From assembly GCA_025055435.1 (NCBI GenBank), contig JANWWN010000002.1, forward strand, positions 47,383 through 111,382: a DNA stretch of 64,000 nt, read 5' to 3'. Shown one piece after another: positions 1 to 64,000 of this stretch (positions within the stretch are counted from its first letter, which is position 1; every line of letters starts with the position of its first letter). The translations under genes and the position numbers were made by a program. Under the pieces are notes generated by a model. The model did no database searches. It was not told the DNA's origin and saw nothing but the letters and a program-made list of their open reading frames with translations. Origin of the DNA: Cyclobacteriaceae bacterium (GTDB lineage: Bacteria > Bacteroidota > Bacteroidia > Cytophagales > Cyclobacteriaceae).

Positions 1-1
1 A

Positions 2-1975
2 TCAAAATTGATCCGGAGCCAAGTCTCCGCGCAACTTGCGGTATCGCTTCCGGGCTTCTGCAGCATAAATGCTTCCCGGAAAACGATTCAGAAACTCCAG
101 ATAAAGAGTCTGAGCCCGGTCGGGCTGGCCAAGTTGTATTTCGTATGTTTCCGTCTTTTTGAAAAACGCATCATCGGCCAACACATCAGTAGGGAATTCA
201 TCTATAATCTTATCCAGTCGTTCAATCACTTTGTTGTACTGACCTTTTTTGAAAAATATCTCGGCCTCCAGCCAGTACACTTCATCCAGAATAGCATAAT
301 TTGGAAAAGAAACCCACATGGAATCATTCGTCACAGTTGTACCACTAACGTATCCCATCACGCTCGCTTCCTCTGTTGCTATCTTAATTTTACCTTGCTT
401 TATTTCGTCAATTATCCGAAGGGCTTTATCTGTTTTATTTTGCTGCAACAGCAGTTCAGCTTGTGCCAGTGCCCGGAGAGCCATGCCGGATGAGTCCATG
501 GCCAGATTTTCTTTGATCCGTATGCTTAACTCCATGGCGTCATTGGCAATTTCGCGTGAAGTGGCTTCTTTCAGTACATCCAGATGTTCGGCTGCGAGTT
601 TAAAGTCGCCTTTGTAATACCACAATTTTGCATTCTTTAGTTTCGCTTCATAACCCGATTCGGTTTCTTTCATGGCTTTTTCAACCTGAGAATATAACAG
701 AGTGGATTCCCACCATTCTCCTTTTTGCAGATAGATATCCCCAAGGTCCAGTTTAGCTTGCGAAACCAACGTTTTGCTTGCCTGGCCGGCTGTTATCACT
801 TCGTTTAACAATTTAATGGCTGTAGCCTTTTCATCCAGCCATTCGTTGTACAAACGCGCCAGGTTTCTCTGTGCCTCCCATGCAGGCAGCGCCGGTTTAA
901 CATCAGCAATAAAAAACTGATAATCTTTAACTAGTTGTTTGATGGAATCAGGAGGGATCGGATAAGTTTTCCGAAGGGCTTCCTCCCGGCTCTCTATCAG
1001 GCCTCTTCTGGACTGAACATAATATGCGCCACCAGGATAGTTTTTAATTATCCAACGGAACGCCTGCCCCGCTGTTTCATAATCACCATTGTTCAGTGCG
1101 AGGCGGGCAACTTCAAAGCTTCGCTCTCCAAACGAATTGGTGCGGCGGTCGAGGGCGCGGGCCTGAATATACGCGTTAAAAAAATTTTTCTGTTGTACGT
1201 TAAGCCATATTAACAGATCGCTGTACACTTCCTTATCAGGATACAGCTGTGCATAGCCTACAAGCTTTCGTTCCAGTACTTCCATGTCGTCGGGCTCGAG
1301 TAAAACCTGCAAAACATTTTTAACATACTGCAGATTATAAGCGTCCTGTGTTACATATGTGATGTATTCATTAATCATTTCCTCCTTCTGACCTCGTATC
1401 CGGTACAACATAGCCAGCTCCATGCAAAACAACGACGGATTATTGTATGTCTTTCTCGATGCCAGCAGAGCCTGAATACTATACTCAGCAAGTGAACGAG
1501 ACATCAGCTGATCTGCAATAAGTTTTATCCGGCCTGTGTTGGCTTTATTCGCCTCAATCAGTTCTTTAATTAATCTTTCAGCGCGCAGCACATCGCCTGA
1601 ACGTAAGTAAACCCAGGCTGCATCAGTCTGGTAGAGCAGGTTATCGGGAAATTTTTTTATTACGCGATTCAGATATCGCTGTGCCTCATCATATAATCCA
1701 AGTTCGGTAAGTGCATTTAAGTAATTGTTATGTACAAGCGGAACATTCTGATCATTTTTTACCGCTTCCCGATACAACTCTAAGGCTTTCTGTTTTTCAC
1801 CTTTTATTAAATATTCATTGGCCAGTTGAATATTGCTATCTACTTGTGAAAAAAGTGGGATGGTAATAGTTAATAATAAAATTGTATTTAAAATATTATA
1901 ATTATTAAGTGTCGTGAATAAGTGGATAACTGTTTTCCACAAATTCTTTGAATGATGTGAAGAGAATTTGTTCAT
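2..1975 (-). CDS. Tetratricopeptide-repeat protein, probably exported
   Basis: 657 residues ending in TGA at the window edge, so the gene is complete. A hydrophobic stretch at about residues 28-44 ending in a PLFSQ-like cleavage site looks like a signal peptide with an unusually long N-region; no later Met gives a better start. The rest is helical TPR-type repeats: paired helices such as ANEYLIKGEKQKALELYREA near residue 50, and a last block near 565-645 with the spacing of outer-membrane-lipoprotein TPRs. TPR arrays are protein-interaction scaffolds; the partner here is unknown. The first about 120 bases of the coding region and the upstream gap are AT-rich and carry DnaA-box-like 9-mers (separate entry). 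It is transcribed away from the lipoprotein gene that ends at 2138. Confidence 0.8.
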   Translation of the reverse strand: MNKFSSHHSKNLWKTVIHLFTTLNNYNILNTILLLTITIPLFSQVDSNIQLANEYLIKGEKQKALELYREAVKNDQNVPLVHNNYLNALTELGLYDEAQRYLNRVIKKFPDNLLYQTDAAWVYLRSGDVLRAERLIKELIEANKANTGRIKLIADQLMSRSLAEYSIQALLASRKTYNNPSLFCMELAMLYRIRGQKEEMINEYITYVTQDAYNLQYVKNVLQVLLEPDDMEVLERKLVGYAQLYPDKEVYSDLLIWLNVQQKNFFNAYIQARALDRRTNSFGERSFEVARLALNNGDYETAGQAFRWIIKNYPGGAYYVQSRRGLIESREEALRKTYPIPPDSIKQLVKDYQFFIADVKPALPAWEAQRNLARLYNEWLDEKATAIKLLNEVITAGQASKTLVSQAKLDLGDIYLQKGEWWESTLLYSQVEKAMKETESGYEAKLKNAKLWYYKGDFKLAAEHLDVLKEATSREIANDAMELSIRIKENLAMDSSGMALRALAQAELLLQQNKTDKALRIIDEIKQGKIKIATEEASVMGYVSGTTVTNDSMWVSFPNYAILDEVYWLEAEIFFKKGQYNKVIERLDKIIDEFPTDVLADDAFFKKTETYEIQLGQPDRAQTLYLEFLNRFPGSIYAAEARKRYRKLRGDLAPDQF

Positions 1976-2156
1976 GTTAAGATGTTGTAGTTCAGAATTA
2001 TGCTAACTTTTCTTAACATATAAACGATTTGTGGATTGATACGTTGTGAATAACTGCTTATGAATTGGTTGTTGGTAAATGGCCTTTTAATCCACAGGAT
2101 GGTTCATTTTGACGTAAGGTTCTTGGTTTTTTGTTTTTTATTGTGAGTTATCAACA
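1860..2156. other. oriC: Candidate replication origin (DnaA-box cluster with AT-rich flank)
   Basis: Within about 240 bases there are two exact matches to the relaxed DnaA box TTWTNCACA: TTTTCCACA at 1933-1941 and TTATTCACA on the minus strand at 2045-2053. Four one- or two-mismatch relatives accompany them: 1921-1929 minus, 2030-2038 minus, 2088-2096 plus and 2148-2156 plus. Next to them is a very AT-rich stretch at about 1860-1915 that could unwind. Two parS sites lie 4.5 kb away beside mnmG. ParB sites clustering near oriC, and gidA/mnmG lying near oriC in many bacteria, are known patterns. That this is the origin is inference: the dnaA gene is not in the window, and part of the region overlaps the 5' end of the TPR gene. 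Confidence 0.35.
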
Positions 2157-3817
2157 TTATTTGGTAAAGAAATTAACAAAGGCCCCACTTCCCAGTTTGC
2201 TTTTAGAGGTATGTCCTTTTTTCCTTTCTCTTCGTAATGGTAAACAGGTTCTGGTTCAGTTAGTTGATAAAAATTGCCCCAATCCCACTTTCCGTTTCCG
2301 TTGTTATCTATTATTACCCGTAGCCGATATTCGCCTGGGTTAATATATTCAAATTTTCCTTTTTCCTCGTGTCCGCGCATAAGGGTTTTATCCTTTTGGT
2401 ATAGTTCTGTTATTGATCTTTTATCTGAATTGATCTGATACAGCAATACTGCGCGTTCGTTTTCTTTAAGTTCGTTGATGCGGAAGATTGATTCATGGGA
2501 AGAGTCTTTTTCCACTGATATAAAGGCTCCCTTTTTGAGTATTAGTTGGTTAATTGCTTTTTCCTTTGGGCCGGTCCCTAATGTTCTTCTGATGTTGGGT
2601 TTATCAAAGTTCAAGGGTTCAGGTGTTTTTAGAGTTAATTTACACTCAGTTCGTGTAAGGTTCCACAGTAAGTTTTTTTCTGTAACATGTATTTTGTTTA
2701 CTGAGTCGGTTGATATATAAATGCTGTCACTGTTAATTTTTTCTACGGGTTTTGTGAATCGGAAGTTTCCGGTTATTATCTGTAATTTGCTGTTGTATAG
2801 TATTTCGTCACCTTGTATTGAAAATTTCTCAAATATGCTGTTTTGCTTCAGGAAGCGGGCATAGATTAAAGTATCGATTATATTCTGGATGCTGTCTCTG
2901 AAGTTACACTGAATGGCGACACTGTCTTGATTGGTAAAGGTGTTGTATATCCGGATTAAGCCTGGTTCAGGCGTATCGAAGTAAATTGCTTTTGTTGAGT
3001 CGAGAGGTTTCACATGAAACTGTTCTAGTCCTTTGTTTAACCGAATAATGAACTGTTGCGCTATCGGACGCGCAGAGACGAATTTTAGAGGCCGCATGTC
3101 CAGTTTTATCAAGGATAGGTCGATGGTAAAATTTATGTTTGATAAATTCAGCGTAGAGCTACGAAACCCAAACATTTCCGTGCGGCTGTCGATAATTAAA
3201 TTTTTGTTCCTGTCCTGAAATGCATAGATGAGATAATTGCCGGGTCGTACATTGCTTATTTCGTATGATCCGTCTTTTTCGGTCAATGTGAAGTATTCCG
3301 GTTTATATTTAAAGATGTCCACGGTGTCAGAAAAAGGAAGCAAGGCTACCGTGCAGTTGGGTTCTGGCTCACCTGTCATGAGTTGTGTAATGACCCCTTT
3401 GACTTCTAATGTATCAATTACAGGGCCGGTGCTAAATGCAAGCTTTAAATTTGTTGCCACATTTCGCTCGGTTATATCCTGTATGGATTCCCGGAAGTTT
3501 ACTGTGTAGGTTGTACTGTCTTTCAATGGTTCTTTAAAGCGAACGATAACTTTGTTTTTTCTTGCTGTTACTTCGATGTTCTTTTTATTAACAGCTGGCA
3601 CAATGATTATTTGTTCTCTGGGATTGTTGAGCTGAATGAATTCATCAAACCAAAGTATAATTTCTTCTTTTTTGTAATGGGTTTGTCTATTAGTGGGTTC
3701 TGATGCAATCAGCTTAGGGCCTTCTGCATCCTTTTCCCCTCCTGTTGGAACACTTTGTTGTGCACAGGAAAGGGTGAGCATTGCCACTATCATCCATACC
3801 CGACTAAACCATTTCAT
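2138..3817 (-). CDS. Ig-like-domain lipoprotein
   Basis: 559 residues from the ATG at 3817. A TTG five codons upstream is less likely because the ATG gives a compact signal peptide. The lipobox LTLSC puts the lipidated Cys at about residue 18, followed by the sequence SVPTGGEKDAEGP, typical of Bacteroidota surface or periplasmic lipoproteins of this kind. Residues about 35-125 fit the bacterial Ig-like (Big_5/SbsA-type) domain that ends in a 'NFxxxIxDxxxNxxxxxxxxFSTG' motif. A carboxypeptidase-regulatory-like beta domain follows (the PGNYLIYAFQDRNKN region). A second RVIIDNNGNGKWD motif sits near the C-terminus. The start overlaps the 3' end of the upstream methyltransferase gene by 14 bases, so they are probably co-transcribed. 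The function is unknown; a structural or envelope role is inferred. Confidence 0.8.
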   Translation of the reverse strand: MKWFSRVWMIVAMLTLSCAQQSVPTGGEKDAEGPKLIASEPTNRQTHYKKEEIILWFDEFIQLNNPREQIIIVPAVNKKNIEVTARKNKVIVRFKEPLKDSTTYTVNFRESIQDITERNVATNLKLAFSTGPVIDTLEVKGVITQLMTGEPEPNCTVALLPFSDTVDIFKYKPEYFTLTEKDGSYEISNVRPGNYLIYAFQDRNKNLIIDSRTEMFGFRSSTLNLSNINFTIDLSLIKLDMRPLKFVSARPIAQQFIIRLNKGLEQFHVKPLDSTKAIYFDTPEPGLIRIYNTFTNQDSVAIQCNFRDSIQNIIDTLIYARFLKQNSIFEKFSIQGDEILYNSKLQIITGNFRFTKPVEKINSDSIYISTDSVNKIHVTEKNLLWNLTRTECKLTLKTPEPLNFDKPNIRRTLGTGPKEKAINQLILKKGAFISVEKDSSHESIFRINELKENERAVLLYQINSDKRSITELYQKDKTLMRGHEEKGKFEYINPGEYRLRVIIDNNGNGKWDWGNFYQLTEPEPVYHYEEKGKKDIPLKANWEVGPLLISLPNNVDNSQ

Positions 3818-4712
3818 ATTTTTTCTCTGCAATGTATAGTAAGCTGGAATACTGGCCGTTTCTTGCAGCCTTAAGGTTACTTTTTAGGCCTGTTATCAAT
3901 GCTCGTGCGTATTTTTTTGTTGAACACGGCTGACCATCGCGGTATTGTTCGCTAAGCAGGCTTACATAAAAACTGTCGAAAGTCATCGGTCGAACCTCTT
4001 TCAGGCTATAGCCAAGACGGCTCAGAAGTATTTGCATGCCTCCTCTGTTGAAGTGCCATAAATGTCGTGGAACGTCATAGGCTGCCCATAAACTTTTGTA
4101 ATGAGCGGCATCGTAACTTAAATAATTCGGAAGGGCTACCACTAATAATCCACCGGGGCGCAACAGTTGATAACAGTATGTTAGTGTTTTGTCAGGTTGG
4201 TGCAGGTGTTCCAGAACATGCCAAAATGTGATTACGGAAAAAGTCTTCTTTGCCAGTTCATCAACAGCTGAGTATATGGTGCTGTTCAATAGTTTTTCTG
4301 CCTGCTTTCTCGCAATGAGTGCTGGTTCAATACCCGCTATCTGCCATCCGGCATTTTTCATTTCATTAAGAAACAAACCTGTTCCACATCCGATATCCAG
4401 GATGCTTTTGGGTGTAGATGAGCAACGTTTTTCTATAACCTTTCTTTTTTGTTTCAACGCATATGTACGAACAGTTTTGTAGATAGCTGAAATCAGTTTG
4501 TTTTTTGATTGGTTGGTGTGCGAAATGTAATGGTCAAACTGGTAATATCGGTTTATGGAAACTTCATCGGGTTGAGGCGTTGTGGCCAGTGTTCCACATG
4601 TTTCGCAGATTTTTAATTGAAATTCTTGATTTGTTAGTGCGAAATCCCGGGTACTGAGGTAATCTGAAAAGAAAGAATTACCACAAGCCGGGCATATGAG
4701 GCTAAATTCCAT
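3804..4712 (-). CDS. Class I SAM-dependent methyltransferase with N-terminal zinc ribbon
   Basis: 302 residues from the ATG at 4712. That ATG shares one base with the mnmG stop (TGATG), which indicates translational coupling; an in-frame TTG one codon upstream is the only alternative. The N-terminus carries CPAC near residue 8 and CETC near residue 36, a four-Cys zinc ribbon. The Rossmann methyltransferase domain follows, with motif I ILDIGCGTGLFL around residues 105-116 and a post-motif HVLEHLHQPD. The layout resembles methyltransferases of sugar or secondary metabolism and the UbiG/Methyltransf_23 group. The substrate cannot be told. It lies between mnmG and an Ig-like lipoprotein gene. Confidence 0.8.
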   Translation of the reverse strand: MEFSLICPACGNSFFSDYLSTRDFALTNQEFQLKICETCGTLATTPQPDEVSINRYYQFDHYISHTNQSKNKLISAIYKTVRTYALKQKRKVIEKRCSSTPKSILDIGCGTGLFLNEMKNAGWQIAGIEPALIARKQAEKLLNSTIYSAVDELAKKTFSVITFWHVLEHLHQPDKTLTYCYQLLRPGGLLVVALPNYLSYDAAHYKSLWAAYDVPRHLWHFNRGGMQILLSRLGYSLKEVRPMTFDSFYVSLLSEQYRDGQPCSTKKYARALITGLKSNLKAARNGQYSSLLYIAEKKYEMV

Positions 4713-6580
4713 CAACGTCCGAGGTATACCGTTAAAACTGAGATATCAGCAGGACTAACACCACTTATGCGGGATGCCTGCCCGATGGTTCTGGGCCGGA
4801 TTCGCTTAAGTTTTTCCCTTCCTTCGGCAGACAGAGCTTTGACACGGTCATAATCAAAATCCGGTCGAATATTAAATTCTTCCAGGCTGTTTATTCTTTC
4901 AACCATTTTTTGTTCGCGCTCGATGTAGGCCTGATATTTAATTGCTATCTCTGCCTGTTCAATTACTTCAGCGTGATGCCTGCCTAACAGTTCTGCAATA
5001 TCAGGATGAAGTTGGGCAAGGGAATCGGATGTGATTTCCGGCCTGCGCAATAACGTTGCCAGGTTAACTTTATCGCGGATAGTGGCCGAACCGATTAGTT
5101 GAAGGCTGTTGTTAACCTGATCGGCACTTACCCGGATGCTTTCAAGTTCCTGAATGAGAGAAGTGATTTGTCCCTTTTTATCCTGAACCCGCTTCATTCT
5201 TTCTTCTGAAGCAAGTCCAAGTTTGTATCCTTTTTCAGTGAGACGTAAGTCAGCATTATCCTGCCGAAGCAGAATTCGGTATTCGGCACGGGAGGTGAAC
5301 ATGCGATACGGTTCCTGTGTGCCTTTGGTGATAAGGTCATCAATCAGAACGCCGATATAAGCTTCCGAACGCTTGAGTATGAACGGATCTTTTTCATGGG
5401 CCTTATTATGGGCATTGATACCTGCTATCAGGCCCTGACAGGCTGCTTCCTCATAGCCTGTTGTACCATTGATTTGTCCTGCAAAAAACAGGTTTTCAAT
5501 TAGTTGTGTTTCTAAAGTTGCTTTTAGCTGAGTGGGCGGGAAATAATCATATTCAATGGCATAACCCGGCCGGAACATTTTGGCCTGTTCAAAACCGGGT
5601 ATTTTGCGAAGAGCCTTGTATTGCACATCTTCCGGCAGGGAGGTTGAAAAGCCGTTAACATAAATTTCAATAGTTTTCCACCCTTCCGGTTCTACAAAAA
5701 TCTGATGTCGTTGTCTTTCGGCAAACCGGTTGATCTTGTCTTCAATTGATGGGCAATAACGCGGTCCAAGCCCCTGAATTCTCCCCGAAAACATGGGTGA
5801 TTTTTCAAATCCCTCTTTCAGGGTGTCGTGGACTTCCGGATTGGTGTAAGTTATCCAACAGCTGAGTTGTTCCTTAAGCGGTTGGGTCTCAGGGCTGAAC
5901 GAAAACTTTCCGGGATTTTCGTCCCCTTTTTGTTCCTCCATTTTTGAGTAATCCAGGGTTCTTCCATCTACCCTTGGCGGCGTACCGGTTTTCATCCTAC
6001 CTGCCTCGAATCCAAGTTTAATGAGCTGTTCTGTCAGACCGGTAGCTGCCCTTTCTCCCGCCCGTCCTCCACCAAAACTTTTTTCACCGATGTGAATTTT
6101 GCCGTTTAAAAATGTGCCATTGGTAAGTATGACTGCCTTAGAACGGATTTCTAAGCCCAAAGCAGTTCGAACGCCAACCGCTCGATTATTCTCGACTAAA
6201 ATTTCCTTCACCATTTCCTGCCACATGTCAAGGTTAGGTATGCGCTCAAGTGCCAGGCGCCACTCTTCTGAGAATCGCATACGGTCATTTTGCGTTCTGG
6301 GGCTCCACATGGCCGGGCCTTTAGATCGGTTAAGCATCCGGAATTGCACCATCGTCTTATCAGAGATAATGCCAGACAGACCACCCAATGCATCGATTTC
6401 CCTTACAATCTGCCCTTTTGCTACTCCGCCCATGGCAGGATTACAAGACATTTGGGCAATGGTAGTCATGTTCATAGTGACCAATAGAACCGAAGAACCC
6501 ATGTTTGCCGCAGATGCAGCAGCCTCGCAGCCCGCATGCCCCGCCCCTACTACTATGATATCGTATTCAGGAAACAGCAT
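4712..6580 (-). CDS. mnmG: tRNA uridine-5-carboxymethylaminomethyl(34) synthesis enzyme MnmG
   Basis: 622 residues, the usual MnmG/GidA length. The N-terminal FAD-binding motif is VVGAGHAGCEAA at about residues 10-21. The family signatures CNPAMGGVAKGQ and the PRYCPSIEDKI region are present, as is a conserved C-terminal helical domain (RPRTIGQASRISGVSPADI). With MnmE it installs the cmnm5 group at the tRNA wobble uridine, using FAD and methylenetetrahydrofolate. The upstream gap holds two parS-like palindromes, one only about 10 bases before the ATG. A perfect TAnnTTTG -7 box (TATCTTTG, minus strand 6686-6679) sits about 100 bases upstream inside the end of ybeY, so the parS sites fall within the predicted leader. 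Confidence 0.97.
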   Translation of the reverse strand: MLFPEYDIIVVGAGHAGCEAAASAANMGSSVLLVTMNMTTIAQMSCNPAMGGVAKGQIVREIDALGGLSGIISDKTMVQFRMLNRSKGPAMWSPRTQNDRMRFSEEWRLALERIPNLDMWQEMVKEILVENNRAVGVRTALGLEIRSKAVILTNGTFLNGKIHIGEKSFGGGRAGERAATGLTEQLIKLGFEAGRMKTGTPPRVDGRTLDYSKMEEQKGDENPGKFSFSPETQPLKEQLSCWITYTNPEVHDTLKEGFEKSPMFSGRIQGLGPRYCPSIEDKINRFAERQRHQIFVEPEGWKTIEIYVNGFSTSLPEDVQYKALRKIPGFEQAKMFRPGYAIEYDYFPPTQLKATLETQLIENLFFAGQINGTTGYEEAACQGLIAGINAHNKAHEKDPFILKRSEAYIGVLIDDLITKGTQEPYRMFTSRAEYRILLRQDNADLRLTEKGYKLGLASEERMKRVQDKKGQITSLIQELESIRVSADQVNNSLQLIGSATIRDKVNLATLLRRPEITSDSLAQLHPDIAELLGRHHAEVIEQAEIAIKYQAYIEREQKMVERINSLEEFNIRPDFDYDRVKALSAEGREKLKRIRPRTIGQASRISGVSPADISVLTVYLGR

Positions 6581-6589
6581 ATTTCAACT

Positions 6590-6605
6590 TGTTTCACGTG
6601 AAACA
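6590..6605. promoter_or_regulatory. parS: parS site 1 (ParB-binding centromere sequence)
   Basis: The 16-mer TGTTTCACGTGAAACA is a perfect palindrome and an exact match to the widely conserved chromosomal parS consensus TGTTNCACGTGAAACA. It lies 10 bases upstream of the mnmG start codon. ParB loads at such sites and acts with ParA and SMC in origin segregation. Confidence 0.85.
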
Positions 6606-6658
6606 CAGTTTGTCCACAATTCCACAAAGATTTTCAACAAAGAAAACTATTGGGATTT

Positions 6659-6674
6659 TGTTCCACGTGAAACT
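6659..6674. promoter_or_regulatory. parS: parS site 2 (one terminal mismatch)
   Basis: TGTTCCACGTGAAACT matches the parS consensus except for the last base. It is centred 69 bases from site 1. It overlaps the last two bases of ybeY and lies directly after the predicted mnmG -7 box. Confidence 0.75.
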
Positions 6675-7095
6675 ACCGCAAAGATAGATACATGGTCTCT
6701 TTTTTGCGCATAATAGCCTTATCGTGCGTTTTTTTATCCGTGTAACCCATAAGATGAAGCAGACCATGAACCATTACACGATGTAATTCGTCATTGAAAG
6801 TGGCTTTAAATTTTTTGGCGTTTTCTCGGATTCTTGGAATGCTAATAAATATGTCGCCCTCTAAAGGCTGGCCAGTTTCATTATACTGAAATGTGATGAT
6901 GTCGGTAAGGGAATGATGTCGTAAATAGGACTGGTTGATTTTCAACAGGTAGCGGTCGGTACAAAAAATATAATTGATGTTCCCGATTTCTTGCTTTTCG
7001 GCTGATGCAACCTTAACAAGCCATTTCCGGATTTTTATTGGGTTTTCAGGCCTGAATGAAGTTCCCTCCGAGAAATATCGAATGGTATGCTTCAT
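6673..7095 (-). CDS. ybeY: rRNA maturation RNase YbeY
   Basis: 140 residues from the ATG at 7095, which overlaps the stop of the upstream HATPase gene (TGATG coupling). The zinc motif reads HGLLHLMGYTDKKTH: the first two histidines are at residues 110 and 114. The GYDH of proteobacterial YbeY is replaced by GYTDK, and the next His is ten residues after the second, so the third ligand must be Asp or the later His. This divergence is common in Bacteroidota YbeY proteins to my recollection. YbeY is a metal-dependent endoribonuclease acting in 16S rRNA 3'-end maturation and ribosome quality control. Upstream, the LTDIITFQY segment matches the family. Confidence 0.92.
   Translation of the reverse strand: MKHTIRYFSEGTSFRPENPIKIRKWLVKVASAEKQEIGNINYIFCTDRYLLKINQSYLRHHSLTDIITFQYNETGQPLEGDIFISIPRIRENAKKFKATFNDELHRVMVHGLLHLMGYTDKKTHDKAIMRKKETMYLSLR
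6679..6686 (-). promoter_or_regulatory. Predicted -7 promoter box for mnmG
   Basis: TATCTTTG on the minus strand is a perfect match to the Bacteroidota -7 consensus TAnnTTTG. It lies inside the last codons of ybeY. No clear -33 TTG was found 17-23 bases upstream, so confidence is moderate. Confidence 0.45.
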
Positions 7096-7499
7096 CAAGA
7101 GTTCATATAGAAGGTCAATTCTACAATTCGGCCACCGTCTTTAAAGGATACTTCATCAGCCAGATGTTTCATTAGAAAAATGCCTCTTCCGCTGGGCTTC
7201 TCAATATTTTCAGGTAATGTGGGATCAGGCAGGTTCATGAAATCGAATCCGGCCCCTTCGTCCTTTACAACAAACCGGATTACACTTCTTTCCAGATGAA
7301 GGCTCAGGTGAACATTCTTTTTTTCATTCATGGAATTGCCGTGCTTAATGGCATTGTTCACAGCTTCCGTCACGGCAATCATGATGTTTCCATACAGGTC
7401 ATCATCCAGGTGAAAGCGCTCTTTAGCGTTATCGATGAAACTTTCAATGATTCGAACATTATGTGGAATAGAGGGAATCTGTATGCTGATGGTGTTCAT
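7095..7499 (-). CDS. Anti-sigma-factor-like HATPase (RsbW/SpoIIAB type)
   Basis: 134 residues forming one GHKL ATPase domain. The N-box is EAVNNAIKHGN at about residues 44-54, the G1 box DEGAGFDF at about 80-87 and the G2 box GRGIFLM at about 103-109. Family members are serine kinases that bind sigma factors and phosphorylate STAS-domain antagonists. No STAS partner or sigma factor gene is adjacent here, so the target is unknown. The gene follows the DUF4175 gene with a gap of only three bases and overlaps ybeY, so it sits inside one long operon. Confidence 0.85.
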   Translation of the reverse strand: MNTISIQIPSIPHNVRIIESFIDNAKERFHLDDDLYGNIMIAVTEAVNNAIKHGNSMNEKKNVHLSLHLERSVIRFVVKDEGAGFDFMNLPDPTLPENIEKPSGRGIFLMKHLADEVSFKDGGRIVELTFYMNS

Positions 7500-7502
7500 T
7501 TT

Positions 7503-10500
7503 TCAATTACTATTTTCCCGTAGGCGCTTAAGGTATTCATCGATTTCGCGCTGATAATAGGGATAGAGTCGCGGTGGTAAAGTTCGCAACAATTCAGTTT
7601 CCTTTTCCTTTTTGCGCAGGTAATCCTCAATGGCCTTAGGCATTATTTTTTCGTAGTCGCGTGCAGTTTCGCCCTTTCGCTCATCATCAAAATCCTGTTC
7701 GCGCAGGGAATTTTCCGCTTCCAGTAATCGGGTTAAAATATCCCGCTGCCGCTGTATCAACTCTTCGGTAAGTTGTTTATTAACCAGGTCCATCTCTGTT
7801 TCTTCCATTTTCGATTGAAGTCCATCGCCCGGGGTTTTACCTCCCTCCTGCTTTAATTTTTCTTCAAATTCACGTAATGCTTTTCGAATTCTTTCCTGTT
7901 CGGCAGCTAATCGTGCGAGCTCTTCTGAAAGTTGCCTGCCCTGTTTACCGCTGTTTTTAAGTTCCTCAATCTTTTCGTTGAGTTGCCGCTGCAGTTCTGA
8001 CAGCCGCGGATTTTTGTTTTTGGATTTAGACGATCGCGAAGGCCGGGCATTTTCCATCATCTGCATCATGGCATCGTAATGGCTGTCAAGCATAAGGGCC
8101 AGGTTGTTTATTGAGGTCATGCTGAGCTGCATGGCTGTAAGTGCCGGTCCTCTGCGTTTTTCCTTATTAGCTTCAATTGCCTTCCCGATGTTTTCATCCA
8201 GATTCGTGATTTCCCGGGTAACAAAGGAACCCATCATCGGATCGCGGGAAGCAAGTGCTAACAAGCTGTCTTCCAGTACTTTAACATCATCTTTGATTTT
8301 TAACTGACGCTGCGCCAGCACATTAAATTTCGGATCGTTGGACGAAAGGTTTTTGAATTCATTCAAAGTCTGTTCCTGGTCAAACGAAATCTTAATTAAA
8401 CCATGAAGAATATGACGAAGCAGTTCGAGGTTGGCCATATTGATTTCCATGAGCGCTCCCTCCATTTCCTGTTCGATTTGCTGACTTAGCTGTTGTATTC
8501 CCTCTATTGCTTTTCGTTGTGGCGTTTTGGCATCACCGGGTTTGTTTTGCTCAAGGTTCTCCCGGCTCTTATTCATTTCGTTTTCCACCTCATGGAGTTT
8601 TGAATCCTCGGGTAGTTTTAAGTTTTCTCCGATTTCCTCACCTAATTTTTCCAGGTCTTTTAATTTTTCTTGTATCTTCTCAAAAGAAGACCTGATTTCT
8701 TCCTGCTCCTTAGCGAGCTCCTGAGTTTCGTTACCGGCCGAATTTTTATTTTCAGCGGCTTTCTCCGTTTCTTCCAACAATTCTTTTTGGTCATTCAGCA
8801 CGTCTTTCAGGTCGCGAATGGTTTGGTCCAGTTGATAATCGAATTGCAATCTTTTCATTAATTCCAGCGTGCGTTGCAATTCTTTTTCGAGGTTACGCGA
8901 ATCCCGGTCCAACTGATCCAGCATTTTCTGGATATCCTGAGGCTTTGCGTTTTCCTGAAGCAGGCGTTGCAGTTCCTCCAGCAATTTTTTGGTTTCTTCA
9001 TCCAATAGTTCATCCATCAGCTTTTGAATCTGCCTGGCTTTTTCGCGCAGGCGCTCATCTTGTTCAGTAAAGGCATCTTTCTTGTTTTCAAGGTTTCGGT
9101 TCTGCTCATTCAGTTGTCGTAAGAAATCGTCCAGCGATTTACGTTTCTCGATCAGATCTTCCAGACGCTTTTTGTCCTGCCAGTCGAGTGACTGTCTGCC
9201 CTTGAGTTTTTGTCGCGCATCTTCCAGTTCGTTGCCGAATTGTTTGGCCTTTTGTACACCTTCTTTAAAGGTGTCCATGGTTTGTTGTTGAGAACGGACT
9301 ATATCTGATTGAACCTGGTTTTTATCAGGAAGTCGCAGTGAATAATTGGCTGATCGCGTGCTTTTCCGTCCGTTTACTCCGTCGTTGTCAAATACCTCAA
9401 GGTAATACAACAGTTCGTCACCGGGTTTTAAATTAAGCGTGTCCAGAGGCCATACGTAATAGAAGCTCTGCCGGGTTAATCCCGCAGTAATAGGCAGTTT
9501 GATTGTTTTAGCTGATAGATCCTTTTCTCGGGTTTTCATGTGGAACACCAGCCGGAGTTCAGTAAGTCCATGGTCATCGGTAATAATACCTCCGGTAAGA
9601 AGGCGCTTATAATAGACCGAGTCGGGCAGATGAGTCACGACAATTTCAGGATATTGATCTTTAATGATTTCTACGGGATAGCGCAATTGTTCACGGTTAA
9701 GGCTGAATTCATTTTCCAATTGAATTTCGTAATAGCCGGGTTTACGTAGGGAAGAACTGTACTTAAATATTTGATTATCAGACTTTTCCATCTCCGACCA
9801 CTCTTCTTCGTATAACTTAATGCGGGCAAGGGCAACATGATTACCTCTTAAAGTCCAATTGACCAAGGTGCCTTCCGGTATAAGCAAAGGTCCGGCATTA
9901 TCCACTCTTTCAGATTTTCTTTTAAGATAAGCCGGAAATTGAAGATCAATGCGCATGGATTCCAGCTCGGGTCTTTCGGCTACCAAAATCTGATGTTCAG
10001 GAGAACGATAACCTCCTGCCTCCAGGTAAAAGTTTATCGGGTTCTGGATGTTCTCGAATAAATACCCAAACTGTCCGAAAGCAAGCGATTGCATTTTGTA
10101 TCGGTTCGCACCGGATACCAGATAAAGCTGGTCAGGTACGACGCTTCCGGAAAGAATGACCTGTAAATTAAAATCTTCGTTTCGAAATGCCTGAAGATTT
10201 TCATTTTGAATTAAAAATAAGAAAGGTGCTTCAGGAGTAAATGCTTTTCGAAAATGAACAATTCGGTATGTACTTCCGGTGATAACGGAGGCATTAATTA
10301 ATAGTAACATAACTAAAATGCCCACCGGCACAGCAAGGTAGCGCAGGTAGCGCTTGTTTTCCTGCAAATTCACGCTGCTCTCAAATGCAATTGGTTCGAA
10401 CTCTTTTGCCTTTTGTTGTACACTTGCCAAAGCAAGAGCCGAGTCGGTTTTATTGGCGAGTTGAATCCAGTTCAGCAATTTGTCGCGTACCTGAGGAAAA

Positions 10501-10796
10501 AACTGTCCGATAAATCGTGCAGCATCTTCGTCACTCATGCCCTTGCCCATGAGGTAAAACATAAGAGGCTTTCGCAGTAAGAGATAAAAGCTCAACAGGC
10601 AAATCGCAACAAACAGGATAATGAACAATAGGCGCACAAAGGAAGGCAGCCACAGAAAATATTCAGCAACCGCAGTAAGCAAAAAGTAACTTAACAAAAG
10701 ACATACAGAAAGCAACGACCCGCGCAATAGCAAGGAGTTGTAATAGCGCCTTTTAAAGGCAGTTAGTTTTTCCCTAATACTTACACGTTCCTTCAT
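7503..10796 (-). CDS. DUF4175 family membrane-anchored coiled-coil protein
   Basis: 1097 residues. Two hydrophobic segments lie at about residues 24-50 and 52-75, and a third at about 152-175 (YLAVPVGILVMLLLINASVI). Together they anchor a large extracytoplasmic part. Residues about 180-500 form beta-rich, Ig-like segments. From about residue 500 to 1000 the chain is highly charged and predicted coiled coil, rich in Glu/Lys/Gln with repeated LEEL and QKLKDLEKLG-type heptads. The family is widespread in Bacteroidota and alphaproteobacteria with no established function. The adjacent anti-sigma-like ATPase and ribosome-maturation genes suggest co-expression, not a shared pathway. The ATG at 10796 is clear, with a TATCTTTA -7-like box about 45 bases upstream. 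Confidence 0.85.
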   Translation of the reverse strand: MKERVSIREKLTAFKRRYYNSLLLRGSLLSVCLLLSYFLLTAVAEYFLWLPSFVRLLFIILFVAICLLSFYLLLRKPLMFYLMGKGMSDEDAARFIGQFFPQVRDKLLNWIQLANKTDSALALASVQQKAKEFEPIAFESSVNLQENKRYLRYLAVPVGILVMLLLINASVITGSTYRIVHFRKAFTPEAPFLFLIQNENLQAFRNEDFNLQVILSGSVVPDQLYLVSGANRYKMQSLAFGQFGYLFENIQNPINFYLEAGGYRSPEHQILVAERPELESMRIDLQFPAYLKRKSERVDNAGPLLIPEGTLVNWTLRGNHVALARIKLYEEEWSEMEKSDNQIFKYSSSLRKPGYYEIQLENEFSLNREQLRYPVEIIKDQYPEIVVTHLPDSVYYKRLLTGGIITDDHGLTELRLVFHMKTREKDLSAKTIKLPITAGLTRQSFYYVWPLDTLNLKPGDELLYYLEVFDNDGVNGRKSTRSANYSLRLPDKNQVQSDIVRSQQQTMDTFKEGVQKAKQFGNELEDARQKLKGRQSLDWQDKKRLEDLIEKRKSLDDFLRQLNEQNRNLENKKDAFTEQDERLREKARQIQKLMDELLDEETKKLLEELQRLLQENAKPQDIQKMLDQLDRDSRNLEKELQRTLELMKRLQFDYQLDQTIRDLKDVLNDQKELLEETEKAAENKNSAGNETQELAKEQEEIRSSFEKIQEKLKDLEKLGEEIGENLKLPEDSKLHEVENEMNKSRENLEQNKPGDAKTPQRKAIEGIQQLSQQIEQEMEGALMEINMANLELLRHILHGLIKISFDQEQTLNEFKNLSSNDPKFNVLAQRQLKIKDDVKVLEDSLLALASRDPMMGSFVTREITNLDENIGKAIEANKEKRRGPALTAMQLSMTSINNLALMLDSHYDAMMQMMENARPSRSSKSKNKNPRLSELQRQLNEKIEELKNSGKQGRQLSEELARLAAEQERIRKALREFEEKLKQEGGKTPGDGLQSKMEETEMDLVNKQLTEELIQRQRDILTRLLEAENSLREQDFDDERKGETARDYEKIMPKAIEDYLRKKEKETELLRTLPPRLYPYYQREIDEYLKRLRENSN

Positions 10797-10875
10797 ACCA
10801 CTAAAAGAAACGGCCAGTTACCGGCAAAGTTTCTGTCATGCTAAAGATAGAGGCTTAATCAGCGGGAAGCAACGA

Positions 10876-11259
10876 TTAAATATCGGGCGGGATGTCGGGT
10901 TTTAAGGTCCATTGGTATTCCTGCTCAAAATACTCGATGATTTGCATCTTTAGTAATTTTTCCTGTTCGTTCAGGGATAATCGGGGCAGTTTTTTAACCG
11001 GTACCCAATGTGGCCAGCCGTCCTGATCGAGTCCTTCGAGTTTGTAATAGCCGGCAAGACTTAACACTCTACACGTAGCAATGTGCATTAAATCCTGTTT
11101 TTCTTCTTTCGTAAAGGGCCGGGAGCCTTGACCCAGTTCCTGCAAGCCAATCAGAAATAATACGGCGTTGAGGTCAGACGGTCGTTTTCCGATAACGGAT
11201 TCTAACCGTGTAAGCAGGTTTTGCCAACTTCGTTCCAGCTCAAGGTCGCGCCTGAACAT
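10876..11259 (-). CDS. Conserved hypothetical protein
   Basis: 127 residues from the ATG at 11259. A longer frame begins inside the upstream gene, but this internal ATG starts the natural MFRRDLELERSW helix. It overlaps the upstream carboxymuconolactone-decarboxylase-like gene by 20 bases, so the two are probably co-translated. It is soluble, acidic and helical, with a GWPHWVPVKKLPRLS segment and no signal peptide. I do not recognise a domain. Its constant neighbour, an AhpD-like protein, hints at a redox or stress role, which is inference only. Confidence 0.65.
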   Translation of the reverse strand: MFRRDLELERSWQNLLTRLESVIGKRPSDLNAVLFLIGLQELGQGSRPFTKEEKQDLMHIATCRVLSLAGYYKLEGLDQDGWPHWVPVKKLPRLSLNEQEKLLKMQIIEYFEQEYQWTLKPDIPPDI

Positions 11260-11593
11260 TTTGCAATGCTTCCCAGTATTCAAAAGCACGGCGCAGGTGC
11301 GGTATGACAATGGTTCCGCCAATCAGGGTAGCAATAGCCATGGCTTCGTTTACCTGCGCTGTTGTGAGGCCTGCCTCATAACATTTTCCCAAATGGTATT
11401 TCACACAATCGTCACACCGCAATACCAGCGAGCAGGAAAGGCCTATCAGTTCTTTGGTCCTTATATCCAATTCGCCTTCGGCGTAGGCGTTTGTATCCAG
11501 ATTGAAAATACGTTTTAAAATCAGGTTATCCGAGTTGAGGATCTTTTCATTCATCCGGCTTCGGTAACGGTTAAAGTCTTCTACCAATGACAT
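11240..11593 (-). CDS. Carboxymuconolactone decarboxylase family protein (AhpD-like)
   Basis: 117 residues, a single CMD domain. The redox-type motif CDDCVKYHLGKCYEAG at about residues 50-65 has the CxxC and the downstream His seen in AhpD-like members. These act as thiol peroxidase partners rather than as true decarboxylases. The C-terminal TLIGGTIVIPHLRRAFEYW is typical of the Bacteroidota branch. A perfect -7 box (TATATTTG, minus strand 11627-11620) lies about 27 bases upstream of the ATG. It overlaps the downstream hypothetical gene. Confidence 0.85.
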   Translation of the reverse strand: MSLVEDFNRYRSRMNEKILNSDNLILKRIFNLDTNAYAEGELDIRTKELIGLSCSLVLRCDDCVKYHLGKCYEAGLTTAQVNEAMAIATLIGGTIVIPHLRRAFEYWEALQNVQARP

Positions 11594-11619
11594 GTAAGAA
11601 TGGTTATCTTTAATTATCG

Positions 11620-11627
11620 CAAATATA
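11620..11627 (-). promoter_or_regulatory. Predicted -7 box for the AhpD-like gene
   Basis: TATATTTG on the minus strand matches TAnnTTTG exactly and sits about 27 bases before the start codon, in the 40-base divergent gap shared with comF. Confidence 0.4.
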
Positions 11628-11633
11628 CCTGCA

Positions 11634-12338
11634 ATGAAGGTGGGCCCTGATGATTTATTTTCAGATTTCCTTAAACTGTTCTACCCGCCAAGCTGCGCGG
11701 CCTGCAGAGGAGAATTAGTAAAAGGTGAAGATTGGATTTGCACCGGATGTCTGGCTCAGCTTCCGCGCCCTAACTATCACCTATATCGTGAAAATCCGGT
11801 TTTTATGCGTCTAGCCGGTCGCGTTCCGATTGATTTTGCAGTAGCCTTTCTGTTGTTTTCCCGTGGAGGCCGCGTTCAGCACATCTTACATCAATTGAAA
11901 TATTTTAACAAACCTGAGTTGGCGCGCTATTTAGGTCGGGTATTTGCCCGCGACCTGATGCAGGCCGGATTAACCCGGCGAATTGACCTTATTATTCCGA
12001 TTCCGCTGCATCCACGAAGAAAAAAGAAGCGCGGATACAACCAGAGCGAGGAATTTGCATTTGGCATTTCGGAGGCAGCAAACATTCCGGTTGATACCGA
12101 GTCGGTCGTTCGTGTTCGCTACACGGATTCACAAACCAGAAAAAACAGACTCCTGAGATGGGAAAATGTGGAACAGGCTTTTCAGATAAGTAAGCCGACA
12201 CAGCTAAAGGGTAAACATGTTTTGCTGGTAGATGATGTGATAACCACCGGGGCTACGGTTGAAGCTTGTGCCCGGATTTTATCTGAAAATGGAACTTCGG
12301 CTATTAGCGTTGCGGGGATAGCTTTTGCAACAGCTTAA
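11634..12338 (+). CDS. comF: ComF family phosphoribosyltransferase-like protein
   Basis: 234 residues, usual ComF length. The N-terminal zinc-finger part has CAAC near residue 21 and CTGC near 39. The C-terminal PRTase fold carries the PRPP-binding motif VLLVDDVITTGAT at about residues 197-209, preceded by the signature IIPIPLHPRRKKKRGYNQSE. ComF proteins are needed for DNA uptake in naturally competent bacteria; in others their role is unclear. The gene is divergent from the AhpD-like gene and ends at a strong bidirectional hairpin facing gldJ. Confidence 0.92.
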   Translation: MKVGPDDLFSDFLKLFYPPSCAACRGELVKGEDWICTGCLAQLPRPNYHLYRENPVFMRLAGRVPIDFAVAFLLFSRGGRVQHILHQLKYFNKPELARYLGRVFARDLMQAGLTRRIDLIIPIPLHPRRKKKRGYNQSEEFAFGISEAANIPVDTESVVRVRYTDSQTRKNRLLRWENVEQAFQISKPTQLKGKHVLLVDDVITTGATVEACARILSENGTSAISVAGIAFATA

Positions 12339-12343
12339 AAAGT

Positions 12344-12371
12344 AAAAGCCCCGCTTGAAAGCGGGGCTTTT
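12344..12371. terminator. Bidirectional intrinsic terminator between comF and gldJ
   Basis: A perfect 11-bp stem, AAAAGCCCCGC paired with GCGGGGCTTTT around a 6-base loop, has A and T tracts on both sides. It can therefore stop transcription from either of the convergent genes. Confidence 0.9.
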
Positions 12372-12386
12372 GTTAAAAAACAATTT

Positions 12387-13625
12387 TTAATAATTGGAAC
12401 CCGCCCGAATCATGGCACAGCGGAAACCGATGGTAGCAGTTGCGCTGTCCTGGTCAAGGTATCTGCGTGTACCGGGCGACATCCAGTAGGCTACATCTTT
12501 CCAACTTCCGCCTTTATAAACTCGGGCGCGGTCAGTAATCAGTGAAGTATAACTATCGGGATTGCGTTCTTTATTGTTGTACAGGTTGCCATCCCGCTCG
12601 GTACCGGAGGCTTTATCCAGAAAACCGTCTCTGCGGATGGGGTTTAAGTCATCAAAATCCTGAAAAGACATTGGCCGATAAACATCCTGTACCCATTCGC
12701 TCACATTACCGGCCATGTTATATAAACCATAATCGTTCGGAGGGAACTCATAGATATAGGATGTTATGAGGGCACCATCATTCAAACGACCTGCAATACC
12801 GGCGTAATCACCGCGGCCACGCTTAAAGTTGGCCAGCATGAAGCCCATTTGCTTTCCATAAGGGTTGCGCACAGCATGTCCATCCCACGGATAGATGCGC
12901 TGATGGGTTTGCATTTCTTCCAGCCATTGGGTACCCACCATGGCCTGGGCGGCATATTCCCATTCGGCTTCGGTTGGCAGACGATAGGCAGGCACAACAA
13001 TTCCTGATTCCAACGGAATGCGACCATCGGTTTCGGCGTATTCGGTTCCGGCCTTTTTGGCCAATTCAATATTAACAGCCCGCGTTCTCCACTTTGCATA
13101 GGCTGTGGCCTGTGTCCAGCTCACACCCACAACCGGAAAGTAACGGAAGCCGGGATAGCGAAGATAATGCTCAACGTATGGGTCGTTAAATGCCAACTTA
13201 CCTACCCATACAGTGGTGTCGGGTAAGGCGGCCCTGTAAACCTCCTGTGAGGAGTCGCGGGCGAGGTAGTGCAAGTATTCCAGCCAGTGAATATTGGCTA
13301 TTTCTGTCTCATCCATATAGAAGGAAGCCACCGAAACCGTTCGTTCAATGTTATCGCGGGATGACATCACATCTTCCTCGTAAGAGCCCATAACGGCCCG
13401 ACCTCCTTCAATGAAAATCATGTTTGGAGCATCCGGCTGACCTTTAAAGGGTTTAACTGCGAAACCTCCTTCATCTTCATTATTAAAGGCGAGACCGGTG
13501 GCCGTGCTGATCTGACCGGGATTTTGGGCAGTAGGTTTTCCTTTTCCCCGGTTAAACAAACTGCATGCTGAAAGCAAGGCCGAGGCGCCAACTGCAAAAA
13601 ATAAGACCTTGGTAAGCCGAATCAT
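12387..13625 (-). CDS. gldJ: Gliding motility / type IX secretion lipoprotein, GldJ-like
   Basis: 412 residues from the ATG at 13625; a TTG seven codons upstream is less likely. The signal peptide ends in the lipobox LLSAC (Cys about 21). The rest is one formylglycine-generating-enzyme (SUMF1)-like domain: MIFIEGGRAVMGS, SFYMDETEIANIHWLEYL, RLPTEAEWEYAAQA, GNVSEWVQDV, and a final YKGGSWKDVAYWMSPGTRRYL ... TIGFRCAM. The ending and the DETE motif fit GldJ better than GldK, whose C-terminus usually reads IGFRTV. It is shorter than the F. johnsoniae protein. GldJ stabilises the gliding motor and T9SS machinery at the outer membrane. Confidence 0.8.
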   Translation of the reverse strand: MIRLTKVLFFAVGASALLSACSLFNRGKGKPTAQNPGQISTATGLAFNNEDEGGFAVKPFKGQPDAPNMIFIEGGRAVMGSYEEDVMSSRDNIERTVSVASFYMDETEIANIHWLEYLHYLARDSSQEVYRAALPDTTVWVGKLAFNDPYVEHYLRYPGFRYFPVVGVSWTQATAYAKWRTRAVNIELAKKAGTEYAETDGRIPLESGIVVPAYRLPTEAEWEYAAQAMVGTQWLEEMQTHQRIYPWDGHAVRNPYGKQMGFMLANFKRGRGDYAGIAGRLNDGALITSYIYEFPPNDYGLYNMAGNVSEWVQDVYRPMSFQDFDDLNPIRRDGFLDKASGTERDGNLYNNKERNPDSYTSLITDRARVYKGGSWKDVAYWMSPGTRRYLDQDSATATIGFRCAMIRAGSNY

Positions 13626-13754
13626 GACTGGTTTGGTTAAAAGCAAACGCTAATATATAGAGATAATTGCGTGTTTTCCAAGCAGTAGCCCGTAATTGAC
13701 AAATTAGTAATATAAATCAACCCGGTTTGGGTATGAAACGCTGAAGCGGTGGTA

Positions 13755-16700
13755 TTATTTTGTAATGGGTTCTTCCACGCCGGCTCCAAGCATTTTATTT
13801 AAAACCTGGATACCCTGCGCTACCTGCTTAATGTTTTCAATCGTTACTAAAGCTTTGCCTCCCTGGTCGCGTAGTTTGCACTGTCGGGGGTGCGACTGGA
13901 TATAAGACAGAATCCTTCCAAAAGTTTCTGAATGGAAATAATCAGCCTGAGAAGTTGTGAAATAACCCTTGAGCGTATCGTTCTTAAGTACGATGCGCTC
14001 AAAGCCGGCCTGTTCGCCCAGCCACCGCAAACGCACCGATTCGATTAATTCCTGAACGGATGGCGGCAATTCGCCAAAGCGGTCGCGGAGCTCATTGGCA
14101 AAAGCGCTAAGTTCTTCCTCTGTTTTGATGTTATCCAGGCGCGTATACAACTGCAGCCTTTCGCTGACATTGGCAACGTACCATTCGGGAATCAGAATCT
14201 CCAGATCGGTTTCGATGATGCAATCCTGAACAATAAGTTTGGCTTTTTGGGCCAGTTCAGAAGAAAATAAGTCTCTAAACTCTGTTTCTTTCAACTCCTG
14301 AATAGCATCATCCAGAATTTTATGATAGGTTTCAAAACCGAGGTCGTTGATAAAACCACTCTGTTCTGCACCCAGCAGGTTGCCTGCCCCGCGAATGTCC
14401 AGGTCGCGCATCGCTACCTTAAAACCATCGCCTAAATCCGAAAACTCTTCCAAAGCGGCCAGGCGCTTTCGCGAGTCGGAGGTCAACACCGATGCAGGCG
14501 GAGTAAGCAAATAACAAAATGCCTTTTTATTCGACCGGCCTACGCGTCCGCGCATCTGATGCAAATCGGAAAGTCCAAACATGTGGGCCTGATTAATAAT
14601 GATGGTGTTAGCATTGGGGATATCCAGGCCGGACTCAATGATGTTGGTAGATACGAGCACATCACTTTCGCCATTGATAAATTTCAGCATGGTTTTTTCC
14701 AGCAAATCTCCGTTCATCTGGCCATGTGCAACAGCTATGCGGGCATCGGGCACTAACCTGAATACCAGGTTAGCAATTTCATCGATATCGCTGATGCGGT
14801 TATGCACGAAGAAAACTTGTCCGCCACGGCGCAACTCGAAGCTGATCGCATCGCGAATGAGTGTTTCGTTAAATGTATGAAGCTCGGTAGTTACGGGTTG
14901 GCGGTTGGGTGGCGGAGTGGCGATGATACTCAGATCACGGGCGCCCATTAATGAAAAGTGCAGGGTACGCGGTATGGGTGTGGCAGTCAGCGTAAGTACA
15001 TCAACATTAACCTTTAGTTCTTTCAATTTTTCCTTGACCTTAACGCCAAATTTTTGTTCCTCGTCAACAATGAGCAGGCCCAGGTCTTTAAACCGAATGT
15101 CTTTGCTGATGATGCGATGCGTTCCGATAAGGATGTCGATTTTACCTTCCTGAACTTTTTGGGCTATGTCTTTGACTTCGGCGGCGCTACGGAAACGGGA
15201 AATGTAATCCACCGAAACCGGAAGACCCTGTAGTCGCTCGGTGAAGGTGCGGTAATGTTGGAATGCAAGAATGGTAGTAGGTACTAAAACGGCAACCTGC
15301 TTACCGTCGGTAGCGGCCTTGAAGGCTGCGCGAATGGCCACTTCGGTTTTGCCGAAACCCACATCTCCGCAAATTAATCTGTCCATGGGATGGGGTGCTT
15401 CCATGTCGCGTTTTACTTCTTCGGTGGCCCGGGCCTGATCAGGAGTATCTTCGTATAGGAAGGAAGATTCCAGTTCGGCCTGCAGGTAGCTGTCGGGTGA
15501 AAAAGCATGACCGGGTGATGATTTTCTTTTTGCATACAGGTTGATCAGGTCTTTGGCTATATCCTGAACCTTTTTCTTCACCCGTGCTTTCTTTTGCTCC
15601 CATTCCTGGGTGCCCAGTTTGCTGATGACGGGCGGAGTACCCTCTTTGCCGGTGTAGCGTGAAATTTTATGCAGGGCGTGGATACTTACATACAACACAT
15701 CATCATCCCTGTAAACAAGCCGGATGAGCTCCTGCTGCCGGCCATTGATTTCTTTTTTTTCAAGACCGGCAAATTTGCCTATGCCGTAATCAATATGAGT
15801 TACAAAATCGCCCGGTTTTAAGGTTTGCAGTTCGCGCAAGGTAAGTGCTTTTGACTTGCTGAACTTTTCACGGGCATGATACCGGTGAAAGCGCTCAAAT
15901 ATCTGGTGGTCGGTGTAGCAGGCAATCTTAAGTAAATGATCAACAAAACCCTGACGGAGCGGAAACTGTAGAGAAATAAATTTTAATTCGGGCCGGATTT
16001 CTTCAAAGATTTGCGCGAGGCGGTCATGCTGCCGCGGCATTTCGGCGGCTATAAAGCATGTGTAACCTTTGGCCGACAGTTCACTAAGATTGGTGCTGAG
16101 CAACTCAAAATTTTTATGAAACTCAGGCTGCCCGGATGATTGCCATTCGGCTACGTAAGCGTCAACACCACGGAAACGGTTTCCAAATTCAATTTGCTTA
16201 AACCGGGTTACAGTGAGTTCAAAGGAACAGGCATCTTCAAATAGTTTTTCCGGTGTGCTTGTGGTCGAGGCCCCTCCGGAAGCTGACTGCAGTTTGTTGA
16301 ATGCGTCCTTTACCTTCTCAAACTGCCGGGTAATTACATCTGCCGTGAGTTGATAATCTTTGAGCCAAAGCAGGGTGTTCTCAGGCAAGAACTCCAAAAA
16401 CGATTGTCGCTCTTCCTGTAAAAAGCGTGTTTGAACGTTGGGTATGATATTAATTTGTTCGTGTTGTTCAACCGAAAGCTGTGTTGCCGGATCGAACGAA
16501 CGGATGCTTTCCACTTCATTACCGAACAGCTCAATACGGTATGGCAAATCGTGGGCAAATGAAAACACATCGATAATACCTCCGCGCACGGCAAACTGAC
16601 CGGCCTCGAACACGAAATCCGTCTTTTCAAAATCGCAGGAGTGTAAAAATTCTTCCAGGAAAGAAACATCGAGCGCGTGACCCCTGCGAACTGCAAACGT

Positions 16701-17117
16701 GTTGGAGGCCAGCGAACGTTTATGTATAACCTTTTCGCTGAGCGCCTCCGGGTAGGTAACGATAACTGGTAATGAGTTGCCGGTGAGTACGGTGTTCAGT
16801 ACTTCCGTGCGCATCAAAACATTGGCGTTGTCAATTTCTTCGTATTCATAAGGCCGCTTATACGACATGGGGAAGAACAGTACCTCCCGCTGAAGCAGGT
16901 TTTGTAAATCATTTTGAAAGTAAGCAGCCTCTTCGCGATCGTGAAGAATGAGCAAACAGGGTTGTTGAATATACCTGTGAACGGCAGCAACAATGAGGGC
17001 ATCCAGGCTTCCGGCCAGACCTTTGATGTGAACATGACGGGATGTACGAATCCGTTCGGCAAGGGTCTGTACCCAGCCGTCCTGCTGATAACGCAACAAA
17101 AATTCGTCCGGCCTCAA
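13755..17117 (-). CDS. mfd: Transcription-repair coupling factor Mfd
   Basis: 1120 residues, full length. In order it has the UvrB-homology module, the RNA-polymerase-interacting CarD-like domain (LKPGDFVTHIDYGIGKFAGLE near residue 430), the superfamily 2 translocase, and the C-terminal TRCF domain. The translocase has Walker A GDVGFGKTEVA, the DEEQKFG box and a TLTATPIPRTL motif. Mfd removes stalled RNA polymerase and recruits UvrA. No ATG is available: translation most likely starts at the TTG at 17117, whose context (RPDEFLLRYQQD) aligns with Mfd N-termini. A perfect TATCTTTG -7 box lies only about 14 bases upstream, implying a very short leader. Confidence 0.96.
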   Translation of the reverse strand: MRPDEFLLRYQQDGWVQTLAERIRTSRHVHIKGLAGSLDALIVAAVHRYIQQPCLLILHDREEAAYFQNDLQNLLQREVLFFPMSYKRPYEYEEIDNANVLMRTEVLNTVLTGNSLPVIVTYPEALSEKVIHKRSLASNTFAVRRGHALDVSFLEEFLHSCDFEKTDFVFEAGQFAVRGGIIDVFSFAHDLPYRIELFGNEVESIRSFDPATQLSVEQHEQINIIPNVQTRFLQEERQSFLEFLPENTLLWLKDYQLTADVITRQFEKVKDAFNKLQSASGGASTTSTPEKLFEDACSFELTVTRFKQIEFGNRFRGVDAYVAEWQSSGQPEFHKNFELLSTNLSELSAKGYTCFIAAEMPRQHDRLAQIFEEIRPELKFISLQFPLRQGFVDHLLKIACYTDHQIFERFHRYHAREKFSKSKALTLRELQTLKPGDFVTHIDYGIGKFAGLEKKEINGRQQELIRLVYRDDDVLYVSIHALHKISRYTGKEGTPPVISKLGTQEWEQKKARVKKKVQDIAKDLINLYAKRKSSPGHAFSPDSYLQAELESSFLYEDTPDQARATEEVKRDMEAPHPMDRLICGDVGFGKTEVAIRAAFKAATDGKQVAVLVPTTILAFQHYRTFTERLQGLPVSVDYISRFRSAAEVKDIAQKVQEGKIDILIGTHRIISKDIRFKDLGLLIVDEEQKFGVKVKEKLKELKVNVDVLTLTATPIPRTLHFSLMGARDLSIIATPPPNRQPVTTELHTFNETLIRDAISFELRRGGQVFFVHNRISDIDEIANLVFRLVPDARIAVAHGQMNGDLLEKTMLKFINGESDVLVSTNIIESGLDIPNANTIIINQAHMFGLSDLHQMRGRVGRSNKKAFCYLLTPPASVLTSDSRKRLAALEEFSDLGDGFKVAMRDLDIRGAGNLLGAEQSGFINDLGFETYHKILDDAIQELKETEFRDLFSSELAQKAKLIVQDCIIETDLEILIPEWYVANVSERLQLYTRLDNIKTEEELSAFANELRDRFGELPPSVQELIESVRLRWLGEQAGFERIVLKNDTLKGYFTTSQADYFHSETFGRILSYIQSHPRQCKLRDQGGKALVTIENIKQVAQGIQVLNKMLGAGVEEPITK

Positions 17118-17130
17118 GTCAGTCGAGCTG

Positions 17131-17138
17131 CAAAGATA
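17131..17138 (-). promoter_or_regulatory. Predicted -7 box for mfd
   Basis: TATCTTTG on the minus strand is an exact TAnnTTTG match, about 14 bases before the TTG start of mfd. Confidence 0.45.
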
Positions 17139-17185
17139 ACAGCCATGGCGTTAACAGAGTTTTAAATCAGCTAACTTGCATCAAC

Positions 17186-17374
17186 ATGGAACAAATCCGG
17201 CTTTTCTCCTTATTGCTGGCCGCTACTGCTTTCCTTCTTCTTATTTTGGGCTTTTACCGTCCGTGGGTGGTGTTGTGGTGGGAGGACGTACAGAATCGCA
17301 GAAAAGTATTGCACATATACGGCACGATCGGGATGGGGGCCATGCTTATCTATTTTCTCCTTGGCTTATTTTAG
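17186..17374 (+). CDS. Small two-helix membrane protein
   Basis: 62 residues from the ATG at 17186; longer in-frame versions start inside the mfd promoter and are unlikely. Two hydrophobic helices, about residues 5-28 (LFSLLLAATAFLLLILGFY) and 44-60 (GTIGMGAMLIYFLLGLF), flank a basic DVQNRRKVLHIYG loop. It is divergent from mfd. Its stop overlaps the end of the convergent methyltransferase gene by nine bases. The clean ATG and membrane design suggest a real gene; the function is unknown. Confidence 0.65.
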   Translation: MEQIRLFSLLLAATAFLLLILGFYRPWVVLWWEDVQNRRKVLHIYGTIGMGAMLIYFLLGLF

Positions 17375-18583
17375 TCGTTCGGCCAGGAGCAGGTGTTTTT
17401 TCTCAACCGAAGTGCAGGCAATAAGGTATTCGGTGCCGCCTTCGGTTATCTTGAGTTTTTTAGTAAGCGTTGCCACCGTTGCAGGATAATTACGAATAAT
17501 TATGTTGGCTTGTTTTTGGGAAAAGTGAAACGAATCATTTTGCCGTGCAGAAGAGACATCTTGTTTTACTTTGAAAATCCTCCCGGGAAAATCAGGCACT
17601 TCATGATGACTCGTATATAAGTGGGTATTTGGATGAAGCTTATGTAAGCCAAAGCGCATGCTTATCAGCCGGAAGGCACCGGCTTTCAAAATGGCGCGGT
17701 TAGGTTCATAGAGAAAAGTCAGCGGGCCGGAGAAATGAGATATGGCCTGTTCCTCTTCCTTGAAAGTAAAACAAAACTCTTCGATACCTTCATCGCCAAG
17801 ATTGACAGCCCGAATGACGGGTTCATCCTTGTGGCTTTTCAGACCCATGAACAGCAGTTCCCGCATTTCGTTGTTAACAGCAACCGCGTTGACTTCGGTG
17901 ATATACCCAAGTTGTCGCAGTGCTTCTTTTATATCATGAAGCGGAGAAGCCTTCAACACAAACAAATCGGAACGCTCATAAATATGACGCTGGAGTTTAA
18001 TAACATCGGGCCGGCAATCCTGCAGCTTTACAATTTTTGACCGATGAGCAGATTTACGTGAGGGGTCGGCTAAGATTAAATTATAGGGTCCGTTGTCACT
18101 CAGCAGAAAATCTTCGGCAGTTGAATGATGGTAAAAAATGTTGGTTGCGCCTAAACACCTGTGGTTATGCCGGCTTATTTCGAGAAGCCGAAGGTCGGGC
18201 TCAACGTAATCAACCGATGAAAAAATCTTACTGATGAAGTACGAATCCACACCAAATCCTCCGGTTAGATCAACAGCGCGACCGGTTATCTGATATCCCG
18301 TAAAGTGTCGGATGCGTTCGCACTTGTATTGCGCGGTTCTTTCAGAGGAGCATTGTTCAAGAGAAACAAGTGGCGGATAAATAATACCTTGCTTATGAAA
18401 CCACGAAGGGAGTTTAGTTTTGGCTTTTCTGCGTCCCTGGATCTGTTCGGCCAGGAGGGTTGAAGGCAGCCCAAGGTAAGTAGGGTGTTTCAGGAGAAAT
18501 GCTTTTTCATCCAATTGTTCGTTTTCCTGAATGAAACGAACCACTTCGGTTGAGGTAAGTCTTTCGGGAATACCGCTATCCAT
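17366..18583 (-). CDS. SAM-dependent methyltransferase with THUMP-like domain
   Basis: 405 residues. The methyltransferase motif I is AVDLTGGFGVDSYF at about residues 102-115. Motif IV is the N6/RNA-methylase-like ILADPSRKS near residue 170, and a C-terminal THUMP-like region ends near the chain terminus with KKLKITEGGTEYLIACTS. This architecture is found in a conserved Bacteroidota family annotated only as class I SAM-dependent methyltransferase. RNA modification is the natural guess, because THUMP domains bind RNA. The 3' end overlaps the convergent 62-residue membrane protein gene. Confidence 0.82.
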   Translation of the reverse strand: MDSGIPERLTSTEVVRFIQENEQLDEKAFLLKHPTYLGLPSTLLAEQIQGRRKAKTKLPSWFHKQGIIYPPLVSLEQCSSERTAQYKCERIRHFTGYQITGRAVDLTGGFGVDSYFISKIFSSVDYVEPDLRLLEISRHNHRCLGATNIFYHHSTAEDFLLSDNGPYNLILADPSRKSAHRSKIVKLQDCRPDVIKLQRHIYERSDLFVLKASPLHDIKEALRQLGYITEVNAVAVNNEMRELLFMGLKSHKDEPVIRAVNLGDEGIEEFCFTFKEEEQAISHFSGPLTFLYEPNRAILKAGAFRLISMRFGLHKLHPNTHLYTSHHEVPDFPGRIFKVKQDVSSARQNDSFHFSQKQANIIIRNYPATVATLTKKLKITEGGTEYLIACTSVEKKHLLLAERLK

Positions 18584-18631
18584 GCCTGATACAATATAAA
18601 GATAGCCAGGCAGGAAACACGAAGAGGAAGG

Positions 18632-19624
18632 TCAATAAACCAGACTCCGCTCCATCATAAATTCGGCAATCTGCACGGCGTTGGTGGCTGCACCCTTGCG
18701 CAGGTTGTCGGCTACGATCCAGAGGTTTACCGTGTTGGGCTGCGATTCATCTCTGCGAATGCGTCCGACAAACACTTCATCGCGGCCGCGCGTGTTGATG
18801 GGCATCGGATACACGTTGTTTTTCGGATCGTCCTGAACAATTACGCCGGGAGTGCTGGCCAGTATGGCGCGGATTTCACTGCAGGCAAAGTCGTGATAAA
18901 ATTCTGCGTTCACGGCTTCGGCATGGCCACCCAGGGTGGGCACGCGAACAGCCGTAGCGGTTACACCAATGGTGTTATCACTCAGAATTTTGCGCGTTTC
19001 ATTAACAATTTTCATCTCTTCCTTCGTGTACCCGTTGTCAAGGAAGGAGTCGATGTGCGGTAGTGTATTGAAGTCAATCGGGTGCGGATATACTTTCGGG
19101 CCATTAATGTTATTGCGTTCATTCATGAGCTGCTCAACAGCATCTTTACCTGTTCCCGTTACAGCCTGATAAGTGGACACCACAACACGTTTCAGTTTGA
19201 ATTTGACGTGCAGAGGAGCAAGAACCATCACCATTTGAATGGTAGAGCAGTTGGGGTTGGCGATGATGCGATCGTCAATGGTAAGCTCATGGCCGTTGAT
19301 TTCCGGTACAATGAGTTTTTTGGTAGGGTCCATCCGCCACGCCGATGAGTTGTCGATGACGATGGTACCTTTTTCGGCATAACGCGGGGCCCATTCCAGC
19401 GAAGTGCCAGCACCCGCCGAAAAGATGGCAATGTCAGGCGCGAGGTTACAAACTTCTTCAATGGACCGGATGGCGTAATCTTTTCCTTTGAAGGATACCT
19501 TCTGGCCTATCGATTTTTCGGAAGCAACAAGATACAATTCATCAAAGGGAAAATTGCGCTCTTGTAATACGGTTAAGATTTCCTGGCCCACCAGACCGGT
19601 GGCTCCCACTACAGCTAACTTCAT
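18632..19624 (-). CDS. asd: Aspartate-semialdehyde dehydrogenase
   Basis: 330 residues, normal length. The N-terminal NADP motif is VGATGLVGQEIL at residues 6-17. The catalytic Cys126 sits in NPNCST. The C-terminal signature GRDEVFVGRIRRDE and the GGHAEAVNAEF segment (with a substrate-binding Glu) are present. It reduces L-aspartyl-4-phosphate to the semialdehyde, feeding lysine/diaminopimelate, methionine and threonine synthesis. It stands alone with its own promoter region. Confidence 0.97.
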   Translation of the reverse strand: MKLAVVGATGLVGQEILTVLQERNFPFDELYLVASEKSIGQKVSFKGKDYAIRSIEEVCNLAPDIAIFSAGAGTSLEWAPRYAEKGTIVIDNSSAWRMDPTKKLIVPEINGHELTIDDRIIANPNCSTIQMVMVLAPLHVKFKLKRVVVSTYQAVTGTGKDAVEQLMNERNNINGPKVYPHPIDFNTLPHIDSFLDNGYTKEEMKIVNETRKILSDNTIGVTATAVRVPTLGGHAEAVNAEFYHDFACSEIRAILASTPGVIVQDDPKNNVYPMPINTRGRDEVFVGRIRRDESQPNTVNLWIVADNLRKGAATNAVQIAEFMMERSLVY

Positions 19625-19702
19625 TTTTGTTCAGATTAACACCCCTTTACGGGCTTTACCAACTGTAAACCTGTTCCTTCCGGAACAGCGGCGCAAAAAT
19701 AC

Positions 19703-19710
19703 TATTTTTG
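19703..19710 (+). promoter_or_regulatory. Predicted -7 box for the lamin-tail-domain gene
   Basis: TATTTTTG is an exact TAnnTTTG match in the 136-base divergent gap after asd, 50 bases upstream of the ATG at 19761. Confidence 0.4.
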
Positions 19711-19760
19711 ATGGAGGCGAAATTGGATAAACGAAAAATTTCACGTTCAGGTTGATTAAC

Positions 19761-22058
19761 ATGCGAATTGTTTTTCAGATTCTCCTAACACTTGTTCTGA
19801 CCGGAAACGTGTGCGCTCAGTTCGTAGATGATTTTTCCGATGGCGAATTCACATCCAATCCCGTATGGTCTGGAACTGCGGAAAAATTTATGGTTGACAA
19901 CAACAGGCTCAGGCTATTTGCTCCTGCAGCAACCGATGTGGCCTGGCTCTCCACTCCTTCTTTAGCAATTAATAATGCAGTATGGGAGTTTTGGGTGCGA
20001 TTGAATTTCAATCCTTCATCCAGCAACTTTACCCGAATATATCTTTCTTCCTCTCAGCACAATCTCTCCGGTTCGCTCAACGGGTATTTTGTGATGATTG
20101 GCGATACCCAGGACGAAGTGAGTCTTTATCGCCAGACAGGTACAACGCGGACGAAAATAATTGACGGTTCCGATGGCCGCGTCAATTCCGATCCGGTAAT
20201 CATTCGTGTTCGTGTAACACGAAGTAACGAGGGTGAATGGCAACTCTTTACTGATGCGGGCGCCACCGGCGCTTATATTTTAGAAGGACAAGTAACGGAT
20301 AACACGCATTTATCTTCTGCATTTTTTGGTGTGTATTGTGCTTATACCAGCACGCGTTCGAGTCACTTCTACTTTGATGATTTTTCAGTAACCGGCAATC
20401 CCTACGTACCGCCTCCGGCCGGAACGTATAAACAGATAATTTTTACAGAACTGTTTCCCGACCCCACGCCGGTTATTGGCTTGCCGGAGGCTGAGTTTGT
20501 TGAGCTGTACAATCGTTCGGCTACGGCAGTAAATCTCAATGGCTGGCGGTTTGCCGATGCGGCTTCAACGGCTACGTTGCCTTCATTCAACCTGCAGCCC
20601 GGAAACTATGTAATCCTTGCTCCCACATCGGCGGCATCGGCTTATCAGACTTTTGGCGATGTAATTGCTCTACCTGGTTTTCCTACCCTTAACAACAGCA
20701 GCGATCAACTAAAACTTCTTGACCCGTACAATAACCTGATTGATGAAGTGAACTATTCGGATACCTGGTACCGCAACGACGACAAGAAAAGTGGCGGGTG
20801 GACCCTTGAATTAATTGACACAGAAAACATCTGTGCTGAAGAAGAAAACTGGGCAGCTGCGGAGCATCCGCGCGGAGGCACGCCCGGTCAGGAAAATTCC
20901 ATTAAAGCAAATAAACCCGATTTAACCGGCCCCCGTCTTTTGTCGGCCTTTCCGATAACCGAAAATACCCTGTTGGTAAGTTTTGATGAAAAAATGGAAA
21001 ACACGTTACCGCCTGTCAGCCGCTTTTCGTTGTTTCCATCCATCAGCATCATTTCGGTTGCCTTTGGTCCTTCGCTTCGCGAAATGATACTGCAACTTTC
21101 CGGTAACCTGCAGCCCGGTGTCGATTATACGCTTACAGTGAACGATGTGTTTGATTGCAGCGGTAACCGCATACAGGAAAATTTCCGGATGGTAAATTTT
21201 GGTTTACCGGAACCGGCCGTGCCCGGTGATGTGGTTATTCATGAGTTATTGTTTAATCCACGGCCGTTCGGTGTGGATTTTGTTGAAGTTTACAACCGAT
21301 CAGCTAAATACATCAACCTGAAAAACTGGCGCATCGGCAACTATTCCGGAACGGGTTTTACCAATCCGCAGGTCATTACGACGGGAAATCTTTTACTTCC
21401 ACCACGCGGTATCATGGCTTTTACAACCGACCCGGTAACAATCCGCGCCCACTATCCGCAGGCAGAAAACGGAACGATAATAAAGGTGCCTGCCCTGCCT
21501 GCTTTTCCGGACACGGAAGGCTCTGTCAGTATCATTACCGATAACTCGGAAGTTTCGGATTATTTTTCCTATCACCGTGATTACCATTCGGTTTTTTTGC
21601 GCGACAAAGAAGGTGTATCGCTTGAACGCATCGACAGTGAATCCGAAACCAATAATCCAAACAACTGGAAGTCCGCTGCATCAACCGTTGGCTTTGCCAC
21701 TCCCGGTTTGCCCAACTCCAATGCGTCTGTTCCGGGCGTCTTATCCGGTAAGGTGTACGTTCAACCGGAGGTATTCCTGCCGTTAAACGGCTATCCGGAT
21801 TTTGCTGAGATACGCTACACGTTTGAAGCCGGCGGTAAGATGGCGCATGTTAAAATTCTTGACCAGCAAGGGCGGGAAATTAAAGTGCTGGCCAGTAATG
21901 CAATGCTGGGAACCGAAGGTTTCTTCAGGTGGGATGGAGACCGGCAGGATGGCACGAAAGTGAGACCAGGATATTATTTGGTTTGGTTTGAAGTGTTCGA
22001 TAATTCGGGCCGTGTAGAAACTTTTCGAAAGCGGATAATAGTGGCGCCCGGGAGATAA
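19761..22058 (+). CDS. Secreted lamin-tail-domain protein with C-terminal FlgD-like Ig domain
   Basis: 765 residues from the ATG at 19761; a TTG three codons earlier is less likely. The signal peptide ends at about residue 19 (GNVCAQ). A lectin-like jelly-roll segment spans about 22-210 (NAVWEFWVRLNFNPSSS, YFDDFSV). The first lamin-tail domain is at about 225-345 (FTELFPDPTP, EFVELYNRSATAVNLNGWRF). An Ig-like domain spans about 385-480, and a second lamin-tail domain about 485-620 (VDFVEVYNRSAKYINLKNWRI). The C-terminus is FlgD-like (KILDQQGREIKVL ... GTKVRPGYYLVWFE), ending in KRIIVA. Such proteins are exported; whether this end serves as a T9SS sorting signal is unclear. The nuclease activity sometimes found with lamin-tail domains is absent. 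Confidence 0.82.
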   Translation: MRIVFQILLTLVLTGNVCAQFVDDFSDGEFTSNPVWSGTAEKFMVDNNRLRLFAPAATDVAWLSTPSLAINNAVWEFWVRLNFNPSSSNFTRIYLSSSQHNLSGSLNGYFVMIGDTQDEVSLYRQTGTTRTKIIDGSDGRVNSDPVIIRVRVTRSNEGEWQLFTDAGATGAYILEGQVTDNTHLSSAFFGVYCAYTSTRSSHFYFDDFSVTGNPYVPPPAGTYKQIIFTELFPDPTPVIGLPEAEFVELYNRSATAVNLNGWRFADAASTATLPSFNLQPGNYVILAPTSAASAYQTFGDVIALPGFPTLNNSSDQLKLLDPYNNLIDEVNYSDTWYRNDDKKSGGWTLELIDTENICAEEENWAAAEHPRGGTPGQENSIKANKPDLTGPRLLSAFPITENTLLVSFDEKMENTLPPVSRFSLFPSISIISVAFGPSLREMILQLSGNLQPGVDYTLTVNDVFDCSGNRIQENFRMVNFGLPEPAVPGDVVIHELLFNPRPFGVDFVEVYNRSAKYINLKNWRIGNYSGTGFTNPQVITTGNLLLPPRGIMAFTTDPVTIRAHYPQAENGTIIKVPALPAFPDTEGSVSIITDNSEVSDYFSYHRDYHSVFLRDKEGVSLERIDSESETNNPNNWKSAASTVGFATPGLPNSNASVPGVLSGKVYVQPEVFLPLNGYPDFAEIRYTFEAGGKMAHVKILDQQGREIKVLASNAMLGTEGFFRWDGDRQDGTKVRPGYYLVWFEVFDNSGRVETFRKRIIVAPGR

Positions 22059-22069
22059 ATATGTAAAAA

Positions 22070-22124
22070 TTGCCGATATACTGGCAAAATTTATGTAAAT
22101 TTTGCCGATTAATCGGCAAAATTT
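22070..22124. repeat. Pair of palindromes upstream of the AAA/DUF4143 ATPase gene
   Basis: A perfect 28-bp palindrome lies at 22097-22124, with core TTTTGCCGATTAATCGGCAAAA. An imperfect relative (TTGCC-N8-GGCAA) lies at 22070-22087. Their centres are 32 bases apart, about three helical turns. Both precede the ATG at 22130, the perfect one by only five bases. The layout suggests a double operator, or a hairpin hiding the ribosome-binding region. Confidence 0.7.
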
Positions 22125-22129
22125 TCAAA

Positions 22130-23269
22130 ATGGTAATTAACAGGGCCTTGTTTCCAATAATTCAGCGCTATATCGGCCGTAATAAGGTGCTGCTGATTAA
22201 AGGGGCCAGAAGAACCGGAAAGACTTTCCTGCTGGACAAAATTCTGGCATCCTACTCAGGAAAATATCTAAAACTTAACGGTGAATTACCTGAGGTTCAG
22301 GCCATGTTGGCTGGTAAAAATCTAAGCATGTACCGTAATTTATTGGGCAACGCCCGACTGCTTGCAATCGATGAGGCTCAATCGGTTCGGGAAATCGGGC
22401 AGATTTTGAAAATAATAATCGACCACTTTCCTGATGTAACGATTATTGCAACAGGGTCATCATCATTTGATTTAATAAACAAAACAGGAGAACCACTTAC
22501 CGGAAGACAACTTCAGTTTACACTGTTCCCGGTGGCCCAGCTTGAGTTGAGCGAACATGAAAACCCGATTGAGACCCGGCAAAAACTGGAAGAGCGCATG
22601 ATATATGGATCCTATCCGGAAGTAATAAACCTTGAAGGTGCAAATGAAAAAAAAAGATACCTGACTGAGTTAACCACATCGTATTTGTTAAAAGACATCC
22701 TGCAATTCGAACAGGTGCGAAATTCACATAAACTGCTCCAACTGCTTCAGCTGCTTGCTTATCAGGCAGGACAGGAAGTTTCAAATCATGAACTGGCAAA
22801 GAGTCTGGGTGTGAAGCATGACACGGTGGCACGCTACCTCGATCTGTTGAGCAAGGTGTTTATCATTTATAGCATAGGTGCCTACGGCAGAAACCTGCGC
22901 AAGGAAGTGGTAAAAAGTTTGAAATGGTACTTTGTTGACAATGGAATCCGCAATGCAATCATCAATAATTTTAGCCTGTTAAGTCAACGCAATGATGAAG
23001 GCCAGTTGTGGGAGAGTTATCTGATGAGTGAACGTATGAAGAGAAATTCCTATAAGGAGCTTCATATACGATCCTTTTTTTGGCGAACGTATGACCGGCA
23101 GGAAATTGATTTGATTGAGGAAAAGGACGGAAAAGCCGAAGCATTTGAATTTAAATGGAAAGCCGGCAGAGTAAAGCCGCCGGTTTTTTTTCGTAAAAAT
23201 TATCCGGACGTACCTTTTTCGGTTATTACTCCGGATAATTATCAAGACTTTATCGGGAAGACGGACTGA
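22130..23269 (+). CDS. AAA ATPase with DUF4143 domain
   Basis: 379 residues from the ATG at 22130; an upstream in-frame ATG would read through the palindromes. Walker A is GARRTGKT at residues 25-32, Walker B LLAIDEAQ near 80, and a sensor-like IIATGSSSFDL follows. The C-terminal half is DUF4143, with a winged-helix-like NHELAKSLGVKHDTVARYLDLLSKV segment and a PD-(D/E)xK-like core (RQEIDLIEEKDGKAEAFEFKW). This family is common, often single, patchily distributed and of unknown function. The nuclease-like Asp/Glu/Lys residues of the DUF4143 end appear intact. It overlaps nothing and is probably a horizontally moving solitary gene. Confidence 0.88.
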   Translation: MVINRALFPIIQRYIGRNKVLLIKGARRTGKTFLLDKILASYSGKYLKLNGELPEVQAMLAGKNLSMYRNLLGNARLLAIDEAQSVREIGQILKIIIDHFPDVTIIATGSSSFDLINKTGEPLTGRQLQFTLFPVAQLELSEHENPIETRQKLEERMIYGSYPEVINLEGANEKKRYLTELTTSYLLKDILQFEQVRNSHKLLQLLQLLAYQAGQEVSNHELAKSLGVKHDTVARYLDLLSKVFIIYSIGAYGRNLRKEVVKSLKWYFVDNGIRNAIINNFSLLSQRNDEGQLWESYLMSERMKRNSYKELHIRSFFWRTYDRQEIDLIEEKDGKAEAFEFKWKAGRVKPPVFFRKNYPDVPFSVITPDNYQDFIGKTD

Positions 23270-23273
23270 CGAA

Positions 23274-24980
23274 CTACTTTCCGTAAAACCGCCACTGCGT
23301 GGTGAAATTCCTGCTAAGCGGCTGGTTGGTGAGCAAAGCGCGTAACAATTCAACCGGCATGCTGTTTTCCGCCATCACGGCATCGTGAAATTGTTTATAG
23401 GTCATCTTGCCGGAGTCAACCAGTTCCTTTTTCAGGGCGTAAAACTGAAGCGCACCCATCATGTAAGCCAGCTGATACAGTGGACCATATCGACCGGTGA
23501 ACGACCTGCGTACTTCACCCTCGGCATTGGCGCGCTCATGTCCGACACGTTCTACCAAAAAGTCGATGCATTGCTGAGGCGTCCACTTGCCCATGTGGTA
23601 ATTGAGCGAAAAAATGATGCGCGCGCAACGGTGCATGCGCCAGAACAACATGCCGATGCGGTCTTCGGCATTGCGCGGAAAATTCATGTCCCACAAAATC
23701 ATTTCCCAGTACAGGGCCCATCCCTCCGTCCAAAAAGCCGTGCGGAAGTTGCGGTAGGCTTTGTTGCGGTTGTTAACAAACTGTTGCAGATGATGACCGG
23801 CAATGAGTTCGTGGTGTACGGTTGCGCGCGAAAAATGCGGATTATTACCGCGCATACTCATCATTTTATCTTCGTGGTCCATGCTTTGCGTGGGGTAGGA
23901 AATCTGGAACAGCTCGCCACCCAGGAAAAACGGACTAACACGCTGTTGTTCGGGCGTCATCATGCGCATCCGCCAGGTTTCCTCGGCCAGCGGTGGAATG
24001 GTGATCAGGTCATTCTTCTTTAAAAAATCGATAGACTGATTATATAAGTCCAGCATGGCTTCGGGTTGTTTGCCGGGAGGTACATAGCTTTGCTTTACTT
24101 TTTCAAGAGCTTTTTTCCAATCGTTTCCAAAACCCAGCTCGGCACTGGCCTTGAGCATTTCGCGATCACACCAGGCAAATTCTTTCTGTGCGATGTCAAT
24201 TAACTCTTCGGGCGTGTAGGGAATGAATTCCAGTTTGAGCTGCCGGATAATTTCATCGCGGCCGATGGGCTGCCCGATAATACCACTGCCATCATCTTTG
24301 GGCAGACGGGTAGCATCCACCTTCTTTCGCAGGTTTTGTGCATACGTGCCAAGCAGGGTATCGAGTTGCTGATAGGGCTTTTCTACCCACCACGTAAAAA
24401 GGGGGTCGTACTGATTGTAAAAGCCATATACGCTGCGTAGCGCATTTTTCAATCCGATAACGGTTTGGGCAGCCCGGTTACTGAGCTCCGGAGCAAGATT
24501 AGGCTGCTGTGACAGCTGACGGTTGGCTTCGTCTACCTGCCTGCGCACCTGGTTGAGTGTTTGGGCTACTTCTTCGCTGTTTAAACTGTAACCTCTCCTT
24601 CTTTTCTTTTCCAGTTCGTAGAGCGGATCGCCCATTGCTACGAATTTTCTGATTTGGGCATACTCCTTCTCTTCTACCGAAAGTTCGTACAGTGCTTCTT
24701 CGAGGTTTCGTTTGAAAAGAATGTAATCCACTTTACCGCCCTGTGAAAAACTTTCGAACGGAAGCTGCTCGAGGCGTTTCAGGTAGTCGGTGTAAAACTG
24801 CCGAAAACGCTCCCTTCGTTCGGGTGAATTCTGAATGGTATAAAACCGCATCAGGCTGCCGCGGTCGGCTTCAAAGTTCACCATCAGGTTGTGCACCTCA
24901 CTGGTTTGCAGGTAAAGTGCAGAGGGTTGTGCAAGGCCGGTAAGGCTTAACAAAACAAACAGGTAGTGTAGTTTTCTCAT
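23274..24980 (-). CDS. DUF885 family peptidase-like secreted protein
   Basis: 568 residues with a signal peptide (MRKLHYLFVLLSLTGLAQPS). The family motif HHELIAGHHLQQF near residue 385 carries the HExxxGHxxQ pattern of DUF885 proteins, which resemble zinc carboxypeptidases/oligopeptidases of the gluzincin type. A second acidic ligand would come from the FWTEGWALYWEM segment about 30 residues later. The substrate is not known. It lies 15 bases downstream of the penicillin-acylase-like gene in the same direction, so the two probably form an operon acting on peptides or acylated amines in the periplasm. Confidence 0.85.
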   Translation of the reverse strand: MRKLHYLFVLLSLTGLAQPSALYLQTSEVHNLMVNFEADRGSLMRFYTIQNSPERRERFRQFYTDYLKRLEQLPFESFSQGGKVDYILFKRNLEEALYELSVEEKEYAQIRKFVAMGDPLYELEKKRRRGYSLNSEEVAQTLNQVRRQVDEANRQLSQQPNLAPELSNRAAQTVIGLKNALRSVYGFYNQYDPLFTWWVEKPYQQLDTLLGTYAQNLRKKVDATRLPKDDGSGIIGQPIGRDEIIRQLKLEFIPYTPEELIDIAQKEFAWCDREMLKASAELGFGNDWKKALEKVKQSYVPPGKQPEAMLDLYNQSIDFLKKNDLITIPPLAEETWRMRMMTPEQQRVSPFFLGGELFQISYPTQSMDHEDKMMSMRGNNPHFSRATVHHELIAGHHLQQFVNNRNKAYRNFRTAFWTEGWALYWEMILWDMNFPRNAEDRIGMLFWRMHRCARIIFSLNYHMGKWTPQQCIDFLVERVGHERANAEGEVRRSFTGRYGPLYQLAYMMGALQFYALKKELVDSGKMTYKQFHDAVMAENSMPVELLRALLTNQPLSRNFTTQWRFYGK

Positions 24981-24995
24981 AGGTCTGCAGTATGT

Positions 24996-27179
24996 TTAAT
25001 TTCCCGGATGATATCTTCGTTCTGCGCGTTTCTCTACGTCCGCGCGGTAAAATGCCACGTCTTTAAATTGAATATCAGCATACCGTTGTGCCTGATCGGT
25101 AAAATGCGGCGAGGCCGGATCTCCGCTCTGCCCGCCCGCAAGAATGCTTTTTGCGCGCACGTTGTCCCCAAACTCCACTACAGCTACGAAACTGTTACCA
25201 TATGAACCGTACAGTTTTTTGGTGTTGGTTACGCCGCGTGCACCGTAAGAAGCCAAAGCGCCCCAGTTACCCGAGGCCAGACCAATAGCTATACTGGGCT
25301 GGTTGTCGTCAAATTTCTGTTCGATTTCTCCGGTCAGGCGCTGAAAGCGATTCACTTCGCCCCACGGCATGGCCCATGTTCCGAAGTCTTCTTTTAAACG
25401 GTTTACCACATCTGTCAGAATCGTTAAACGGAATTCGGCAGTTGTTTGGGTGCCCAGCTGAATGAGCCGATGCATAGGTGACTGTCCTTCGCTTCGCGGC
25501 CCTTCGGCAAGCAGGCGGGAAGCATAAAAATGAGCAAGCGTCATGGCAACCGATTTTTTGGATGTGCGGAAATCCCATTTGCCAAGTGTGTCTATCACCG
25601 GTTTCAAATGTGCGAACGACCGATTTCCTATCTTAAAAGCTTCGAGCAGACCGGGAACAAGGTATTCGAAAGCCGGAAGCTGTGGATCGTAAGCGAGTTC
25701 GATTAGTTTATCCAGATTAATGTTGCGTTGCCCGGTGAGTATTCGCACGGCATGGATGCCGCGGAAATTTTCCGGATCGGGGGCCATATACACCGGGTAG
25801 TTTTCTTTTTTCGGACTGTATTCCAATGCGCTGGTGAAAGGCGTGGAATTACAGTTTTGTATCCATCCGTTAGCCGGATTTATGACCTGTACGGTTTCGT
25901 TTACTTCGTGCAGCCCCTGCCAATCGGTTGCCGGATTACTGCCATCAACCGGTTTGCTGTAATCGAAAGAAGAACTTCTTCGCGGTATAAAGTTGCCATG
26001 AAAGTAAGCAATGTTTCCATCGGCATCGGCATATACCGTGTTATTGGATGAATTGGTGCGTAGATTCAGTACTTTCTTAAACTCTTCCAGCGAAGCCGTC
26101 TTCATGCGTTTGTAGGATTGTTCCAATGCCCGCACCGGATCCCACAACATGGCGGTGGCAACCCAGGCCGTGTCTATGGCATGTGTTATAGGGCCATGAT
26201 GGGTGCGGTAAATGGTAAACGTTTTTGTGAACACCGAATCACCTTCGCGGTAGCTTAGCGTTATGGGTTTTTCAATTACGGGCCGCCATTCAGTACCGTA
26301 TTTGTAATGGAGTTTTCCATCGTGTAAGGCGGTGGTTTCAATAAATTCGTCCATCACATCCGTGCCCGAGCTGGTGTGCATCCAGCCGTTTTTCTCATTA
26401 AACCCCTGATAGATGAAGAACTGTCCCCAGGTAACCGCACCATAGGCGTTGAGGCCTTCTTCGCTTACTACATGAATTTCACCACGGAAATAGAAGGAGG
26501 TGTGCGGGTTGATGAGCAGCATGGCCTTACCGGATTCGGTAACCTTACCCGACAGCGCAATGCCGTTGCTTCCCGAAGGTTCGGCCCATACAGGTTGATT
26601 CACATCGGCTAACGCAGTATGATTCGATTGGTTTTTTTCATAAAAATCTTTCAACCTGTTTACGGAAATGTTTTCGATGTTACCACCAATTGAACCTTCG
26701 CTGAAGTACAATGGCATCCATGGCTCAAATCGCGTAAGCAGTTTCGGTTTAACTTCCGGGTGGGTGTGCAGGTAGTAGTTAATGCCATCGGCCCATGCTT
26801 CGCATAATGTTTTTAGCCAATCCGGAGCATTTTTAAAAGATTCCTGTGCTTCATCAATTGTCATGAAAAGACGGGCACGCAAATCGTTATAGAGAAATTT
26901 TTCACCTTCTGCTTCGGCCAGTCGCCCGATGGCCGCCAGGTAATTTCGCTCGATTCGTTTAAAGTCGTCTTCACATTGTGCGTAAATCATTCCAAAAACC
27001 GCATCGGCATCGGACTTACCATAAACATGGGGTACTCCAAAATCATCGCGAATGATTTCCACCCGGGAGGCACGTCGTTGCCATCGTTCGGTTTCGCTTT
27101 CCGAGCAGGCAATCAAAAGCAGGGATAAGAAAAAAGATTGAGCAACGAGTTGAAAGAGATGTTGGTAGAGTTTGTACAT
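24996..27179 (-). CDS. Penicillin acylase family lipoprotein (Ntn hydrolase)
   Basis: 727 residues from the ATG at 27179; a TTG seven codons upstream is less likely. The lipobox SLLLIAC gives a lipidated Cys at about residue 25. The family opening VEIIRDDFGVPHVYGKSDADAVFGMIYAQ follows. The Ntn nucleophile is the Ser of PSGSNGIALSG (about residue 204 from this Met), the site where the precursor is cleaved into two chains. Substrates may be beta-lactams, acyl-homoserine lactones or other N-acyl compounds; none can be chosen here. The usual GSNxW Trp is replaced by Gly-Ile, as in some distant homologues. It is the first gene of an operon with the DUF885 gene. Confidence 0.87.
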   Translation of the reverse strand: MYKLYQHLFQLVAQSFFLSLLLIACSESETERWQRRASRVEIIRDDFGVPHVYGKSDADAVFGMIYAQCEDDFKRIERNYLAAIGRLAEAEGEKFLYNDLRARLFMTIDEAQESFKNAPDWLKTLCEAWADGINYYLHTHPEVKPKLLTRFEPWMPLYFSEGSIGGNIENISVNRLKDFYEKNQSNHTALADVNQPVWAEPSGSNGIALSGKVTESGKAMLLINPHTSFYFRGEIHVVSEEGLNAYGAVTWGQFFIYQGFNEKNGWMHTSSGTDVMDEFIETTALHDGKLHYKYGTEWRPVIEKPITLSYREGDSVFTKTFTIYRTHHGPITHAIDTAWVATAMLWDPVRALEQSYKRMKTASLEEFKKVLNLRTNSSNNTVYADADGNIAYFHGNFIPRRSSSFDYSKPVDGSNPATDWQGLHEVNETVQVINPANGWIQNCNSTPFTSALEYSPKKENYPVYMAPDPENFRGIHAVRILTGQRNINLDKLIELAYDPQLPAFEYLVPGLLEAFKIGNRSFAHLKPVIDTLGKWDFRTSKKSVAMTLAHFYASRLLAEGPRSEGQSPMHRLIQLGTQTTAEFRLTILTDVVNRLKEDFGTWAMPWGEVNRFQRLTGEIEQKFDDNQPSIAIGLASGNWGALASYGARGVTNTKKLYGSYGNSFVAVVEFGDNVRAKSILAGGQSGDPASPHFTDQAQRYADIQFKDVAFYRADVEKRAERRYHPGN

Positions 27180-27216
27180 AAGCCTGAACGCCCTTCGCAA
27201 TTAAAAACCTTTATTT

Positions 27217-27245
27217 TTTGTTTTAGTACCGTCCACGTATTTTTG
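27217..27245 (+). promoter_or_regulatory. Promoter of the DksA-like gene
   Basis: TTTG at 27217-27220, a 17-base spacer, and TATTTTTG at 27238-27245 form a near-ideal Bacteroidota -33/-7 pair, 23 bases before the ATG. A GGAGG at 27258-27262, unusual in this phylum, sits five bases before the start. Confidence 0.6.
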
Positions 27246-27267
27246 CCCATCTTTCACGGAGGGGTCT

Positions 27268-27900
27268 ATGGCAAAAGCAAAAAAATCGGCAAAGGCAGCA
27301 AAAAAAGCCGCTGCTAAAACTAAATCGGCGAAGAAGACTGTAGCAAAAAAAGCTAAGTCAACAGCTAAATCAACCAAAGGTAAAGCAGCGGCTAAGAAAA
27401 AGTTAGCAGCACCGCGCAAGCCGGAAACCCAGCCGGTATCACGTCCTGCCACTCCTACCTTTCCGAATACACCCGCTCAGCGTCCGGTGGCCTATCCGTC
27501 CAAAGCAACCAGTGCACGCGAAGACAAAACGCGTTACTCGGAGGAGGAATTAAAGGAATTTGAAAAGCTCATCCTGGAAAAACTCGAGAAGGCCCGCGCA
27601 GAATATCGCATTCTGAAAGAGACGCTCAACCGCAATAACGATGAGGGCACCGATGCCACATCGGGCGGTAACACCAAGGTTTTGGAAGACGGTGCCGAAA
27701 CAGCAGAGAAGGAAAACCTGAGCCAGCTGGCGGCCCGGCAACAGAAGTACATCATGAACCTGGAAAATGCATTGGTGCGCATTAAGAACGGAACGTATGG
27801 CATCTGCACGGTTACCGGAAAACTGATACCTAAAGAGCGCCTGCTGGCGGTGCCGCACACCACGCAGTCGATTGAAGCCAAGATGATGCAAACCGATTAA
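27268..27900 (+). CDS. DksA/TraR-like protein with a lysine/alanine-rich histone-like tail
   Basis: 210 residues. The first about 50 are almost only Lys, Ala, Ser and Thr (AKKAAAKTKSAKKTVAKKAK-like), resembling the tail of histone H1. A Pro-rich linker follows to about residue 80. Residues about 90-200 are the DksA/TraR helical hairpin (YSEEELKEFEKLILEKLEKARAEYRILKE) and the degenerate finger region (GTYGICTVTGKLIPKERLLAVPHT). Only one Cys remains of the four zinc Cys, so no zinc finger can form. DksA modulates RNA polymerase with ppGpp; here the basic tail suggests added DNA binding. It has its own promoter and is followed 14 bases later by scpB. Confidence 0.85.
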   Translation: MAKAKKSAKAAKKAAAKTKSAKKTVAKKAKSTAKSTKGKAAAKKKLAAPRKPETQPVSRPATPTFPNTPAQRPVAYPSKATSAREDKTRYSEEELKEFEKLILEKLEKARAEYRILKETLNRNNDEGTDATSGGNTKVLEDGAETAEKENLSQLAARQQKYIMNLENALVRIKNGTYGICTVTGKLIPKERLLAVPHTTQSIEAKMMQTD

Positions 27901-27914
27901 ACCATACGGTTGGC

Positions 27915-28499
27915 ATGGACTTTTTACAAAACCACATTGAAGCGCTGATTTTTTGCTCGCCCGTTCCGATAAAAATTGCGGACATCCGGGCTTGCCTTTC
28001 GGAAATGTTCAACGCCGAAGTACCTGAAGAGGATATTGTAAGTGCCATTCGGCGGATAGATGAAAAATATCAGTCGGATGAATATGCTTTTCAGTTGTAT
28101 CGGGCAGCCGGAGGCTACCAGTTCCTAACCAAGCCGGCCTACCAGGCCAGCATCAGCATTTTGCTGAAACAGCAATCCAAAAAGCGTCTTTCCACTTCCG
28201 CCATGGAAACGCTTTCCATTATCGCATATAAGCAACCGATATCGAAACCGGAAATAGAAGCCATTCGCGGTGTGAACTGCGACTATGCCATTCATAAACT
28301 GCTGGAAAAAGGATTGATCGAAATCACCGGCAAATCCGATAGCATCGGCCGTCCGTTGTTATATGGCACGTCGCAGAAGTTTATGGAATATTTCGGCATA
28401 AATGATTTGTCGGAGTTGCCCGTGCCGAAAGACTTCAGCAACGAACCCAATACCATCGGTGAAGATGCCGATCTAAAAGAACCCGATGCGCAAACGTAA
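27915..28499 (+). CDS. scpB: Segregation and condensation protein ScpB
   Basis: 194 residues, usual length. Two winged-helix domains are visible, including the signature STSAMETLSIIAYKQPISKPEIEAIRGV near residues 95-120 and the GRPLLYGTSQKFMEYFGI segment near 145-160. ScpB dimers bind ScpA as kleisin partners of SMC for chromosome organisation. scpA is not adjacent. The 3' end overlaps the pseudouridine synthase start by 14 bases. Confidence 0.95.
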   Translation: MDFLQNHIEALIFCSPVPIKIADIRACLSEMFNAEVPEEDIVSAIRRIDEKYQSDEYAFQLYRAAGGYQFLTKPAYQASISILLKQQSKKRLSTSAMETLSIIAYKQPISKPEIEAIRGVNCDYAIHKLLEKGLIEITGKSDSIGRPLLYGTSQKFMEYFGINDLSELPVPKDFSNEPNTIGEDADLKEPDAQT

Positions 28500-29316
28500 A
28501 ACCCATCAGCGCGCCACCTCTGCACGCAAACATCATCAGCCTGAGCGCAACAAATCTTCTGTAAAAACCAGAAAGGACGGAACGCCGGCAAACTCTTCTA
28601 CTTCACAGAATACCATCCGACTGAACCGCTTTATTGCCAACAGCGGTGTATGTTCCCGGCGCGAAGCCGATAACCTGATTGCCATGGGCCTGATTTCGGT
28701 TAACGGTAAGGTGGTAACCGAAATGGGTTACAAAGTAAAGCCCGGCGATGTGGTGCGTTATGAAAACCGCATACTCCGCGCCGAAAAACCGGTGTATATC
28801 CTGTTGAATAAACCGAAGGGGTACCTTACTACTACCAACGATCCGCAGGAGCGGAAAACAGTAATGCAACTAATCGGCAATGCGGTAAAGGAGCGCATCT
28901 ATCCGGTAGGTCGGCTCGATCGAAACACCACAGGTATTTTGTTGCTTACCAATGATGGCGAGCTGGCTGATAAGCTTTCACATCCTTCCTACAAGGTTAA
29001 AAAGGTGTATAAAGTGGAACTGAACCGGCCACTTACCAGGGCTGACTTCGAACGCATACTGGAGGGTATTGATCTGGAAGAAGGACGGGCACGAGTGGAC
29101 AACCTGGCCATCATTTCGGAAGACCGCAAAACCATAGGGCTGGAATTGCATATTGGCTGGAACCGTGTTGTGAGAAGAATTTTCGAAGCCTTGGACTACG
29201 AAGTCGTGAAACTGGACCGAACGCTGTATGCCGGCCTGGATAAAAAAGATTTGCCGCGCGGTAAGTGGCGTTTTTTAACCAAGGAGGAAATAATCAGGCT
29301 GAAACACCTGAGGTAG
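28486..29316 (+). CDS. rluB: Pseudouridine synthase, RsuA/RluB type
   Basis: 276 residues. A basic, low-complexity N-terminal extension spans about residues 1-45. The S4 RNA-binding domain follows (RLNRFIANSGVCSRREADNLIAMGLISVNG, about 45-75). The catalytic motif GRLDRNTTGILLLTNDG has the nucleophilic Asp near residue 147. It converts uridine to pseudouridine in 23S (RluB-like) or 16S (RsuA-like) rRNA; RluB is the usual call for this Bacteroidota context beside scpB. Its start lies inside the end of scpB, implying translational coupling. Confidence 0.88.
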   Translation: MRKRKTHQRATSARKHHQPERNKSSVKTRKDGTPANSSTSQNTIRLNRFIANSGVCSRREADNLIAMGLISVNGKVVTEMGYKVKPGDVVRYENRILRAEKPVYILLNKPKGYLTTTNDPQERKTVMQLIGNAVKERIYPVGRLDRNTTGILLLTNDGELADKLSHPSYKVKKVYKVELNRPLTRADFERILEGIDLEEGRARVDNLAIISEDRKTIGLELHIGWNRVVRRIFEALDYEVVKLDRTLYAGLDKKDLPRGKWRFLTKEEIIRLKHLR

Positions 29317-29319
29317 AAG

Positions 29320-29392
29320 TGGTGACGGGCAGAATCGAACTGCCGACACAAGGATTTTCAGTCCTTTGCTCTACCAACTGAGCTACGTCACC
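29320..29392 (-). tRNA. tRNA-Phe (GAA)
   Basis: 73 bases on the minus strand. The acceptor stem GGTGACG/CGTCACC has discriminator A. The D-arm contains AGCTCAGTTGGTAGAGCA, the anticodon stem AAGGA/TCCTT holds loop CTGAAAA with anticodon GAA, and the T-arm contains GTTCGATTC. The genomic 3' CCA is not encoded. It lies four bases after the convergent pseudouridine synthase gene. Confidence 0.96.
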
Positions 29393-29495
29393 GGAAATCA
29401 ACCCGCCTTTAGCGAGGGGCACAAAAGTAGGTAAATTTATATTCGGTGCAAAACCATCAGCTTGGTGCCACTGTTCAGAAAATGTATTTTTAGGC

Positions 29496-30800
29496 ATGAT
29501 CCAACAGATACTGTTCCTGCTTACTTTACTGGGCTTCGCCATCATTCTGCGCAAGCGAATCGTTCAGATAAGCCGTACCATCCGGTTAGGAAGAGATGTG
29601 AAAATCGATGGGCCCACGTCCCGTCGTTTCCGAAACATGCTGCTTGTCGCGTTCGGTCAGAAGAAAATGTTCAGCCGTTTCATTCCGGCTTTTTTCCATT
29701 TCCTTATATACATCGGCTTTTTAGTCATCAACATAGAGGCACTGGAGTTCATTATTGACGGTCTGGCCGGAACACACCGCATTTTTGCGCCTTATCTGGG
29801 CGGCTTTTATACCGTACTGATGAATGTTTTTGAATTTCTCGCGGTTGCCGTGCTCGTTGCCTGTGTAGTCTTTCTGATAAGAAGAAATGTGCTGAAGCTG
29901 CCGCGTTTCTGGTCGGCCGAGATGACGGCCTGGCCCCGACTGGACGCCAACATCATTCTCATAACTGAGATTGTTTTAATGCTGGCCATTCTGAAAATGA
30001 ATGCTGCCGATCAGATTTTACAACATCGCGAACCGCAACATTATCCTTCTACCGGAAAACTGATGTTCAGCAGCATCCTGATTCCGGTTCTCGAAGGGTA
30101 CTCCACATCATTTCTCATTTTTGTCGAGCGTTTTGCCTGGTGGTTTCATATTATCGGCATTCTGGCATTTGCCGTGTACATTACTTATTCCAAGCACCTG
30201 CATATATTCATGGCATTTCCTAACACCTGGTTTGCACGACTACAGCCTGCCGGCTACATCAGCAATATGCCGGTGGTAACCCGCGAGGTAAAATCCATGC
30301 TCGGACTACCAATCGAAGAACCGGGCACGAATGAACCACCCGGAAGATTCGGCGCAAAAGATGTAAACGATTTACCCTGGACCAGCTTAATGGCGGCTTA
30401 TGCCTGTACCGAATGCGGACGCTGCACATCGGAGTGCCCGGCCAACATCACAGGCAAAAAACTTTCTCCGCGAAAGATTATGATGGATACGCGCGATCGT
30501 CTGGAAGAGGTGGGGCGCAATTTGCAAAATGGGGGGAATGGTTTGGATGACGGTAAATCGCTGTTAGACCACTACATTACCCGAGAAGAAATCAATGCCT
30601 GCACAAGTTGCAACGCATGCGTGGAGGCCTGTCCGGTGCTGATAAACCCATTGGAAATTATACTTGAATTGCGTCGTTATGTGGTTATGGAAGAGTCGGG
30701 GGCGCCCGCTTCGTGGAACGCCATGTTCCAAAACCTCGAAACCAATTTTGCGCCCTGGAAATTTTCGGCTGCCGACCGCTTTAACTGGGCCAAAGATTAA
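29496..30800 (+). CDS. Membrane-bound Fe-S oxidoreductase subunit (HdrC/NarI-like N-terminus, two 4Fe-4S clusters)
   Basis: 434 residues. Several hydrophobic helices in the first about 240 residues (FLLTLLGFAIILRK, FFHFLIYIGFLVINI, VAVLVACVVFLI, FHIIGILAFAVYITY) resemble a cytochrome-b/NarI-like quinone module. The C-terminal part has two ferredoxin motifs, CTECGRCTSECP at about residues 303-314 and CTSCNACVEACP at about 369-380. The gene 18 bases downstream encodes the matching CCG-domain subunit. Together they look like a quinone-linked heterodisulfide-reductase-type or ETF-quinone oxidoreductase-type complex. The electron donor is not known. Confidence 0.85.
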   Translation: MIQQILFLLTLLGFAIILRKRIVQISRTIRLGRDVKIDGPTSRRFRNMLLVAFGQKKMFSRFIPAFFHFLIYIGFLVINIEALEFIIDGLAGTHRIFAPYLGGFYTVLMNVFEFLAVAVLVACVVFLIRRNVLKLPRFWSAEMTAWPRLDANIILITEIVLMLAILKMNAADQILQHREPQHYPSTGKLMFSSILIPVLEGYSTSFLIFVERFAWWFHIIGILAFAVYITYSKHLHIFMAFPNTWFARLQPAGYISNMPVVTREVKSMLGLPIEEPGTNEPPGRFGAKDVNDLPWTSLMAAYACTECGRCTSECPANITGKKLSPRKIMMDTRDRLEEVGRNLQNGGNGLDDGKSLLDHYITREEINACTSCNACVEACPVLINPLEIILELRRYVVMEESGAPASWNAMFQNLETNFAPWKFSAADRFNWAKD

Positions 30801-30817
30801 TTAAAGACAGAGCAATC

Positions 30818-31603
30818 ATGAACATACCAACACTTAGTGAACTAACAGCCCGTGGCGAAACACCCGAAATACTTTTCTGGGTGGGCTGTGCCGGCTCGTA
30901 CGACGATCGCTATAAGCGTGTTACCCGAGCTTTTGCCAAAATTTTAATTGCAGCCGAAATAAAATTTGCCGTGCTGGGGCCGGAAGAATCGTGTACCGGT
31001 GATCCGGCACGCAGAGCCGGTAATGAATTTTTATTTCAGATGCAGGCCATGAACAACATTCAGATACTGAACGGTTACGGTGTGAAAAAAATCGTTACGG
31101 CCTGCCCGCATTGCTTCAACACATTGAAAAACGAATATCCCGAACTCGGTGGACATTATGAGGTAATCCATCACTCTGAATTTCTGCAGCAGCTCATTAA
31201 TGAAGGACGAATAAAATTAACTGATACAACGGCATACAAAGGAAAGAAAATCACTTATCACGATTCATGCTACCTGGGCCGGGCCAACGGTGTGTATGAA
31301 GCCCCGCGTGCCGTTATTGAAGCGCTTGATGCCGACCTTGCGGAAATGAAACGATCCAAAACCCGCGGGTTGTGCTGCGGTGCCGGAGGCGCCCAGATGT
31401 TTAAAGATGCGGAAAAAGGAAACAAGGAAATCAATATCGAACGAACCGAAGAGGCCCTCAACACCGGAGCCCAAACCATTGCCGTTGCCTGCCCGTTCTG
31501 CATGACGATGATGACTGATGGGGTAAAAGCAAAAGAAAAGGAACAACAGATAAAAGTAAAAGACCTGGCCGAACTAATAGCCGAAGCGCAGGGTTTAGCT
31601 TGA
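30818..31603 (+). CDS. CCG-domain Fe-S oxidoreductase subunit (HdrB/GlcF-like)
   Basis: 261 residues with two cysteine-rich CCG domains. The first spans FWVGCAGSYDDRY to VTACPHCFNTLKNEYPELG. The second spans YHDSCYLGRANGVYEAPR to RGLCCGAGGAQMF and VACPFCMTMMTDG. These Cys patterns bind an unusual 4Fe-4S cluster or form a thiol centre in HdrB, GlcF and LutA relatives. It follows the membrane Fe-S subunit gene directly. The substrate is undetermined. Confidence 0.88.
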   Translation: MNIPTLSELTARGETPEILFWVGCAGSYDDRYKRVTRAFAKILIAAEIKFAVLGPEESCTGDPARRAGNEFLFQMQAMNNIQILNGYGVKKIVTACPHCFNTLKNEYPELGGHYEVIHHSEFLQQLINEGRIKLTDTTAYKGKKITYHDSCYLGRANGVYEAPRAVIEALDADLAEMKRSKTRGLCCGAGGAQMFKDAEKGNKEINIERTEEALNTGAQTIAVACPFCMTMMTDGVKAKEKEQQIKVKDLAELIAEAQGLA

Positions 31604-31624
31604 TGTGTATAAGGTAGAGAAAGC

Positions 31625-32119
31625 ATGTTCGTACCGTTAGAAACACTTCCGGAAAATGCAAGGGTGTGGATTTATCCGCTGAGCCGTGACCTGAATGAAG
31701 TGGAAAAAAGTCAGGCAGAAAACAAGCTCCGGCAGTTTGTCAGTTCATGGAAGGCCCACGGGCATGATCTGCGCGCTTCGTTTAAGTTACTACAAAACAG
31801 ATTCATTGTTTTAGCAGCCGATGAATTGCATCATGCACCCAGTGGGTGTTCGATAGACGCATCGGTACATGCCGTAAAAGAAATTGTAGCTACCCTTGGC
31901 GTTGACCTGGCCAGCCGAGGACAAGTATTCTTTGTCCAGAGCAATACGATTAACCCGGTTTCCGTTGGTCAATTAAGAAAGGACCTTGAAGCGGGAAAGT
32001 GGAATGCCGATTCACTTGTTTTTGATGCCTCGGTAACCACACTTGGCGAGTTGGAACGCAATCCCGTTCCTGCCAGCCAAACCTGGCTTGCTCGTTACTT
32101 TGAACGGCTTTCGGTTTGA
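31625..32119 (+). CDS. Conserved Bacteroidota protein (database name 'ABC transporter ATPase', misleading)
   Basis: 164 residues, soluble, no signal peptide. The family opens with FVPLETLPENARVWIYPLSRDLN and contains SWKAHGHDLRASFKLLQNRFIVLAADE and SGCSIDASVHAVKEIVATLGVDL. Homologues are commonly named 'ABC transporter ATPase' in databases, but I see no Walker A or signature motif, so the name is not supported. It follows the Fe-S gene by 21 bases and is probably co-transcribed. Its function is unknown; a redox accessory role is inferred only from position. Confidence 0.75.
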   Translation: MFVPLETLPENARVWIYPLSRDLNEVEKSQAENKLRQFVSSWKAHGHDLRASFKLLQNRFIVLAADELHHAPSGCSIDASVHAVKEIVATLGVDLASRGQVFFVQSNTINPVSVGQLRKDLEAGKWNADSLVFDASVTTLGELERNPVPASQTWLARYFERLSV

Positions 32120-32150
32120 TTTTCGTAGTTTTAACCGATTTTTAGAAATC

Positions 32151-34142
32151 ATGCGGCCAATTGCACTAATTACCTTGTTCCTGCTGGCTGCCTGCAGTGT
32201 TGAACGAAAGGCACAAAAAGCTTTTCTGCGCGGAGAATATCAGGAGGTAATCGAGGCGTTGTCGTCAAAAAAAATCTCCGATGCCGGTAAGGCCAACTAC
32301 CTCATTGCCGAATCCTACCGGTTGTCGAATCGCATCAAACAGGCCGAACCTTATTATGCCAAAGCCGGAGGCCGCGGCGTTGACCGTGATTCCGTTCAGT
32401 TCTTCTACGCCCAATCGCTGAAAGCCAATGCCAAATACGATGACGCAAGAAAACAACTGGATGAACTGATTAAGCGAACATCCAATGAGGCATTAAGAAA
32501 CCGGGCCCAGTTGGAATACAACGGCCTTGCCTATTTGGAAAAACTGCGCGAAAAGCCCAGTTACTACCGCATTAAAAACCTTGAAACGTTAAACACAGCT
32601 CAGAGTGAGTACAATCCGGTATTTCTGAATAACGAATTGTATTTTACCTCTTCGCGTGGTAACGGCAAGTTGTATGCAGCCACGGGAACACCCTTTACCA
32701 GCTTATATAAGGTGGCCAGCCGTGGTGCCATTGTGGATATAGCTACTGTGGCTCCGCTTCCTTCATTTATCAATATGCCCAATGTTAACAACGGATGCGT
32801 AACCTTTAGTCCGGATGGCCGCATCATGGTGTTTGCACGAGGCAACACCGGAAAACGCAAAGGCGGAGATGATGTGGATTTATACATATCACGCTTTCGC
32901 AATGGCCAGTGGACCGAACCGCAGATTATAACAGGAGGCGTAAATACACCCGATTTCTGGGATTCAACCCCGGCTTTCAGTCCCGATGGCCGCACGTTGT
33001 ATTTTGCTTCGAACAGAAAGGGCGGATTTGGAGGCACCGATTTGTATTCTGCTCAGATGGACTCGCGCGGGCGGTTTTCGCGCGTGCGCAACCTCGGCCC
33101 CGAAATCAACACACCGGGTAACGAGATGTTTCCTTATATGGCCGAAGACGGCAAATTGTACTTTGCTTCAGATGGGCATCCCGGTTTTGGCGGACTGGAT
33201 TTGTTTGTAGTTAAGCGATCCGGAGGAAGAACTGTTATTGATAACCTCGGAGAACCTGTAAATTCTACTGGTGATGATTTCGGTATTTTCCTGTTCCGGC
33301 CCGATCGCGGATTTTTTACCTCGAACCGCGAAGGAGGCAAGGGCGATGACGATATTTACACCTTTGTTAATGAAGACCCCGATTTGAAAGTAGTGAACTA
33401 CTACCTGGCCGGCATCACCTATACGCCGGATAAAGAAGGCAAACTCCAGATTCTTCCCAACACCAAAGTTTCACTGATTGACAACAAAGGCGATGTGATG
33501 CAAGACTACGTTACCGGAAATGACGGTAAGTTTCTGTTTCGCGTTTACGAAAATGAAGATTACACCCTCATCGGCGAATCGGAAGGATATCTTACCAAGC
33601 GTCAGGCCTACACTACGAAAGGCAAAGGCGTTGATCCGCGAACGTTAAAAGAGCTGGTCACCAACATTACCTTCGACACCATCGTTGTGCTGGATAAAAT
33701 CGAAATCAACAAAATTTTTGTGTTGGAGAACATTTACTATGATTTCAATAAATACGATATCAATCCGGCTGCAGCCCGCGAACTCGATAAGCTTGCGCAG
33801 ATTCTGATCGATAATCCCGAAATCAAAATCGAACTCAGTTCACATACCGACAGCGTAGATACTGAAGAGTACAACATGTGGTTATCACAAAAACGTGCCG
33901 AATCGGCCGTAAATTATCTGGTGAGGAAAGGCATTTCACCCGACCGTATGATTGCGAAAGGATATGGCGAATCGCGGCCGATAGCCCGAAATACCAATCC
34001 GGATGGCACTGATAACCCGGCAGGGCGCGCAAGGAACCGCAGAACAGAATTCAAAATCCTGGAGGTAGGTGTTATTCCCAAACCGCTCGAGGATGAGGAG
34101 TTTGATGAAGATAAATACTTCAGAAAAAAAGACGGGCAGTAG
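32151..34142 (+). CDS. OmpA-family lipoprotein with TPR, beta-propeller and carboxypeptidase-regulatory domains (PorE-like)
   Basis: 663 residues from the ATG at 32151; the frame is open 108 bases further upstream into the previous gene. The lipobox LLAAC puts the lipidated Cys near residue 13. TPR-like helices follow to about residue 130. WD40-like PD40 blades span about 135-395 (FSPDGRIMVFARGN, FSPDGRTLYFASNRKGGFGGTDLY, FTSNREGGKGDDDIY). A carboxypeptidase regulatory-like domain lies at about 405-500. A C-terminal OmpA peptidoglycan-binding domain follows (IYYDFNKYDINPAAARELDKLA, SHTDSVDTEEYNMWLSQKRAESAV). This order is that of PorE, a T9SS component anchoring to peptidoglycan. Confidence 0.85.
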   Translation: MRPIALITLFLLAACSVERKAQKAFLRGEYQEVIEALSSKKISDAGKANYLIAESYRLSNRIKQAEPYYAKAGGRGVDRDSVQFFYAQSLKANAKYDDARKQLDELIKRTSNEALRNRAQLEYNGLAYLEKLREKPSYYRIKNLETLNTAQSEYNPVFLNNELYFTSSRGNGKLYAATGTPFTSLYKVASRGAIVDIATVAPLPSFINMPNVNNGCVTFSPDGRIMVFARGNTGKRKGGDDVDLYISRFRNGQWTEPQIITGGVNTPDFWDSTPAFSPDGRTLYFASNRKGGFGGTDLYSAQMDSRGRFSRVRNLGPEINTPGNEMFPYMAEDGKLYFASDGHPGFGGLDLFVVKRSGGRTVIDNLGEPVNSTGDDFGIFLFRPDRGFFTSNREGGKGDDDIYTFVNEDPDLKVVNYYLAGITYTPDKEGKLQILPNTKVSLIDNKGDVMQDYVTGNDGKFLFRVYENEDYTLIGESEGYLTKRQAYTTKGKGVDPRTLKELVTNITFDTIVVLDKIEINKIFVLENIYYDFNKYDINPAAARELDKLAQILIDNPEIKIELSSHTDSVDTEEYNMWLSQKRAESAVNYLVRKGISPDRMIAKGYGESRPIARNTNPDGTDNPAGRARNRRTEFKILEVGVIPKPLEDEEFDEDKYFRKKDGQ

Positions 34143-34182
34143 CGTCATTATGCGGGCTGTAAAGCGGGCGGTTTTCTTTTTC

Positions 34183-34190
34183 TAATTTTG
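34183..34190 (+). promoter_or_regulatory. Predicted -7 box for fumC
   Basis: TAATTTTG is an exact TAnnTTTG match, 34 bases before the fumC ATG. A -33 TTG is not evident. Confidence 0.4.
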
Positions 34191-34224
34191 ACCATCAAAT
34201 TAATACGCATTAAACTAATCTGCT

Positions 34225-35625
34225 ATGGAGTATCGCATCGAGAAAGACACCATGGGCGAAGTGCGCGTGCCCGCCGATAAGTACTGGGGTGCACAGACCG
34301 AGCGCTCGCGCAACAACTTTAAAATAGGCCCGGAAGGAACCATGCCCCGCGAAATTATTTATGCTTTTGCCTACCTGAAAAAAGCAGCGGCCATGGCCAA
34401 CCATCAGCTTGGTGTGCTTCCGGAAGAGAAGAAAAATTTAATTGTACGCGTATGCGATGAAATACTCCAGGGCAAACTGGATGACCAGTTTCCGCTCGTA
34501 ATCTGGCAAACCGGTTCAGGCACGCAAAGCAACATGAATGTGAACGAGGTAATTGCCTACCGGGCACATGTGCTCAGCGGAGGTAAACTTACCGATGAAA
34601 AGAAAATCCTTCATCCGAATGATGATGTCAATAAATCGCAATCATCAAACGACACGTTCCCTACAGCCATGCACATAGCCGCCTACAAAATGGTGGCGGA
34701 AGTTACGCTACCCGGCTTGCAGAAACTACGGGATACCCTGAACCGAAAGTCAAAAGAATTTGCCAACATCGTAAAAACCGGACGTACCCACTTCATGGAT
34801 GCCACCCCGTTGACGTTGGGCCAGGAATTTTCGGGTTATGTGCAACAACTGGATAACAGCATGCGTGCCATTCGCAACGCCATGGAAATGGTTAGCGAGT
34901 TAGCTTTGGGCGGAACAGCAGTGGGCACAGGCTTGAACGCGCCAAAAGGTTACGATGTGTTGGTGGCAAAAATCATAGCCGAACTTACCGGCCACCCTTT
35001 CAAAACAGCACCCAATAAATTTGAGGCACTTGCCGCACACGATGCTATGGTGGAGCTGTCAGGTGCACTGAAGCGCGCAGCCGTGGCATTGATGAAAATC
35101 GGCAACGATATTCGTATGCTCAGCTCGGGTCCGCGTTCCGGTATCGGAGAAATTCTCATACCCGATAACGAACCCGGCTCGTCCATCATGCCCGGCAAAG
35201 TAAATCCCACCCAGCCGGAAGCCTTAACCATGGTTTGCGCTCAGGTAATGGGTAATGATGTGGCCGTATCCGTTGGTGGTTCAAATGGTCATTTCGAGCT
35301 CAATGTATTTAAACCCCTCATTGCCGCAAACGTACTGCAGTCGGCCCGTTTACTGGGTGATGCCTGTGTGTCGTTCAACGACAAATGTGCCGAAGGTATT
35401 GAGCCCAACCTGCCGGTAATCAAACGACATCTGGAGAACTCACTAATGCTGGTGACAGCCCTTAATCCGTATATCGGCTATGAAAATGCAGCGCGCATCG
35501 CCAAGAAAGCGCATAAGGAAAACAAAACGCTGCGGGAAGCAGCTATTGAACTCGGGCTGCTAACCACCGAACAGTTTGATGAATGGGTACGTCCTGAAAA
35601 AATGGTGGGCAACCTCGATACGTAG
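34225..35625 (+). CDS. fumC: Class II fumarate hydratase
   Basis: 466 residues, standard length. The substrate site [16 protein letters not shown], the catalytic region [20 protein letters not shown] and the family signature [15 protein letters not shown] are intact. It interconverts fumarate and L-malate in the TCA cycle and is iron-independent, unlike class I enzymes. The gene stands alone between the PorE-like gene and the SPOR-like gene. Confidence 0.97.
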
Positions 35626-35673
35626 AGATATGTAAATAATTTGTACTTTTATTCAACTTTTTAAACTCAAACC

Positions 35674-36315
35674 ATGAAAACATCTGTTCAACTTCTCTGT
35701 CTGGCTTTACTTTTTGCGGGCACATCTGCTTTCGCCCAGCTGTCCAAGCAGGAGAAAAAAGAGTGGAAAAAGAAAGCCAAGGAATACGCCAAAAATCCCG
35801 CCAACCTGAAACAGTTCACGGAAGAAAAGCAATCGGCCGAGAACCAGGTAAACACGCTTAACCGGAGAATTACCGAAATGCAGAGCGCCATGAGCAATAA
35901 AGATGCGCGCATTGCCGAACTGGAGGACCAGCTTTCGCAACTGCGCGGACAACTGGCGCAGGCACGGGCAGAAATTCAGCAGCTAAAAGATAATCCGGTA
36001 GTTAACCCGATGGATTTTTCAAAAGGCGTTGTGTTTAAAGTGCAGGTGGGTGCATTTAAAAATAAAGACCTTTCCAAGTACTTTGACAATAACCCCAATT
36101 TTGGCGGAGAGGTACGCGAAAATGAGCCTCAACGTATAACCATCGGCATTTTCCGCGATTACTGGGAAGCCGACCAGTTTAAAAAGTACATGCGCGAAAT
36201 GGGCGTTAAAGATGCCTGGATCGTGCCCTACAAAGACGGACAACGCGTGGATATAAAAGATGTGCTGGAAGGCGTAATCGGCGAAAAGCCCCAGGCAAAA
36301 AAGCCGGCTCAATAA
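35674..36315 (+). CDS. Exported coiled-coil protein with SPOR-like C-terminus
   Basis: 213 residues. A signal peptide (LCLALLFAGTSAFAQ) is followed by a very basic KEYAKNPANLKQ segment and a coiled coil at about residues 50-105 (RITEMQSAMSNKDARIAELE). Residues about 118-200 have the shape of a SPOR-type fold (VVFKVQVGAFKNKDLSKYF ... RITIGIFRDYWEADQFKKYMREMGVKDAWIVPY). SPOR domains bind denuded peptidoglycan, so a cell-wall or division role is inferred. Relatives are often named 'Ezrin/radixin/moesin family', which only reflects the coiled coil. It ends before a strong terminator. Confidence 0.78.
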   Translation: MKTSVQLLCLALLFAGTSAFAQLSKQEKKEWKKKAKEYAKNPANLKQFTEEKQSAENQVNTLNRRITEMQSAMSNKDARIAELEDQLSQLRGQLAQARAEIQQLKDNPVVNPMDFSKGVVFKVQVGAFKNKDLSKYFDNNPNFGGEVRENEPQRITIGIFRDYWEADQFKKYMREMGVKDAWIVPYKDGQRVDIKDVLEGVIGEKPQAKKPAQ

Positions 36316-36337
36316 AGTTTACAGGATAATTGTACAG

Positions 36338-36367
36338 CGCAGTGCCGTAATCCGGCACTGCGTTTTT
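36338..36367 (+). terminator. Intrinsic terminator after the SPOR-like gene
   Basis: A perfect 10-bp stem, CGCAGTGCCG paired with CGGCACTGCG around a 5-base loop, is followed by TTTTTATTTTT. The next ATG lies only about 13 bases after the first five Ts. Confidence 0.88.
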
Positions 36368-36380
36368 ATTTTTACACACC

Positions 36381-37187
36381 ATGATCGAGGCGAGCTTTAT
36401 ACGTGCGGTTTTCGGGACATTGGCTGTTGCATTACTTAGCGTTGCAGCGGTTTTCGCACAAATGCGCTACGAAAAGCTCGTTGTCGATCGCGGCAAAGTA
36501 TTTTCCTATGACATTCAATCGGATATTCTTGTAGCTGATACCCTGATACTGAGAGACTCGGCCGTTATTAAACTTAATCCACTGCGTTCAGAAAATATTA
36601 TTCGTGCAAAGGTGATTCGTGTAGAAGGAAGAGCATTCATCATCGGCAATGGACAAAACGGACAACAGGGTCGTAACGGCAGGCCCGGAACATCCGGACA
36701 AGGACCATGCAGAGACGGAGGCCCAGGCCTTCAGGCACAGAACGGACTGGCCGGAGTTAACGGAACCAACCTTGTGATGTATTGCGATAACCTTATTATT
36801 AACAAACAACTGGTTATTAACCTAATGGGTGGCAATGGAGGCAATGGAGGTAACGGAGGAGCAGGAGGAGAGGGAAGTCAGGGAACTGTACATTGCAATG
36901 GCGGAAACGGTGGGAACGGCGGAGACGGAGGAAGAGGCGGTGGTGGCGGACAAGGCGGTAACTTTATCTTCCAGGGCCCGCATGCCTTATCGGTGAAAGA
37001 AGAATTGGGAAAGAAACTCATCATTGCTAATGATGGCGGCCAACCCGGGCGTGGCGGCATGGGTGGGCTTGGTGGCCCTGCCGGATTAGGTCCCAACCGG
37101 AAAAAGGGAAAATATGGTTTAGCCGGCGCAGAAGGCGCCATGGGAACACGCGGCAAGCCGGGAACCATTACATTTCGTACCAACTGA
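36381..37187 (+). CDS. Exported glycine-rich, collagen-like protein
   Basis: 268 residues. A hydrophobic N-terminal segment (TLAVALLSVAAVFAQ) acts as a signal peptide. A beta-rich segment spans to about residue 95. Three glycine-rich blocks follow: about 90-120 (GQNGQQGRNGRPGTSGQG), about 145-195 (runs of GGNGGNGGNGGAGG) and about 215-265 (GRGGMGGLGGPAGLG). Collagen-like Gly-x-y spacing occurs in parts, but long GG runs predominate. The role is unknown; a surface or adhesive matrix protein is inferred. The start is 13 bases after the upstream terminator's T-run, so the promoter must overlap the terminator or the end of the upstream gene. It shares one base with recJ. Confidence 0.75.
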   Translation: MIEASFIRAVFGTLAVALLSVAAVFAQMRYEKLVVDRGKVFSYDIQSDILVADTLILRDSAVIKLNPLRSENIIRAKVIRVEGRAFIIGNGQNGQQGRNGRPGTSGQGPCRDGGPGLQAQNGLAGVNGTNLVMYCDNLIINKQLVINLMGGNGGNGGNGGAGGEGSQGTVHCNGGNGGNGGDGGRGGGGGQGGNFIFQGPHALSVKEELGKKLIIANDGGQPGRGGMGGLGGPAGLGPNRKKGKYGLAGAEGAMGTRGKPGTITFRTN

Positions 37188-38887
37188 TGGAAAAGCGTTG
37201 GCTATATAAACCCTTACCACCGGCCGACAAGATTGAACAACTGAGTCGAGCCATTAATCTCAATCCCTACCTGTCGGCTGTGTTGATTCAGCGCGGCATT
37301 GATGACCCCGAAAAGGCAAAGCGTTTTTTCAATCCCTCACTTACCGATCTGCCCGATCCTTTTCTGATGAAGGATATGGACAAGGCAGTAGGCCGGTTGC
37401 ACAGGGCCATTCAGTCCGGGGAAAAAATTTTAATCTATGGTGATTATGATGTAGATGGAACTACGGCTGTTTCGTTGGTGTACCTCTATCTCACGTCATT
37501 TTATGCGAATTGTGAAATTTATATTCCCGATCGCCACCGTGAGGGATACGGCATTTCTAAAGAAGGTGTGGGTTATGCACACACCAACGGATTTACACTG
37601 ATTATCGCACTCGACTGCGGCATAAAAGCATCCGATATGGTGATGCTGGGAAATCTGAAGGGTATTGACTTCATCATCTGCGACCATCACCTTCCGGATG
37701 ATAACATTCCCAATGCCGTTGCCGTACTCGACCCGAAACAAAGCGATTGCCCCTATCCTTTTAAAGAACTAAGTGGATGCGGACTTGGCTTTAAACTCAT
37801 GCAGGCCTATGCCCGCTCATTCAGAAGAGAAGAAGAAGTGCATGCATTTCTTGACCTGGTAGCTGTAAGCATTGCATCCGATATTGTTCCCATAACCGGA
37901 GAAAACCGCGTGCTGGCATTTCACGGAATAAAAAAACTGAATGAAAATCCGCAACCCGGTTTAGCTGCCCTTAAGGAAATAGCCGGAGTTACAAATGGTG
38001 TTGATGTAACCTCCATCGTTTTTGCGCTTGGCCCCCGCATTAATGCAGCCGGACGCGTTGCACACGGAAGTGCTGCAGTTGACCTGCTTATTTCCCGCAC
38101 ATTTGAAGAGGCAAGACAAAAAGCATTTACCGTTAATGACAATAACATTATCCGCAGAGAATACGACCTCACCACCACCGAGGAAGCCCTAAGTATGATT
38201 GAAGCCGATGCAGCCCTACGCACGGCGAGTGCAACGGTGCTGTTTAAGGACAGCTGGCACAAGGGCGTTGTGGGTATCGTGGCAGCCCGATGCATAGAAC
38301 AATACTACCGCCCTACAATTATTCTTACTTCGTCCGACGGAAAAATAACCGGCTCGGCACGCAGCATTAAGGATTTCGACTTATACGATGCGCTTTTGCA
38401 GTGCAGCGACCTGCTGGAAAAATTCGGAGGTCATCGTTACGCAGCGGGTCTTACCTTGCTTCCGCAAAACCTGGAAGCTTTTAAAAGTCGTTTTTTACAG
38501 GTAGCCAGAGAGCGACTCACTCCGGAAATGTTAATACCCGTTCAGGAAATTGACGTTCAGCTTCCGCTGAAAATCATAACACCTGCATTTGTTCAGGTTC
38601 TGAATCGCATGGCACCATTTGGACCTGAGAACCTTCGTCCGGTTTTTGAGGCACGAAATGTGCAGGCGGTTCAATCATTAACTGCTTATAAAGATCGTCA
38701 TTTGCGGTTTATGGTTCAGCAGGCAGGTGATGAGCGCGTATTTCAGGCAGTGGCTTTTAACATGGCTGAGCATTACAGCAGGCTGGCGCGGGGCGATTTA
38801 TTTAAAATAGCTTTTACGGTCGAAGAAAACACATTCAACGGCAACACAACCATGCAATTAAAAATAAAAGACATTAAGTTTGACTGA
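37187..38887 (+). CDS. recJ: Single-stranded-DNA-specific exonuclease RecJ
   Basis: 566 residues. The DHH phosphoesterase motifs are IYGDYDVDGTTAVSL (about residues 83-97) and FIICDHHLPDD (about 163-173). The DHHA1 motif is SARSIKDFDLYDAL and KFGGHRYAAGLTL. A C-terminal OB-like domain follows. RecJ degrades single-stranded DNA 5' to 3' in recombination and mismatch repair. The start codon overlaps the stop of the glycine-rich gene (TGATG) and the stop abuts lptB directly, so all three share a transcript. Confidence 0.96.
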   Translation: MEKRWLYKPLPPADKIEQLSRAINLNPYLSAVLIQRGIDDPEKAKRFFNPSLTDLPDPFLMKDMDKAVGRLHRAIQSGEKILIYGDYDVDGTTAVSLVYLYLTSFYANCEIYIPDRHREGYGISKEGVGYAHTNGFTLIIALDCGIKASDMVMLGNLKGIDFIICDHHLPDDNIPNAVAVLDPKQSDCPYPFKELSGCGLGFKLMQAYARSFRREEEVHAFLDLVAVSIASDIVPITGENRVLAFHGIKKLNENPQPGLAALKEIAGVTNGVDVTSIVFALGPRINAAGRVAHGSAAVDLLISRTFEEARQKAFTVNDNNIIRREYDLTTTEEALSMIEADAALRTASATVLFKDSWHKGVVGIVAARCIEQYYRPTIILTSSDGKITGSARSIKDFDLYDALLQCSDLLEKFGGHRYAAGLTLLPQNLEAFKSRFLQVARERLTPEMLIPVQEIDVQLPLKIITPAFVQVLNRMAPFGPENLRPVFEARNVQAVQSLTAYKDRHLRFMVQQAGDERVFQAVAFNMAEHYSRLARGDLFKIAFTVEENTFNGNTTMQLKIKDIKFD

Positions 38888-39637
38888 ATGAAACTTCGGG
38901 CAGAAAATCTGGTAAAAAAATATAAAACCCGTTCCGTAGTCAATCATGTTTCGGTTGAAGTGAACCAGGGAGAAATAGTAGGACTGTTAGGTCCCAACGG
39001 AGCTGGTAAAACCACAACGTTTTATATGATTGTGGGCCTGATTAAACCCAACGAAGGATCCATTTACCTGGATGAAGAAGAAATAACACCGCTGCCCATG
39101 TACCAGCGCGCACGAAGGGGTATCGGTTACCTGGCCCAGGAAGCCTCCGTATTCCGGAAGCTAACGGTTGAAGAAAATATTCTGGCTGTGCTGGAGATGC
39201 GCGGTTATACTGCGAAGCAGCGAAAAGAAAAAACCGATCAGCTCATCGAAGAATTTAGCCTGCAGAAGGTACGCAAAAGTCTGGGCATGTCGCTGTCGGG
39301 CGGAGAACGCAGACGAACGGAGATAGCCCGTGCACTGGCCGTTGATCCGAAATTTGTGTTGCTGGATGAACCTTTTGCCGGCGTGGATCCGATAGCCGTT
39401 GAGGAAATTCAATCCATCGTGGCACGGCTGAAAAGCAAAAACATCGGCATTCTCATTACCGATCATAATGTAGATGAAACACTCTCCATAACCGATCGCG
39501 CTTATCTGATGGTTGATGGCAAATTGTTTCGCTCGGGAACAGCCCAGCAACTGGCCGATGACCCGCTGGTGCGAAAGGTATATCTCGGTCAGAATTTTGA
39601 ACTACGCAGGGCGCGCATTACCACTTCAGGTTCCTGA
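38888..39637 (+). CDS. lptB: LPS export ABC transporter ATP-binding protein LptB
   Basis: 249 residues. Walker A is GPNGAGKTT (about residues 37-45), the signature LSGGERRR (about 137-144) and Walker [13 protein letters not shown] (about 157-168), followed by the H-loop TDHNVDET. The Q-loop reads [16 protein letters not shown], characteristic of LptB. It powers lipopolysaccharide transport from the inner membrane through LptFG. It is immediately next to recJ with no gap. Confidence 0.93.
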
Positions 39638-39680
39638 GTCTTTTTAACTTGCAAACTGGTTTTCAGTATATTTAAAAGGT

Positions 39681-41207
39681 ATGGGCCTGATTAACTCCAT
39701 CCTTACCTGGATCATGAAAAAGCGCATTCACCAGATTGAGCTTTTCATGAAGTATCCGAATGAAGTACAGGAAGAGTGGATGCGTAAACTTATTCGCATG
39801 GCCCGCAACACCGAATTCGGTAGGGAATACGACTTCAGTTCAATTGAAAATTACCAGCAATTTGCTTCGCGCGTTCCTTTGCATAGCTACGAACAACTCT
39901 TTCCTTACATAGAAAGACTAATGCGAGGAGAACAGAACATCCTCTGGCCTTCGGAGATAAGATGGTTCTCCAAATCATCAGGCACCACCAACGCACGCAG
40001 TAAGTTTATACCCGTATCCGCCGAAGCACTGGAAGAATGTCATTTCAAAGGGGGCAAGGACCTGCTATCGATTTATGTCAATAATTTTCCCGACACCCGC
40101 ATTTTCGATGGAAAAAATCTGGCTGTAGGCGGCAGTCATCAGCTTAATGAAAACGACCCCACAGCCTCTTCGCATTATGGCGATGTTTCGGCTGTCATTA
40201 TGCAGAACCTCCCCGTGTGGGCGGAATTTATCCGCACGCCTAAACTTGAAACAGCCTTACTCAGTAACTGGGAGGAAAAGATCGAGCGGCTGGCACGCGA
40301 AACCATGAACGAAAATGTAACCAGCATAGCGGGTGTTCCCACATGGACGGTGTTGCTGATTCAGCGTATTGTTGAACTGGCCCGGGCAAAAAATATTCTG
40401 GAAGTATGGCCCAATCTCGAAGTATTTTTTCACGGTGCCGTTTCCTTTGCTCCTTACCGAAAAGTTTTTGAAGAGCTGATTCCATCATCAAGGATGAATT
40501 ATTGGGAAATCTATAATGCAAGTGAAGGATTTTTTGGTATTCAGGACAGGCGTGAAGCGGGGGATATGCTGCTGATGCTGGATTACGGCATCTTTTATGA
40601 ATTCATTCCGATGGAAGAGCTAAACAACACTTCGCCCAAAGCCATACCGCTTGGCGAAGTGCAGCTTAACCGCAACTACGCCATGGTTATTACCACAAAC
40701 GCCGGGTTATGGCGATATCTGATTGGTGATACGGTCCGGTTTACTTCATTATCGCCTTATCGCATCCGGATCTCCGGAAGAACCAAACACTATATTAATG
40801 TGTTTGGCGAGGAGTTGATGGTTGAGAATGCCGAATCGGCTATTGAGCGTGCCTGTCGTCTTACAGGGGCATCTATCGACAATTTTACCGCAGCGCCCGT
40901 TTATCTGGGAGCTCATCAAAAGGGCGGTCATGAATGGATCATTGAATTTACCGTACCACCACCCGATCTGGAAGAATTTACCCGTATCCTGGATGAATCC
41001 TTACGCGATCTGAACAGCGACTACGATGCAAAACGTTCGCATGACCTGGCCCTTGTTGCACCTAAAATACACAGCGTGAAACCCGGCACATTTTACAACT
41101 GGTTGAAAAGTAAGGGTAAACTGGGCGGACAGCACAAAGTGCCCCGGCTTTCGAATACCCGGGAATATTTAGATGATATTTTAATGATGATTCAACAGGT
41201 AAACTAA
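39681..41207 (+). CDS. GH3-family acyl-adenylating enzyme
   Basis: 508 residues spanning a full GH3 domain: FSKSSGTTNARSKFIPVS near residue 97 is the ATP-binding P-loop-like segment. ISGRTKHYINVFGEELMVENAE near 364-385 is the hinge to the C-terminal lid. The NAGLWRYLIGDTVRF motif is present. In plants this family joins amino acids to auxin or jasmonate using ATP. Bacterial members are uncharacterised, and databases call them 'GH3 auxin-responsive promoter family'. The substrate is a carboxylic acid of unknown kind. It follows lptB by 43 bases with a weak TATATTTA -7-like box between. Confidence 0.88.
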   Translation: MGLINSILTWIMKKRIHQIELFMKYPNEVQEEWMRKLIRMARNTEFGREYDFSSIENYQQFASRVPLHSYEQLFPYIERLMRGEQNILWPSEIRWFSKSSGTTNARSKFIPVSAEALEECHFKGGKDLLSIYVNNFPDTRIFDGKNLAVGGSHQLNENDPTASSHYGDVSAVIMQNLPVWAEFIRTPKLETALLSNWEEKIERLARETMNENVTSIAGVPTWTVLLIQRIVELARAKNILEVWPNLEVFFHGAVSFAPYRKVFEELIPSSRMNYWEIYNASEGFFGIQDRREAGDMLLMLDYGIFYEFIPMEELNNTSPKAIPLGEVQLNRNYAMVITTNAGLWRYLIGDTVRFTSLSPYRIRISGRTKHYINVFGEELMVENAESAIERACRLTGASIDNFTAAPVYLGAHQKGGHEWIIEFTVPPPDLEEFTRILDESLRDLNSDYDAKRSHDLALVAPKIHSVKPGTFYNWLKSKGKLGGQHKVPRLSNTREYLDDILMMIQQVN

Positions 41208-41767
41208 ATTCCTTTACGCCTGCGAATTCTTACAGGGTTGAACCAGAGAAAAAATCCGGTTACGGTTAATGTAAGCAGACCCAGTCCCGCAAGTGTAGTG
41301 TAGGTTAATTTGATTTGTCCATCGGAGGTTTTCAGGAAGTTATCCAGGATGGAGCCGTCATGAATTTGTTCGAGGATATCTGAAACGCGCGTATTGATAG
41401 CCAGCACGTTGCCGGTCGTGCAATCCAACTGGATTTCGGTATAGTGGTTTTTGAAAACAAATTTTACCGAACCTTTATCCGGCCGTGCATCAATACGGTC
41501 CAGTTCCGATGAAAGATTCGGATCTACCTTTGAAGATAAGGTATTGACGGCTATGGTATGCAGGCTATCGTACGGCAGCCAGTCTTTCAGATTGGTGGAA
41601 GTTCCCTTCTCGGTTTTTGGTAAAATCAGTCCTGCCGAATGTTTTTTCCACCCCAGCAACAATCCGGTAGCCGAGATGAAAAAGAAAAACGTAAACAAAA
41701 ATGTCCCTGCCCATTTATGGATTTTTCGGTAAAGTCGGGTGGATTTAGTCAGGCTAGTTGTTTCCAT
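41204..41767 (-). CDS. PepSY-associated membrane protein
   Basis: 187 residues. A first transmembrane helix lies at about residues 18-36 (WAGTFLFTFFFFISATGLLLGW), a PepSY-like periplasmic domain at about 50-140, and a last helix at about 155-175 (LTYTTLAGLGLLTLTVTGFFLWF). Proteins of this shape often sit next to TonB receptors and may act as ferric-siderophore reductase-like or iron-transport accessories. It follows the receptor gene across a strong hairpin terminator and its stop overlaps the convergent GH3 gene by four bases. Confidence 0.8.
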   Translation of the reverse strand: METTSLTKSTRLYRKIHKWAGTFLFTFFFFISATGLLLGWKKHSAGLILPKTEKGTSTNLKDWLPYDSLHTIAVNTLSSKVDPNLSSELDRIDARPDKGSVKFVFKNHYTEIQLDCTTGNVLAINTRVSDILEQIHDGSILDNFLKTSDGQIKLTYTTLAGLGLLTLTVTGFFLWFNPVRIRRRKGI

Positions 41768-41784
41768 GATGAATAATTTAAAAG

Positions 41785-41815
41785 AACCCGAAGCCTGTTA
41801 CTCAGGCTTCGGGTT
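41785..41815 (-). terminator. Intrinsic terminator after the TonB-dependent receptor gene
   Basis: A perfect 13-bp stem (AACCCGAAGCCTG / CAGGCTTCGGGTT) with a 5-base loop is followed on the minus strand by CTTTTAAATT. It lies between receptor and PepSY gene, so some read-through would set the PepSY level. Confidence 0.88.
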
Positions 41816-41824
41816 TCTTAAACA

Positions 41825-44065
41825 TTAAACTTTAGCTCGCAGTGTGATAATAAAATTTCGCCCAGGGGCGCTGATGCCCGAAGCAAACAAACGGTATTGC
41901 AGGTCCATAATATTATCCACACCTAACTGTACAGTAAGGTATTTTTGCACCTCATACGATGCCCTGAAGTTTAGGGTGTACCACGATGGCATTCCTTGCG
42001 GTGTGGCATACTGGAGGTTATCTTCTCCGCTTGGGCTATATCGCGAGAGGTATTTCCAGCCATTGAAATTGGAGAACAATTCGGTGAAAAATTTTGACGA
42101 ACTATACTGAAACCCTACTCTGCCGAAAATTGGGGGGATATGATCTAAGGGCACCTTCTGGCCGGAAGGATCTATATAATCGCCATGGGTATAGTTGTAA
42201 GCAGCTGTCATTGTGATGTTTTTTGAAAATCTCGCCCATCCTGAAAGACTGAAACCATACAAAAGCGCTTTGTCACGATTTTGGCTGGAATACACATCGG
42301 CAGGAAACCCATCGTAAATTATAGTTGACTGACCGTTAAAAGTTGAAGGCGCGGTAACGATTACATCATAAAAACGGGTTACGAAGGCAACTCCTTCCAG
42401 GCGAACGGCCGAACCAAAAAAGCGAGTAACAGCGAGTTCGCCATTTAGGGTTTTCTCCGGCTTCAGGTCGGGATTCGGAACAATAAGTTTACCCGTACTT
42501 GTTGGCCCGCCGGCCACTGTTTCGAAAACCTTTGCCAGATCGTCAACATTGGGAATCCTGTAACCGGTGCTTCCAAGAATTGAGAATTTCCAGTTGCCGG
42601 GAAGATAATTCAGGCCAAAGCTACCACTACCAACAAAATTCTTCTGATTTATATCATCGAATGGAAAGGGAAAGAAATCCTTATTTATGAATGAGGAATA
42701 AAGCCTGCTGTAACCCATGCGCAAACCGTCAGTGAAATTCAATTGCTTGTTCAGTTCATAGGTATGTGTGAAAAACAGCGCCAGGGTATTGAGCAGATTT
42801 TTTCCGTCCGGATAGCGCGTATTTAATGGAGCAGTGGTTCCGGTTACGATGTTCTTCGTGAAAGCACTTGATTGAACTGTACTGAATTGACCATCGATTC
42901 CGTATCGGAACCAATTTCTGGCCATCTTTTTCTGTAAGTCTGCCGTAATGCCAAAAACATCAACATTTTCTATTCGGTTATTCAGGTTGTTATTGTTAAA
43001 TCTTCGGTCATGACGACTTTCCTCAACATCCTGATAGCTAATTACAACACTCATTTTATCAGCTGCTTTTCCCAGATTTTCCATATTTAACCGGTAAGCA
43101 AGCATAAAACGTTTTTGGGGTCCGTAGTACCATTCAGCAAAACGTAATCCGGACCCGCCACTACCCGGATCGGTTAGTCGGTCATAACGTGGAACGTTGG
43201 TGGAGTTCGAATATTGAATGTTCAAAAGATGGCTTTGGTTAGGAGCAGGCTTAAAAAGAAACTTCTGAACAACATCCCATTGGTTGTAACCACTGAATTT
43301 CTGAACATAAGGGTCGCTGTTATTAACCAAAATATCGCTTTGATTATCGTCAGCTCGCTGAACATACTGATTACGCAAACCAAATGATTGGCCAAGCGAA
43401 GGATTCACTTTTTCACCCATGCGCAGGTCGCCAAAGTCGCTGAAGGTAAAAGAAGTAAACGATGCGAATTTTTTATGACCAAGCGATAGGTCAACATGCC
43501 CTGTTTTCTCCTTATTGGCAGATGAATAACGAACAAAGGCACCACTGCTTACTTCGGCCAGGCCAGAGGAAGATAAAACAGGGTCACGGGTGTACATATG
43601 AATTACACCACCCAGCGCATCACTTCCATACACTGTTGACGAAGGCCCGAATAATACTTCGATCCGGTCTAAGGAATTGTTGTCAACCGTTATAATGTTC
43701 TGCAAATGTCCGCCCCTGTATATGAGGTTATTCATGCGAACTCCATCTACAACCAGCAATACCTTGTTGGCTTCAAATCCGCGAAGCGTTGGACTCCCTC
43801 CTCCCTGTTGACTTCGCTGCATGGCTACCGTTCCTGTGTTTTGGATGAGGTCTGCTGTGGTTTGTGCATTAAAATTCCGGATAACGAATGGCGAAACCAC
43901 CGTTACCTGTTGCACTGCTGTTCTGCGCGTTTCCGGCACCCGGTTTGCCGAAATAACAACTTCATTAAGTACTTGTGTCGTATCGCTGATTTCTTCCTGA
44001 GCAAATGCGTTGCTTAAGGAAATGAGCAATAGTATGCTAATTAAGAAAAGGTAAATTTCTTTCAT
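41825..44065 (-). CDS. TonB-dependent outer-membrane receptor
   Basis: 746 residues. The signal peptide (ISILLLISLSNAFAQ) is followed by a short TonB box-like VLNEVVISANRVPETRR. The plug domain lies at about 45-155 (ADLIQNTGTVAMQRSQQGGGSPTLRGFEANKVLLVVDGVRMNN). The 22-strand barrel ends in the C-terminal aromatic strand (PGRNFIITLRAKV). The adjacent PepSY membrane protein suggests iron-siderophore or heme uptake; sequence alone does not name the ligand. There is no carboxypeptidase-regulatory extension, so it is not a SusC-type receptor. Confidence 0.9.
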   Translation of the reverse strand: MKEIYLFLISILLLISLSNAFAQEEISDTTQVLNEVVISANRVPETRRTAVQQVTVVSPFVIRNFNAQTTADLIQNTGTVAMQRSQQGGGSPTLRGFEANKVLLVVDGVRMNNLIYRGGHLQNIITVDNNSLDRIEVLFGPSSTVYGSDALGGVIHMYTRDPVLSSSGLAEVSSGAFVRYSSANKEKTGHVDLSLGHKKFASFTSFTFSDFGDLRMGEKVNPSLGQSFGLRNQYVQRADDNQSDILVNNSDPYVQKFSGYNQWDVVQKFLFKPAPNQSHLLNIQYSNSTNVPRYDRLTDPGSGGSGLRFAEWYYGPQKRFMLAYRLNMENLGKAADKMSVVISYQDVEESRHDRRFNNNNLNNRIENVDVFGITADLQKKMARNWFRYGIDGQFSTVQSSAFTKNIVTGTTAPLNTRYPDGKNLLNTLALFFTHTYELNKQLNFTDGLRMGYSRLYSSFINKDFFPFPFDDINQKNFVGSGSFGLNYLPGNWKFSILGSTGYRIPNVDDLAKVFETVAGGPTSTGKLIVPNPDLKPEKTLNGELAVTRFFGSAVRLEGVAFVTRFYDVIVTAPSTFNGQSTIIYDGFPADVYSSQNRDKALLYGFSLSGWARFSKNITMTAAYNYTHGDYIDPSGQKVPLDHIPPIFGRVGFQYSSSKFFTELFSNFNGWKYLSRYSPSGEDNLQYATPQGMPSWYTLNFRASYEVQKYLTVQLGVDNIMDLQYRLFASGISAPGRNFIITLRAKV

Positions 44066-44135
44066 AAGAAAAAGGGTAAATGTGAGAATAAAGTATTTAG
44101 AATGAACTCAGGTTTAGTCAGTAACCCGAATAAGA

Positions 44136-44690
44136 CTAAGAACGGTTAGAGAAGCGCGGAGGGGGAGTTAAAAGCTTAAGAAGAGGGGACTTAAAATTCT
44201 TAAGATAGGGTTTTTGAGCTTTACAGAGCATTACCGGATTCATCAGGATAAGATCCGTGTCGGGCAGGTGATATACCATTTTATAAAGTGATACAAGAAG
44301 AACAGGCAGCGGATCGTCATCGTTATGAATCCTTAGGAAAATGTTGCGGATAAAACCTAGCAGATTATCCTCAGCCGCATCGTATAATCCATATACCATA
44401 ACGTATTCCTCAAGTCGAATCACCCGGGCTATGTCGAACATCCGTCCGTTAATTTTTAACTCATGATCATCAACTTTAAAGCGGACAAACTCATCTGGTG
44501 TGAGTTCAAGGCATTCGAGATCGGCGGATGGTAATACAGCGAGCTGCTGCCGCATTTGATGACGGATATGAGTGAGCCGCACGGCAAAGTACACGTAAAC
44601 TCCGCCAAGCATAAAGCCGAATACCGTCAACAGCCCTATGGCAATCAGCCGTTTCACCGGTAGCGAAAGTACGAAGAAAGCACGGTGCAA
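44136..44690 (-). CDS. Hypothetical membrane-anchored protein
   Basis: 184 residues if the TTG at 44690 is used; a GTG at 44657 would give 173 and is equally possible. One transmembrane helix at about residues 15-38 (LIAIGLLTVFGFMLGGVYVYFAV) precedes an extracytoplasmic domain (DLECLELTPDEFVRFKVDDHELKINGRMFDIA). The C-terminal half is hydrophobic and ends in a basic tail. No known domain is recognised. It lies between a deoxynucleoside kinase gene and the TonB receptor gene; its position next to the receptor suggests a role in the same uptake system. Confidence 0.6.
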   Translation of the reverse strand: MHRAFFVLSLPVKRLIAIGLLTVFGFMLGGVYVYFAVRLTHIRHQMRQQLAVLPSADLECLELTPDEFVRFKVDDHELKINGRMFDIARVIRLEEYVMVYGLYDAAEDNLLGFIRNIFLRIHNDDDPLPVLLVSLYKMVYHLPDTDLILMNPVMLCKAQKPYLKNFKSPLLKLLTPPPRFSNRS

Positions 44691-44732
44691 CAGAAAGATT
44701 TTACAGCAGTTTCCTGTGGCGGTGGTGGAAGG

Positions 44733-45365
44733 TCACTGGGCAAAGAGGTTGTTCAGTTCCAGGTCAATCCGGTTTACAATAAATGCAAAGTCTTCCACGC
44801 GTTCCACAAAGTCCAGATCGTTGGCATTGATAATTAACAGGCGCCCGAGGTTATACGAGCTTATCCATTTTTCATAATACTCGTTCAGGTTTTTCAGATA
44901 GTCCAGGCGCATGGCATATTCAAAGTCGCGGCCGCGCTTTTGTATCTGCCGTACCAGTTTAGGGATGTCGCTGCGCAGGTAGATGAGTAAATCGGGTGGA
45001 GGCACGAATGCAATCATGGAGTTGAAAATCTCCAGGTAGTTGTTGTAGTCGCGGTCGTTGATGTAGCCGCTGGCGTGCAGGTTAGCGGCAAAAATGTAGG
45101 CATCTTCATAAATGGTGCGGTCCTGTACGGTGGTTTTCGTGCTGTTGCGGATTTCGTTTACCTGGCGGAAGCGGCTGTTCAGAAAATAAATCTGCAGATG
45201 GAAGGCCCAGCGCTGCATGTCGAGATAGAAATCGCGCAGATACGGATTTTTATCTACCGATTCATAGAGCGGTGTCCATCCGTAGTGCTTGGCCAGCTTT
45301 TCGGCCAATGTGGTTTTTCCGGAGCCAATGTTACCCGATATGGCAATATGTTTAAGCTGATTCAT
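44733..45365 (-). CDS. Deoxynucleoside kinase
   Basis: 210 residues, the size of the dAK/dGK family. Walker A is GNIGSGKTTLAEKL near residue 11. The ERS-like motif appears as TVQDRTIYED near residue 78. A lid-like RQIQKRGRDFE segment with basic residues follows near 135-147. It phosphorylates deoxyadenosine or deoxyguanosine for salvage. A perfect TATATTTG -7 box is 9 bases upstream of the ATG, so the leader is nearly absent. Confidence 0.9.
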   Translation of the reverse strand: MNQLKHIAISGNIGSGKTTLAEKLAKHYGWTPLYESVDKNPYLRDFYLDMQRWAFHLQIYFLNSRFRQVNEIRNSTKTTVQDRTIYEDAYIFAANLHASGYINDRDYNNYLEIFNSMIAFVPPPDLLIYLRSDIPKLVRQIQKRGRDFEYAMRLDYLKNLNEYYEKWISSYNLGRLLIINANDLDFVERVEDFAFIVNRIDLELNNLFAQ

Positions 45366-45373
45366 GAGGGGCG

Positions 45374-45381
45374 CAAATATA
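45374..45381 (-). promoter_or_regulatory. Predicted -7 box for the deoxynucleoside kinase gene
   Basis: TATATTTG on the minus strand, an exact TAnnTTTG match, lies about 8 bases before the start codon; a transcript from it would be almost leaderless. Confidence 0.4.
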
Positions 45382-45498
45382 CTTTAATCGGGTTGCCCCG
45401 AGGTTGTTTGTGGATTCTTTATTACCTCATTAATCGTCAGTTTGACGCAGGATAATCCGGTCGTTGCCTCTTAAGCAATTCGGAAATTGAAATAAATT

Positions 45499-46368
45499 TT
45501 ACTCGCTGGCCACCAGTGCCAGCTTGTTTCCTTTTCGGTTTACGGCAAGCCTGGTAATGCTTTTTAAAGACATTGCCGCTGAGGCAGGCAACTCTTTCCA
45601 GACCCTTTCTCTGCCGGGGTGGATTGAAAACAAGCGCTCACCGTTACTCATCAGAATTTTTCCATCCGGTGTCCAGGTTAAATCTTCCCGGCCCGGAAGG
45701 GTTGAGGTTAGGGTGGTGATGGTTTCGTTTACGGGATTGTATTTCCGGATGTACCACGCATCGGCTCGCTTTTCCACAAAACTCATTTCATTACTGCCCG
45801 GAATGCGGTGCAAGGAACGCCCGATGTTTTCGGCAATAATTTTATCCCTGCCGGTACGCAAATCAAACAAGCGTAACGTATTGGGTTCACCCAGCACAAA
45901 CAAAAGTAATTGATGCTCATTTATCCAGGCGTGGTATCCAACTATCAGATTGTTGATAATAACCACGGGCTCTCCGCCATCAATAGGATACTTTCCCAGG
46001 TCTTGTGCACCGTTGTCGCGTTGAATGATACAGGATATAAATTTTCCATCGGGTGTAACCGTAGGGGAATATTCCCGCTCTGCTGTTTGGGTAAGCAGGC
46101 GTGTTTCGCCGGTTTTATAGTTGTAAACTTTAATATCCGTTCTTCCGTCATTACCTGCTGAAGAATAATATAACAGCGGTTTTTCCGGATGAAAATGAGG
46201 CTGGTTATCGTAACCTGCACGGGCAGTGATATTTTGGGGTTGTGTAAGCAGGTAATTATTCTTTTTGAACTTCATTCCCAGTAAGTAAATATCGGTTGGA
46301 GGAGGTTGTTGGGCATATACAAGTCCTGCAGTGCCCAAACAAAGAAAAATTTTTAACAGTGCATTCAT
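45499..46368 (-). CDS. Exported beta-propeller (TolB/PD40-like) protein
   Basis: 289 residues. A signal peptide (IFLCLGTAGLVYAQ) is followed by beta-propeller repeats: YDNQPHFHPEKPLLYYSSA, EYSPTVTPDGKFISCII, LTWTPDGKILMSNGE. The blades resemble TolB/PD40 and the N-terminal propeller of S9 peptidases, but there is no hydrolase domain. The role is unknown. It is divergent from the amidohydrolase gene across a 71-base gap. Confidence 0.8.
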   Translation of the reverse strand: MNALLKIFLCLGTAGLVYAQQPPPTDIYLLGMKFKKNNYLLTQPQNITARAGYDNQPHFHPEKPLLYYSSAGNDGRTDIKVYNYKTGETRLLTQTAEREYSPTVTPDGKFISCIIQRDNGAQDLGKYPIDGGEPVVIINNLIVGYHAWINEHQLLLFVLGEPNTLRLFDLRTGRDKIIAENIGRSLHRIPGSNEMSFVEKRADAWYIRKYNPVNETITTLTSTLPGREDLTWTPDGKILMSNGERLFSIHPGRERVWKELPASAAMSLKSITRLAVNRKGNKLALVASE

Positions 46369-46439
46369 TAAATACCGATTTTACAGTTTACAGATTCTTA
46401 GTGCTTAGTTCTTTCCAACAATTAAGCTAACTTTTGTCC

Positions 46440-47699
46440 ATGAAAACAAGCAGTTTCTTTTTTCTGATTTTGTCATGCGTTTGTTTGCACGCCCAAACGC
46501 GGTACTACATTCAGCCCGACCGGGTATTCGATGGGTTTGAAATGCAGGAAGGGTGGGTAGTTGTGGTAGAGGGCAACCGCATTGTGTCGGCCGGACCGGG
46601 CACACAGATTAAGGTTCCATCTCAGGCGACGGTACTCAGGTTCCCGGGGTGCACCCTTCTGCCCGGTTTGATTGAAGGTCACAGTCATCTTTTTCTTTAT
46701 CCCTACAACATAACCGACTGGGATACGCAGGTACTGAAAGAGACAGATACCTACCGAACGGTTCGTGCCACGGTTCATGCCCGCAACACCCTGATGGCCG
46801 GCGTTACCACCGTGCGCGATCTGGGCACGGAAGGAGCAGGCTATGCCGATGTGGCGCTGAAACGCGCTATTAATGAAGGAATTGTTCCGGGCCCGCGTAT
46901 GGTTGTGGCGGGCAGGGCTATCGTTTCCACAGGCTCGTATGGCCCGAAGGGTTACGATGACGATTCAAAAATAATGCTGGGAGCCGAGGCAGCCGATGGA
47001 AACGAACTGATACGCGTGGTGCGCGACCAGATTGGCAAAGGAGCCGATTTCATCAAGGTGTATGCGGATTACCGGTGGGGTCCACGTGGTGAAGACCGTC
47101 CTTCTTTTACATTGGATGAACTAAAACTCATCAACGAAGTGGCGCGCAGCAGCGGACGCTACCTGGTGTGTCATGCCAAATCGAAGGAGGCTATCCGGCG
47201 TGCTGTTATGGCCGGAGCCGAGACCATTGAACACGGTGATTATCTGGATGAGGAAATTGCCCAACTGATGAAGCAACATGGCGTCACGTTTTTCCCGACA
47301 CTGGGTGCGGTAGAATCAATCCAGCGCTACCGCGGATGGCGTAAGGGCACAGATGCGGACCCTGCGCTGGTGCAGCAGAAGAAGAAGAGTTTTGCTATTG
47401 TCTACCGCGCCGGTGTAACCATTGGCCTGGGAGGTGATGTAGGCGTTTATCCGCATGGCGAAAATGTGTACGAACTCGAACTGATGGTTGAATATGGTAT
47501 GAGTGCGATTGATGCACTGCGCGCGGCAACCTCGGTTAATGCCAGGACACTGCACATGGAAAATGAAATCGGCAGCATAAAGCCTGGCATGTTGGCCGAT
47601 CTCGTGGTGGTGAAAGGTAACCCGCTGAAATCCATCAGCGACCTTAGGCAGGTGAGGTGGGTAATGAAGGACGGTGTGGTGTACAGGGATGAAAAATAG
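46440..47699 (+). CDS. Exported amidohydrolase family protein (imidazolonepropionase-like)
   Basis: 419 residues from the ATG at 46440; a TTG two codons earlier is less likely. The signal peptide is FFFLILSCVCLHAQ. The metal-site motif is EGHSHLFLYPYN near residue 80. Further ligands sit in CHAKSKEAIRR (near 245), ETIEHGDYLDEE (near 265) and GLGGDVGVYPHG (near 330). A Lys in the FIKVYADYRWG segment may be the carbamylated bridging residue. The C-terminus has MLADLVVVKGNPLKSI, a standard amidohydrolase end. The family includes peptidases and amidases; the substrate is unknown. A TAACTTTTG box ends a few bases upstream of the start. Confidence 0.88.
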   Translation: MKTSSFFFLILSCVCLHAQTRYYIQPDRVFDGFEMQEGWVVVVEGNRIVSAGPGTQIKVPSQATVLRFPGCTLLPGLIEGHSHLFLYPYNITDWDTQVLKETDTYRTVRATVHARNTLMAGVTTVRDLGTEGAGYADVALKRAINEGIVPGPRMVVAGRAIVSTGSYGPKGYDDDSKIMLGAEAADGNELIRVVRDQIGKGADFIKVYADYRWGPRGEDRPSFTLDELKLINEVARSSGRYLVCHAKSKEAIRRAVMAGAETIEHGDYLDEEIAQLMKQHGVTFFPTLGAVESIQRYRGWRKGTDADPALVQQKKKSFAIVYRAGVTIGLGGDVGVYPHGENVYELELMVEYGMSAIDALRAATSVNARTLHMENEIGSIKPGMLADLVVVKGNPLKSISDLRQVRWVMKDGVVYRDEK

Positions 47700-47775
47700 C
47701 TATGTGCTAAACGGCAACGCTTTTAGTTAATCGGACGACGCATCAAATACTAAAGATGCTTGTGCGAGTCCCTGA

Positions 47776-48330
47776 TTAATCATTACCCTCTTCGGCGTCA
47801 GCTTTTTTCAACTCTTCATCTATAATCTGCTCAATGATTTCGCGCTGGCGCTCGTTGATGGTATTATCCAGTTTGGCCTGACGTTTCATAAAACGCAGCA
47901 TGGCGTTTTTCTTGATTTCATAAGCCATGAACACCGTGTACTCGCCGGATTTTTTGTTGAAATATTTCTTCTCTCCGATTTTGCGCAAGTCGGCAATATC
48001 AGTATTCATAACCTGTCGCACCAGGCTTTGAAATTTATCGGCAATATCGGCTGCGCGTTCATTTCCGGTATCGGTTAAATACTGATCGGCTACCTGCTTC
48101 ATGGTAGTATTTACCTGGCCGGCCAGTTGCGCTTTGGCGTCGAGGTCGGCTTTGGCCCGGGCTATGTTATCCTGCGAACTCACACCTTTGCCGGTGCCGC
48201 GCCAAAAGCGGTTATTCGACATGTAGGCGCTGCCCTGAAATGGTTCGCGCACGCGTGTACCGAGAACGGATGAGCAGGCTTGCAGCAGAAGCAACGCAAG
48301 TACAGGAAGAACAAAGATGAGGCGTTTCAT
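47776..48330 (-). CDS. LPP20-like lipoprotein
   Basis: 184 residues. The signal peptide ends at the lipobox LLLQAC (Cys about 19). The following part (GTGKGVSSQDNIARAKADLDAKAQLAGQVNTTMKQV) is the LPP20 family pattern, in which glycine/serine-bounded helices contain repeated Ala and Lys. The C-terminal part is helical and charged (ERQREIIEQIIDEELKKADAEE). Relatives include putative surface lipoproteins of unknown role. It has its own start region and is convergent with the amidohydrolase gene. Confidence 0.75.
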   Translation of the reverse strand: MKRLIFVLPVLALLLLQACSSVLGTRVREPFQGSAYMSNNRFWRGTGKGVSSQDNIARAKADLDAKAQLAGQVNTTMKQVADQYLTDTGNERAADIADKFQSLVRQVMNTDIADLRKIGEKKYFNKKSGEYTVFMAYEIKKNAMLRFMKRQAKLDNTINERQREIIEQIIDEELKKADAEEGND

Positions 48331-48364
48331 AGTCGTTGGACTTTACTTGGGAAGGTAGTAAAAA

Positions 48365-49072
48365 TTATGCCAAATCGTTGATGCGGATAATCACCTGCCA
48401 GCGAAAGGCCCATTTCCAGTTCAATGTAAAGGTATGGATGCCGGCTTCCTTCATAATTTCTTCTATTTCATCGCGCGTAAAGCCGCGCAAAACCGATAAG
48501 GGAGCATCATACTTAACCATGTCCGACCGGGAAAACAGGGTTGTAAGCAGCCGGATGCTGTGATAGGCCAACGGATGCCGATGCAGGTCATTGACAACAA
48601 TACCGATTCGGGTTTGGTAAAGCAGCTGACGGAAAATCTGAACCAGTTCTGCCGAAGTAAAATGGTGAAAGAACAGGGTTGCCAATACGATATCGAATTT
48701 TCTTTTGCGGAAGGAGTAGCTGAAAATATTTTCCGATAACAGGTTGATAGACGGATCATTTACATATTGCCGGGCATAAGCGATGATGTGCGGGTTGGCA
48801 TCAAAACCGGTGAGCTGAAAGGGATAACCAGGAAAACTTTCGCTGATGCGCTTCAGCATTTCACCACTGCCGCAACCCAGATCGGCTATGGTAATGACAC
48901 GATTGGGATTTACAGGTAAAATTTGTTGCAGGGCCTGAAGCGTAACCATGTTGCCGCCCAGCCATTTGTTAATCACATCCAGTTCGCGCAAGGTTTGATG
49001 CACCACTTCGCCCGAGCATGTCAGATCGTCCATGAGCTCCGGCGTATGAATACGTTGACTTAAACGACTCAT
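48365..49072 (-). CDS. SAM-dependent methyltransferase of the type III PKS locus
   Basis: 235 residues if translation starts at the ATG at 49072, which overlaps the PKS stop as ATGA. The alternative ATG at 49078 adds only two residues. Motif I is IADLGCGSGEML near residues 65-76; the SAM-binding GFDANPHIIAYARQ and the IVLATLFFHHF motif follow. The chain is a small-molecule-type methyltransferase. Its tight coupling to a type III polyketide synthase strongly suggests methylation of the polyketide (O- or C-methylation not decided). Confidence 0.85.
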   Translation of the reverse strand: MSRLSQRIHTPELMDDLTCSGEVVHQTLRELDVINKWLGGNMVTLQALQQILPVNPNRVITIADLGCGSGEMLKRISESFPGYPFQLTGFDANPHIIAYARQYVNDPSINLLSENIFSYSFRKRKFDIVLATLFFHHFTSAELVQIFRQLLYQTRIGIVVNDLHRHPLAYHSIRLLTTLFSRSDMVKYDAPLSVLRGFTRDEIEEIMKEAGIHTFTLNWKWAFRWQVIIRINDLA

Positions 49073-50163
49073 GCGCATTCAATTTCGAGCACCATGCTTT
49101 CGAGTGTAAGGCCCGGCCCGAAAGCGAAGCTCATCACCGCTTTACCATGGTCGTTACGGCTGAGCGTGTCGCGTAATTCCTTTAGAACAAAAAGTACCGT
49201 GGGTGATGACATATTACCATAGTTATGCAACACCCGGTAGGCCGGTGCATTTTGTTCGGGGCGAAGCCGGAGTTGTTCTTCAATTACTTCCAGAATGCGC
49301 TTTCCGCCCGGATGAATGGCGAAGTAGGGAATATCAGCAACTTGTTTTTGCATCGGCTTTAGCAGTTGCTGTGTCAAGGTACCGATACCGGATCGGATTA
49401 AGTCCGGCACATAACCGGAAAGCTTCATGATAAATCCGGCATTACCGATGTTCCATGCCATGTGCTCGGTGCCGTTTACCGCAAGCATGTTGTTGAACTG
49501 TTTGAGCCGGAAGTTCACACCCGTTGCCGGATGATTAGTTACCAACACTGCCGCAGCACCGTCGGCAAACAGAGCATTGGCCAGCAGGTTATCTTCCGTG
49601 CCTTCGCGCTGAAAATGCAGACTGCACAACTCCGTACACACAATCAATACGCGGGCATCGTGCCGGGTCGCGCAATAAGCATGAGCAGCTTTAAGGGCGG
49701 TAAAGGCTGCATAACAACCCATAAAGTTGATGCACAACCGGTTTACCGAAGGTTGCAGGTTTAGTGCATGAACCAGGTCAATATCCAGTCCGGGAGCATA
49801 CATGCCCGTGCAACTAACCACAATGAGGTGGGTAATTTGATCTGCGCTGAACGATGTGTTATGCAAACAATTGTCAATTGCGGAAAGGCTTAACCTACAG
49901 GCATGTTGCCGGTATACGTCCAATCGTTGCTGTGTGGTAGGGAAGGGATCAAATCCGTCGGTATAAAAAGTATAATCACTGGTCTTGCCATAATCACTCA
50001 GCACGGAATGTCGCCAGGCAATACCGCTGGCACGGAAAATGGTTCTGAGTTTGCGTTCATCGCCTGGAGCGAGTTCCATGGCTCTCGACATAAATCCCGC
50101 CAGTGTTTCCTGACTGAACCGATGCTGCGGAACAGCTGTGCCGATGCTGGTGATGAAAGCCAT
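49069..50163 (-). CDS. Type III polyketide synthase (chalcone/stilbene synthase family)
   Basis: 364 residues. The catalytic triad is recognisable: Cys118 in VVSCTGMYAPG, His284 in FAIHPGGKRILE and Asn317 in HNYGNMSS. The C-terminal FGPGLTLESMVLE is the conserved product-site loop (GFGPG in plant enzymes). It condenses an acyl-CoA starter with malonyl-CoA to give resorcinols, phloroglucinols or pyrones; starter and chain length are not known. The methyltransferase is translationally coupled downstream. UbiA lies divergently 46 bases upstream. In Bacteroidota, type III PKS loci are typical secondary-metabolite clusters. Confidence 0.93.
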   Translation of the reverse strand: MAFITSIGTAVPQHRFSQETLAGFMSRAMELAPGDERKLRTIFRASGIAWRHSVLSDYGKTSDYTFYTDGFDPFPTTQQRLDVYRQHACRLSLSAIDNCLHNTSFSADQITHLIVVSCTGMYAPGLDIDLVHALNLQPSVNRLCINFMGCYAAFTALKAAHAYCATRHDARVLIVCTELCSLHFQREGTEDNLLANALFADGAAAVLVTNHPATGVNFRLKQFNNMLAVNGTEHMAWNIGNAGFIMKLSGYVPDLIRSGIGTLTQQLLKPMQKQVADIPYFAIHPGGKRILEVIEEQLRLRPEQNAPAYRVLHNYGNMSSPTVLFVLKELRDTLSRNDHGKAVMSFAFGPGLTLESMVLEIECA

Positions 50164-50176
50164 TTTATCTTATCGT

Positions 50177-50195
50177 GTAAAATACGCTATTTTAC
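50177..50195. promoter_or_regulatory. Perfect palindrome in the divergent PKS/ubiA promoter
   Basis: GTAAAATA-CGC-TATTTTAC forms two exact 8-base arms around a 3-base spacer, extended by a further G/C pair after one mismatch on each side. It lies in the 46-base gap between the type III PKS (minus) and ubiA-like (plus) start codons. It is an obvious candidate operator for joint control; each arm also resembles the start of a -7 box (TATTTT). Confidence 0.6.
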
Positions 50196-50209
50196 TCTAA
50201 CGCCTGTTT

Positions 50210-51097
50210 ATGTGGTCAACCCTGCTCCACCTGCGCATACCTTTTTCGTGGTTTCTGTTGCCGGTATTTCTTTTCAGTTTAAGCTTTTCGCCCAATATCA
50301 ATGAAAGCCGTTTGATGTGGGTATTCATCATCCTCCATTTGTTGGTTTACCCGGCCAGCAACGGATATAACAGTTATTTTGACCGCGATGAGCAGAGTAT
50401 CGGATTGCTCCGGCATCCGCCAAAAGTTAATCACAGTCTATATTTTATTTCTTTGCTGTTAGATGGGCTCGCCCTTATTTTATCTTTTATCCATATTAAC
50501 ACAACCTTTGCGTTGATGGTTTTGGTTTATGGGCTTGCATCGAAAGCGTACAGTCATCCTTCCGTGCGGCTCAAGAAATATCCCGTTTCGGGTTGGATTA
50601 CCGCCGGCTTTTTCCAGGGTTTTTTTACGTTTCTTACCTGTTATATCGGATTAAATGATTTTGAAATCAGTCAGGCGCTTCGTCCGCAGATTATTGCACC
50701 GGCCTTGCTGAGCAGCATCATGTTGTGGGGGAATTATCCGCTTACGCAGGTTTACCAACACCAGGAAGATGCGCAACGTGGTGATTTAACACTGAGCTTG
50801 CGGCTGGGCATAACCGGAACGTTTTATTTCAGTGGCTGGATGTTTCTGCTTGCCGGTGTGGGTTTTGTTGTTCTCTTCCACTACATGTTTAGCGGAAAAT
50901 ATCTTCGCGAATTTGTGCTGGCCATGGCACCCGTGGTGTTGTTTTTCGCATTTTGGTTTTACCGGGTAAGGCAGCATCCGGATTATGCACGGTATGATTA
51001 TGCCATGTGGATGAATTTTATTTCTTCCACAAGTCTGAACGTCTTTTTTGGATATCTGTTTTTGCACTCAACAAATGTTTTGCAGGCCTTTGGATAA
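50210..51097 (+). CDS. UbiA-family prenyltransferase
   Basis: 295 residues, eight or nine transmembrane helices (LRIPFSWFLLPVFLFSLSF, LLLDGLALILSFIHI, and so on). The first Asp-rich region is NGYNSYFDRDEQSIG near residue 62 and the second is YPLTQVYQHQEDAQRGD near 182-198, matching the UbiA pattern with some Asp replaced. It transfers a polyprenyl group onto an aromatic acceptor or acts as a related ring-forming enzyme. Next to a type III PKS, the natural acceptor is the polyketide aromatic. It is divergent from the PKS. Confidence 0.88.
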   Translation: MWSTLLHLRIPFSWFLLPVFLFSLSFSPNINESRLMWVFIILHLLVYPASNGYNSYFDRDEQSIGLLRHPPKVNHSLYFISLLLDGLALILSFIHINTTFALMVLVYGLASKAYSHPSVRLKKYPVSGWITAGFFQGFFTFLTCYIGLNDFEISQALRPQIIAPALLSSIMLWGNYPLTQVYQHQEDAQRGDLTLSLRLGITGTFYFSGWMFLLAGVGFVVLFHYMFSGKYLREFVLAMAPVVLFFAFWFYRVRQHPDYARYDYAMWMNFISSTSLNVFFGYLFLHSTNVLQAFG

Positions 51098-51108
51098 AGG
51101 CCGAGCAG

Positions 51109-52536
51109 TTATGACGAAAACGAAAGTTTTCTTAATCGAAAGAAGATTTTTCGATACACCGGATACACGCCAGTCAATTTCAGTAAAGCAATAATCCGGT
51201 GCTTGAATGTCGGATTGAAGGGAATCTCAATCAGTTTTTTGTCGGTGATTTTTAATATTTCCGCATGTAATACTGAAAAATATTTATCCCGGTCTTTTCG
51301 TGGCACGGACAACAGGAGAGATAATAAATACCTGTTATTAAAAGGTGATATCACAAGGCTATTAATATTGAAGACGGATTTTGCTGCTCCTGCCCAGTTG
51401 GGCATTTTGTGTTCCCAGTAAATCAAATCCAAAATATGTAAATGCCCGTTAACAGTTTGTCTCCAGTTTTCTACCGCCTGTTTTTCATAAACTCCTTCTC
51501 CTGCTCCGATGATATAGCAAATATCGCCTGAGCTTAACTTTTCGGGTAGCGGGTCGTAAAAACTTCTTGCAATTTCACTCACATTTCCGTTGACGATATA
51601 ATGACCGGGAAAATTACGCTGTAAATAAGCTGACAACAGTTGGGTGCGTTTGTCTTTCTTCCAGGTTGCGGTATCGGTTGCAGAAGGACTGTTTAACAGG
51701 GACGAATCATATTCAATAACTTCCAGGTGCTTTGAAAAGGCAGCAACGATTTTTCGGGCTACGTCCACATCGCTTTTTGCCTCCGGCGTTTTGTGGTTAA
51801 AAATGAAATACTTAACATTTTCCGAATACTTCAGCGAAGCAGCAAAAAGCAATCGGGAGTCCCATCCACCGGTCAGGGCAACTGCGGCAGGCTTGCGGTG
51901 TACCAGGCTTTCCATGGTTTTTTCAAGGATAAATGCTGCCTGCGGTGCAACCTCGTCAGAAGTTTTTTCAATGAGTGGCGTTAGCGGAAAGAAGCGGACC
52001 AGCTGACTGACGGTTACATCGTAGTAGAAATTGGGTATCAGTTTTTCAACATCCTGTAGCGGAGTTTTATTGAAGATGGTCGTTTTGTGCTCAATAACAT
52101 ATCTCGGTGCAGCCACATCATAATTTTCAGCTCCCAGTAACGGAAATGTAAGATGTGGTTGGGATGCAACGATGAAACGCGAACCTTTCCGGTAAATAAA
52201 TACTTCGAGCTGGCCGGATGCATCGTTAAAAATGCGGAGGTGATTCCTGTCAAAAAAAAGTAAAACAAAAAAGCCGCTTAGCTGATTGATCTTATTAATC
52301 AAATCCTCAAAGTTCAGATCGTTCAGTTGACGAATAATTTCCAAATTGAAATGTTTCGGGTTTTTGAAGTCGAAACAATCACCAAAAAAAATAATGTTGG
52401 ATGTACAAATTAAGTTTGCCCGATTTTCGGGATGGATCAAGCCATAAAATCCGTTGTGCGAAAATGACCATCCGTCTTTTATTGACTCACCAACCGGAGT
52501 ATTACTAAAAGCAAACTGAAAGGGTTGGATCGTCAT
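51109..52536 (-). CDS. Asparagine-synthetase-like ligase without an active glutaminase
   Basis: 475 residues. The N-terminal about 155 residues have the fold pattern of the Ntn glutaminase domain (LSGFFVLLFFDRNHLRIFNDASG), but Met1 is followed by Thr rather than the catalytic Cys, so glutamine hydrolysis is not possible. The synthetase domain has the PP-loop ALTGGWDSR at about residues 215-223 and FNINSLVISPFNNRYLLSL near 395. Beta-lactam synthetase is a known relative that lost glutaminase and joins an amine to a carboxylate. It lies inside the PKS block between ubiA and the flavoprotein gene. Composition is more AT-rich than its neighbours, a hint of separate acquisition. The substrate is unknown. 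Confidence 0.83.
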   Translation of the reverse strand: MTIQPFQFAFSNTPVGESIKDGWSFSHNGFYGLIHPENRANLICTSNIIFFGDCFDFKNPKHFNLEIIRQLNDLNFEDLINKINQLSGFFVLLFFDRNHLRIFNDASGQLEVFIYRKGSRFIVASQPHLTFPLLGAENYDVAAPRYVIEHKTTIFNKTPLQDVEKLIPNFYYDVTVSQLVRFFPLTPLIEKTSDEVAPQAAFILEKTMESLVHRKPAAVALTGGWDSRLLFAASLKYSENVKYFIFNHKTPEAKSDVDVARKIVAAFSKHLEVIEYDSSLLNSPSATDTATWKKDKRTQLLSAYLQRNFPGHYIVNGNVSEIARSFYDPLPEKLSSGDICYIIGAGEGVYEKQAVENWRQTVNGHLHILDLIYWEHKMPNWAGAAKSVFNINSLVISPFNNRYLLSLLLSVPRKDRDKYFSVLHAEILKITDKKLIEIPFNPTFKHRIIALLKLTGVYPVYRKIFFRLRKLSFSS

Positions 52537-52614
52537 AACTTTTTCTTTTGTTATCAGGTGCTTTGCCTTTTCAGAATATTTAGGAAAATTATCAAAAAAT
52601 CAAATCATGTAAAT

Positions 52615-53730
52615 TCAAAACACTTGGCCATGCGACAAACGCACCAATTGCCGTGCTACAGGAGGTAAAGTTAACGCCAGGTTAACGGCAATACCGGATG
52701 AAACGGCGGATCCAAACAAGTAATGCTGCATCAGCCTGCCTGCTCTTAATCTTCGTACAAAAAGCGCCCTCCATTGCCGTGCATATTCGTTCTCCAGCCA
52801 CGCGCTGCTTTTCTTTTCCTTACAATACCGGTGAATCAATTCGCTCACCATTTTACCTGCATGGATGGCCATGGCCATGCCGTTACCACACAGCGGAGCA
52901 ATTAATCCGGCGGTGTCACCCGCCATGAGAATGTGATTGTAAACCGGCTCGCGGATATCGAACGAAATTTCATTAATGGTTTCAGGCTGCTGGAATAAAA
53001 ATTCGGAGTGTTTAAAAATCTGCTCCAGCAAGGGATTGCGGCACAATACTTCGCCTTCCATCGCGGCTATGTTGCCGCTTTGTCGCAACACATCGCGATG
53101 TACCAGGTAACATAAATTGGTTAGGCCATTCTCCACCCGGCTTATGCCACAGTAACCTCCCGGAAAGTTGTGCAGGGCAATCAGGTCGTCCGGGAAATCG
53201 GTTCGGATATGGTATTTCACGCCAACGAAGGGCGAACGCTTTTTGATAAAATCCCTGTTAAGAAAAAAATCCAGTTTGGAGCGCTTTCCGTAAGCACCAA
53301 TAACAATGCCGGCAGTAAAGGTACCGGTGGATGTAATCAGCTCAAACTCACCATCATGGTAATTTATTTCCCTGACTTCGCAGTTTTCCAGAATCTTTAC
53401 ATCGGATTCGCGTGCCTTTTCGGCCAGAAAATTATCGAATGCAAACCGGCTGATGCCAAAACCACCCAAATCAAGATTTAAAAAAACATATTTTCCGTTT
53501 ACCGCACTGAGCTGAAAGCGATGAATGGAAGGAGGTTCAAGATGGGCAGGGAAAACGCCAAGGGATTGTAAAAACGGCTTTGCTTCGTTAGAGACATATT
53601 CTCCGCATACGCGATGAAACGGATATTTCCGTTTTTCGAATACCGTACAGGAAATGCCCTGTCGCGAAAGACAAATGGCTGCTGTGAGCCCGGCCAGTCC
53701 GCCGCCCACAATGGCTACATTTTTTTGCAT
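52615..53730 (-). CDS. FAD-dependent oxidoreductase, geranylgeranyl-reductase-like
   Basis: 371 residues. The FAD motif is VAIVGGGLAGLTAAICLSRQG at residues 5-25. The reductase motif FEKRKYPFHRVCGEYVS (about 35-51) and the second FAD-binding motif LMAGDTAGLIAPLCGNGMAMAIHAGKM (about 285-311) are intact. The family hydrogenates isoprenoid double bonds or hydroxylates/halogenates aromatics. Next to UbiA it plausibly reduces the prenyl chain or oxidises the aromatic ring. The gene is part of the PKS block. Confidence 0.88.
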   Translation of the reverse strand: MQKNVAIVGGGLAGLTAAICLSRQGISCTVFEKRKYPFHRVCGEYVSNEAKPFLQSLGVFPAHLEPPSIHRFQLSAVNGKYVFLNLDLGGFGISRFAFDNFLAEKARESDVKILENCEVREINYHDGEFELITSTGTFTAGIVIGAYGKRSKLDFFLNRDFIKKRSPFVGVKYHIRTDFPDDLIALHNFPGGYCGISRVENGLTNLCYLVHRDVLRQSGNIAAMEGEVLCRNPLLEQIFKHSEFLFQQPETINEISFDIREPVYNHILMAGDTAGLIAPLCGNGMAMAIHAGKMVSELIHRYCKEKKSSAWLENEYARQWRALFVRRLRAGRLMQHYLFGSAVSSGIAVNLALTLPPVARQLVRLSHGQVF

Positions 53731-53808
53731 GAAATGACGATTAATTCAATATACAGAAAAACACAAGTCATCACAGTAACCTTTTTTTGCGTAAACCTGT
53801 TTTAAAAG

Positions 53809-54294
53809 ATGATAACAGTTGGCTTTATGGAAAATGATGTAAAACGTATGCAACGCCCTTTGCGTATTTTGCTGGTGGGAAATAATCCGATTGAACTGAG
53901 CCGGATGCGGGAATTGCTGCAACAGATTCCGGGCTATCAGGTTATTTCCGAGATTGCTTTTGATGTGCGCAGTGCCTGGCAGCGATTGATGCGATTTACA
54001 CCACATTTTATTCTGATTGACGACAACATTGGAAAAGAGGAACTGGCCCAAACCGTCAATTCGCTGGCAGCCAACCGCAAAACCCGCGATGTGCCGGTTG
54101 CTGTTTTGAAAAATTCCAACTACTCCGAATCCATTACCACCTCTGCAGCACTTGACTATCTGCTGAAGCAGAATCTTTCAGCATCCGCTCTGTATGCCGC
54201 AGTAAAAAATGCGCTTAAACTAAAACGTGCACGTCAGTACCTCATGCAGGCCTATCGGAAGCGAAGAAAACAGCTGCTGAAATTTATCCGCTGA
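53809..54294 (+). CDS. Degenerate response-regulator receiver protein
   Basis: 161 residues; an internal ATG at 53827 gives a more natural MENDVKRMQRPLRIL start. The fold follows the receiver pattern: ILLVGNNPIELSRMRELL, FILIDDNIGKEELAQTVNSLA, PVAVLKNSNY, DYLLKQNLSASALYAAVKNAL. The acidic pair at the end of strand 1 (usually DD) is NN. A candidate phosphorylation Asp remains in LIDDN and a Lys in LLKQN. Loss of the Mg-binding acids suggests a pseudo-receiver that does not depend on phosphorylation. A basic C-terminal tail (QAYRKRRKQLLKF) may bind DNA or protein. No kinase gene is adjacent. Confidence 0.7.
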   Translation: MITVGFMENDVKRMQRPLRILLVGNNPIELSRMRELLQQIPGYQVISEIAFDVRSAWQRLMRFTPHFILIDDNIGKEELAQTVNSLAANRKTRDVPVAVLKNSNYSESITTSAALDYLLKQNLSASALYAAVKNALKLKRARQYLMQAYRKRRKQLLKFIR

Positions 54295-54340
54295 AATTTT
54301 TAGTACGCACCGGGAAACGTAAATTTCCTTCATTGAAAAA

Positions 54341-55501
54341 ATGAGGGGCATAACGCGTACAGTCTGGGTGCTTTCACTCATCAGTCTGTTTACCGATGCA
54401 GCTTCCGAAATGGTGTATCCGATAATGCCCGTTTACCTGCGAAGCATTGGTTTTTCAGTTTTGCTTATCGGTGTTCTTGAAGGCATAGCCGAATTCACAA
54501 CGGGAATAAGTAAAGGATATTTTGGGAAACTATCGGATGAATTGGGCAGGCGTGCGCCTTTTGTACAATTAGGATATACAATAAGCGCATTGGCTAAACC
54601 CTTGCTTGCGGTTTCTGTAAAACCGCTCTGGGTTTTTTTGATGCGTAGTGCCGACCGGCTTGGCAAAGGCATCCGAACGGGGGCACGCGATGCCCTGCTG
54701 TCAGATGAGGCTACTCCACAATCGAAAGGAAAAGTTTTTGGCTTTCACCGTTCGATGGATACGTTAGGCGCTGTGCTTGGGCCACTGTTAGCGCTTATTT
54801 ATCTGCATTACCATCCGGAAAATTACCGGGGTCTTTTTCTTCTGGCGTTTGTTCCGGGTATACTGGCCGTGGCCTTGTCGCTGCTGTTGCGCGATAGGCA
54901 TCACCGGCTTTCTCCATCAAAAAACAATGTTTCCTTCTTTTCAGCTTTCCGTTACTGGCGAGAAAGTTCAACACCGTACCGTACTGTGGTGAAAGGCCTG
55001 TTGTTATTCGCCTTATTTAACAGTTCCGATGTCTTTCTGCTCCTAAAGGTAAAAGAATCAGGCGCTGATGACCGCGTAGTTATAACGATTTACATTTTTT
55101 ATAACCTGGTTTATGCGCTATCGGCATTTCCGCTGGGTAACCTGGCAGATACAATCGGATTAAAGCGAATGTATATTTTCGGAGTAGTATTATTTGCAAG
55201 CGTTTATCTGGGCATGTCGTTTACCGACAATCTGCATATTTATTATATCCTCTTTTTTGTGTACGGATTGTATGCAGCCGCTACCGAAGGTGTAGCGAGG
55301 GCATGGATTACCAATCTTGCTGATAAAAAGGATACGGCAACGGCCATTGGCGCGTACACAGCCTTTCAAAGCGTTTGCACATTGCTGGCCAGCAGTTTGG
55401 CCGGGTGGATTTGGTTTGCTTTCGGTCCGACAACCACGTTTTTTATAACAGCGATAATAGCCCTTATTGTAGCAGTATATTTTCTGCTTAGCCGGTATTA
55501 A
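54341..55501 (+). CDS. MFS transporter
   Basis: 386 residues with about 12 transmembrane helices. The major-facilitator motif A reads GYFGKLSDELGRRAPF after helix 2, and an equivalent GNLADTIGLKRMYIFG lies between helices 8 and 9. The family exports or exchanges small molecules; the substrate cannot be predicted. The last four bases are shared with the opposite-strand stop of the next gene (TTAA). Confidence 0.9.
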   Translation: MRGITRTVWVLSLISLFTDAASEMVYPIMPVYLRSIGFSVLLIGVLEGIAEFTTGISKGYFGKLSDELGRRAPFVQLGYTISALAKPLLAVSVKPLWVFLMRSADRLGKGIRTGARDALLSDEATPQSKGKVFGFHRSMDTLGAVLGPLLALIYLHYHPENYRGLFLLAFVPGILAVALSLLLRDRHHRLSPSKNNVSFFSAFRYWRESSTPYRTVVKGLLLFALFNSSDVFLLLKVKESGADDRVVITIYIFYNLVYALSAFPLGNLADTIGLKRMYIFGVVLFASVYLGMSFTDNLHIYYILFFVYGLYAAATEGVARAWITNLADKKDTATAIGAYTAFQSVCTLLASSLAGWIWFAFGPTTTFFITAIIALIVAVYFLLSRY

Positions 55502-56736
55502 ATCTGCTGATTTAGTATTACTTCTACCGACTTATTCTGACCGGCTCGGCTAATGGTCAATCGCAGTTTGCGACCGGGTTTGGAATTGAATAATGCATTG
55601 ATGTGTTCCAGCTTCATGGACGAGGTAGGCATGTTGTTAATGGAAAGAATCAAATCACCGGGTAAAATGCCTGCCTCTTCGCCCGCACTGCCTGCGCGCA
55701 CCTCGGAAACCTCAAACATGTTCAGCGAGGCACCCTTTGCCCGAATATTCAATCCACTCATATTGAAATAAAATTCCCGACGTAGCTGATTATTGGGCTT
55801 GAGGTAAATTTTTTCCTGCGGAAAATTGATGACTACCGTAAAGCGACTGAGCAGTTCTCCTCCCAGCGTGCCATTCCGGTCAACCCGGGAAGTGATGAGG
55901 GAGTCCGGAAAATAACTTTCCGGGTCGGGAAAGTTAGCCAGTACATTCCGGATAACGCGGTTTCCCAGTTCAATGGATTGAATGCGACCGATTTTACCGG
56001 TGATGGCGCCACCCAACCCGCGACCCAAAACCCCGGAAACGGTTCTGGCCGGAAGATGAATACGCGGGTCTGAATCGGTTTCCAACATCAGGCTGTGGCT
56101 CGCTCCCGTATCCACTAACAACTTGGCATTTAGGGTATGTCCGCTGTCAATACTGATGGGCGCCAACAGATAGGGTTTGGTATCCTGAATGCGCAAAGGA
56201 ATAGCTGTAAATTTTTTAGAAGGCTTGAATTTATCCGGCATCATCAGTGTCATTATTTTACGTTGGTAATCCAATTGAACCACAAACCGGCTGAACAGCT
56301 CATAACCCAAAATACCATGCACATCCGTGCCCAGGTAATTGCGTAACTCCAGATAATCTTCTTCCAGAACCAACAAAGCATGCCCGCGGCCCAATACACC
56401 AGGTAGTCGTAATGATACGTTGTTGGTGACATAAGCATCGATAATTTTTTCACCGCCCGGGCCGGAAATGGAGTATTTGCGCGAGTAGGGTAACTGTAAA
56501 ATGTCGGAGAAAGCTTTTTGGGTAAGAATGGCTGTACGCACACCGGTATCGACAATGAATTTCAGCGGAAGGGTTTCATTCAGGATTACCGGCACAATCA
56601 CAAGATTATTGACAATATCAACAGGGATGTCCACTCTTTTACGTCCTTCAGCAAGTGAAAAACCCAAGTTGATCTGCTGGGCAAAGCCCGACAGATACAA
56701 CAGGATAAACCAGAAAATCAGGCTGAATCTTAACAC
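55498..56736 (-). CDS. Exported retropepsin-like aspartic protease with PDZ domain
   Basis: 412 residues from a GTG start at 56736, the only start that keeps the signal peptide (LRFSLIFWFILLYLSGFAQ). Two aspartic-protease motifs appear: FIVDTGVRTAILT with Asp63, and LLVDTGASHSL near residue 208, a clan-AA single-chain arrangement of two retropepsin-like lobes. Residues about 325-410 form a PDZ domain (VRAGSAGEEAGILPGDLILSINNMP). Bacteroidota carry several such PDZ aspartyl proteases of undetermined role. It is convergent with the MFS gene and the stops overlap by three bases. Confidence 0.87.
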   Translation of the reverse strand: MLRFSLIFWFILLYLSGFAQQINLGFSLAEGRKRVDIPVDIVNNLVIVPVILNETLPLKFIVDTGVRTAILTQKAFSDILQLPYSRKYSISGPGGEKIIDAYVTNNVSLRLPGVLGRGHALLVLEEDYLELRNYLGTDVHGILGYELFSRFVVQLDYQRKIMTLMMPDKFKPSKKFTAIPLRIQDTKPYLLAPISIDSGHTLNAKLLVDTGASHSLMLETDSDPRIHLPARTVSGVLGRGLGGAITGKIGRIQSIELGNRVIRNVLANFPDPESYFPDSLITSRVDRNGTLGGELLSRFTVVINFPQEKIYLKPNNQLRREFYFNMSGLNIRAKGASLNMFEVSEVRAGSAGEEAGILPGDLILSINNMPTSSMKLEHINALFNSKPGRKLRLTISRAGQNKSVEVILNQQI

Positions 56737-56784
56737 CTTATTGATTTCGAATTATCAACAAGGTACGAAGCAGAAGGGTTTCGT

Positions 56785-57324
56785 TTAATATTCAGAAGTT
56801 AGCTGATGTAAAACTTCTTCCGGTGATTGGCCAATTAAAATCATGTCGCGATACACCGGTTTCAAAAATCCCTGCTCCACCATCACATCTATTTGCCGAA
56901 TCAGGGGGTCATAAAAACCGTTGGAATTAAGAATAGCTACAGGCTGCCGGATTAGTCCGAGTTGTTTCCAGGTCAGTATTTCGGCTGTTTCATCCAGGGT
57001 GCCCCAGCCCCCGGGCAACATAATAAATGCATCGGCCAGATCGGCCATTTTCTGCTTGCGTTCGTGCATGGTTTTCACCACAATCAACTGGGTGAGGCCG
57101 GTGTGGCCTACTTCTTTCTCCAGCAGAAATTCGGGAATTACGCCGATAACGCTGCCTCCTTTTTGTAAAACGGCATCAGCAACAATGCCCATCAGTCCGA
57201 TATTGCCTCCGCCATAAATCAGCGTGTGCTGTTGAGCGGCAATTAGATGTCCTGTAGTTCGGGCAGCCTCGGCAAATACAGAATCGCGACCTGCAGCTGA
57301 GCCGCAAAAAATACAAACGTTCAT
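56785..57324 (-). CDS. LOG-family Rossmann protein (TIGR00730)
   Basis: 179 residues. It starts FCGSAAGRDSVFAEAA. The LOG motif PGGWGTLDETAEIL is present at about residues 106-119, with Asp in place of the first Glu of PGGxGTxxE. Members are cytokinin-type phosphoribohydrolases or nucleotide-binding proteins acting on AMP-like substrates. It is followed by nothing in the same strand for about 50 bases. The 39-residue peptide gene lies 17 bases upstream and is likely on the same transcript. Confidence 0.9.
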   Translation of the reverse strand: MNVCIFCGSAAGRDSVFAEAARTTGHLIAAQQHTLIYGGGNIGLMGIVADAVLQKGGSVIGVIPEFLLEKEVGHTGLTQLIVVKTMHERKQKMADLADAFIMLPGGWGTLDETAEILTWKQLGLIRQPVAILNSNGFYDPLIRQIDVMVEQGFLKPVYRDMILIGQSPEEVLHQLTSEY

Positions 57325-57341
57325 GGCCGGTAGCCCGGACG

Positions 57342-57461
57342 TCAGAACTTATTGTCGTGCTTGTCCTTGCTGACCATTTTATTCGGGAATACCCAGGGCG
57401 AAATGATGGCCAGAATAAATAACGCAATTACTACATAGAAGGGAGTCCACGAAGCATCCAT
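57342..57461 (-). CDS. Small 39-residue single-pass membrane peptide
   Basis: ATG at 57461, TGA at 57344-57342. It has one hydrophobic helix (FYVVIALFILAIISPWVF) after an acidic MDASWTP start, and a basic/polar tail VSKDKHDNKF. The reading frame lies in the gap upstream of the LOG-family gene and its stop is 17 bases before that gene's start. It is a good small-protein candidate because it is a complete, membrane-shaped frame with a sensible start. The function is unknown; it is too short for domain detection. Confidence 0.6.
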   Translation of the reverse strand: MDASWTPFYVVIALFILAIISPWVFPNKMVSKDKHDNKF

Positions 57462-57532
57462 AGTTACCTTGATAAATTGGAGCGTAAAAATAACCGGAAA
57501 GCACTAATTTGCCGAAACAGCAAGGTAATCTT

Positions 57533-58102
57533 ATGATTAAGCCCGGAATGAAGCGCTTCCTGATTTTTTCTGCGGTGTCGGCCGTATTGTTGGTTTCGCT
57601 CCTATTGGGTATTCAGTATATCCGTTACCGGCATACCAAATCGTTTAGCCCGGAAAGTGAGGTGGTGTTTAAGGACGGTGATTTCCGCATGGCTGTTCGC
57701 TATAACCGCCCTTATAAGAAGGGACGCGAAATTTTCGGAGGCCTGGTACCCTACGGCAAAGTATGGCGCACAGGCGCTAACGAAGCCACGGTTTTTGAAA
57801 CCAACAAAACCTTAACCATCAAGGGTAAAACGCTTAAACCCGGCAAGTACAGCCTCTGGACTATTCCCGATTCGCTGCAGTGGACCGTCATTTTTAACAG
57901 TGAATATGGCCAGTGGGGCATTAACAGCAACATGGAGGCCAACCGCAAACCCGAACTGGATGTACTCACTATTACCGTGCCGGCCATTCAGCAGGACAAA
58001 GTATTTGAACAGTTTACAATTGAACTGATTAAAACAGGCGAGGAGGCTGATATGGTGTTGCTTTGGGATAAAACCGTGGTTACCGTTCCCATCGAGTATT
58101 AA
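57533..58102 (+). CDS. DUF2911 family protein
   Basis: 189 residues from the ATG at 57533; an ATG at 57548 is nearly equally good and a TTG at 57509 is unlikely. A single transmembrane segment (FLIFSAVSAVLLVSLLLGIQYI) is followed by the DUF2911 signature AVRYNRPYKKGREIFGGLVPYGKVWRTGANEATVFETN, a beta domain ending in KTVVTVPIEY. The family is common in Bacteroidota and has no known function. A TAATTTG motif lies about 20 bases upstream of the start, divergent from the small membrane peptide. Confidence 0.85.
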   Translation: MIKPGMKRFLIFSAVSAVLLVSLLLGIQYIRYRHTKSFSPESEVVFKDGDFRMAVRYNRPYKKGREIFGGLVPYGKVWRTGANEATVFETNKTLTIKGKTLKPGKYSLWTIPDSLQWTVIFNSEYGQWGINSNMEANRKPELDVLTITVPAIQQDKVFEQFTIELIKTGEEADMVLLWDKTVVTVPIEY

Positions 58103-58119
58103 GTTAAGCCACGTACTTC

Positions 58120-58992
58120 ATGCAACTCCCTGCGGCATTGAAGTCTGCAACCGAAAGACAACTGCAAAGTTCCATCATCCGCTTTACGGCAGCCGCTGGT
58201 GGATGCATTAATAACGGCGGTGAAATAAAACTTTCAAACGGCACGTCATACTTCATAAAGTGGAATAATGCGGAAAAATTTCCGGGAATGTTCCTTGCCG
58301 AGCGGCACGGACTTGAATTACTGAAAGCAACCAACACAGTTCGCGTACCACAGGTTTTTCAAACTTTTCAGGATGAATCCTGGCAGGTTATTGTAATGGA
58401 GTTTGTGCGCAGCGTCTCCCCGGCAAAGCAATACTGGGAAAATTTGGGTCATCAACTCGCAGCTTTACACAGGCATACCGCCTCATATTTCGGACTGGCC
58501 TCCAATAACTACATCGGGTCCCTGCACCAAATCAATCAGCCCGAAAGCAACTGGACGACATTTTTCATTACCCACCGGTTGGAAGCTCAGCTCAGTCTGG
58601 CTGAAAAATTCAACAGGGTGGACAGCACATTTCGCAGACGATTCGAAAAACTCTATACCCGGCTACCTGAAATTTTCCCGAATGAGCCGCCATCCCTATT
58701 ACATGGCGATTTGTGGAGCGGCAACCTGATAACAGATGAAAAAGGCCAACCCTGTCTGATTGACCCGGCCGTGTATTACGGGCACCGCGAAGCCGAACTG
58801 GCTTTTACAAAATTATTCGGAGGCTTTGATACGCGTTTTTACGAGGCATACCAGAAGTCCTTTCCGCTACAACCCGGCTTTAGTCAAAGGGTCGATATAT
58901 ATAATCTTTACCCGCTGATGGTGCACGTAAATCTGTTTGGCGGCAGCTACCTTGCTTCCGTTAAACACATCCTCAGCCGTTATGGATGTTAA
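58120..58992 (+). CDS. Fructosamine kinase family protein
   Basis: 290 residues. The aminoglycoside-phosphotransferase-like fold has NGTSYFIKWNNAEKF near residue 40 (ATP-binding Lys), and the catalytic loop LLHGDLWSGNLI near 198-209 with Asp and Asn. The metal motif LIDPAVYYGHREAELAFT follows near 216-233, with FGGFDTRFYEAYQ next. It phosphorylates fructosamine-type glycation products for removal. It follows the DUF2911 gene by 17 bases. Confidence 0.93.
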   Translation: MQLPAALKSATERQLQSSIIRFTAAAGGCINNGGEIKLSNGTSYFIKWNNAEKFPGMFLAERHGLELLKATNTVRVPQVFQTFQDESWQVIVMEFVRSVSPAKQYWENLGHQLAALHRHTASYFGLASNNYIGSLHQINQPESNWTTFFITHRLEAQLSLAEKFNRVDSTFRRRFEKLYTRLPEIFPNEPPSLLHGDLWSGNLITDEKGQPCLIDPAVYYGHREAELAFTKLFGGFDTRFYEAYQKSFPLQPGFSQRVDIYNLYPLMVHVNLFGGSYLASVKHILSRYGC

Positions 58993-59048
58993 TTATTGGT
59001 TATTCGAAATCATTTCCGAAAATTGAACCCTGACAAATAACAATCACC

Positions 59049-61211
59049 ATGAAGCAATTCTTCCCCGTTTTCTTGTTTTTCATCTGTACAGCATCATTAG
59101 CACAAAAGGAAATTACGATTGATGATTTTACCACACGCAATACGTTTGCCCAGCGGTCGGTGTATGGCATCAACTGGATGAATGACGGTAAACATTACAC
59201 CACCCTGGAAGGAAATAAAATAGTAAAGTATGCCATTGCAACCGGTCAGGCCGTTGAAACCCTGGCGGATGGCAACACCATGAACCCGAAAATCAACTTT
59301 ACCGACTATGAATTAAGTAGTGATGAGAAAAAGATTTTGTTATTAACCGGTTTTGAAGGCATATACCGCAGATCGTTTAAAGCCGAGTATTTTGTATATG
59401 ACCTAAACACCCGGGTACTGCGTAAGCTTTCCGAAGGAGGAAAACAATCGTACGCCGCATTTTCACCCGATGGCTCCAAAGTAGCTTTTGTGCGACAGAA
59501 CAATTTGTTTTATGTGGACTTGAACTCCTGGCGCGAAGTACAAATCACAACCGATGGCCAGTTGAACAAAATCATTAACGGCACAACCGACTGGGTATAT
59601 GAAGAGGAATTTTCATTTGTTCAGGCTTTTTATTGGTCACCCGACAGCCGAAGATTGGCCTATCATCGTTTTGACGAATCGAATGTGCGGCAATACACCC
59701 TGCAAAAATGGAATAAGGGCGCACTCTATCCGGAGGATTACGTGTACAAATATCCCAAGGCGGGTGAAGCAAACTCCGTGGTTGAGATCTGGATTTATGA
59801 TTTACAAACCAACTCCCGGGTAAAGGCCGATATCGGTGAAGAAAAAGACATCTACATTCCGCGCGTTATCTGGACTGCGAACCCGACCATCTTATCCATC
59901 CGCCGGCTTAACCGACTGCAAAATCAACTGGATATTATTCACACCGATGCCGCTACCGGTAAAAGCACAGTCGTACTTACTGAACGTAACACACGGTACG
60001 TGGATGTGGAATATTGTGATGACCTGACTTACCTGATGGATGGAAAACATTTTATCCACGCCAGCGAAGAAAGCGGCTTTAAGCACCTGTACCTGTACAC
60101 TGTTGATGGAAAGAAGGTTAACCAAATCACCTCGGGAAACTGGGAAGTAATTGAATTTTTAGGTGTAGATGAAAAAAACAAAATCGTTTATTACATCTCC
60201 AACGAAGGCAATCATCTGCACCGCAATCTGTATGCAATTTCGTTGGATGGCAAACGAAAGACCGCGCTGACCTCAGCACCCGGCACACATACGGTCGATA
60301 TGGGACCTGACTACCAGTATTACCTCGATTATTACAGCCATGCCGAACAACCCTTGCAGGTATCGCTGTATCAGGTAAAGGGTAATAAACTGGTACGTGT
60401 ATTGGAAAGAAATGAAGAATTACAGAAAAAAATCATCGAATATGGCCTGGTTAGCCGAGAGTTTTTCACCTATCTGTCGGCCGATGGCAAAACTCAACTG
60501 GATGCCACCATCATGAAACCACGCAACTTCGATGCAAATCGCAAATATCCGGTTATGGTATTTCAGTACAGCGGCCCGCGTGCGCCCAGTGTTCGGCAAT
60601 CATTTGCAGTGGACGGCTGGGCACAGTTGCTCGTACAAAAGGGCTATCTGGTGGTAACACTCGATACGCGCGGCAGCGGCTACCGGGGTGAAGAATTTGT
60701 AAAACAAACCTATAAACAAATGGGCAGCATGGAATTGGAAGACCTGCTGGCCGGGGGGCGTTATCTGGCTTCGTTACCTTATGTGGACGGAAGCCGACTT
60801 GGCATATACGGGTGGAGCTATGGCGGATTTATGGCTTCATTGGTGATGACCAAAGGCGCCGGTGTGTACAAACTGGGAATAGCCGGAGCACCCGTAACCA
60901 GCTGGAAGTATTACGACAACATTTATACCGAGCGCTACATGCAACGTCCGCAGGACAACCCTTCCGGTTATGAGGATAACTCGCCCATTAAATATGCCGA
61001 CCGGCTAAGCGGGCATTTTCTGCTGATTCACGGCACGGGCGATGATAACGTTCATGTGCAGAACTCCATGGCCCTGCAGGATGCCCTTATCATGGCGGGT
61101 AAGCAGTTTCGTTCCTTCTATTATCCCGATGATCCGCATGGCATACGCGGTGCCCGAAGAAGGCATCATCTGTACACCCTGATGACGGATTTTATACTGC
61201 AGAATTTGTAA
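59049..61211 (+). CDS. S9 family peptidase, dipeptidyl-peptidase-IV type
   Basis: 720 residues. The signal peptide (VFLFFICTASLAQ) precedes an 8-bladed-like N-terminal propeller that includes DWVYEEEF (Glu185-187), the DPP-IV N-terminus anchor that binds the substrate amine. The alpha/beta-hydrolase domain has Ser590 in GWSYGGFM, Asp665 in HGTGDDNVH and His697 in DPHGI. It removes N-terminal dipeptides, preferably with proline at position 2. It is periplasmic. The gene starts 56 bases after the fructosamine kinase gene. Confidence 0.95.
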   Translation: MKQFFPVFLFFICTASLAQKEITIDDFTTRNTFAQRSVYGINWMNDGKHYTTLEGNKIVKYAIATGQAVETLADGNTMNPKINFTDYELSSDEKKILLLTGFEGIYRRSFKAEYFVYDLNTRVLRKLSEGGKQSYAAFSPDGSKVAFVRQNNLFYVDLNSWREVQITTDGQLNKIINGTTDWVYEEEFSFVQAFYWSPDSRRLAYHRFDESNVRQYTLQKWNKGALYPEDYVYKYPKAGEANSVVEIWIYDLQTNSRVKADIGEEKDIYIPRVIWTANPTILSIRRLNRLQNQLDIIHTDAATGKSTVVLTERNTRYVDVEYCDDLTYLMDGKHFIHASEESGFKHLYLYTVDGKKVNQITSGNWEVIEFLGVDEKNKIVYYISNEGNHLHRNLYAISLDGKRKTALTSAPGTHTVDMGPDYQYYLDYYSHAEQPLQVSLYQVKGNKLVRVLERNEELQKKIIEYGLVSREFFTYLSADGKTQLDATIMKPRNFDANRKYPVMVFQYSGPRAPSVRQSFAVDGWAQLLVQKGYLVVTLDTRGSGYRGEEFVKQTYKQMGSMELEDLLAGGRYLASLPYVDGSRLGIYGWSYGGFMASLVMTKGAGVYKLGIAGAPVTSWKYYDNIYTERYMQRPQDNPSGYEDNSPIKYADRLSGHFLLIHGTGDDNVHVQNSMALQDALIMAGKQFRSFYYPDDPHGIRGARRRHHLYTLMTDFILQNL

Positions 61212-61228
61212 AAACCAATTCGTGCTGC

Positions 61229-61801
61229 ATGAGTAAGAAGGCGGCAACCGATGCATTGTATTTTATTGCTATCGTTTTGCCCCCGCCACTGGATGCGCTG
61301 GTAACAGAACTGAAGCTCCATTTTCGCGAACACTACGGAAGTAAAGCTGCCCTCAGGTCGCCACCGCATATTACCCTGCATATGCCCTTTAAGTGGCCGG
61401 AAAAACGCGAGCAGGAACTGGTTGCTGAGCTGGAAAAATTCTGTGCGGAAAGAGAATCATTTGAAGTAGAACTAAACAACTTCGGTTGCTTTCCGCCCAG
61501 GGTAATATTTATTAATGTGAGAAAGACTGCGGAACTGGAAGTATTGCAGCGTGATTTAAGTTATTACTGTCGCCATAAACTGAACCTGATTCATTCCAAC
61601 TGGCGGGATCAACCGTTTCATCCGCATGTAACCCTGGCCTTTCGTGATTTACGTAAAGCAAAATTTGCCGAAGCCTGGCCGCTATTTAAGGACAGGGCAT
61701 TTGCGGCCCGATTCGCCGCTAAGGCTGTTACCCTGTTGAAACACAATGGCAGGGAGTGGGAGGTGAGGAATGAGATGCGGATGGATAAGGATACTCATTA
61801 A
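61229..61801 (+). CDS. 2'-5' RNA ligase/LigT-like 2H phosphoesterase
   Basis: 190 residues. Two HxT-type motifs of the 2H superfamily are visible: HITLHM near residue 48 and HPHVTLAF near 130. The enzyme hydrolyses cyclic or 2'-5' phosphodiester bonds in nucleotides or RNA; the exact substrate is unknown. It follows the DPP-IV gene by 17 bases and may share its transcript. No signal peptide. Confidence 0.88.
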   Translation: MSKKAATDALYFIAIVLPPPLDALVTELKLHFREHYGSKAALRSPPHITLHMPFKWPEKREQELVAELEKFCAERESFEVELNNFGCFPPRVIFINVRKTAELEVLQRDLSYYCRHKLNLIHSNWRDQPFHPHVTLAFRDLRKAKFAEAWPLFKDRAFAARFAAKAVTLLKHNGREWEVRNEMRMDKDTH

Positions 61802-61850
61802 ATTTATTGGTACCGTTATAAGATCATTAAGTAACATAGTATTTAGAGAG

Positions 61851-61893
61851 AAAAATTTTTATCACTGTGTATTTTGTTGAAAAAAATTTTTAT
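61851..61893 (+). repeat. AT-rich direct repeats upstream of the DUF4282 gene
   Basis: The 12-mer AAAAATTTTTAT occurs at 61851-61862 and again at 61882-61893, 31 bases apart, in a very AT-rich 156-base leader. It could be a promoter-flanking curve or protein site; no clean -33/-7 pair was seen. Confidence 0.45.
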
Positions 61894-61957
61894 TATTGTA
61901 TCAAGAGGTTTTCAATAAACCTTATTTAAACCAATCTTAACTTAAACTCATTTCACC

Positions 61958-62227
61958 ATGGGAAACAAGATTTTCTTTTTTGATTCAATGTTAACACCAA
62001 AAATTATCACATTTATTTACTGGTTATTATTGTTAGGAGTAGTAGGTTATGGACTAAGTACCATGTTTGGAGGGTATGGGGGTTTTACTTTTCAGAAATT
62101 TCTTATGGGCCTTTTAACAATAGCAGGAGGAGCACTTGCGGCCCGGGTTTGGTGTGAGCTACTGATCGTTATTTTTAAAATTAACGAGAATATTCAAAAA
62201 CTCAGAGGTAACAATGAGAATCAATAG
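61958..62227 (+). CDS. DUF4282 small membrane protein
   Basis: 89 residues. The family opening FFDSMLTPKIITFIYWLLLLGVVGYGL and the C-terminal ARVWCELLIVIFKINENIQ are characteristic of DUF4282. Two transmembrane helices are predicted, at about residues 14-36 and 45-68. Its function is unknown. Composition is AT-rich compared with the preceding housekeeping genes. Confidence 0.87.
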   Translation: MGNKIFFFDSMLTPKIITFIYWLLLLGVVGYGLSTMFGGYGGFTFQKFLMGLLTIAGGALAARVWCELLIVIFKINENIQKLRGNNENQ

Positions 62228-62274
62228 ATGTTAATTTACCTGCTAATTTTAAAAATCCACAATCCCCCCAAAGG

Positions 62275-62448
62275 TTGAAGTTGCTAGAAAACAAAAAAGC
62301 TGAGTCCAAAAAGGGAACATTTGTTGCAGCGGGAGATAACTTCATTTTTGATGGAGGTCTTTATAAACTTTTGAAATTTAACAAGGATACAATCATTTTT
62401 GAAGGAAATTATGGAAATGAGGTTCTTTATCTCAGAGAACATCAGTGA
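62275..62448 (+). pseudogene. Orphan ORF, probable gene remnant
   Basis: An open frame without ATG runs from about 62222 to a TGA at 62446-62448. The first possible start is TTG at 62275, giving 57 residues (KAESKKGTFVAAGDNFIFDG, GLYKLLKFNKDTIIFEGNYG, EVLYLREHQ). The mature, protein-like composition suggests the C-terminus of a larger ancestral protein truncated upstream. No homologue is recognised. It is in a different frame from both neighbours and ends 10 bases before the lipoprotein ATG. A TTG-started small gene cannot be excluded. Confidence 0.4.
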
Positions 62449-62458
62449 AAATCTAAGT

Positions 62459-62836
62459 ATGAAACAATTATCATTAATTATTCTTGTCGCATTCACAGTA
62501 ATTCTTACCGGCTGTAAATCTTCACCTGAAGACGTTGTTTCAAGTTTCTTTGAAGCTGTTGACAAAGGAGATGTTACGAAAGCAAAAAAATATTTATCCA
62601 AAGATTTAATCTCTAAATTAGGAGAAACAAAATTAACTATAGCTCTTTCTGAGCAAATTGAAAAATTTAAAGAGTGTGGAGGAGTAAAGGAAATAAAGGT
62701 TAATTTGGAGGGACAAGGCGGCATTAGAAATGGTACAGCAAAAATTTCTTTTAATGGAAAATGTCCTGATACTACTGAAAAAGTATCGTTGATTTTAGAA
62801 GATGGTAATTGGAAAATTACTATGTCTAAAGATTAA
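62459..62836 (+). CDS. DUF4878-like lipoprotein
   Basis: 125 residues from the ATG at 62459; upstream in-frame Mets lie in the remnant region and are unlikely. The lipobox ILTGC puts the lipidated Cys near residue 19. The following SSPEDVVSSFFEAVDKGDVTKAKKYLS (with helices) and NWKIT at the end fit the NTF2-like DUF4878 family. It shares one base with the start of the next gene (TAATG). Confidence 0.78.
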   Translation: MKQLSLIILVAFTVILTGCKSSPEDVVSSFFEAVDKGDVTKAKKYLSKDLISKLGETKLTIALSEQIEKFKECGGVKEIKVNLEGQGGIRNGTAKISFNGKCPDTTEKVSLILEDGNWKITMSKD

Positions 62837-63453
62837 TGAAGTTTTACATACTGTTACTTGCATTTCTGTTTTTCTATAATTCATGCTCGGTTAAAAAAGA
62901 AAATGGAGTCTGTAAGCTAGAAATTGGCGATACGGCTTTGATATGTACAGGTGATATTATTTTTAGAAAAGGTCATGATTTTCTGTCCAATTTAGTGCTG
63001 GCTCAGAAAGATTCAGCATTTTTCTCACATGTTGGACTGATCATCAAAGTAGATAGCCGATTGCTGGTCGTTCATGCCATGCCTCATGAGCCGAATCAAA
63101 AAGGGGGTGTTTTAGTAGAACCACTTGATAATTTTATTTCATGTGAAAATGCTTCAGCATCATCAATTTATCGGGTAAAAGACTTATGCCGTGAAGACAT
63201 TGATATTGTAAAAGACTATTTATTACTTCAAATAGGGAAACCTTTTGATAGTAACTTTCAATTTAGTAATAATGATCGGTATTATTGCACAGAATTGGTT
63301 ATTAAAGCATTAGAACAAGTTTACGCTGATATCTCAACAACTGTATTATCAACAGAAGTATTTATGATGGATGAAAAAGTATTTCTGCCCGATGACTTAC
63401 GCAAATCGTTTTTACTTGAAAAAGTTTTTGATGTAAACTCTGATCTCCGTTAA
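62836..63453 (+). CDS. YiiX/YebB-like NlpC/P60 cysteine peptidase, lipoprotein
   Basis: 205 residues. The lipobox-like FFYNSC gives a Cys near residue 17. The permuted papain-like fold has the His of FFSHVGLIIK (about residue 77) and the nucleophilic Cys of YYCTELVIKAL (about residue 154), in the order His-Cys seen in YiiX proteins. These are putative amidases or transferases of cell-envelope lipids or peptides. The start overlaps the upstream lipoprotein stop by one base. AT-rich composition. Confidence 0.85.
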   Translation: MKFYILLLAFLFFYNSCSVKKENGVCKLEIGDTALICTGDIIFRKGHDFLSNLVLAQKDSAFFSHVGLIIKVDSRLLVVHAMPHEPNQKGGVLVEPLDNFISCENASASSIYRVKDLCREDIDIVKDYLLLQIGKPFDSNFQFSNNDRYYCTELVIKALEQVYADISTTVLSTEVFMMDEKVFLPDDLRKSFLLEKVFDVNSDLR

Positions 63454-63460
63454 CAGCTAA

Positions 63461-63571
63461 TTAACTCCTTGCAGTTTTAATTAGTTCACTGGTCAATCGA
63501 AAAATATTTTCAGCAGAATTATAAACACCTGGCGAAACCCAAACATCGTTGCAGCGAGAGAAAACAATTAG
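63461..63571 (-). pseudogene. Decayed C-terminus of a second class-V aminotransferase
   Basis: On the minus strand a frame ending in TAA at 63463-63461 encodes DVWVSPGVYNSAENIFRLTS and then ELIKTARS. It is a close relative of the C-terminus encoded at 63728-63850 (VSPGIYNTESDVKRLVRELLKT): about 15 of 32 aligned residues agree by eye. Upstream the frame runs only to a stop near 63590. This is what remains of a tandem duplicate of the downstream aminotransferase gene. The 63454-63727 gap contains nothing else I can identify. Confidence 0.65.
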
Positions 63572-63727
63572 CCCTATTTTCGGGGGAGCTTACAAGTATA
63601 AATCAAATCGTTGTTAGTCAAAAATGGAATAATAAGAAATACTCGCTGACAAGGTCGCATTTTTTAGAATTTCTAAACAATGAAAAAGCGGTCACCAAAG
63701 GATGATTTTTTAATAATAAACGTTAAA

Positions 63728-64000
63728 TTATTTAACGGTCTTTAACAATTCGCGCACCAATCGCTTCACGTCTGATTCCGTATTATAAATACCCGGCGAA
63801 ACCCGTATGGCGTTGCCGCGATAGGAAACAAATATCTTATGTCGTAGAAGGTGTGCTTTAATCTTTTCCAAATCGGAACCGGAAGGCAAACGTATTCCAA
63901 ACAAATGTGCGCCCCGCCAGGCTTCGTCTTCTATCCAAAACCCTTTTTCCTTCAACATATTTAACGGCTCTTGTGTAATCTGTCGGCAATAGGCTTCAAT
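63728..64000 (-). CDS. Class-V PLP-dependent aminotransferase (C-terminal part, cut by window edge)
   Basis: 91 codons of the 3' end; the frame stays open to base 64000, so the start is outside the window (an internal Met at 63958 is not the real start). The fragment includes AWRGAHLFGIRLPSG, HLLRHKIFVSYRGNAIRVSPGIYNT and DVKRLVRELLKT, the C-terminal fold of class V aminotransferases such as isopenicillin-N-epimerase-like/cysteine-desulfurase-like enzymes. The catalytic Lys is outside. A decayed copy of this same end lies just downstream. Confidence 0.8.
   Translation of the reverse strand: MEAYCRQITQEPLNMLKEKGFWIEDEAWRGAHLFGIRLPSGSDLEKIKAHLLRHKIFVSYRGNAIRVSPGIYNTESDVKRLVRELLKTVK

Follow-up and report, generated by a model that had tools for sequence, protein, structure and literature searches.

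A conserved Bacteroidota gene set joining a type III polyketide synthase to a UbiA prenyltransferase, and the phenolic lipid it is predicted to make

In related bacteria, four genes tend to be retained or lost as a unit, whether clustered or dispersed: those for a type III polyketide synthase (T3PKS), a methyltransferase (MT), a UbiA-superfamily prenyltransferase, and an FAD enzyme. They lie in the window, a stretch of 64,000 nucleotides from a Cyclobacteriaceae bacterium (assembly GCA_025055435.1, contig JANWWN010000002.1). Protein families, catalytic residues, conservation, and co-occurrence all define the four-gene set, and its conservation in distant genomes shows that the association is not due to chance. 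The best explanation is a four-enzyme pathway to a meroterpenoid phenolic lipid, a reading that we consider reasonably probable.

All five open reading frames picked out by an earlier, sequence-only reading of this DNA are real and stand where that reading placed them. A SAM-dependent, class I MT of 237 amino acids (48365–49078, reverse strand; Pfam Methyltransf_25, E = 1e-14) is encoded by a gene overlapping by 10 bases that of the T3PKS (364 amino acids; 49069–50163, reverse strand), a predicted alkylresorcinol synthase. The membrane prenyltransferase (295 amino acids; 50210–51097) is encoded on the forward strand, so that it and the T3PKS lie on opposite strands with their starts 46 bases apart. 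The reverse strand then carries an asparagine-synthetase-like (AsnB-like) protein of 475 amino acids (51109–52536), which is probably outside the pathway, and the FAD enzyme of 371 amino acids (52615–53730), a predicted ring hydroxylase from the superfamily of PHBH, halogenases, and proteins resembling geranylgeranyl reductase (GGR). The family names first given to the T3PKS, MT, and UbiA proteins agree with Pfam, while the labels geranylgeranyl-reductase-like and asparagine-synthetase-like are loose, both proteins scoring below the NCBIfam cut-offs.

The T3PKS matches the N- and C-terminal Chal_sti_synt families of Pfam (E = 1.7e-29 and 3e-25, respectively), and its AF2 model has a pLDDT of 89.2. 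The catalytic Cys-His-Asn triad (C150, H284, and N317) is invariant across 19 aligned rows. In the pyrone synthase PKS18, the long-chain tunnel is lined by T144, A148, and C205. In an alignment read by eye, these fall on T119, A123, and C180 of the window enzyme; A123 and C180 occur in 24 of 24 rows and T119 in 23, with Ser in the other one (the window counted twice). Retention of these tunnel positions suggests that the enzyme takes long acyl starters. W237 is likewise present in 24/24 aligned rows, a count that has the window twice and includes T3PKSs of Paludisphaera, Paracoccus, Roseomonas, and Psychrobacter, and it aligns opposite a Leu of PKS18. The available text of two studies ties a Trp at ArsB position 281 to resorcinol formation (PMC9927152, PMC5916927). 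We propose W237 as the equivalent of ArsB W281, by context and not by an alignment with ArsB. Assignment as DpgA was considered and rejected, with a score of 156.9 bits against an NCBIfam cut-off of 425.

The window proteins were searched against the best 80, all named, of 575 confirmed loci. All 80 have the T3PKS, 77 have the MT near it, 69 have the FAD enzyme, and 37 have the UbiA protein, some of the absences being contig ends. The closest named relatives among these 80 are titled Cytophagales, Cyclobacteriaceae, and Flammeovirgaceae. The T3PKS, MT, and FAD oxidoreductase genes stand together as the triad of the hierridin/PkQ type. Membership of the MT in the core set rests on such loci and not on genome-wide counts. 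UbiA is missing from beside the T3PKS in 43 of the best 80 loci, mostly in Hymenobacter, Pontibacter, and Rufibacter, and whole-genome searches found a UbiA of the window subfamily elsewhere in all 43 genomes (E = 1.1e-94 or better; four of the 43 matches contain stops).

Gene order was compared in 126 loci (L031–L110 and L135–L180), some from the same genome and eight fetched for other genes. The T3PKS exceeds 150 bits in 114 of them. At thresholds of 55 bits for MT, 30 for FAD, and 80 for UbiA, and with contig-end loci included, the surroundings of these 114 T3PKS genes hold MT, FAD, and UbiA in 34 cases, MT and FAD without UbiA in 44, MT and UbiA without FAD in 11, and other patterns in 25. 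Within the window's family (f1), the UbiA gene is divergent and the FAD gene convergent. Other arrangements place UbiA, PKS, MT, and FAD in that order on one strand (L141 and L142), or a divergent UbiA ahead of PKS-MT-FAD (L139), or FAD-PKS-MT with the UbiA gene elsewhere in the same genome (L138 and L170), and loci of the Flavobacteriaceae type have PKS, MT, and FAD without UbiA. Near relatives also keep flanking genes in synteny, a PDZ protein in 24 and a lipoprotein in 23 of the best 80 of the 575 loci, so genes that are rearranged yet remain together are stronger evidence than simple synteny.

Co-occurrence across genomes ties UbiA to the T3PKS. Among 147 relatives, 110 have both a close T3PKS and the UbiA protein, one has the T3PKS only, none has UbiA only, and 36 have neither; the genomes are related, and the counts here and below are not independent events. 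Fisher values computed for these tables disregard that relatedness and are not taken as probabilities. The single T3PKS genome without UbiA (G048) is an assembly of about 340 contigs. Three genomes with FabH-like matches alone (G065, G093, and G112) were not counted as T3PKS carriers. Left out of the T3PKS-UbiA table were three others (G020, G116, and G144) that have an FAD enzyme and no UbiA and whose T3PKS is distant. Counting the latter three changes the table to 110, 4, 0, and 33, i.e., 4 of 114 T3PKS genomes without UbiA. The FAD enzyme behaves similarly: 109 relatives have it together with a T3PKS (E = 1e-30 or better), five have the T3PKS only (absence of FAD judged at E = 1e-40, among 114 T3PKS relatives), and none has FAD only. 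Within the window's family, 15 genomes of 15 genera are without both T3PKS and UbiA (tables read by eye, some assemblies being incomplete), and these joint losses are spread within the family.

A second sample comprises 395 genomes drawn evenly across the phylum and partly contains the same genomes as the 147 relatives. A T3PKS (E = 1e-50) is found in 168 of them, UbiA (E = 1e-20) in 60, and FAD (E = 1e-40) in 82. Every one of the 60 UbiA genomes has a T3PKS, as do 80 of the 82 FAD genomes, the other two being without a T3PKS at E = 1e-50. At E = 1e-20, 108 of the 168 T3PKS genomes are without UbiA, its absence being frequent where the PKS is more distant. This one-sided distribution indicates that the UbiA protein belongs to one clade of T3PKS. 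Under a strict definition, 26 of 26 UbiA genomes carry both T3PKS and FAD, and the 26 strongest T3PKS genomes are the same set as the 26 strongest UbiA genomes. The T3PKS and UbiA genes are within 2.5 kb of each other in 20 of these and not in six, one of which (G301) has them split over two contigs. The strict set leaves out a family outside the class (f43) that is counted among the 60; its UbiA matches are more distant, at about 110–154 bits, and three of them form a long separate branch in the tree.

The UbiA protein itself passes PF01040 (61 bits, cut-off 34.2) and has the Asp-rich motifs, with N54, D58, D60, D187, and D192 invariant in 22 aligned rows. At E = 1e-5 it matches no NCBIfam model, including those for MenA, CyoE, EboC, 4HB, and GGGP transferases, and at E = 0.01 it finds only BchG (21.6 bits) and PRK13595 (16.3 bits), both far below cut-off. 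The genome carries four UbiA proteins, and the other three score over the cut-off as CyoE, MenA, and a PRK12872-type protein. With the A2 profile, the window protein scores 476 bits and MenA 18, and the other two paralogues give no match. Next to heme O synthase, MenA, and an ether-lipid-type enzyme, the window UbiA makes a fourth paralogue, and it belongs to a subfamily without a curated name. Where this UbiA is unlinked, a Pfam scan of its neighbors in four of six regions found no shared partner.

The FAD enzyme is a better fit as an aromatic ring hydroxylase than as a GGR, and hydroxylation is its predicted activity. Among NCBIfam models, it scores highest on that of the GGR family, TIGR02032, at 90.3 bits vs a cut-off of 158.8. 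The motif of that family is YxWxFP, and it is found in none of 82 FAD family members from the loci. Assignment as a GGR was rejected, both the curated cut-off and the motif being unmatched. Homologous genes adjacent to the T3PKS in Paracoccus and Roseomonas are annotated as FAD-dependent monooxygenases. The model of the enzyme (pLDDT 89.9) has halogenases as its best fold matches (Z 35–37 for the top ones, with PltA at 37.2), although the flavin-dependent halogenase motif, WxWxIP, is also in 0/82 of the family members from the loci. Scores are about 34 for 3-hydroxybenzoate 6-hydroxylase and about 31 for PHBH. The GGR-like structure 3oz2 is at Foldseek rank 12 and is absent among the 50 VIA-align matches listed, and the GGR question is not settled by fold.

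The fifth gene is a different case. At E = 0.01, Pfam gives no match to the AsnB-like protein, which scores 22.9 bits against the asparagine synthetase model TIGR01536, for which the cut-off is 267.1. The glutaminase of asparagine synthetase uses an N-terminal Cys; the window protein has TGGWDS at 222–227 and no Cys at position 2. The GC content of its gene is 0.41, vs 0.44–0.50 in the other four. It is found in none of the best 80 of the 575 T3PKS loci, and in the nearest relative (G013, L177), with a T3PKS 70% identical, the FAD and UbiA genes are direct neighbors with no such gene between them; among the loci examined, the window is the only one with this gene between the two. Homologues over most of its length occur in 2 of 146 other relatives, at 36 and 28% identity, and 27 more have partial matches alone (E = 6.7e-8 or weaker). 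One of the two (L176) adjoins a methyltransferase, a YfhO-like protein, and a polysaccharide flippase. Given its absence from the 80 loci and from between the same neighbors in the nearest relative, the gene is probably a recent local insertion between the FAD and UbiA genes, and a bystander. We find it extremely improbable that the five genes together make up a single pathway leading to an amidated end product, even though the AsnB-like gene is on the same strand as the FAD gene, lies 78 bases downstream of it, and keeps the TGGWDS loop. The sequence-only reading had taken the five genes as one unit, to be given up if they were not conserved together; it is the AsnB-like gene that parts from the rest, and the other four stay together. 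That reading had also envisaged a methylated, prenylated, and reduced aromatic lipid, perhaps amidated. The methylated and prenylated part is supported by the four conserved genes, and the reduced and amidated parts find no support, since the FAD enzyme is better explained as an aromatic hydroxylase, related to genes annotated as monooxygenases, and the AsnB-like gene is probably outside the set.

Two other explanations concern the role of the UbiA protein. In one, UbiA and the flavoprotein would be ether-lipid enzymes of archaeal type, a digeranylgeranylglyceryl phosphate synthase and a GGR, whose genes happen to adjoin a plain alkylresorcinol locus. The idea draws on the sub-cut-off GGR match and the rank of 3oz2 described above, and on work whose available text describes Bacteroidetes GGGP synthases active in vitro and allows for ether-lipid synthesis in FCB bacteria (PMC7852524). 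GGGP synthase (GGGPS, PF01884) is indeed present in 121 of the 147 relatives. With GGGPS as a control, however, the UbiA protein tracks it poorly (both in 100 relatives, UbiA only in 10, GGGPS only in 21, and neither in 16), whereas it tracks the T3PKS almost perfectly. Another UbiA of the genome passes NF009513; it also matches geranylgeranylglycerol-phosphate transferase models, though under their cut-offs, and is on the same contig as GGGPS; the GGR motif is absent from all 82 FAD proteins. The ether-lipid reading is disfavored by this control, and we judge it very improbable. In the other, the product would be an unprenylated, methoxylated alkylquinol like hierridin or PkQ, with the UbiA protein working in another pathway that the same species keep by chance. 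Other phyla do have the triad alone, as do Flavobacteriaceae-type loci; most T3PKS genomes of the phylum sample (108/168) are without this UbiA, and 6 of the 26 strict genomes have UbiA unlinked to the T3PKS. At the thresholds used, though, UbiA never occurs without the T3PKS in either the 147 relatives or the 395-genome sample, and several families have the genes linked, in differing orders. This explanation is unlikely, but it carries some weight.

In the four-enzyme pathway that we favor, we infer the substrates, the order of steps, the prenyl length, and the biological role. The T3PKS would take a long-chain fatty acyl starter, add about three malonyl-CoA units, and close the ring by aldol condensation to give a 5-alkylresorcinol. 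The FAD enzyme would hydroxylate the ring to a trihydroxy or hydroquinone form, the MT would methylate an oxygen (or a carbon), and the UbiA protein would attach an isoprenoid chain to the ring by C-prenylation in the membrane. The predicted product is an alkyl-hydroquinone that is both prenylated and methylated, or the corresponding quinone. Through much of an order, an unnamed UbiA subfamily tracks one T3PKS clade, which suggests that many Bacteroidota produce a lipid that has yet to be described. Carriers among the best 80 of the 575 loci include named strains of Pontibacter, Hymenobacter, Rufibacter, and Chryseolinea. It is also conceivable, if rather doubtful, that the four genes make an additional Bacteroidota membrane lipoquinone, a benzoquinone acting as redox carrier beside menaquinone, with alkyl and isoprenoid chains and a ring derived from the T3PKS instead of chorismate.

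A search of open-access literature, much of it available in part, found no account of the four-gene set or its product, in keeping with the earlier reading, to which no described product with all five functions was familiar; type III PKS clusters in Bacteroidota are noted in three papers, without products. A Bacteroidota UbiA-like enzyme has been described in Ubi-297, which is EboC and which, in the available text, farnesylates aromatic quinoline substrates (PMC9235831). It belongs to the ebo cluster and to another class, and the window protein has no match to the EboC model at E = 1e-5. A UbiA gene near a T3PKS is also found at the loseolamycin locus of Micromonospora endolithica, where UbiA, a methyltransferase, an acyl-CoA dehydrogenase, and the T3PKS losA are listed in a row (PMC7587189). 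In that excerpted account, a promoter was placed before losA only, and plain alkylresorcinols were isolated. Compared by gene table and not by sequence, the locus resembles the window in its UbiA and differs in that the listed neighbors do not include an FAD hydroxylase.

The closest parallels are to three-gene systems. The hierridin genes hidABC of Cyanobium and a planctomycete MT-oxidoreductase-T3PKS operon have T3PKSs that make long-chain alkylresorcinols, according to the available text (PMC10896814, PMC8086630), and encode the same three kinds of protein as the window triad, HidA–C being likened by description and not by sequence. The window triad proteins are homologous to T3PKS-MT-FAD sets of Planctomycetota, Alphaproteobacteria, and Gammaproteobacteria; the MT is homologous to triad methyltransferases of Psychrobacter, Paracoccus, Roseomonas, and Paludisphaera, and the MT and FAD proteins are 23 and 26% identical to those of the planctomycete triad on a Paludisphaera plasmid. 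The available text of the planctomycete study leaves the role of the oxidoreductase open, describes a co-expressed methyltransferase that seemed to methylate carbon, and does not mention a prenyltransferase or UbiA (PMC10896814). The UbiA gene sets the window apart from the hierridin and planctomycete triad; among hierridin-like clusters, the accessible portion of one report gives a prenyltransferase, of unstated kind, in one cluster only, from Raphidiopsis (PMC8086630). The PkQ operon pkqA–C of Mycobacterium and Streptomyces, as described in the available text, makes a methylated alkylquinone that is an electron carrier (PMC9927152, PMC5916927). Its T3PKS, methyltransferase, and oxidoreductase are like the window triad by description, not by sequence, but the operon is actinobacterial and is described there as a three-gene set without a prenyltransferase. 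If the product of the four-gene set is a quinone, polyketide quinones would extend beyond the Actinobacteria.

Downstream of the methyltransferase gene in the window lies a 184-aa gene (47776-48330) with a lipoprotein-like N-terminus, which is retained in 23 of the best 80 of 575 type III PKS loci, these being the loci of nearer relatives. Quartets of the Bacteroidota type, in which a UbiA prenyltransferase accompanies the type III PKS, methyltransferase and FAD enzyme, are found on two contigs titled Candidatus Anammoxibacter and Rickettsiales (L082 and L103). The UbiA proteins of both group within Bacteroidota, and the sources are probably misbinned or misnamed MAGs. Contig C34 of the window bacterium's own genome carries a gene for GGGP synthase (PcrB), and ~34 kb away on it lies one for a UbiA that resembles geranylgeranylglycerol-phosphate transferases; the two may be ether-lipid genes.

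Three loci (L147, L148 and L149) hold a T3PKS-MT-FAD triad with a distant FAD enzyme. Pfam identifies a MATE transporter upstream in L147, together with a histidine kinase of 1303 aa; the genes in the corresponding place in L148 and L149 are comparable to these in size.

Two further loci, L144 and L145, which we infer to be of Flavobacteriaceae type, share the order FAD-MT-T3PKS, and the neighborhood of neither triad contains a UbiA. In L144, the triad is followed by genes assigned by Pfam to an SDR, a FabA-like dehydratase and a FabF-like ketosynthase, and in L145 by genes of similar size. L144 and L145 are a second locus type with its own predicted acyl-chain genes.
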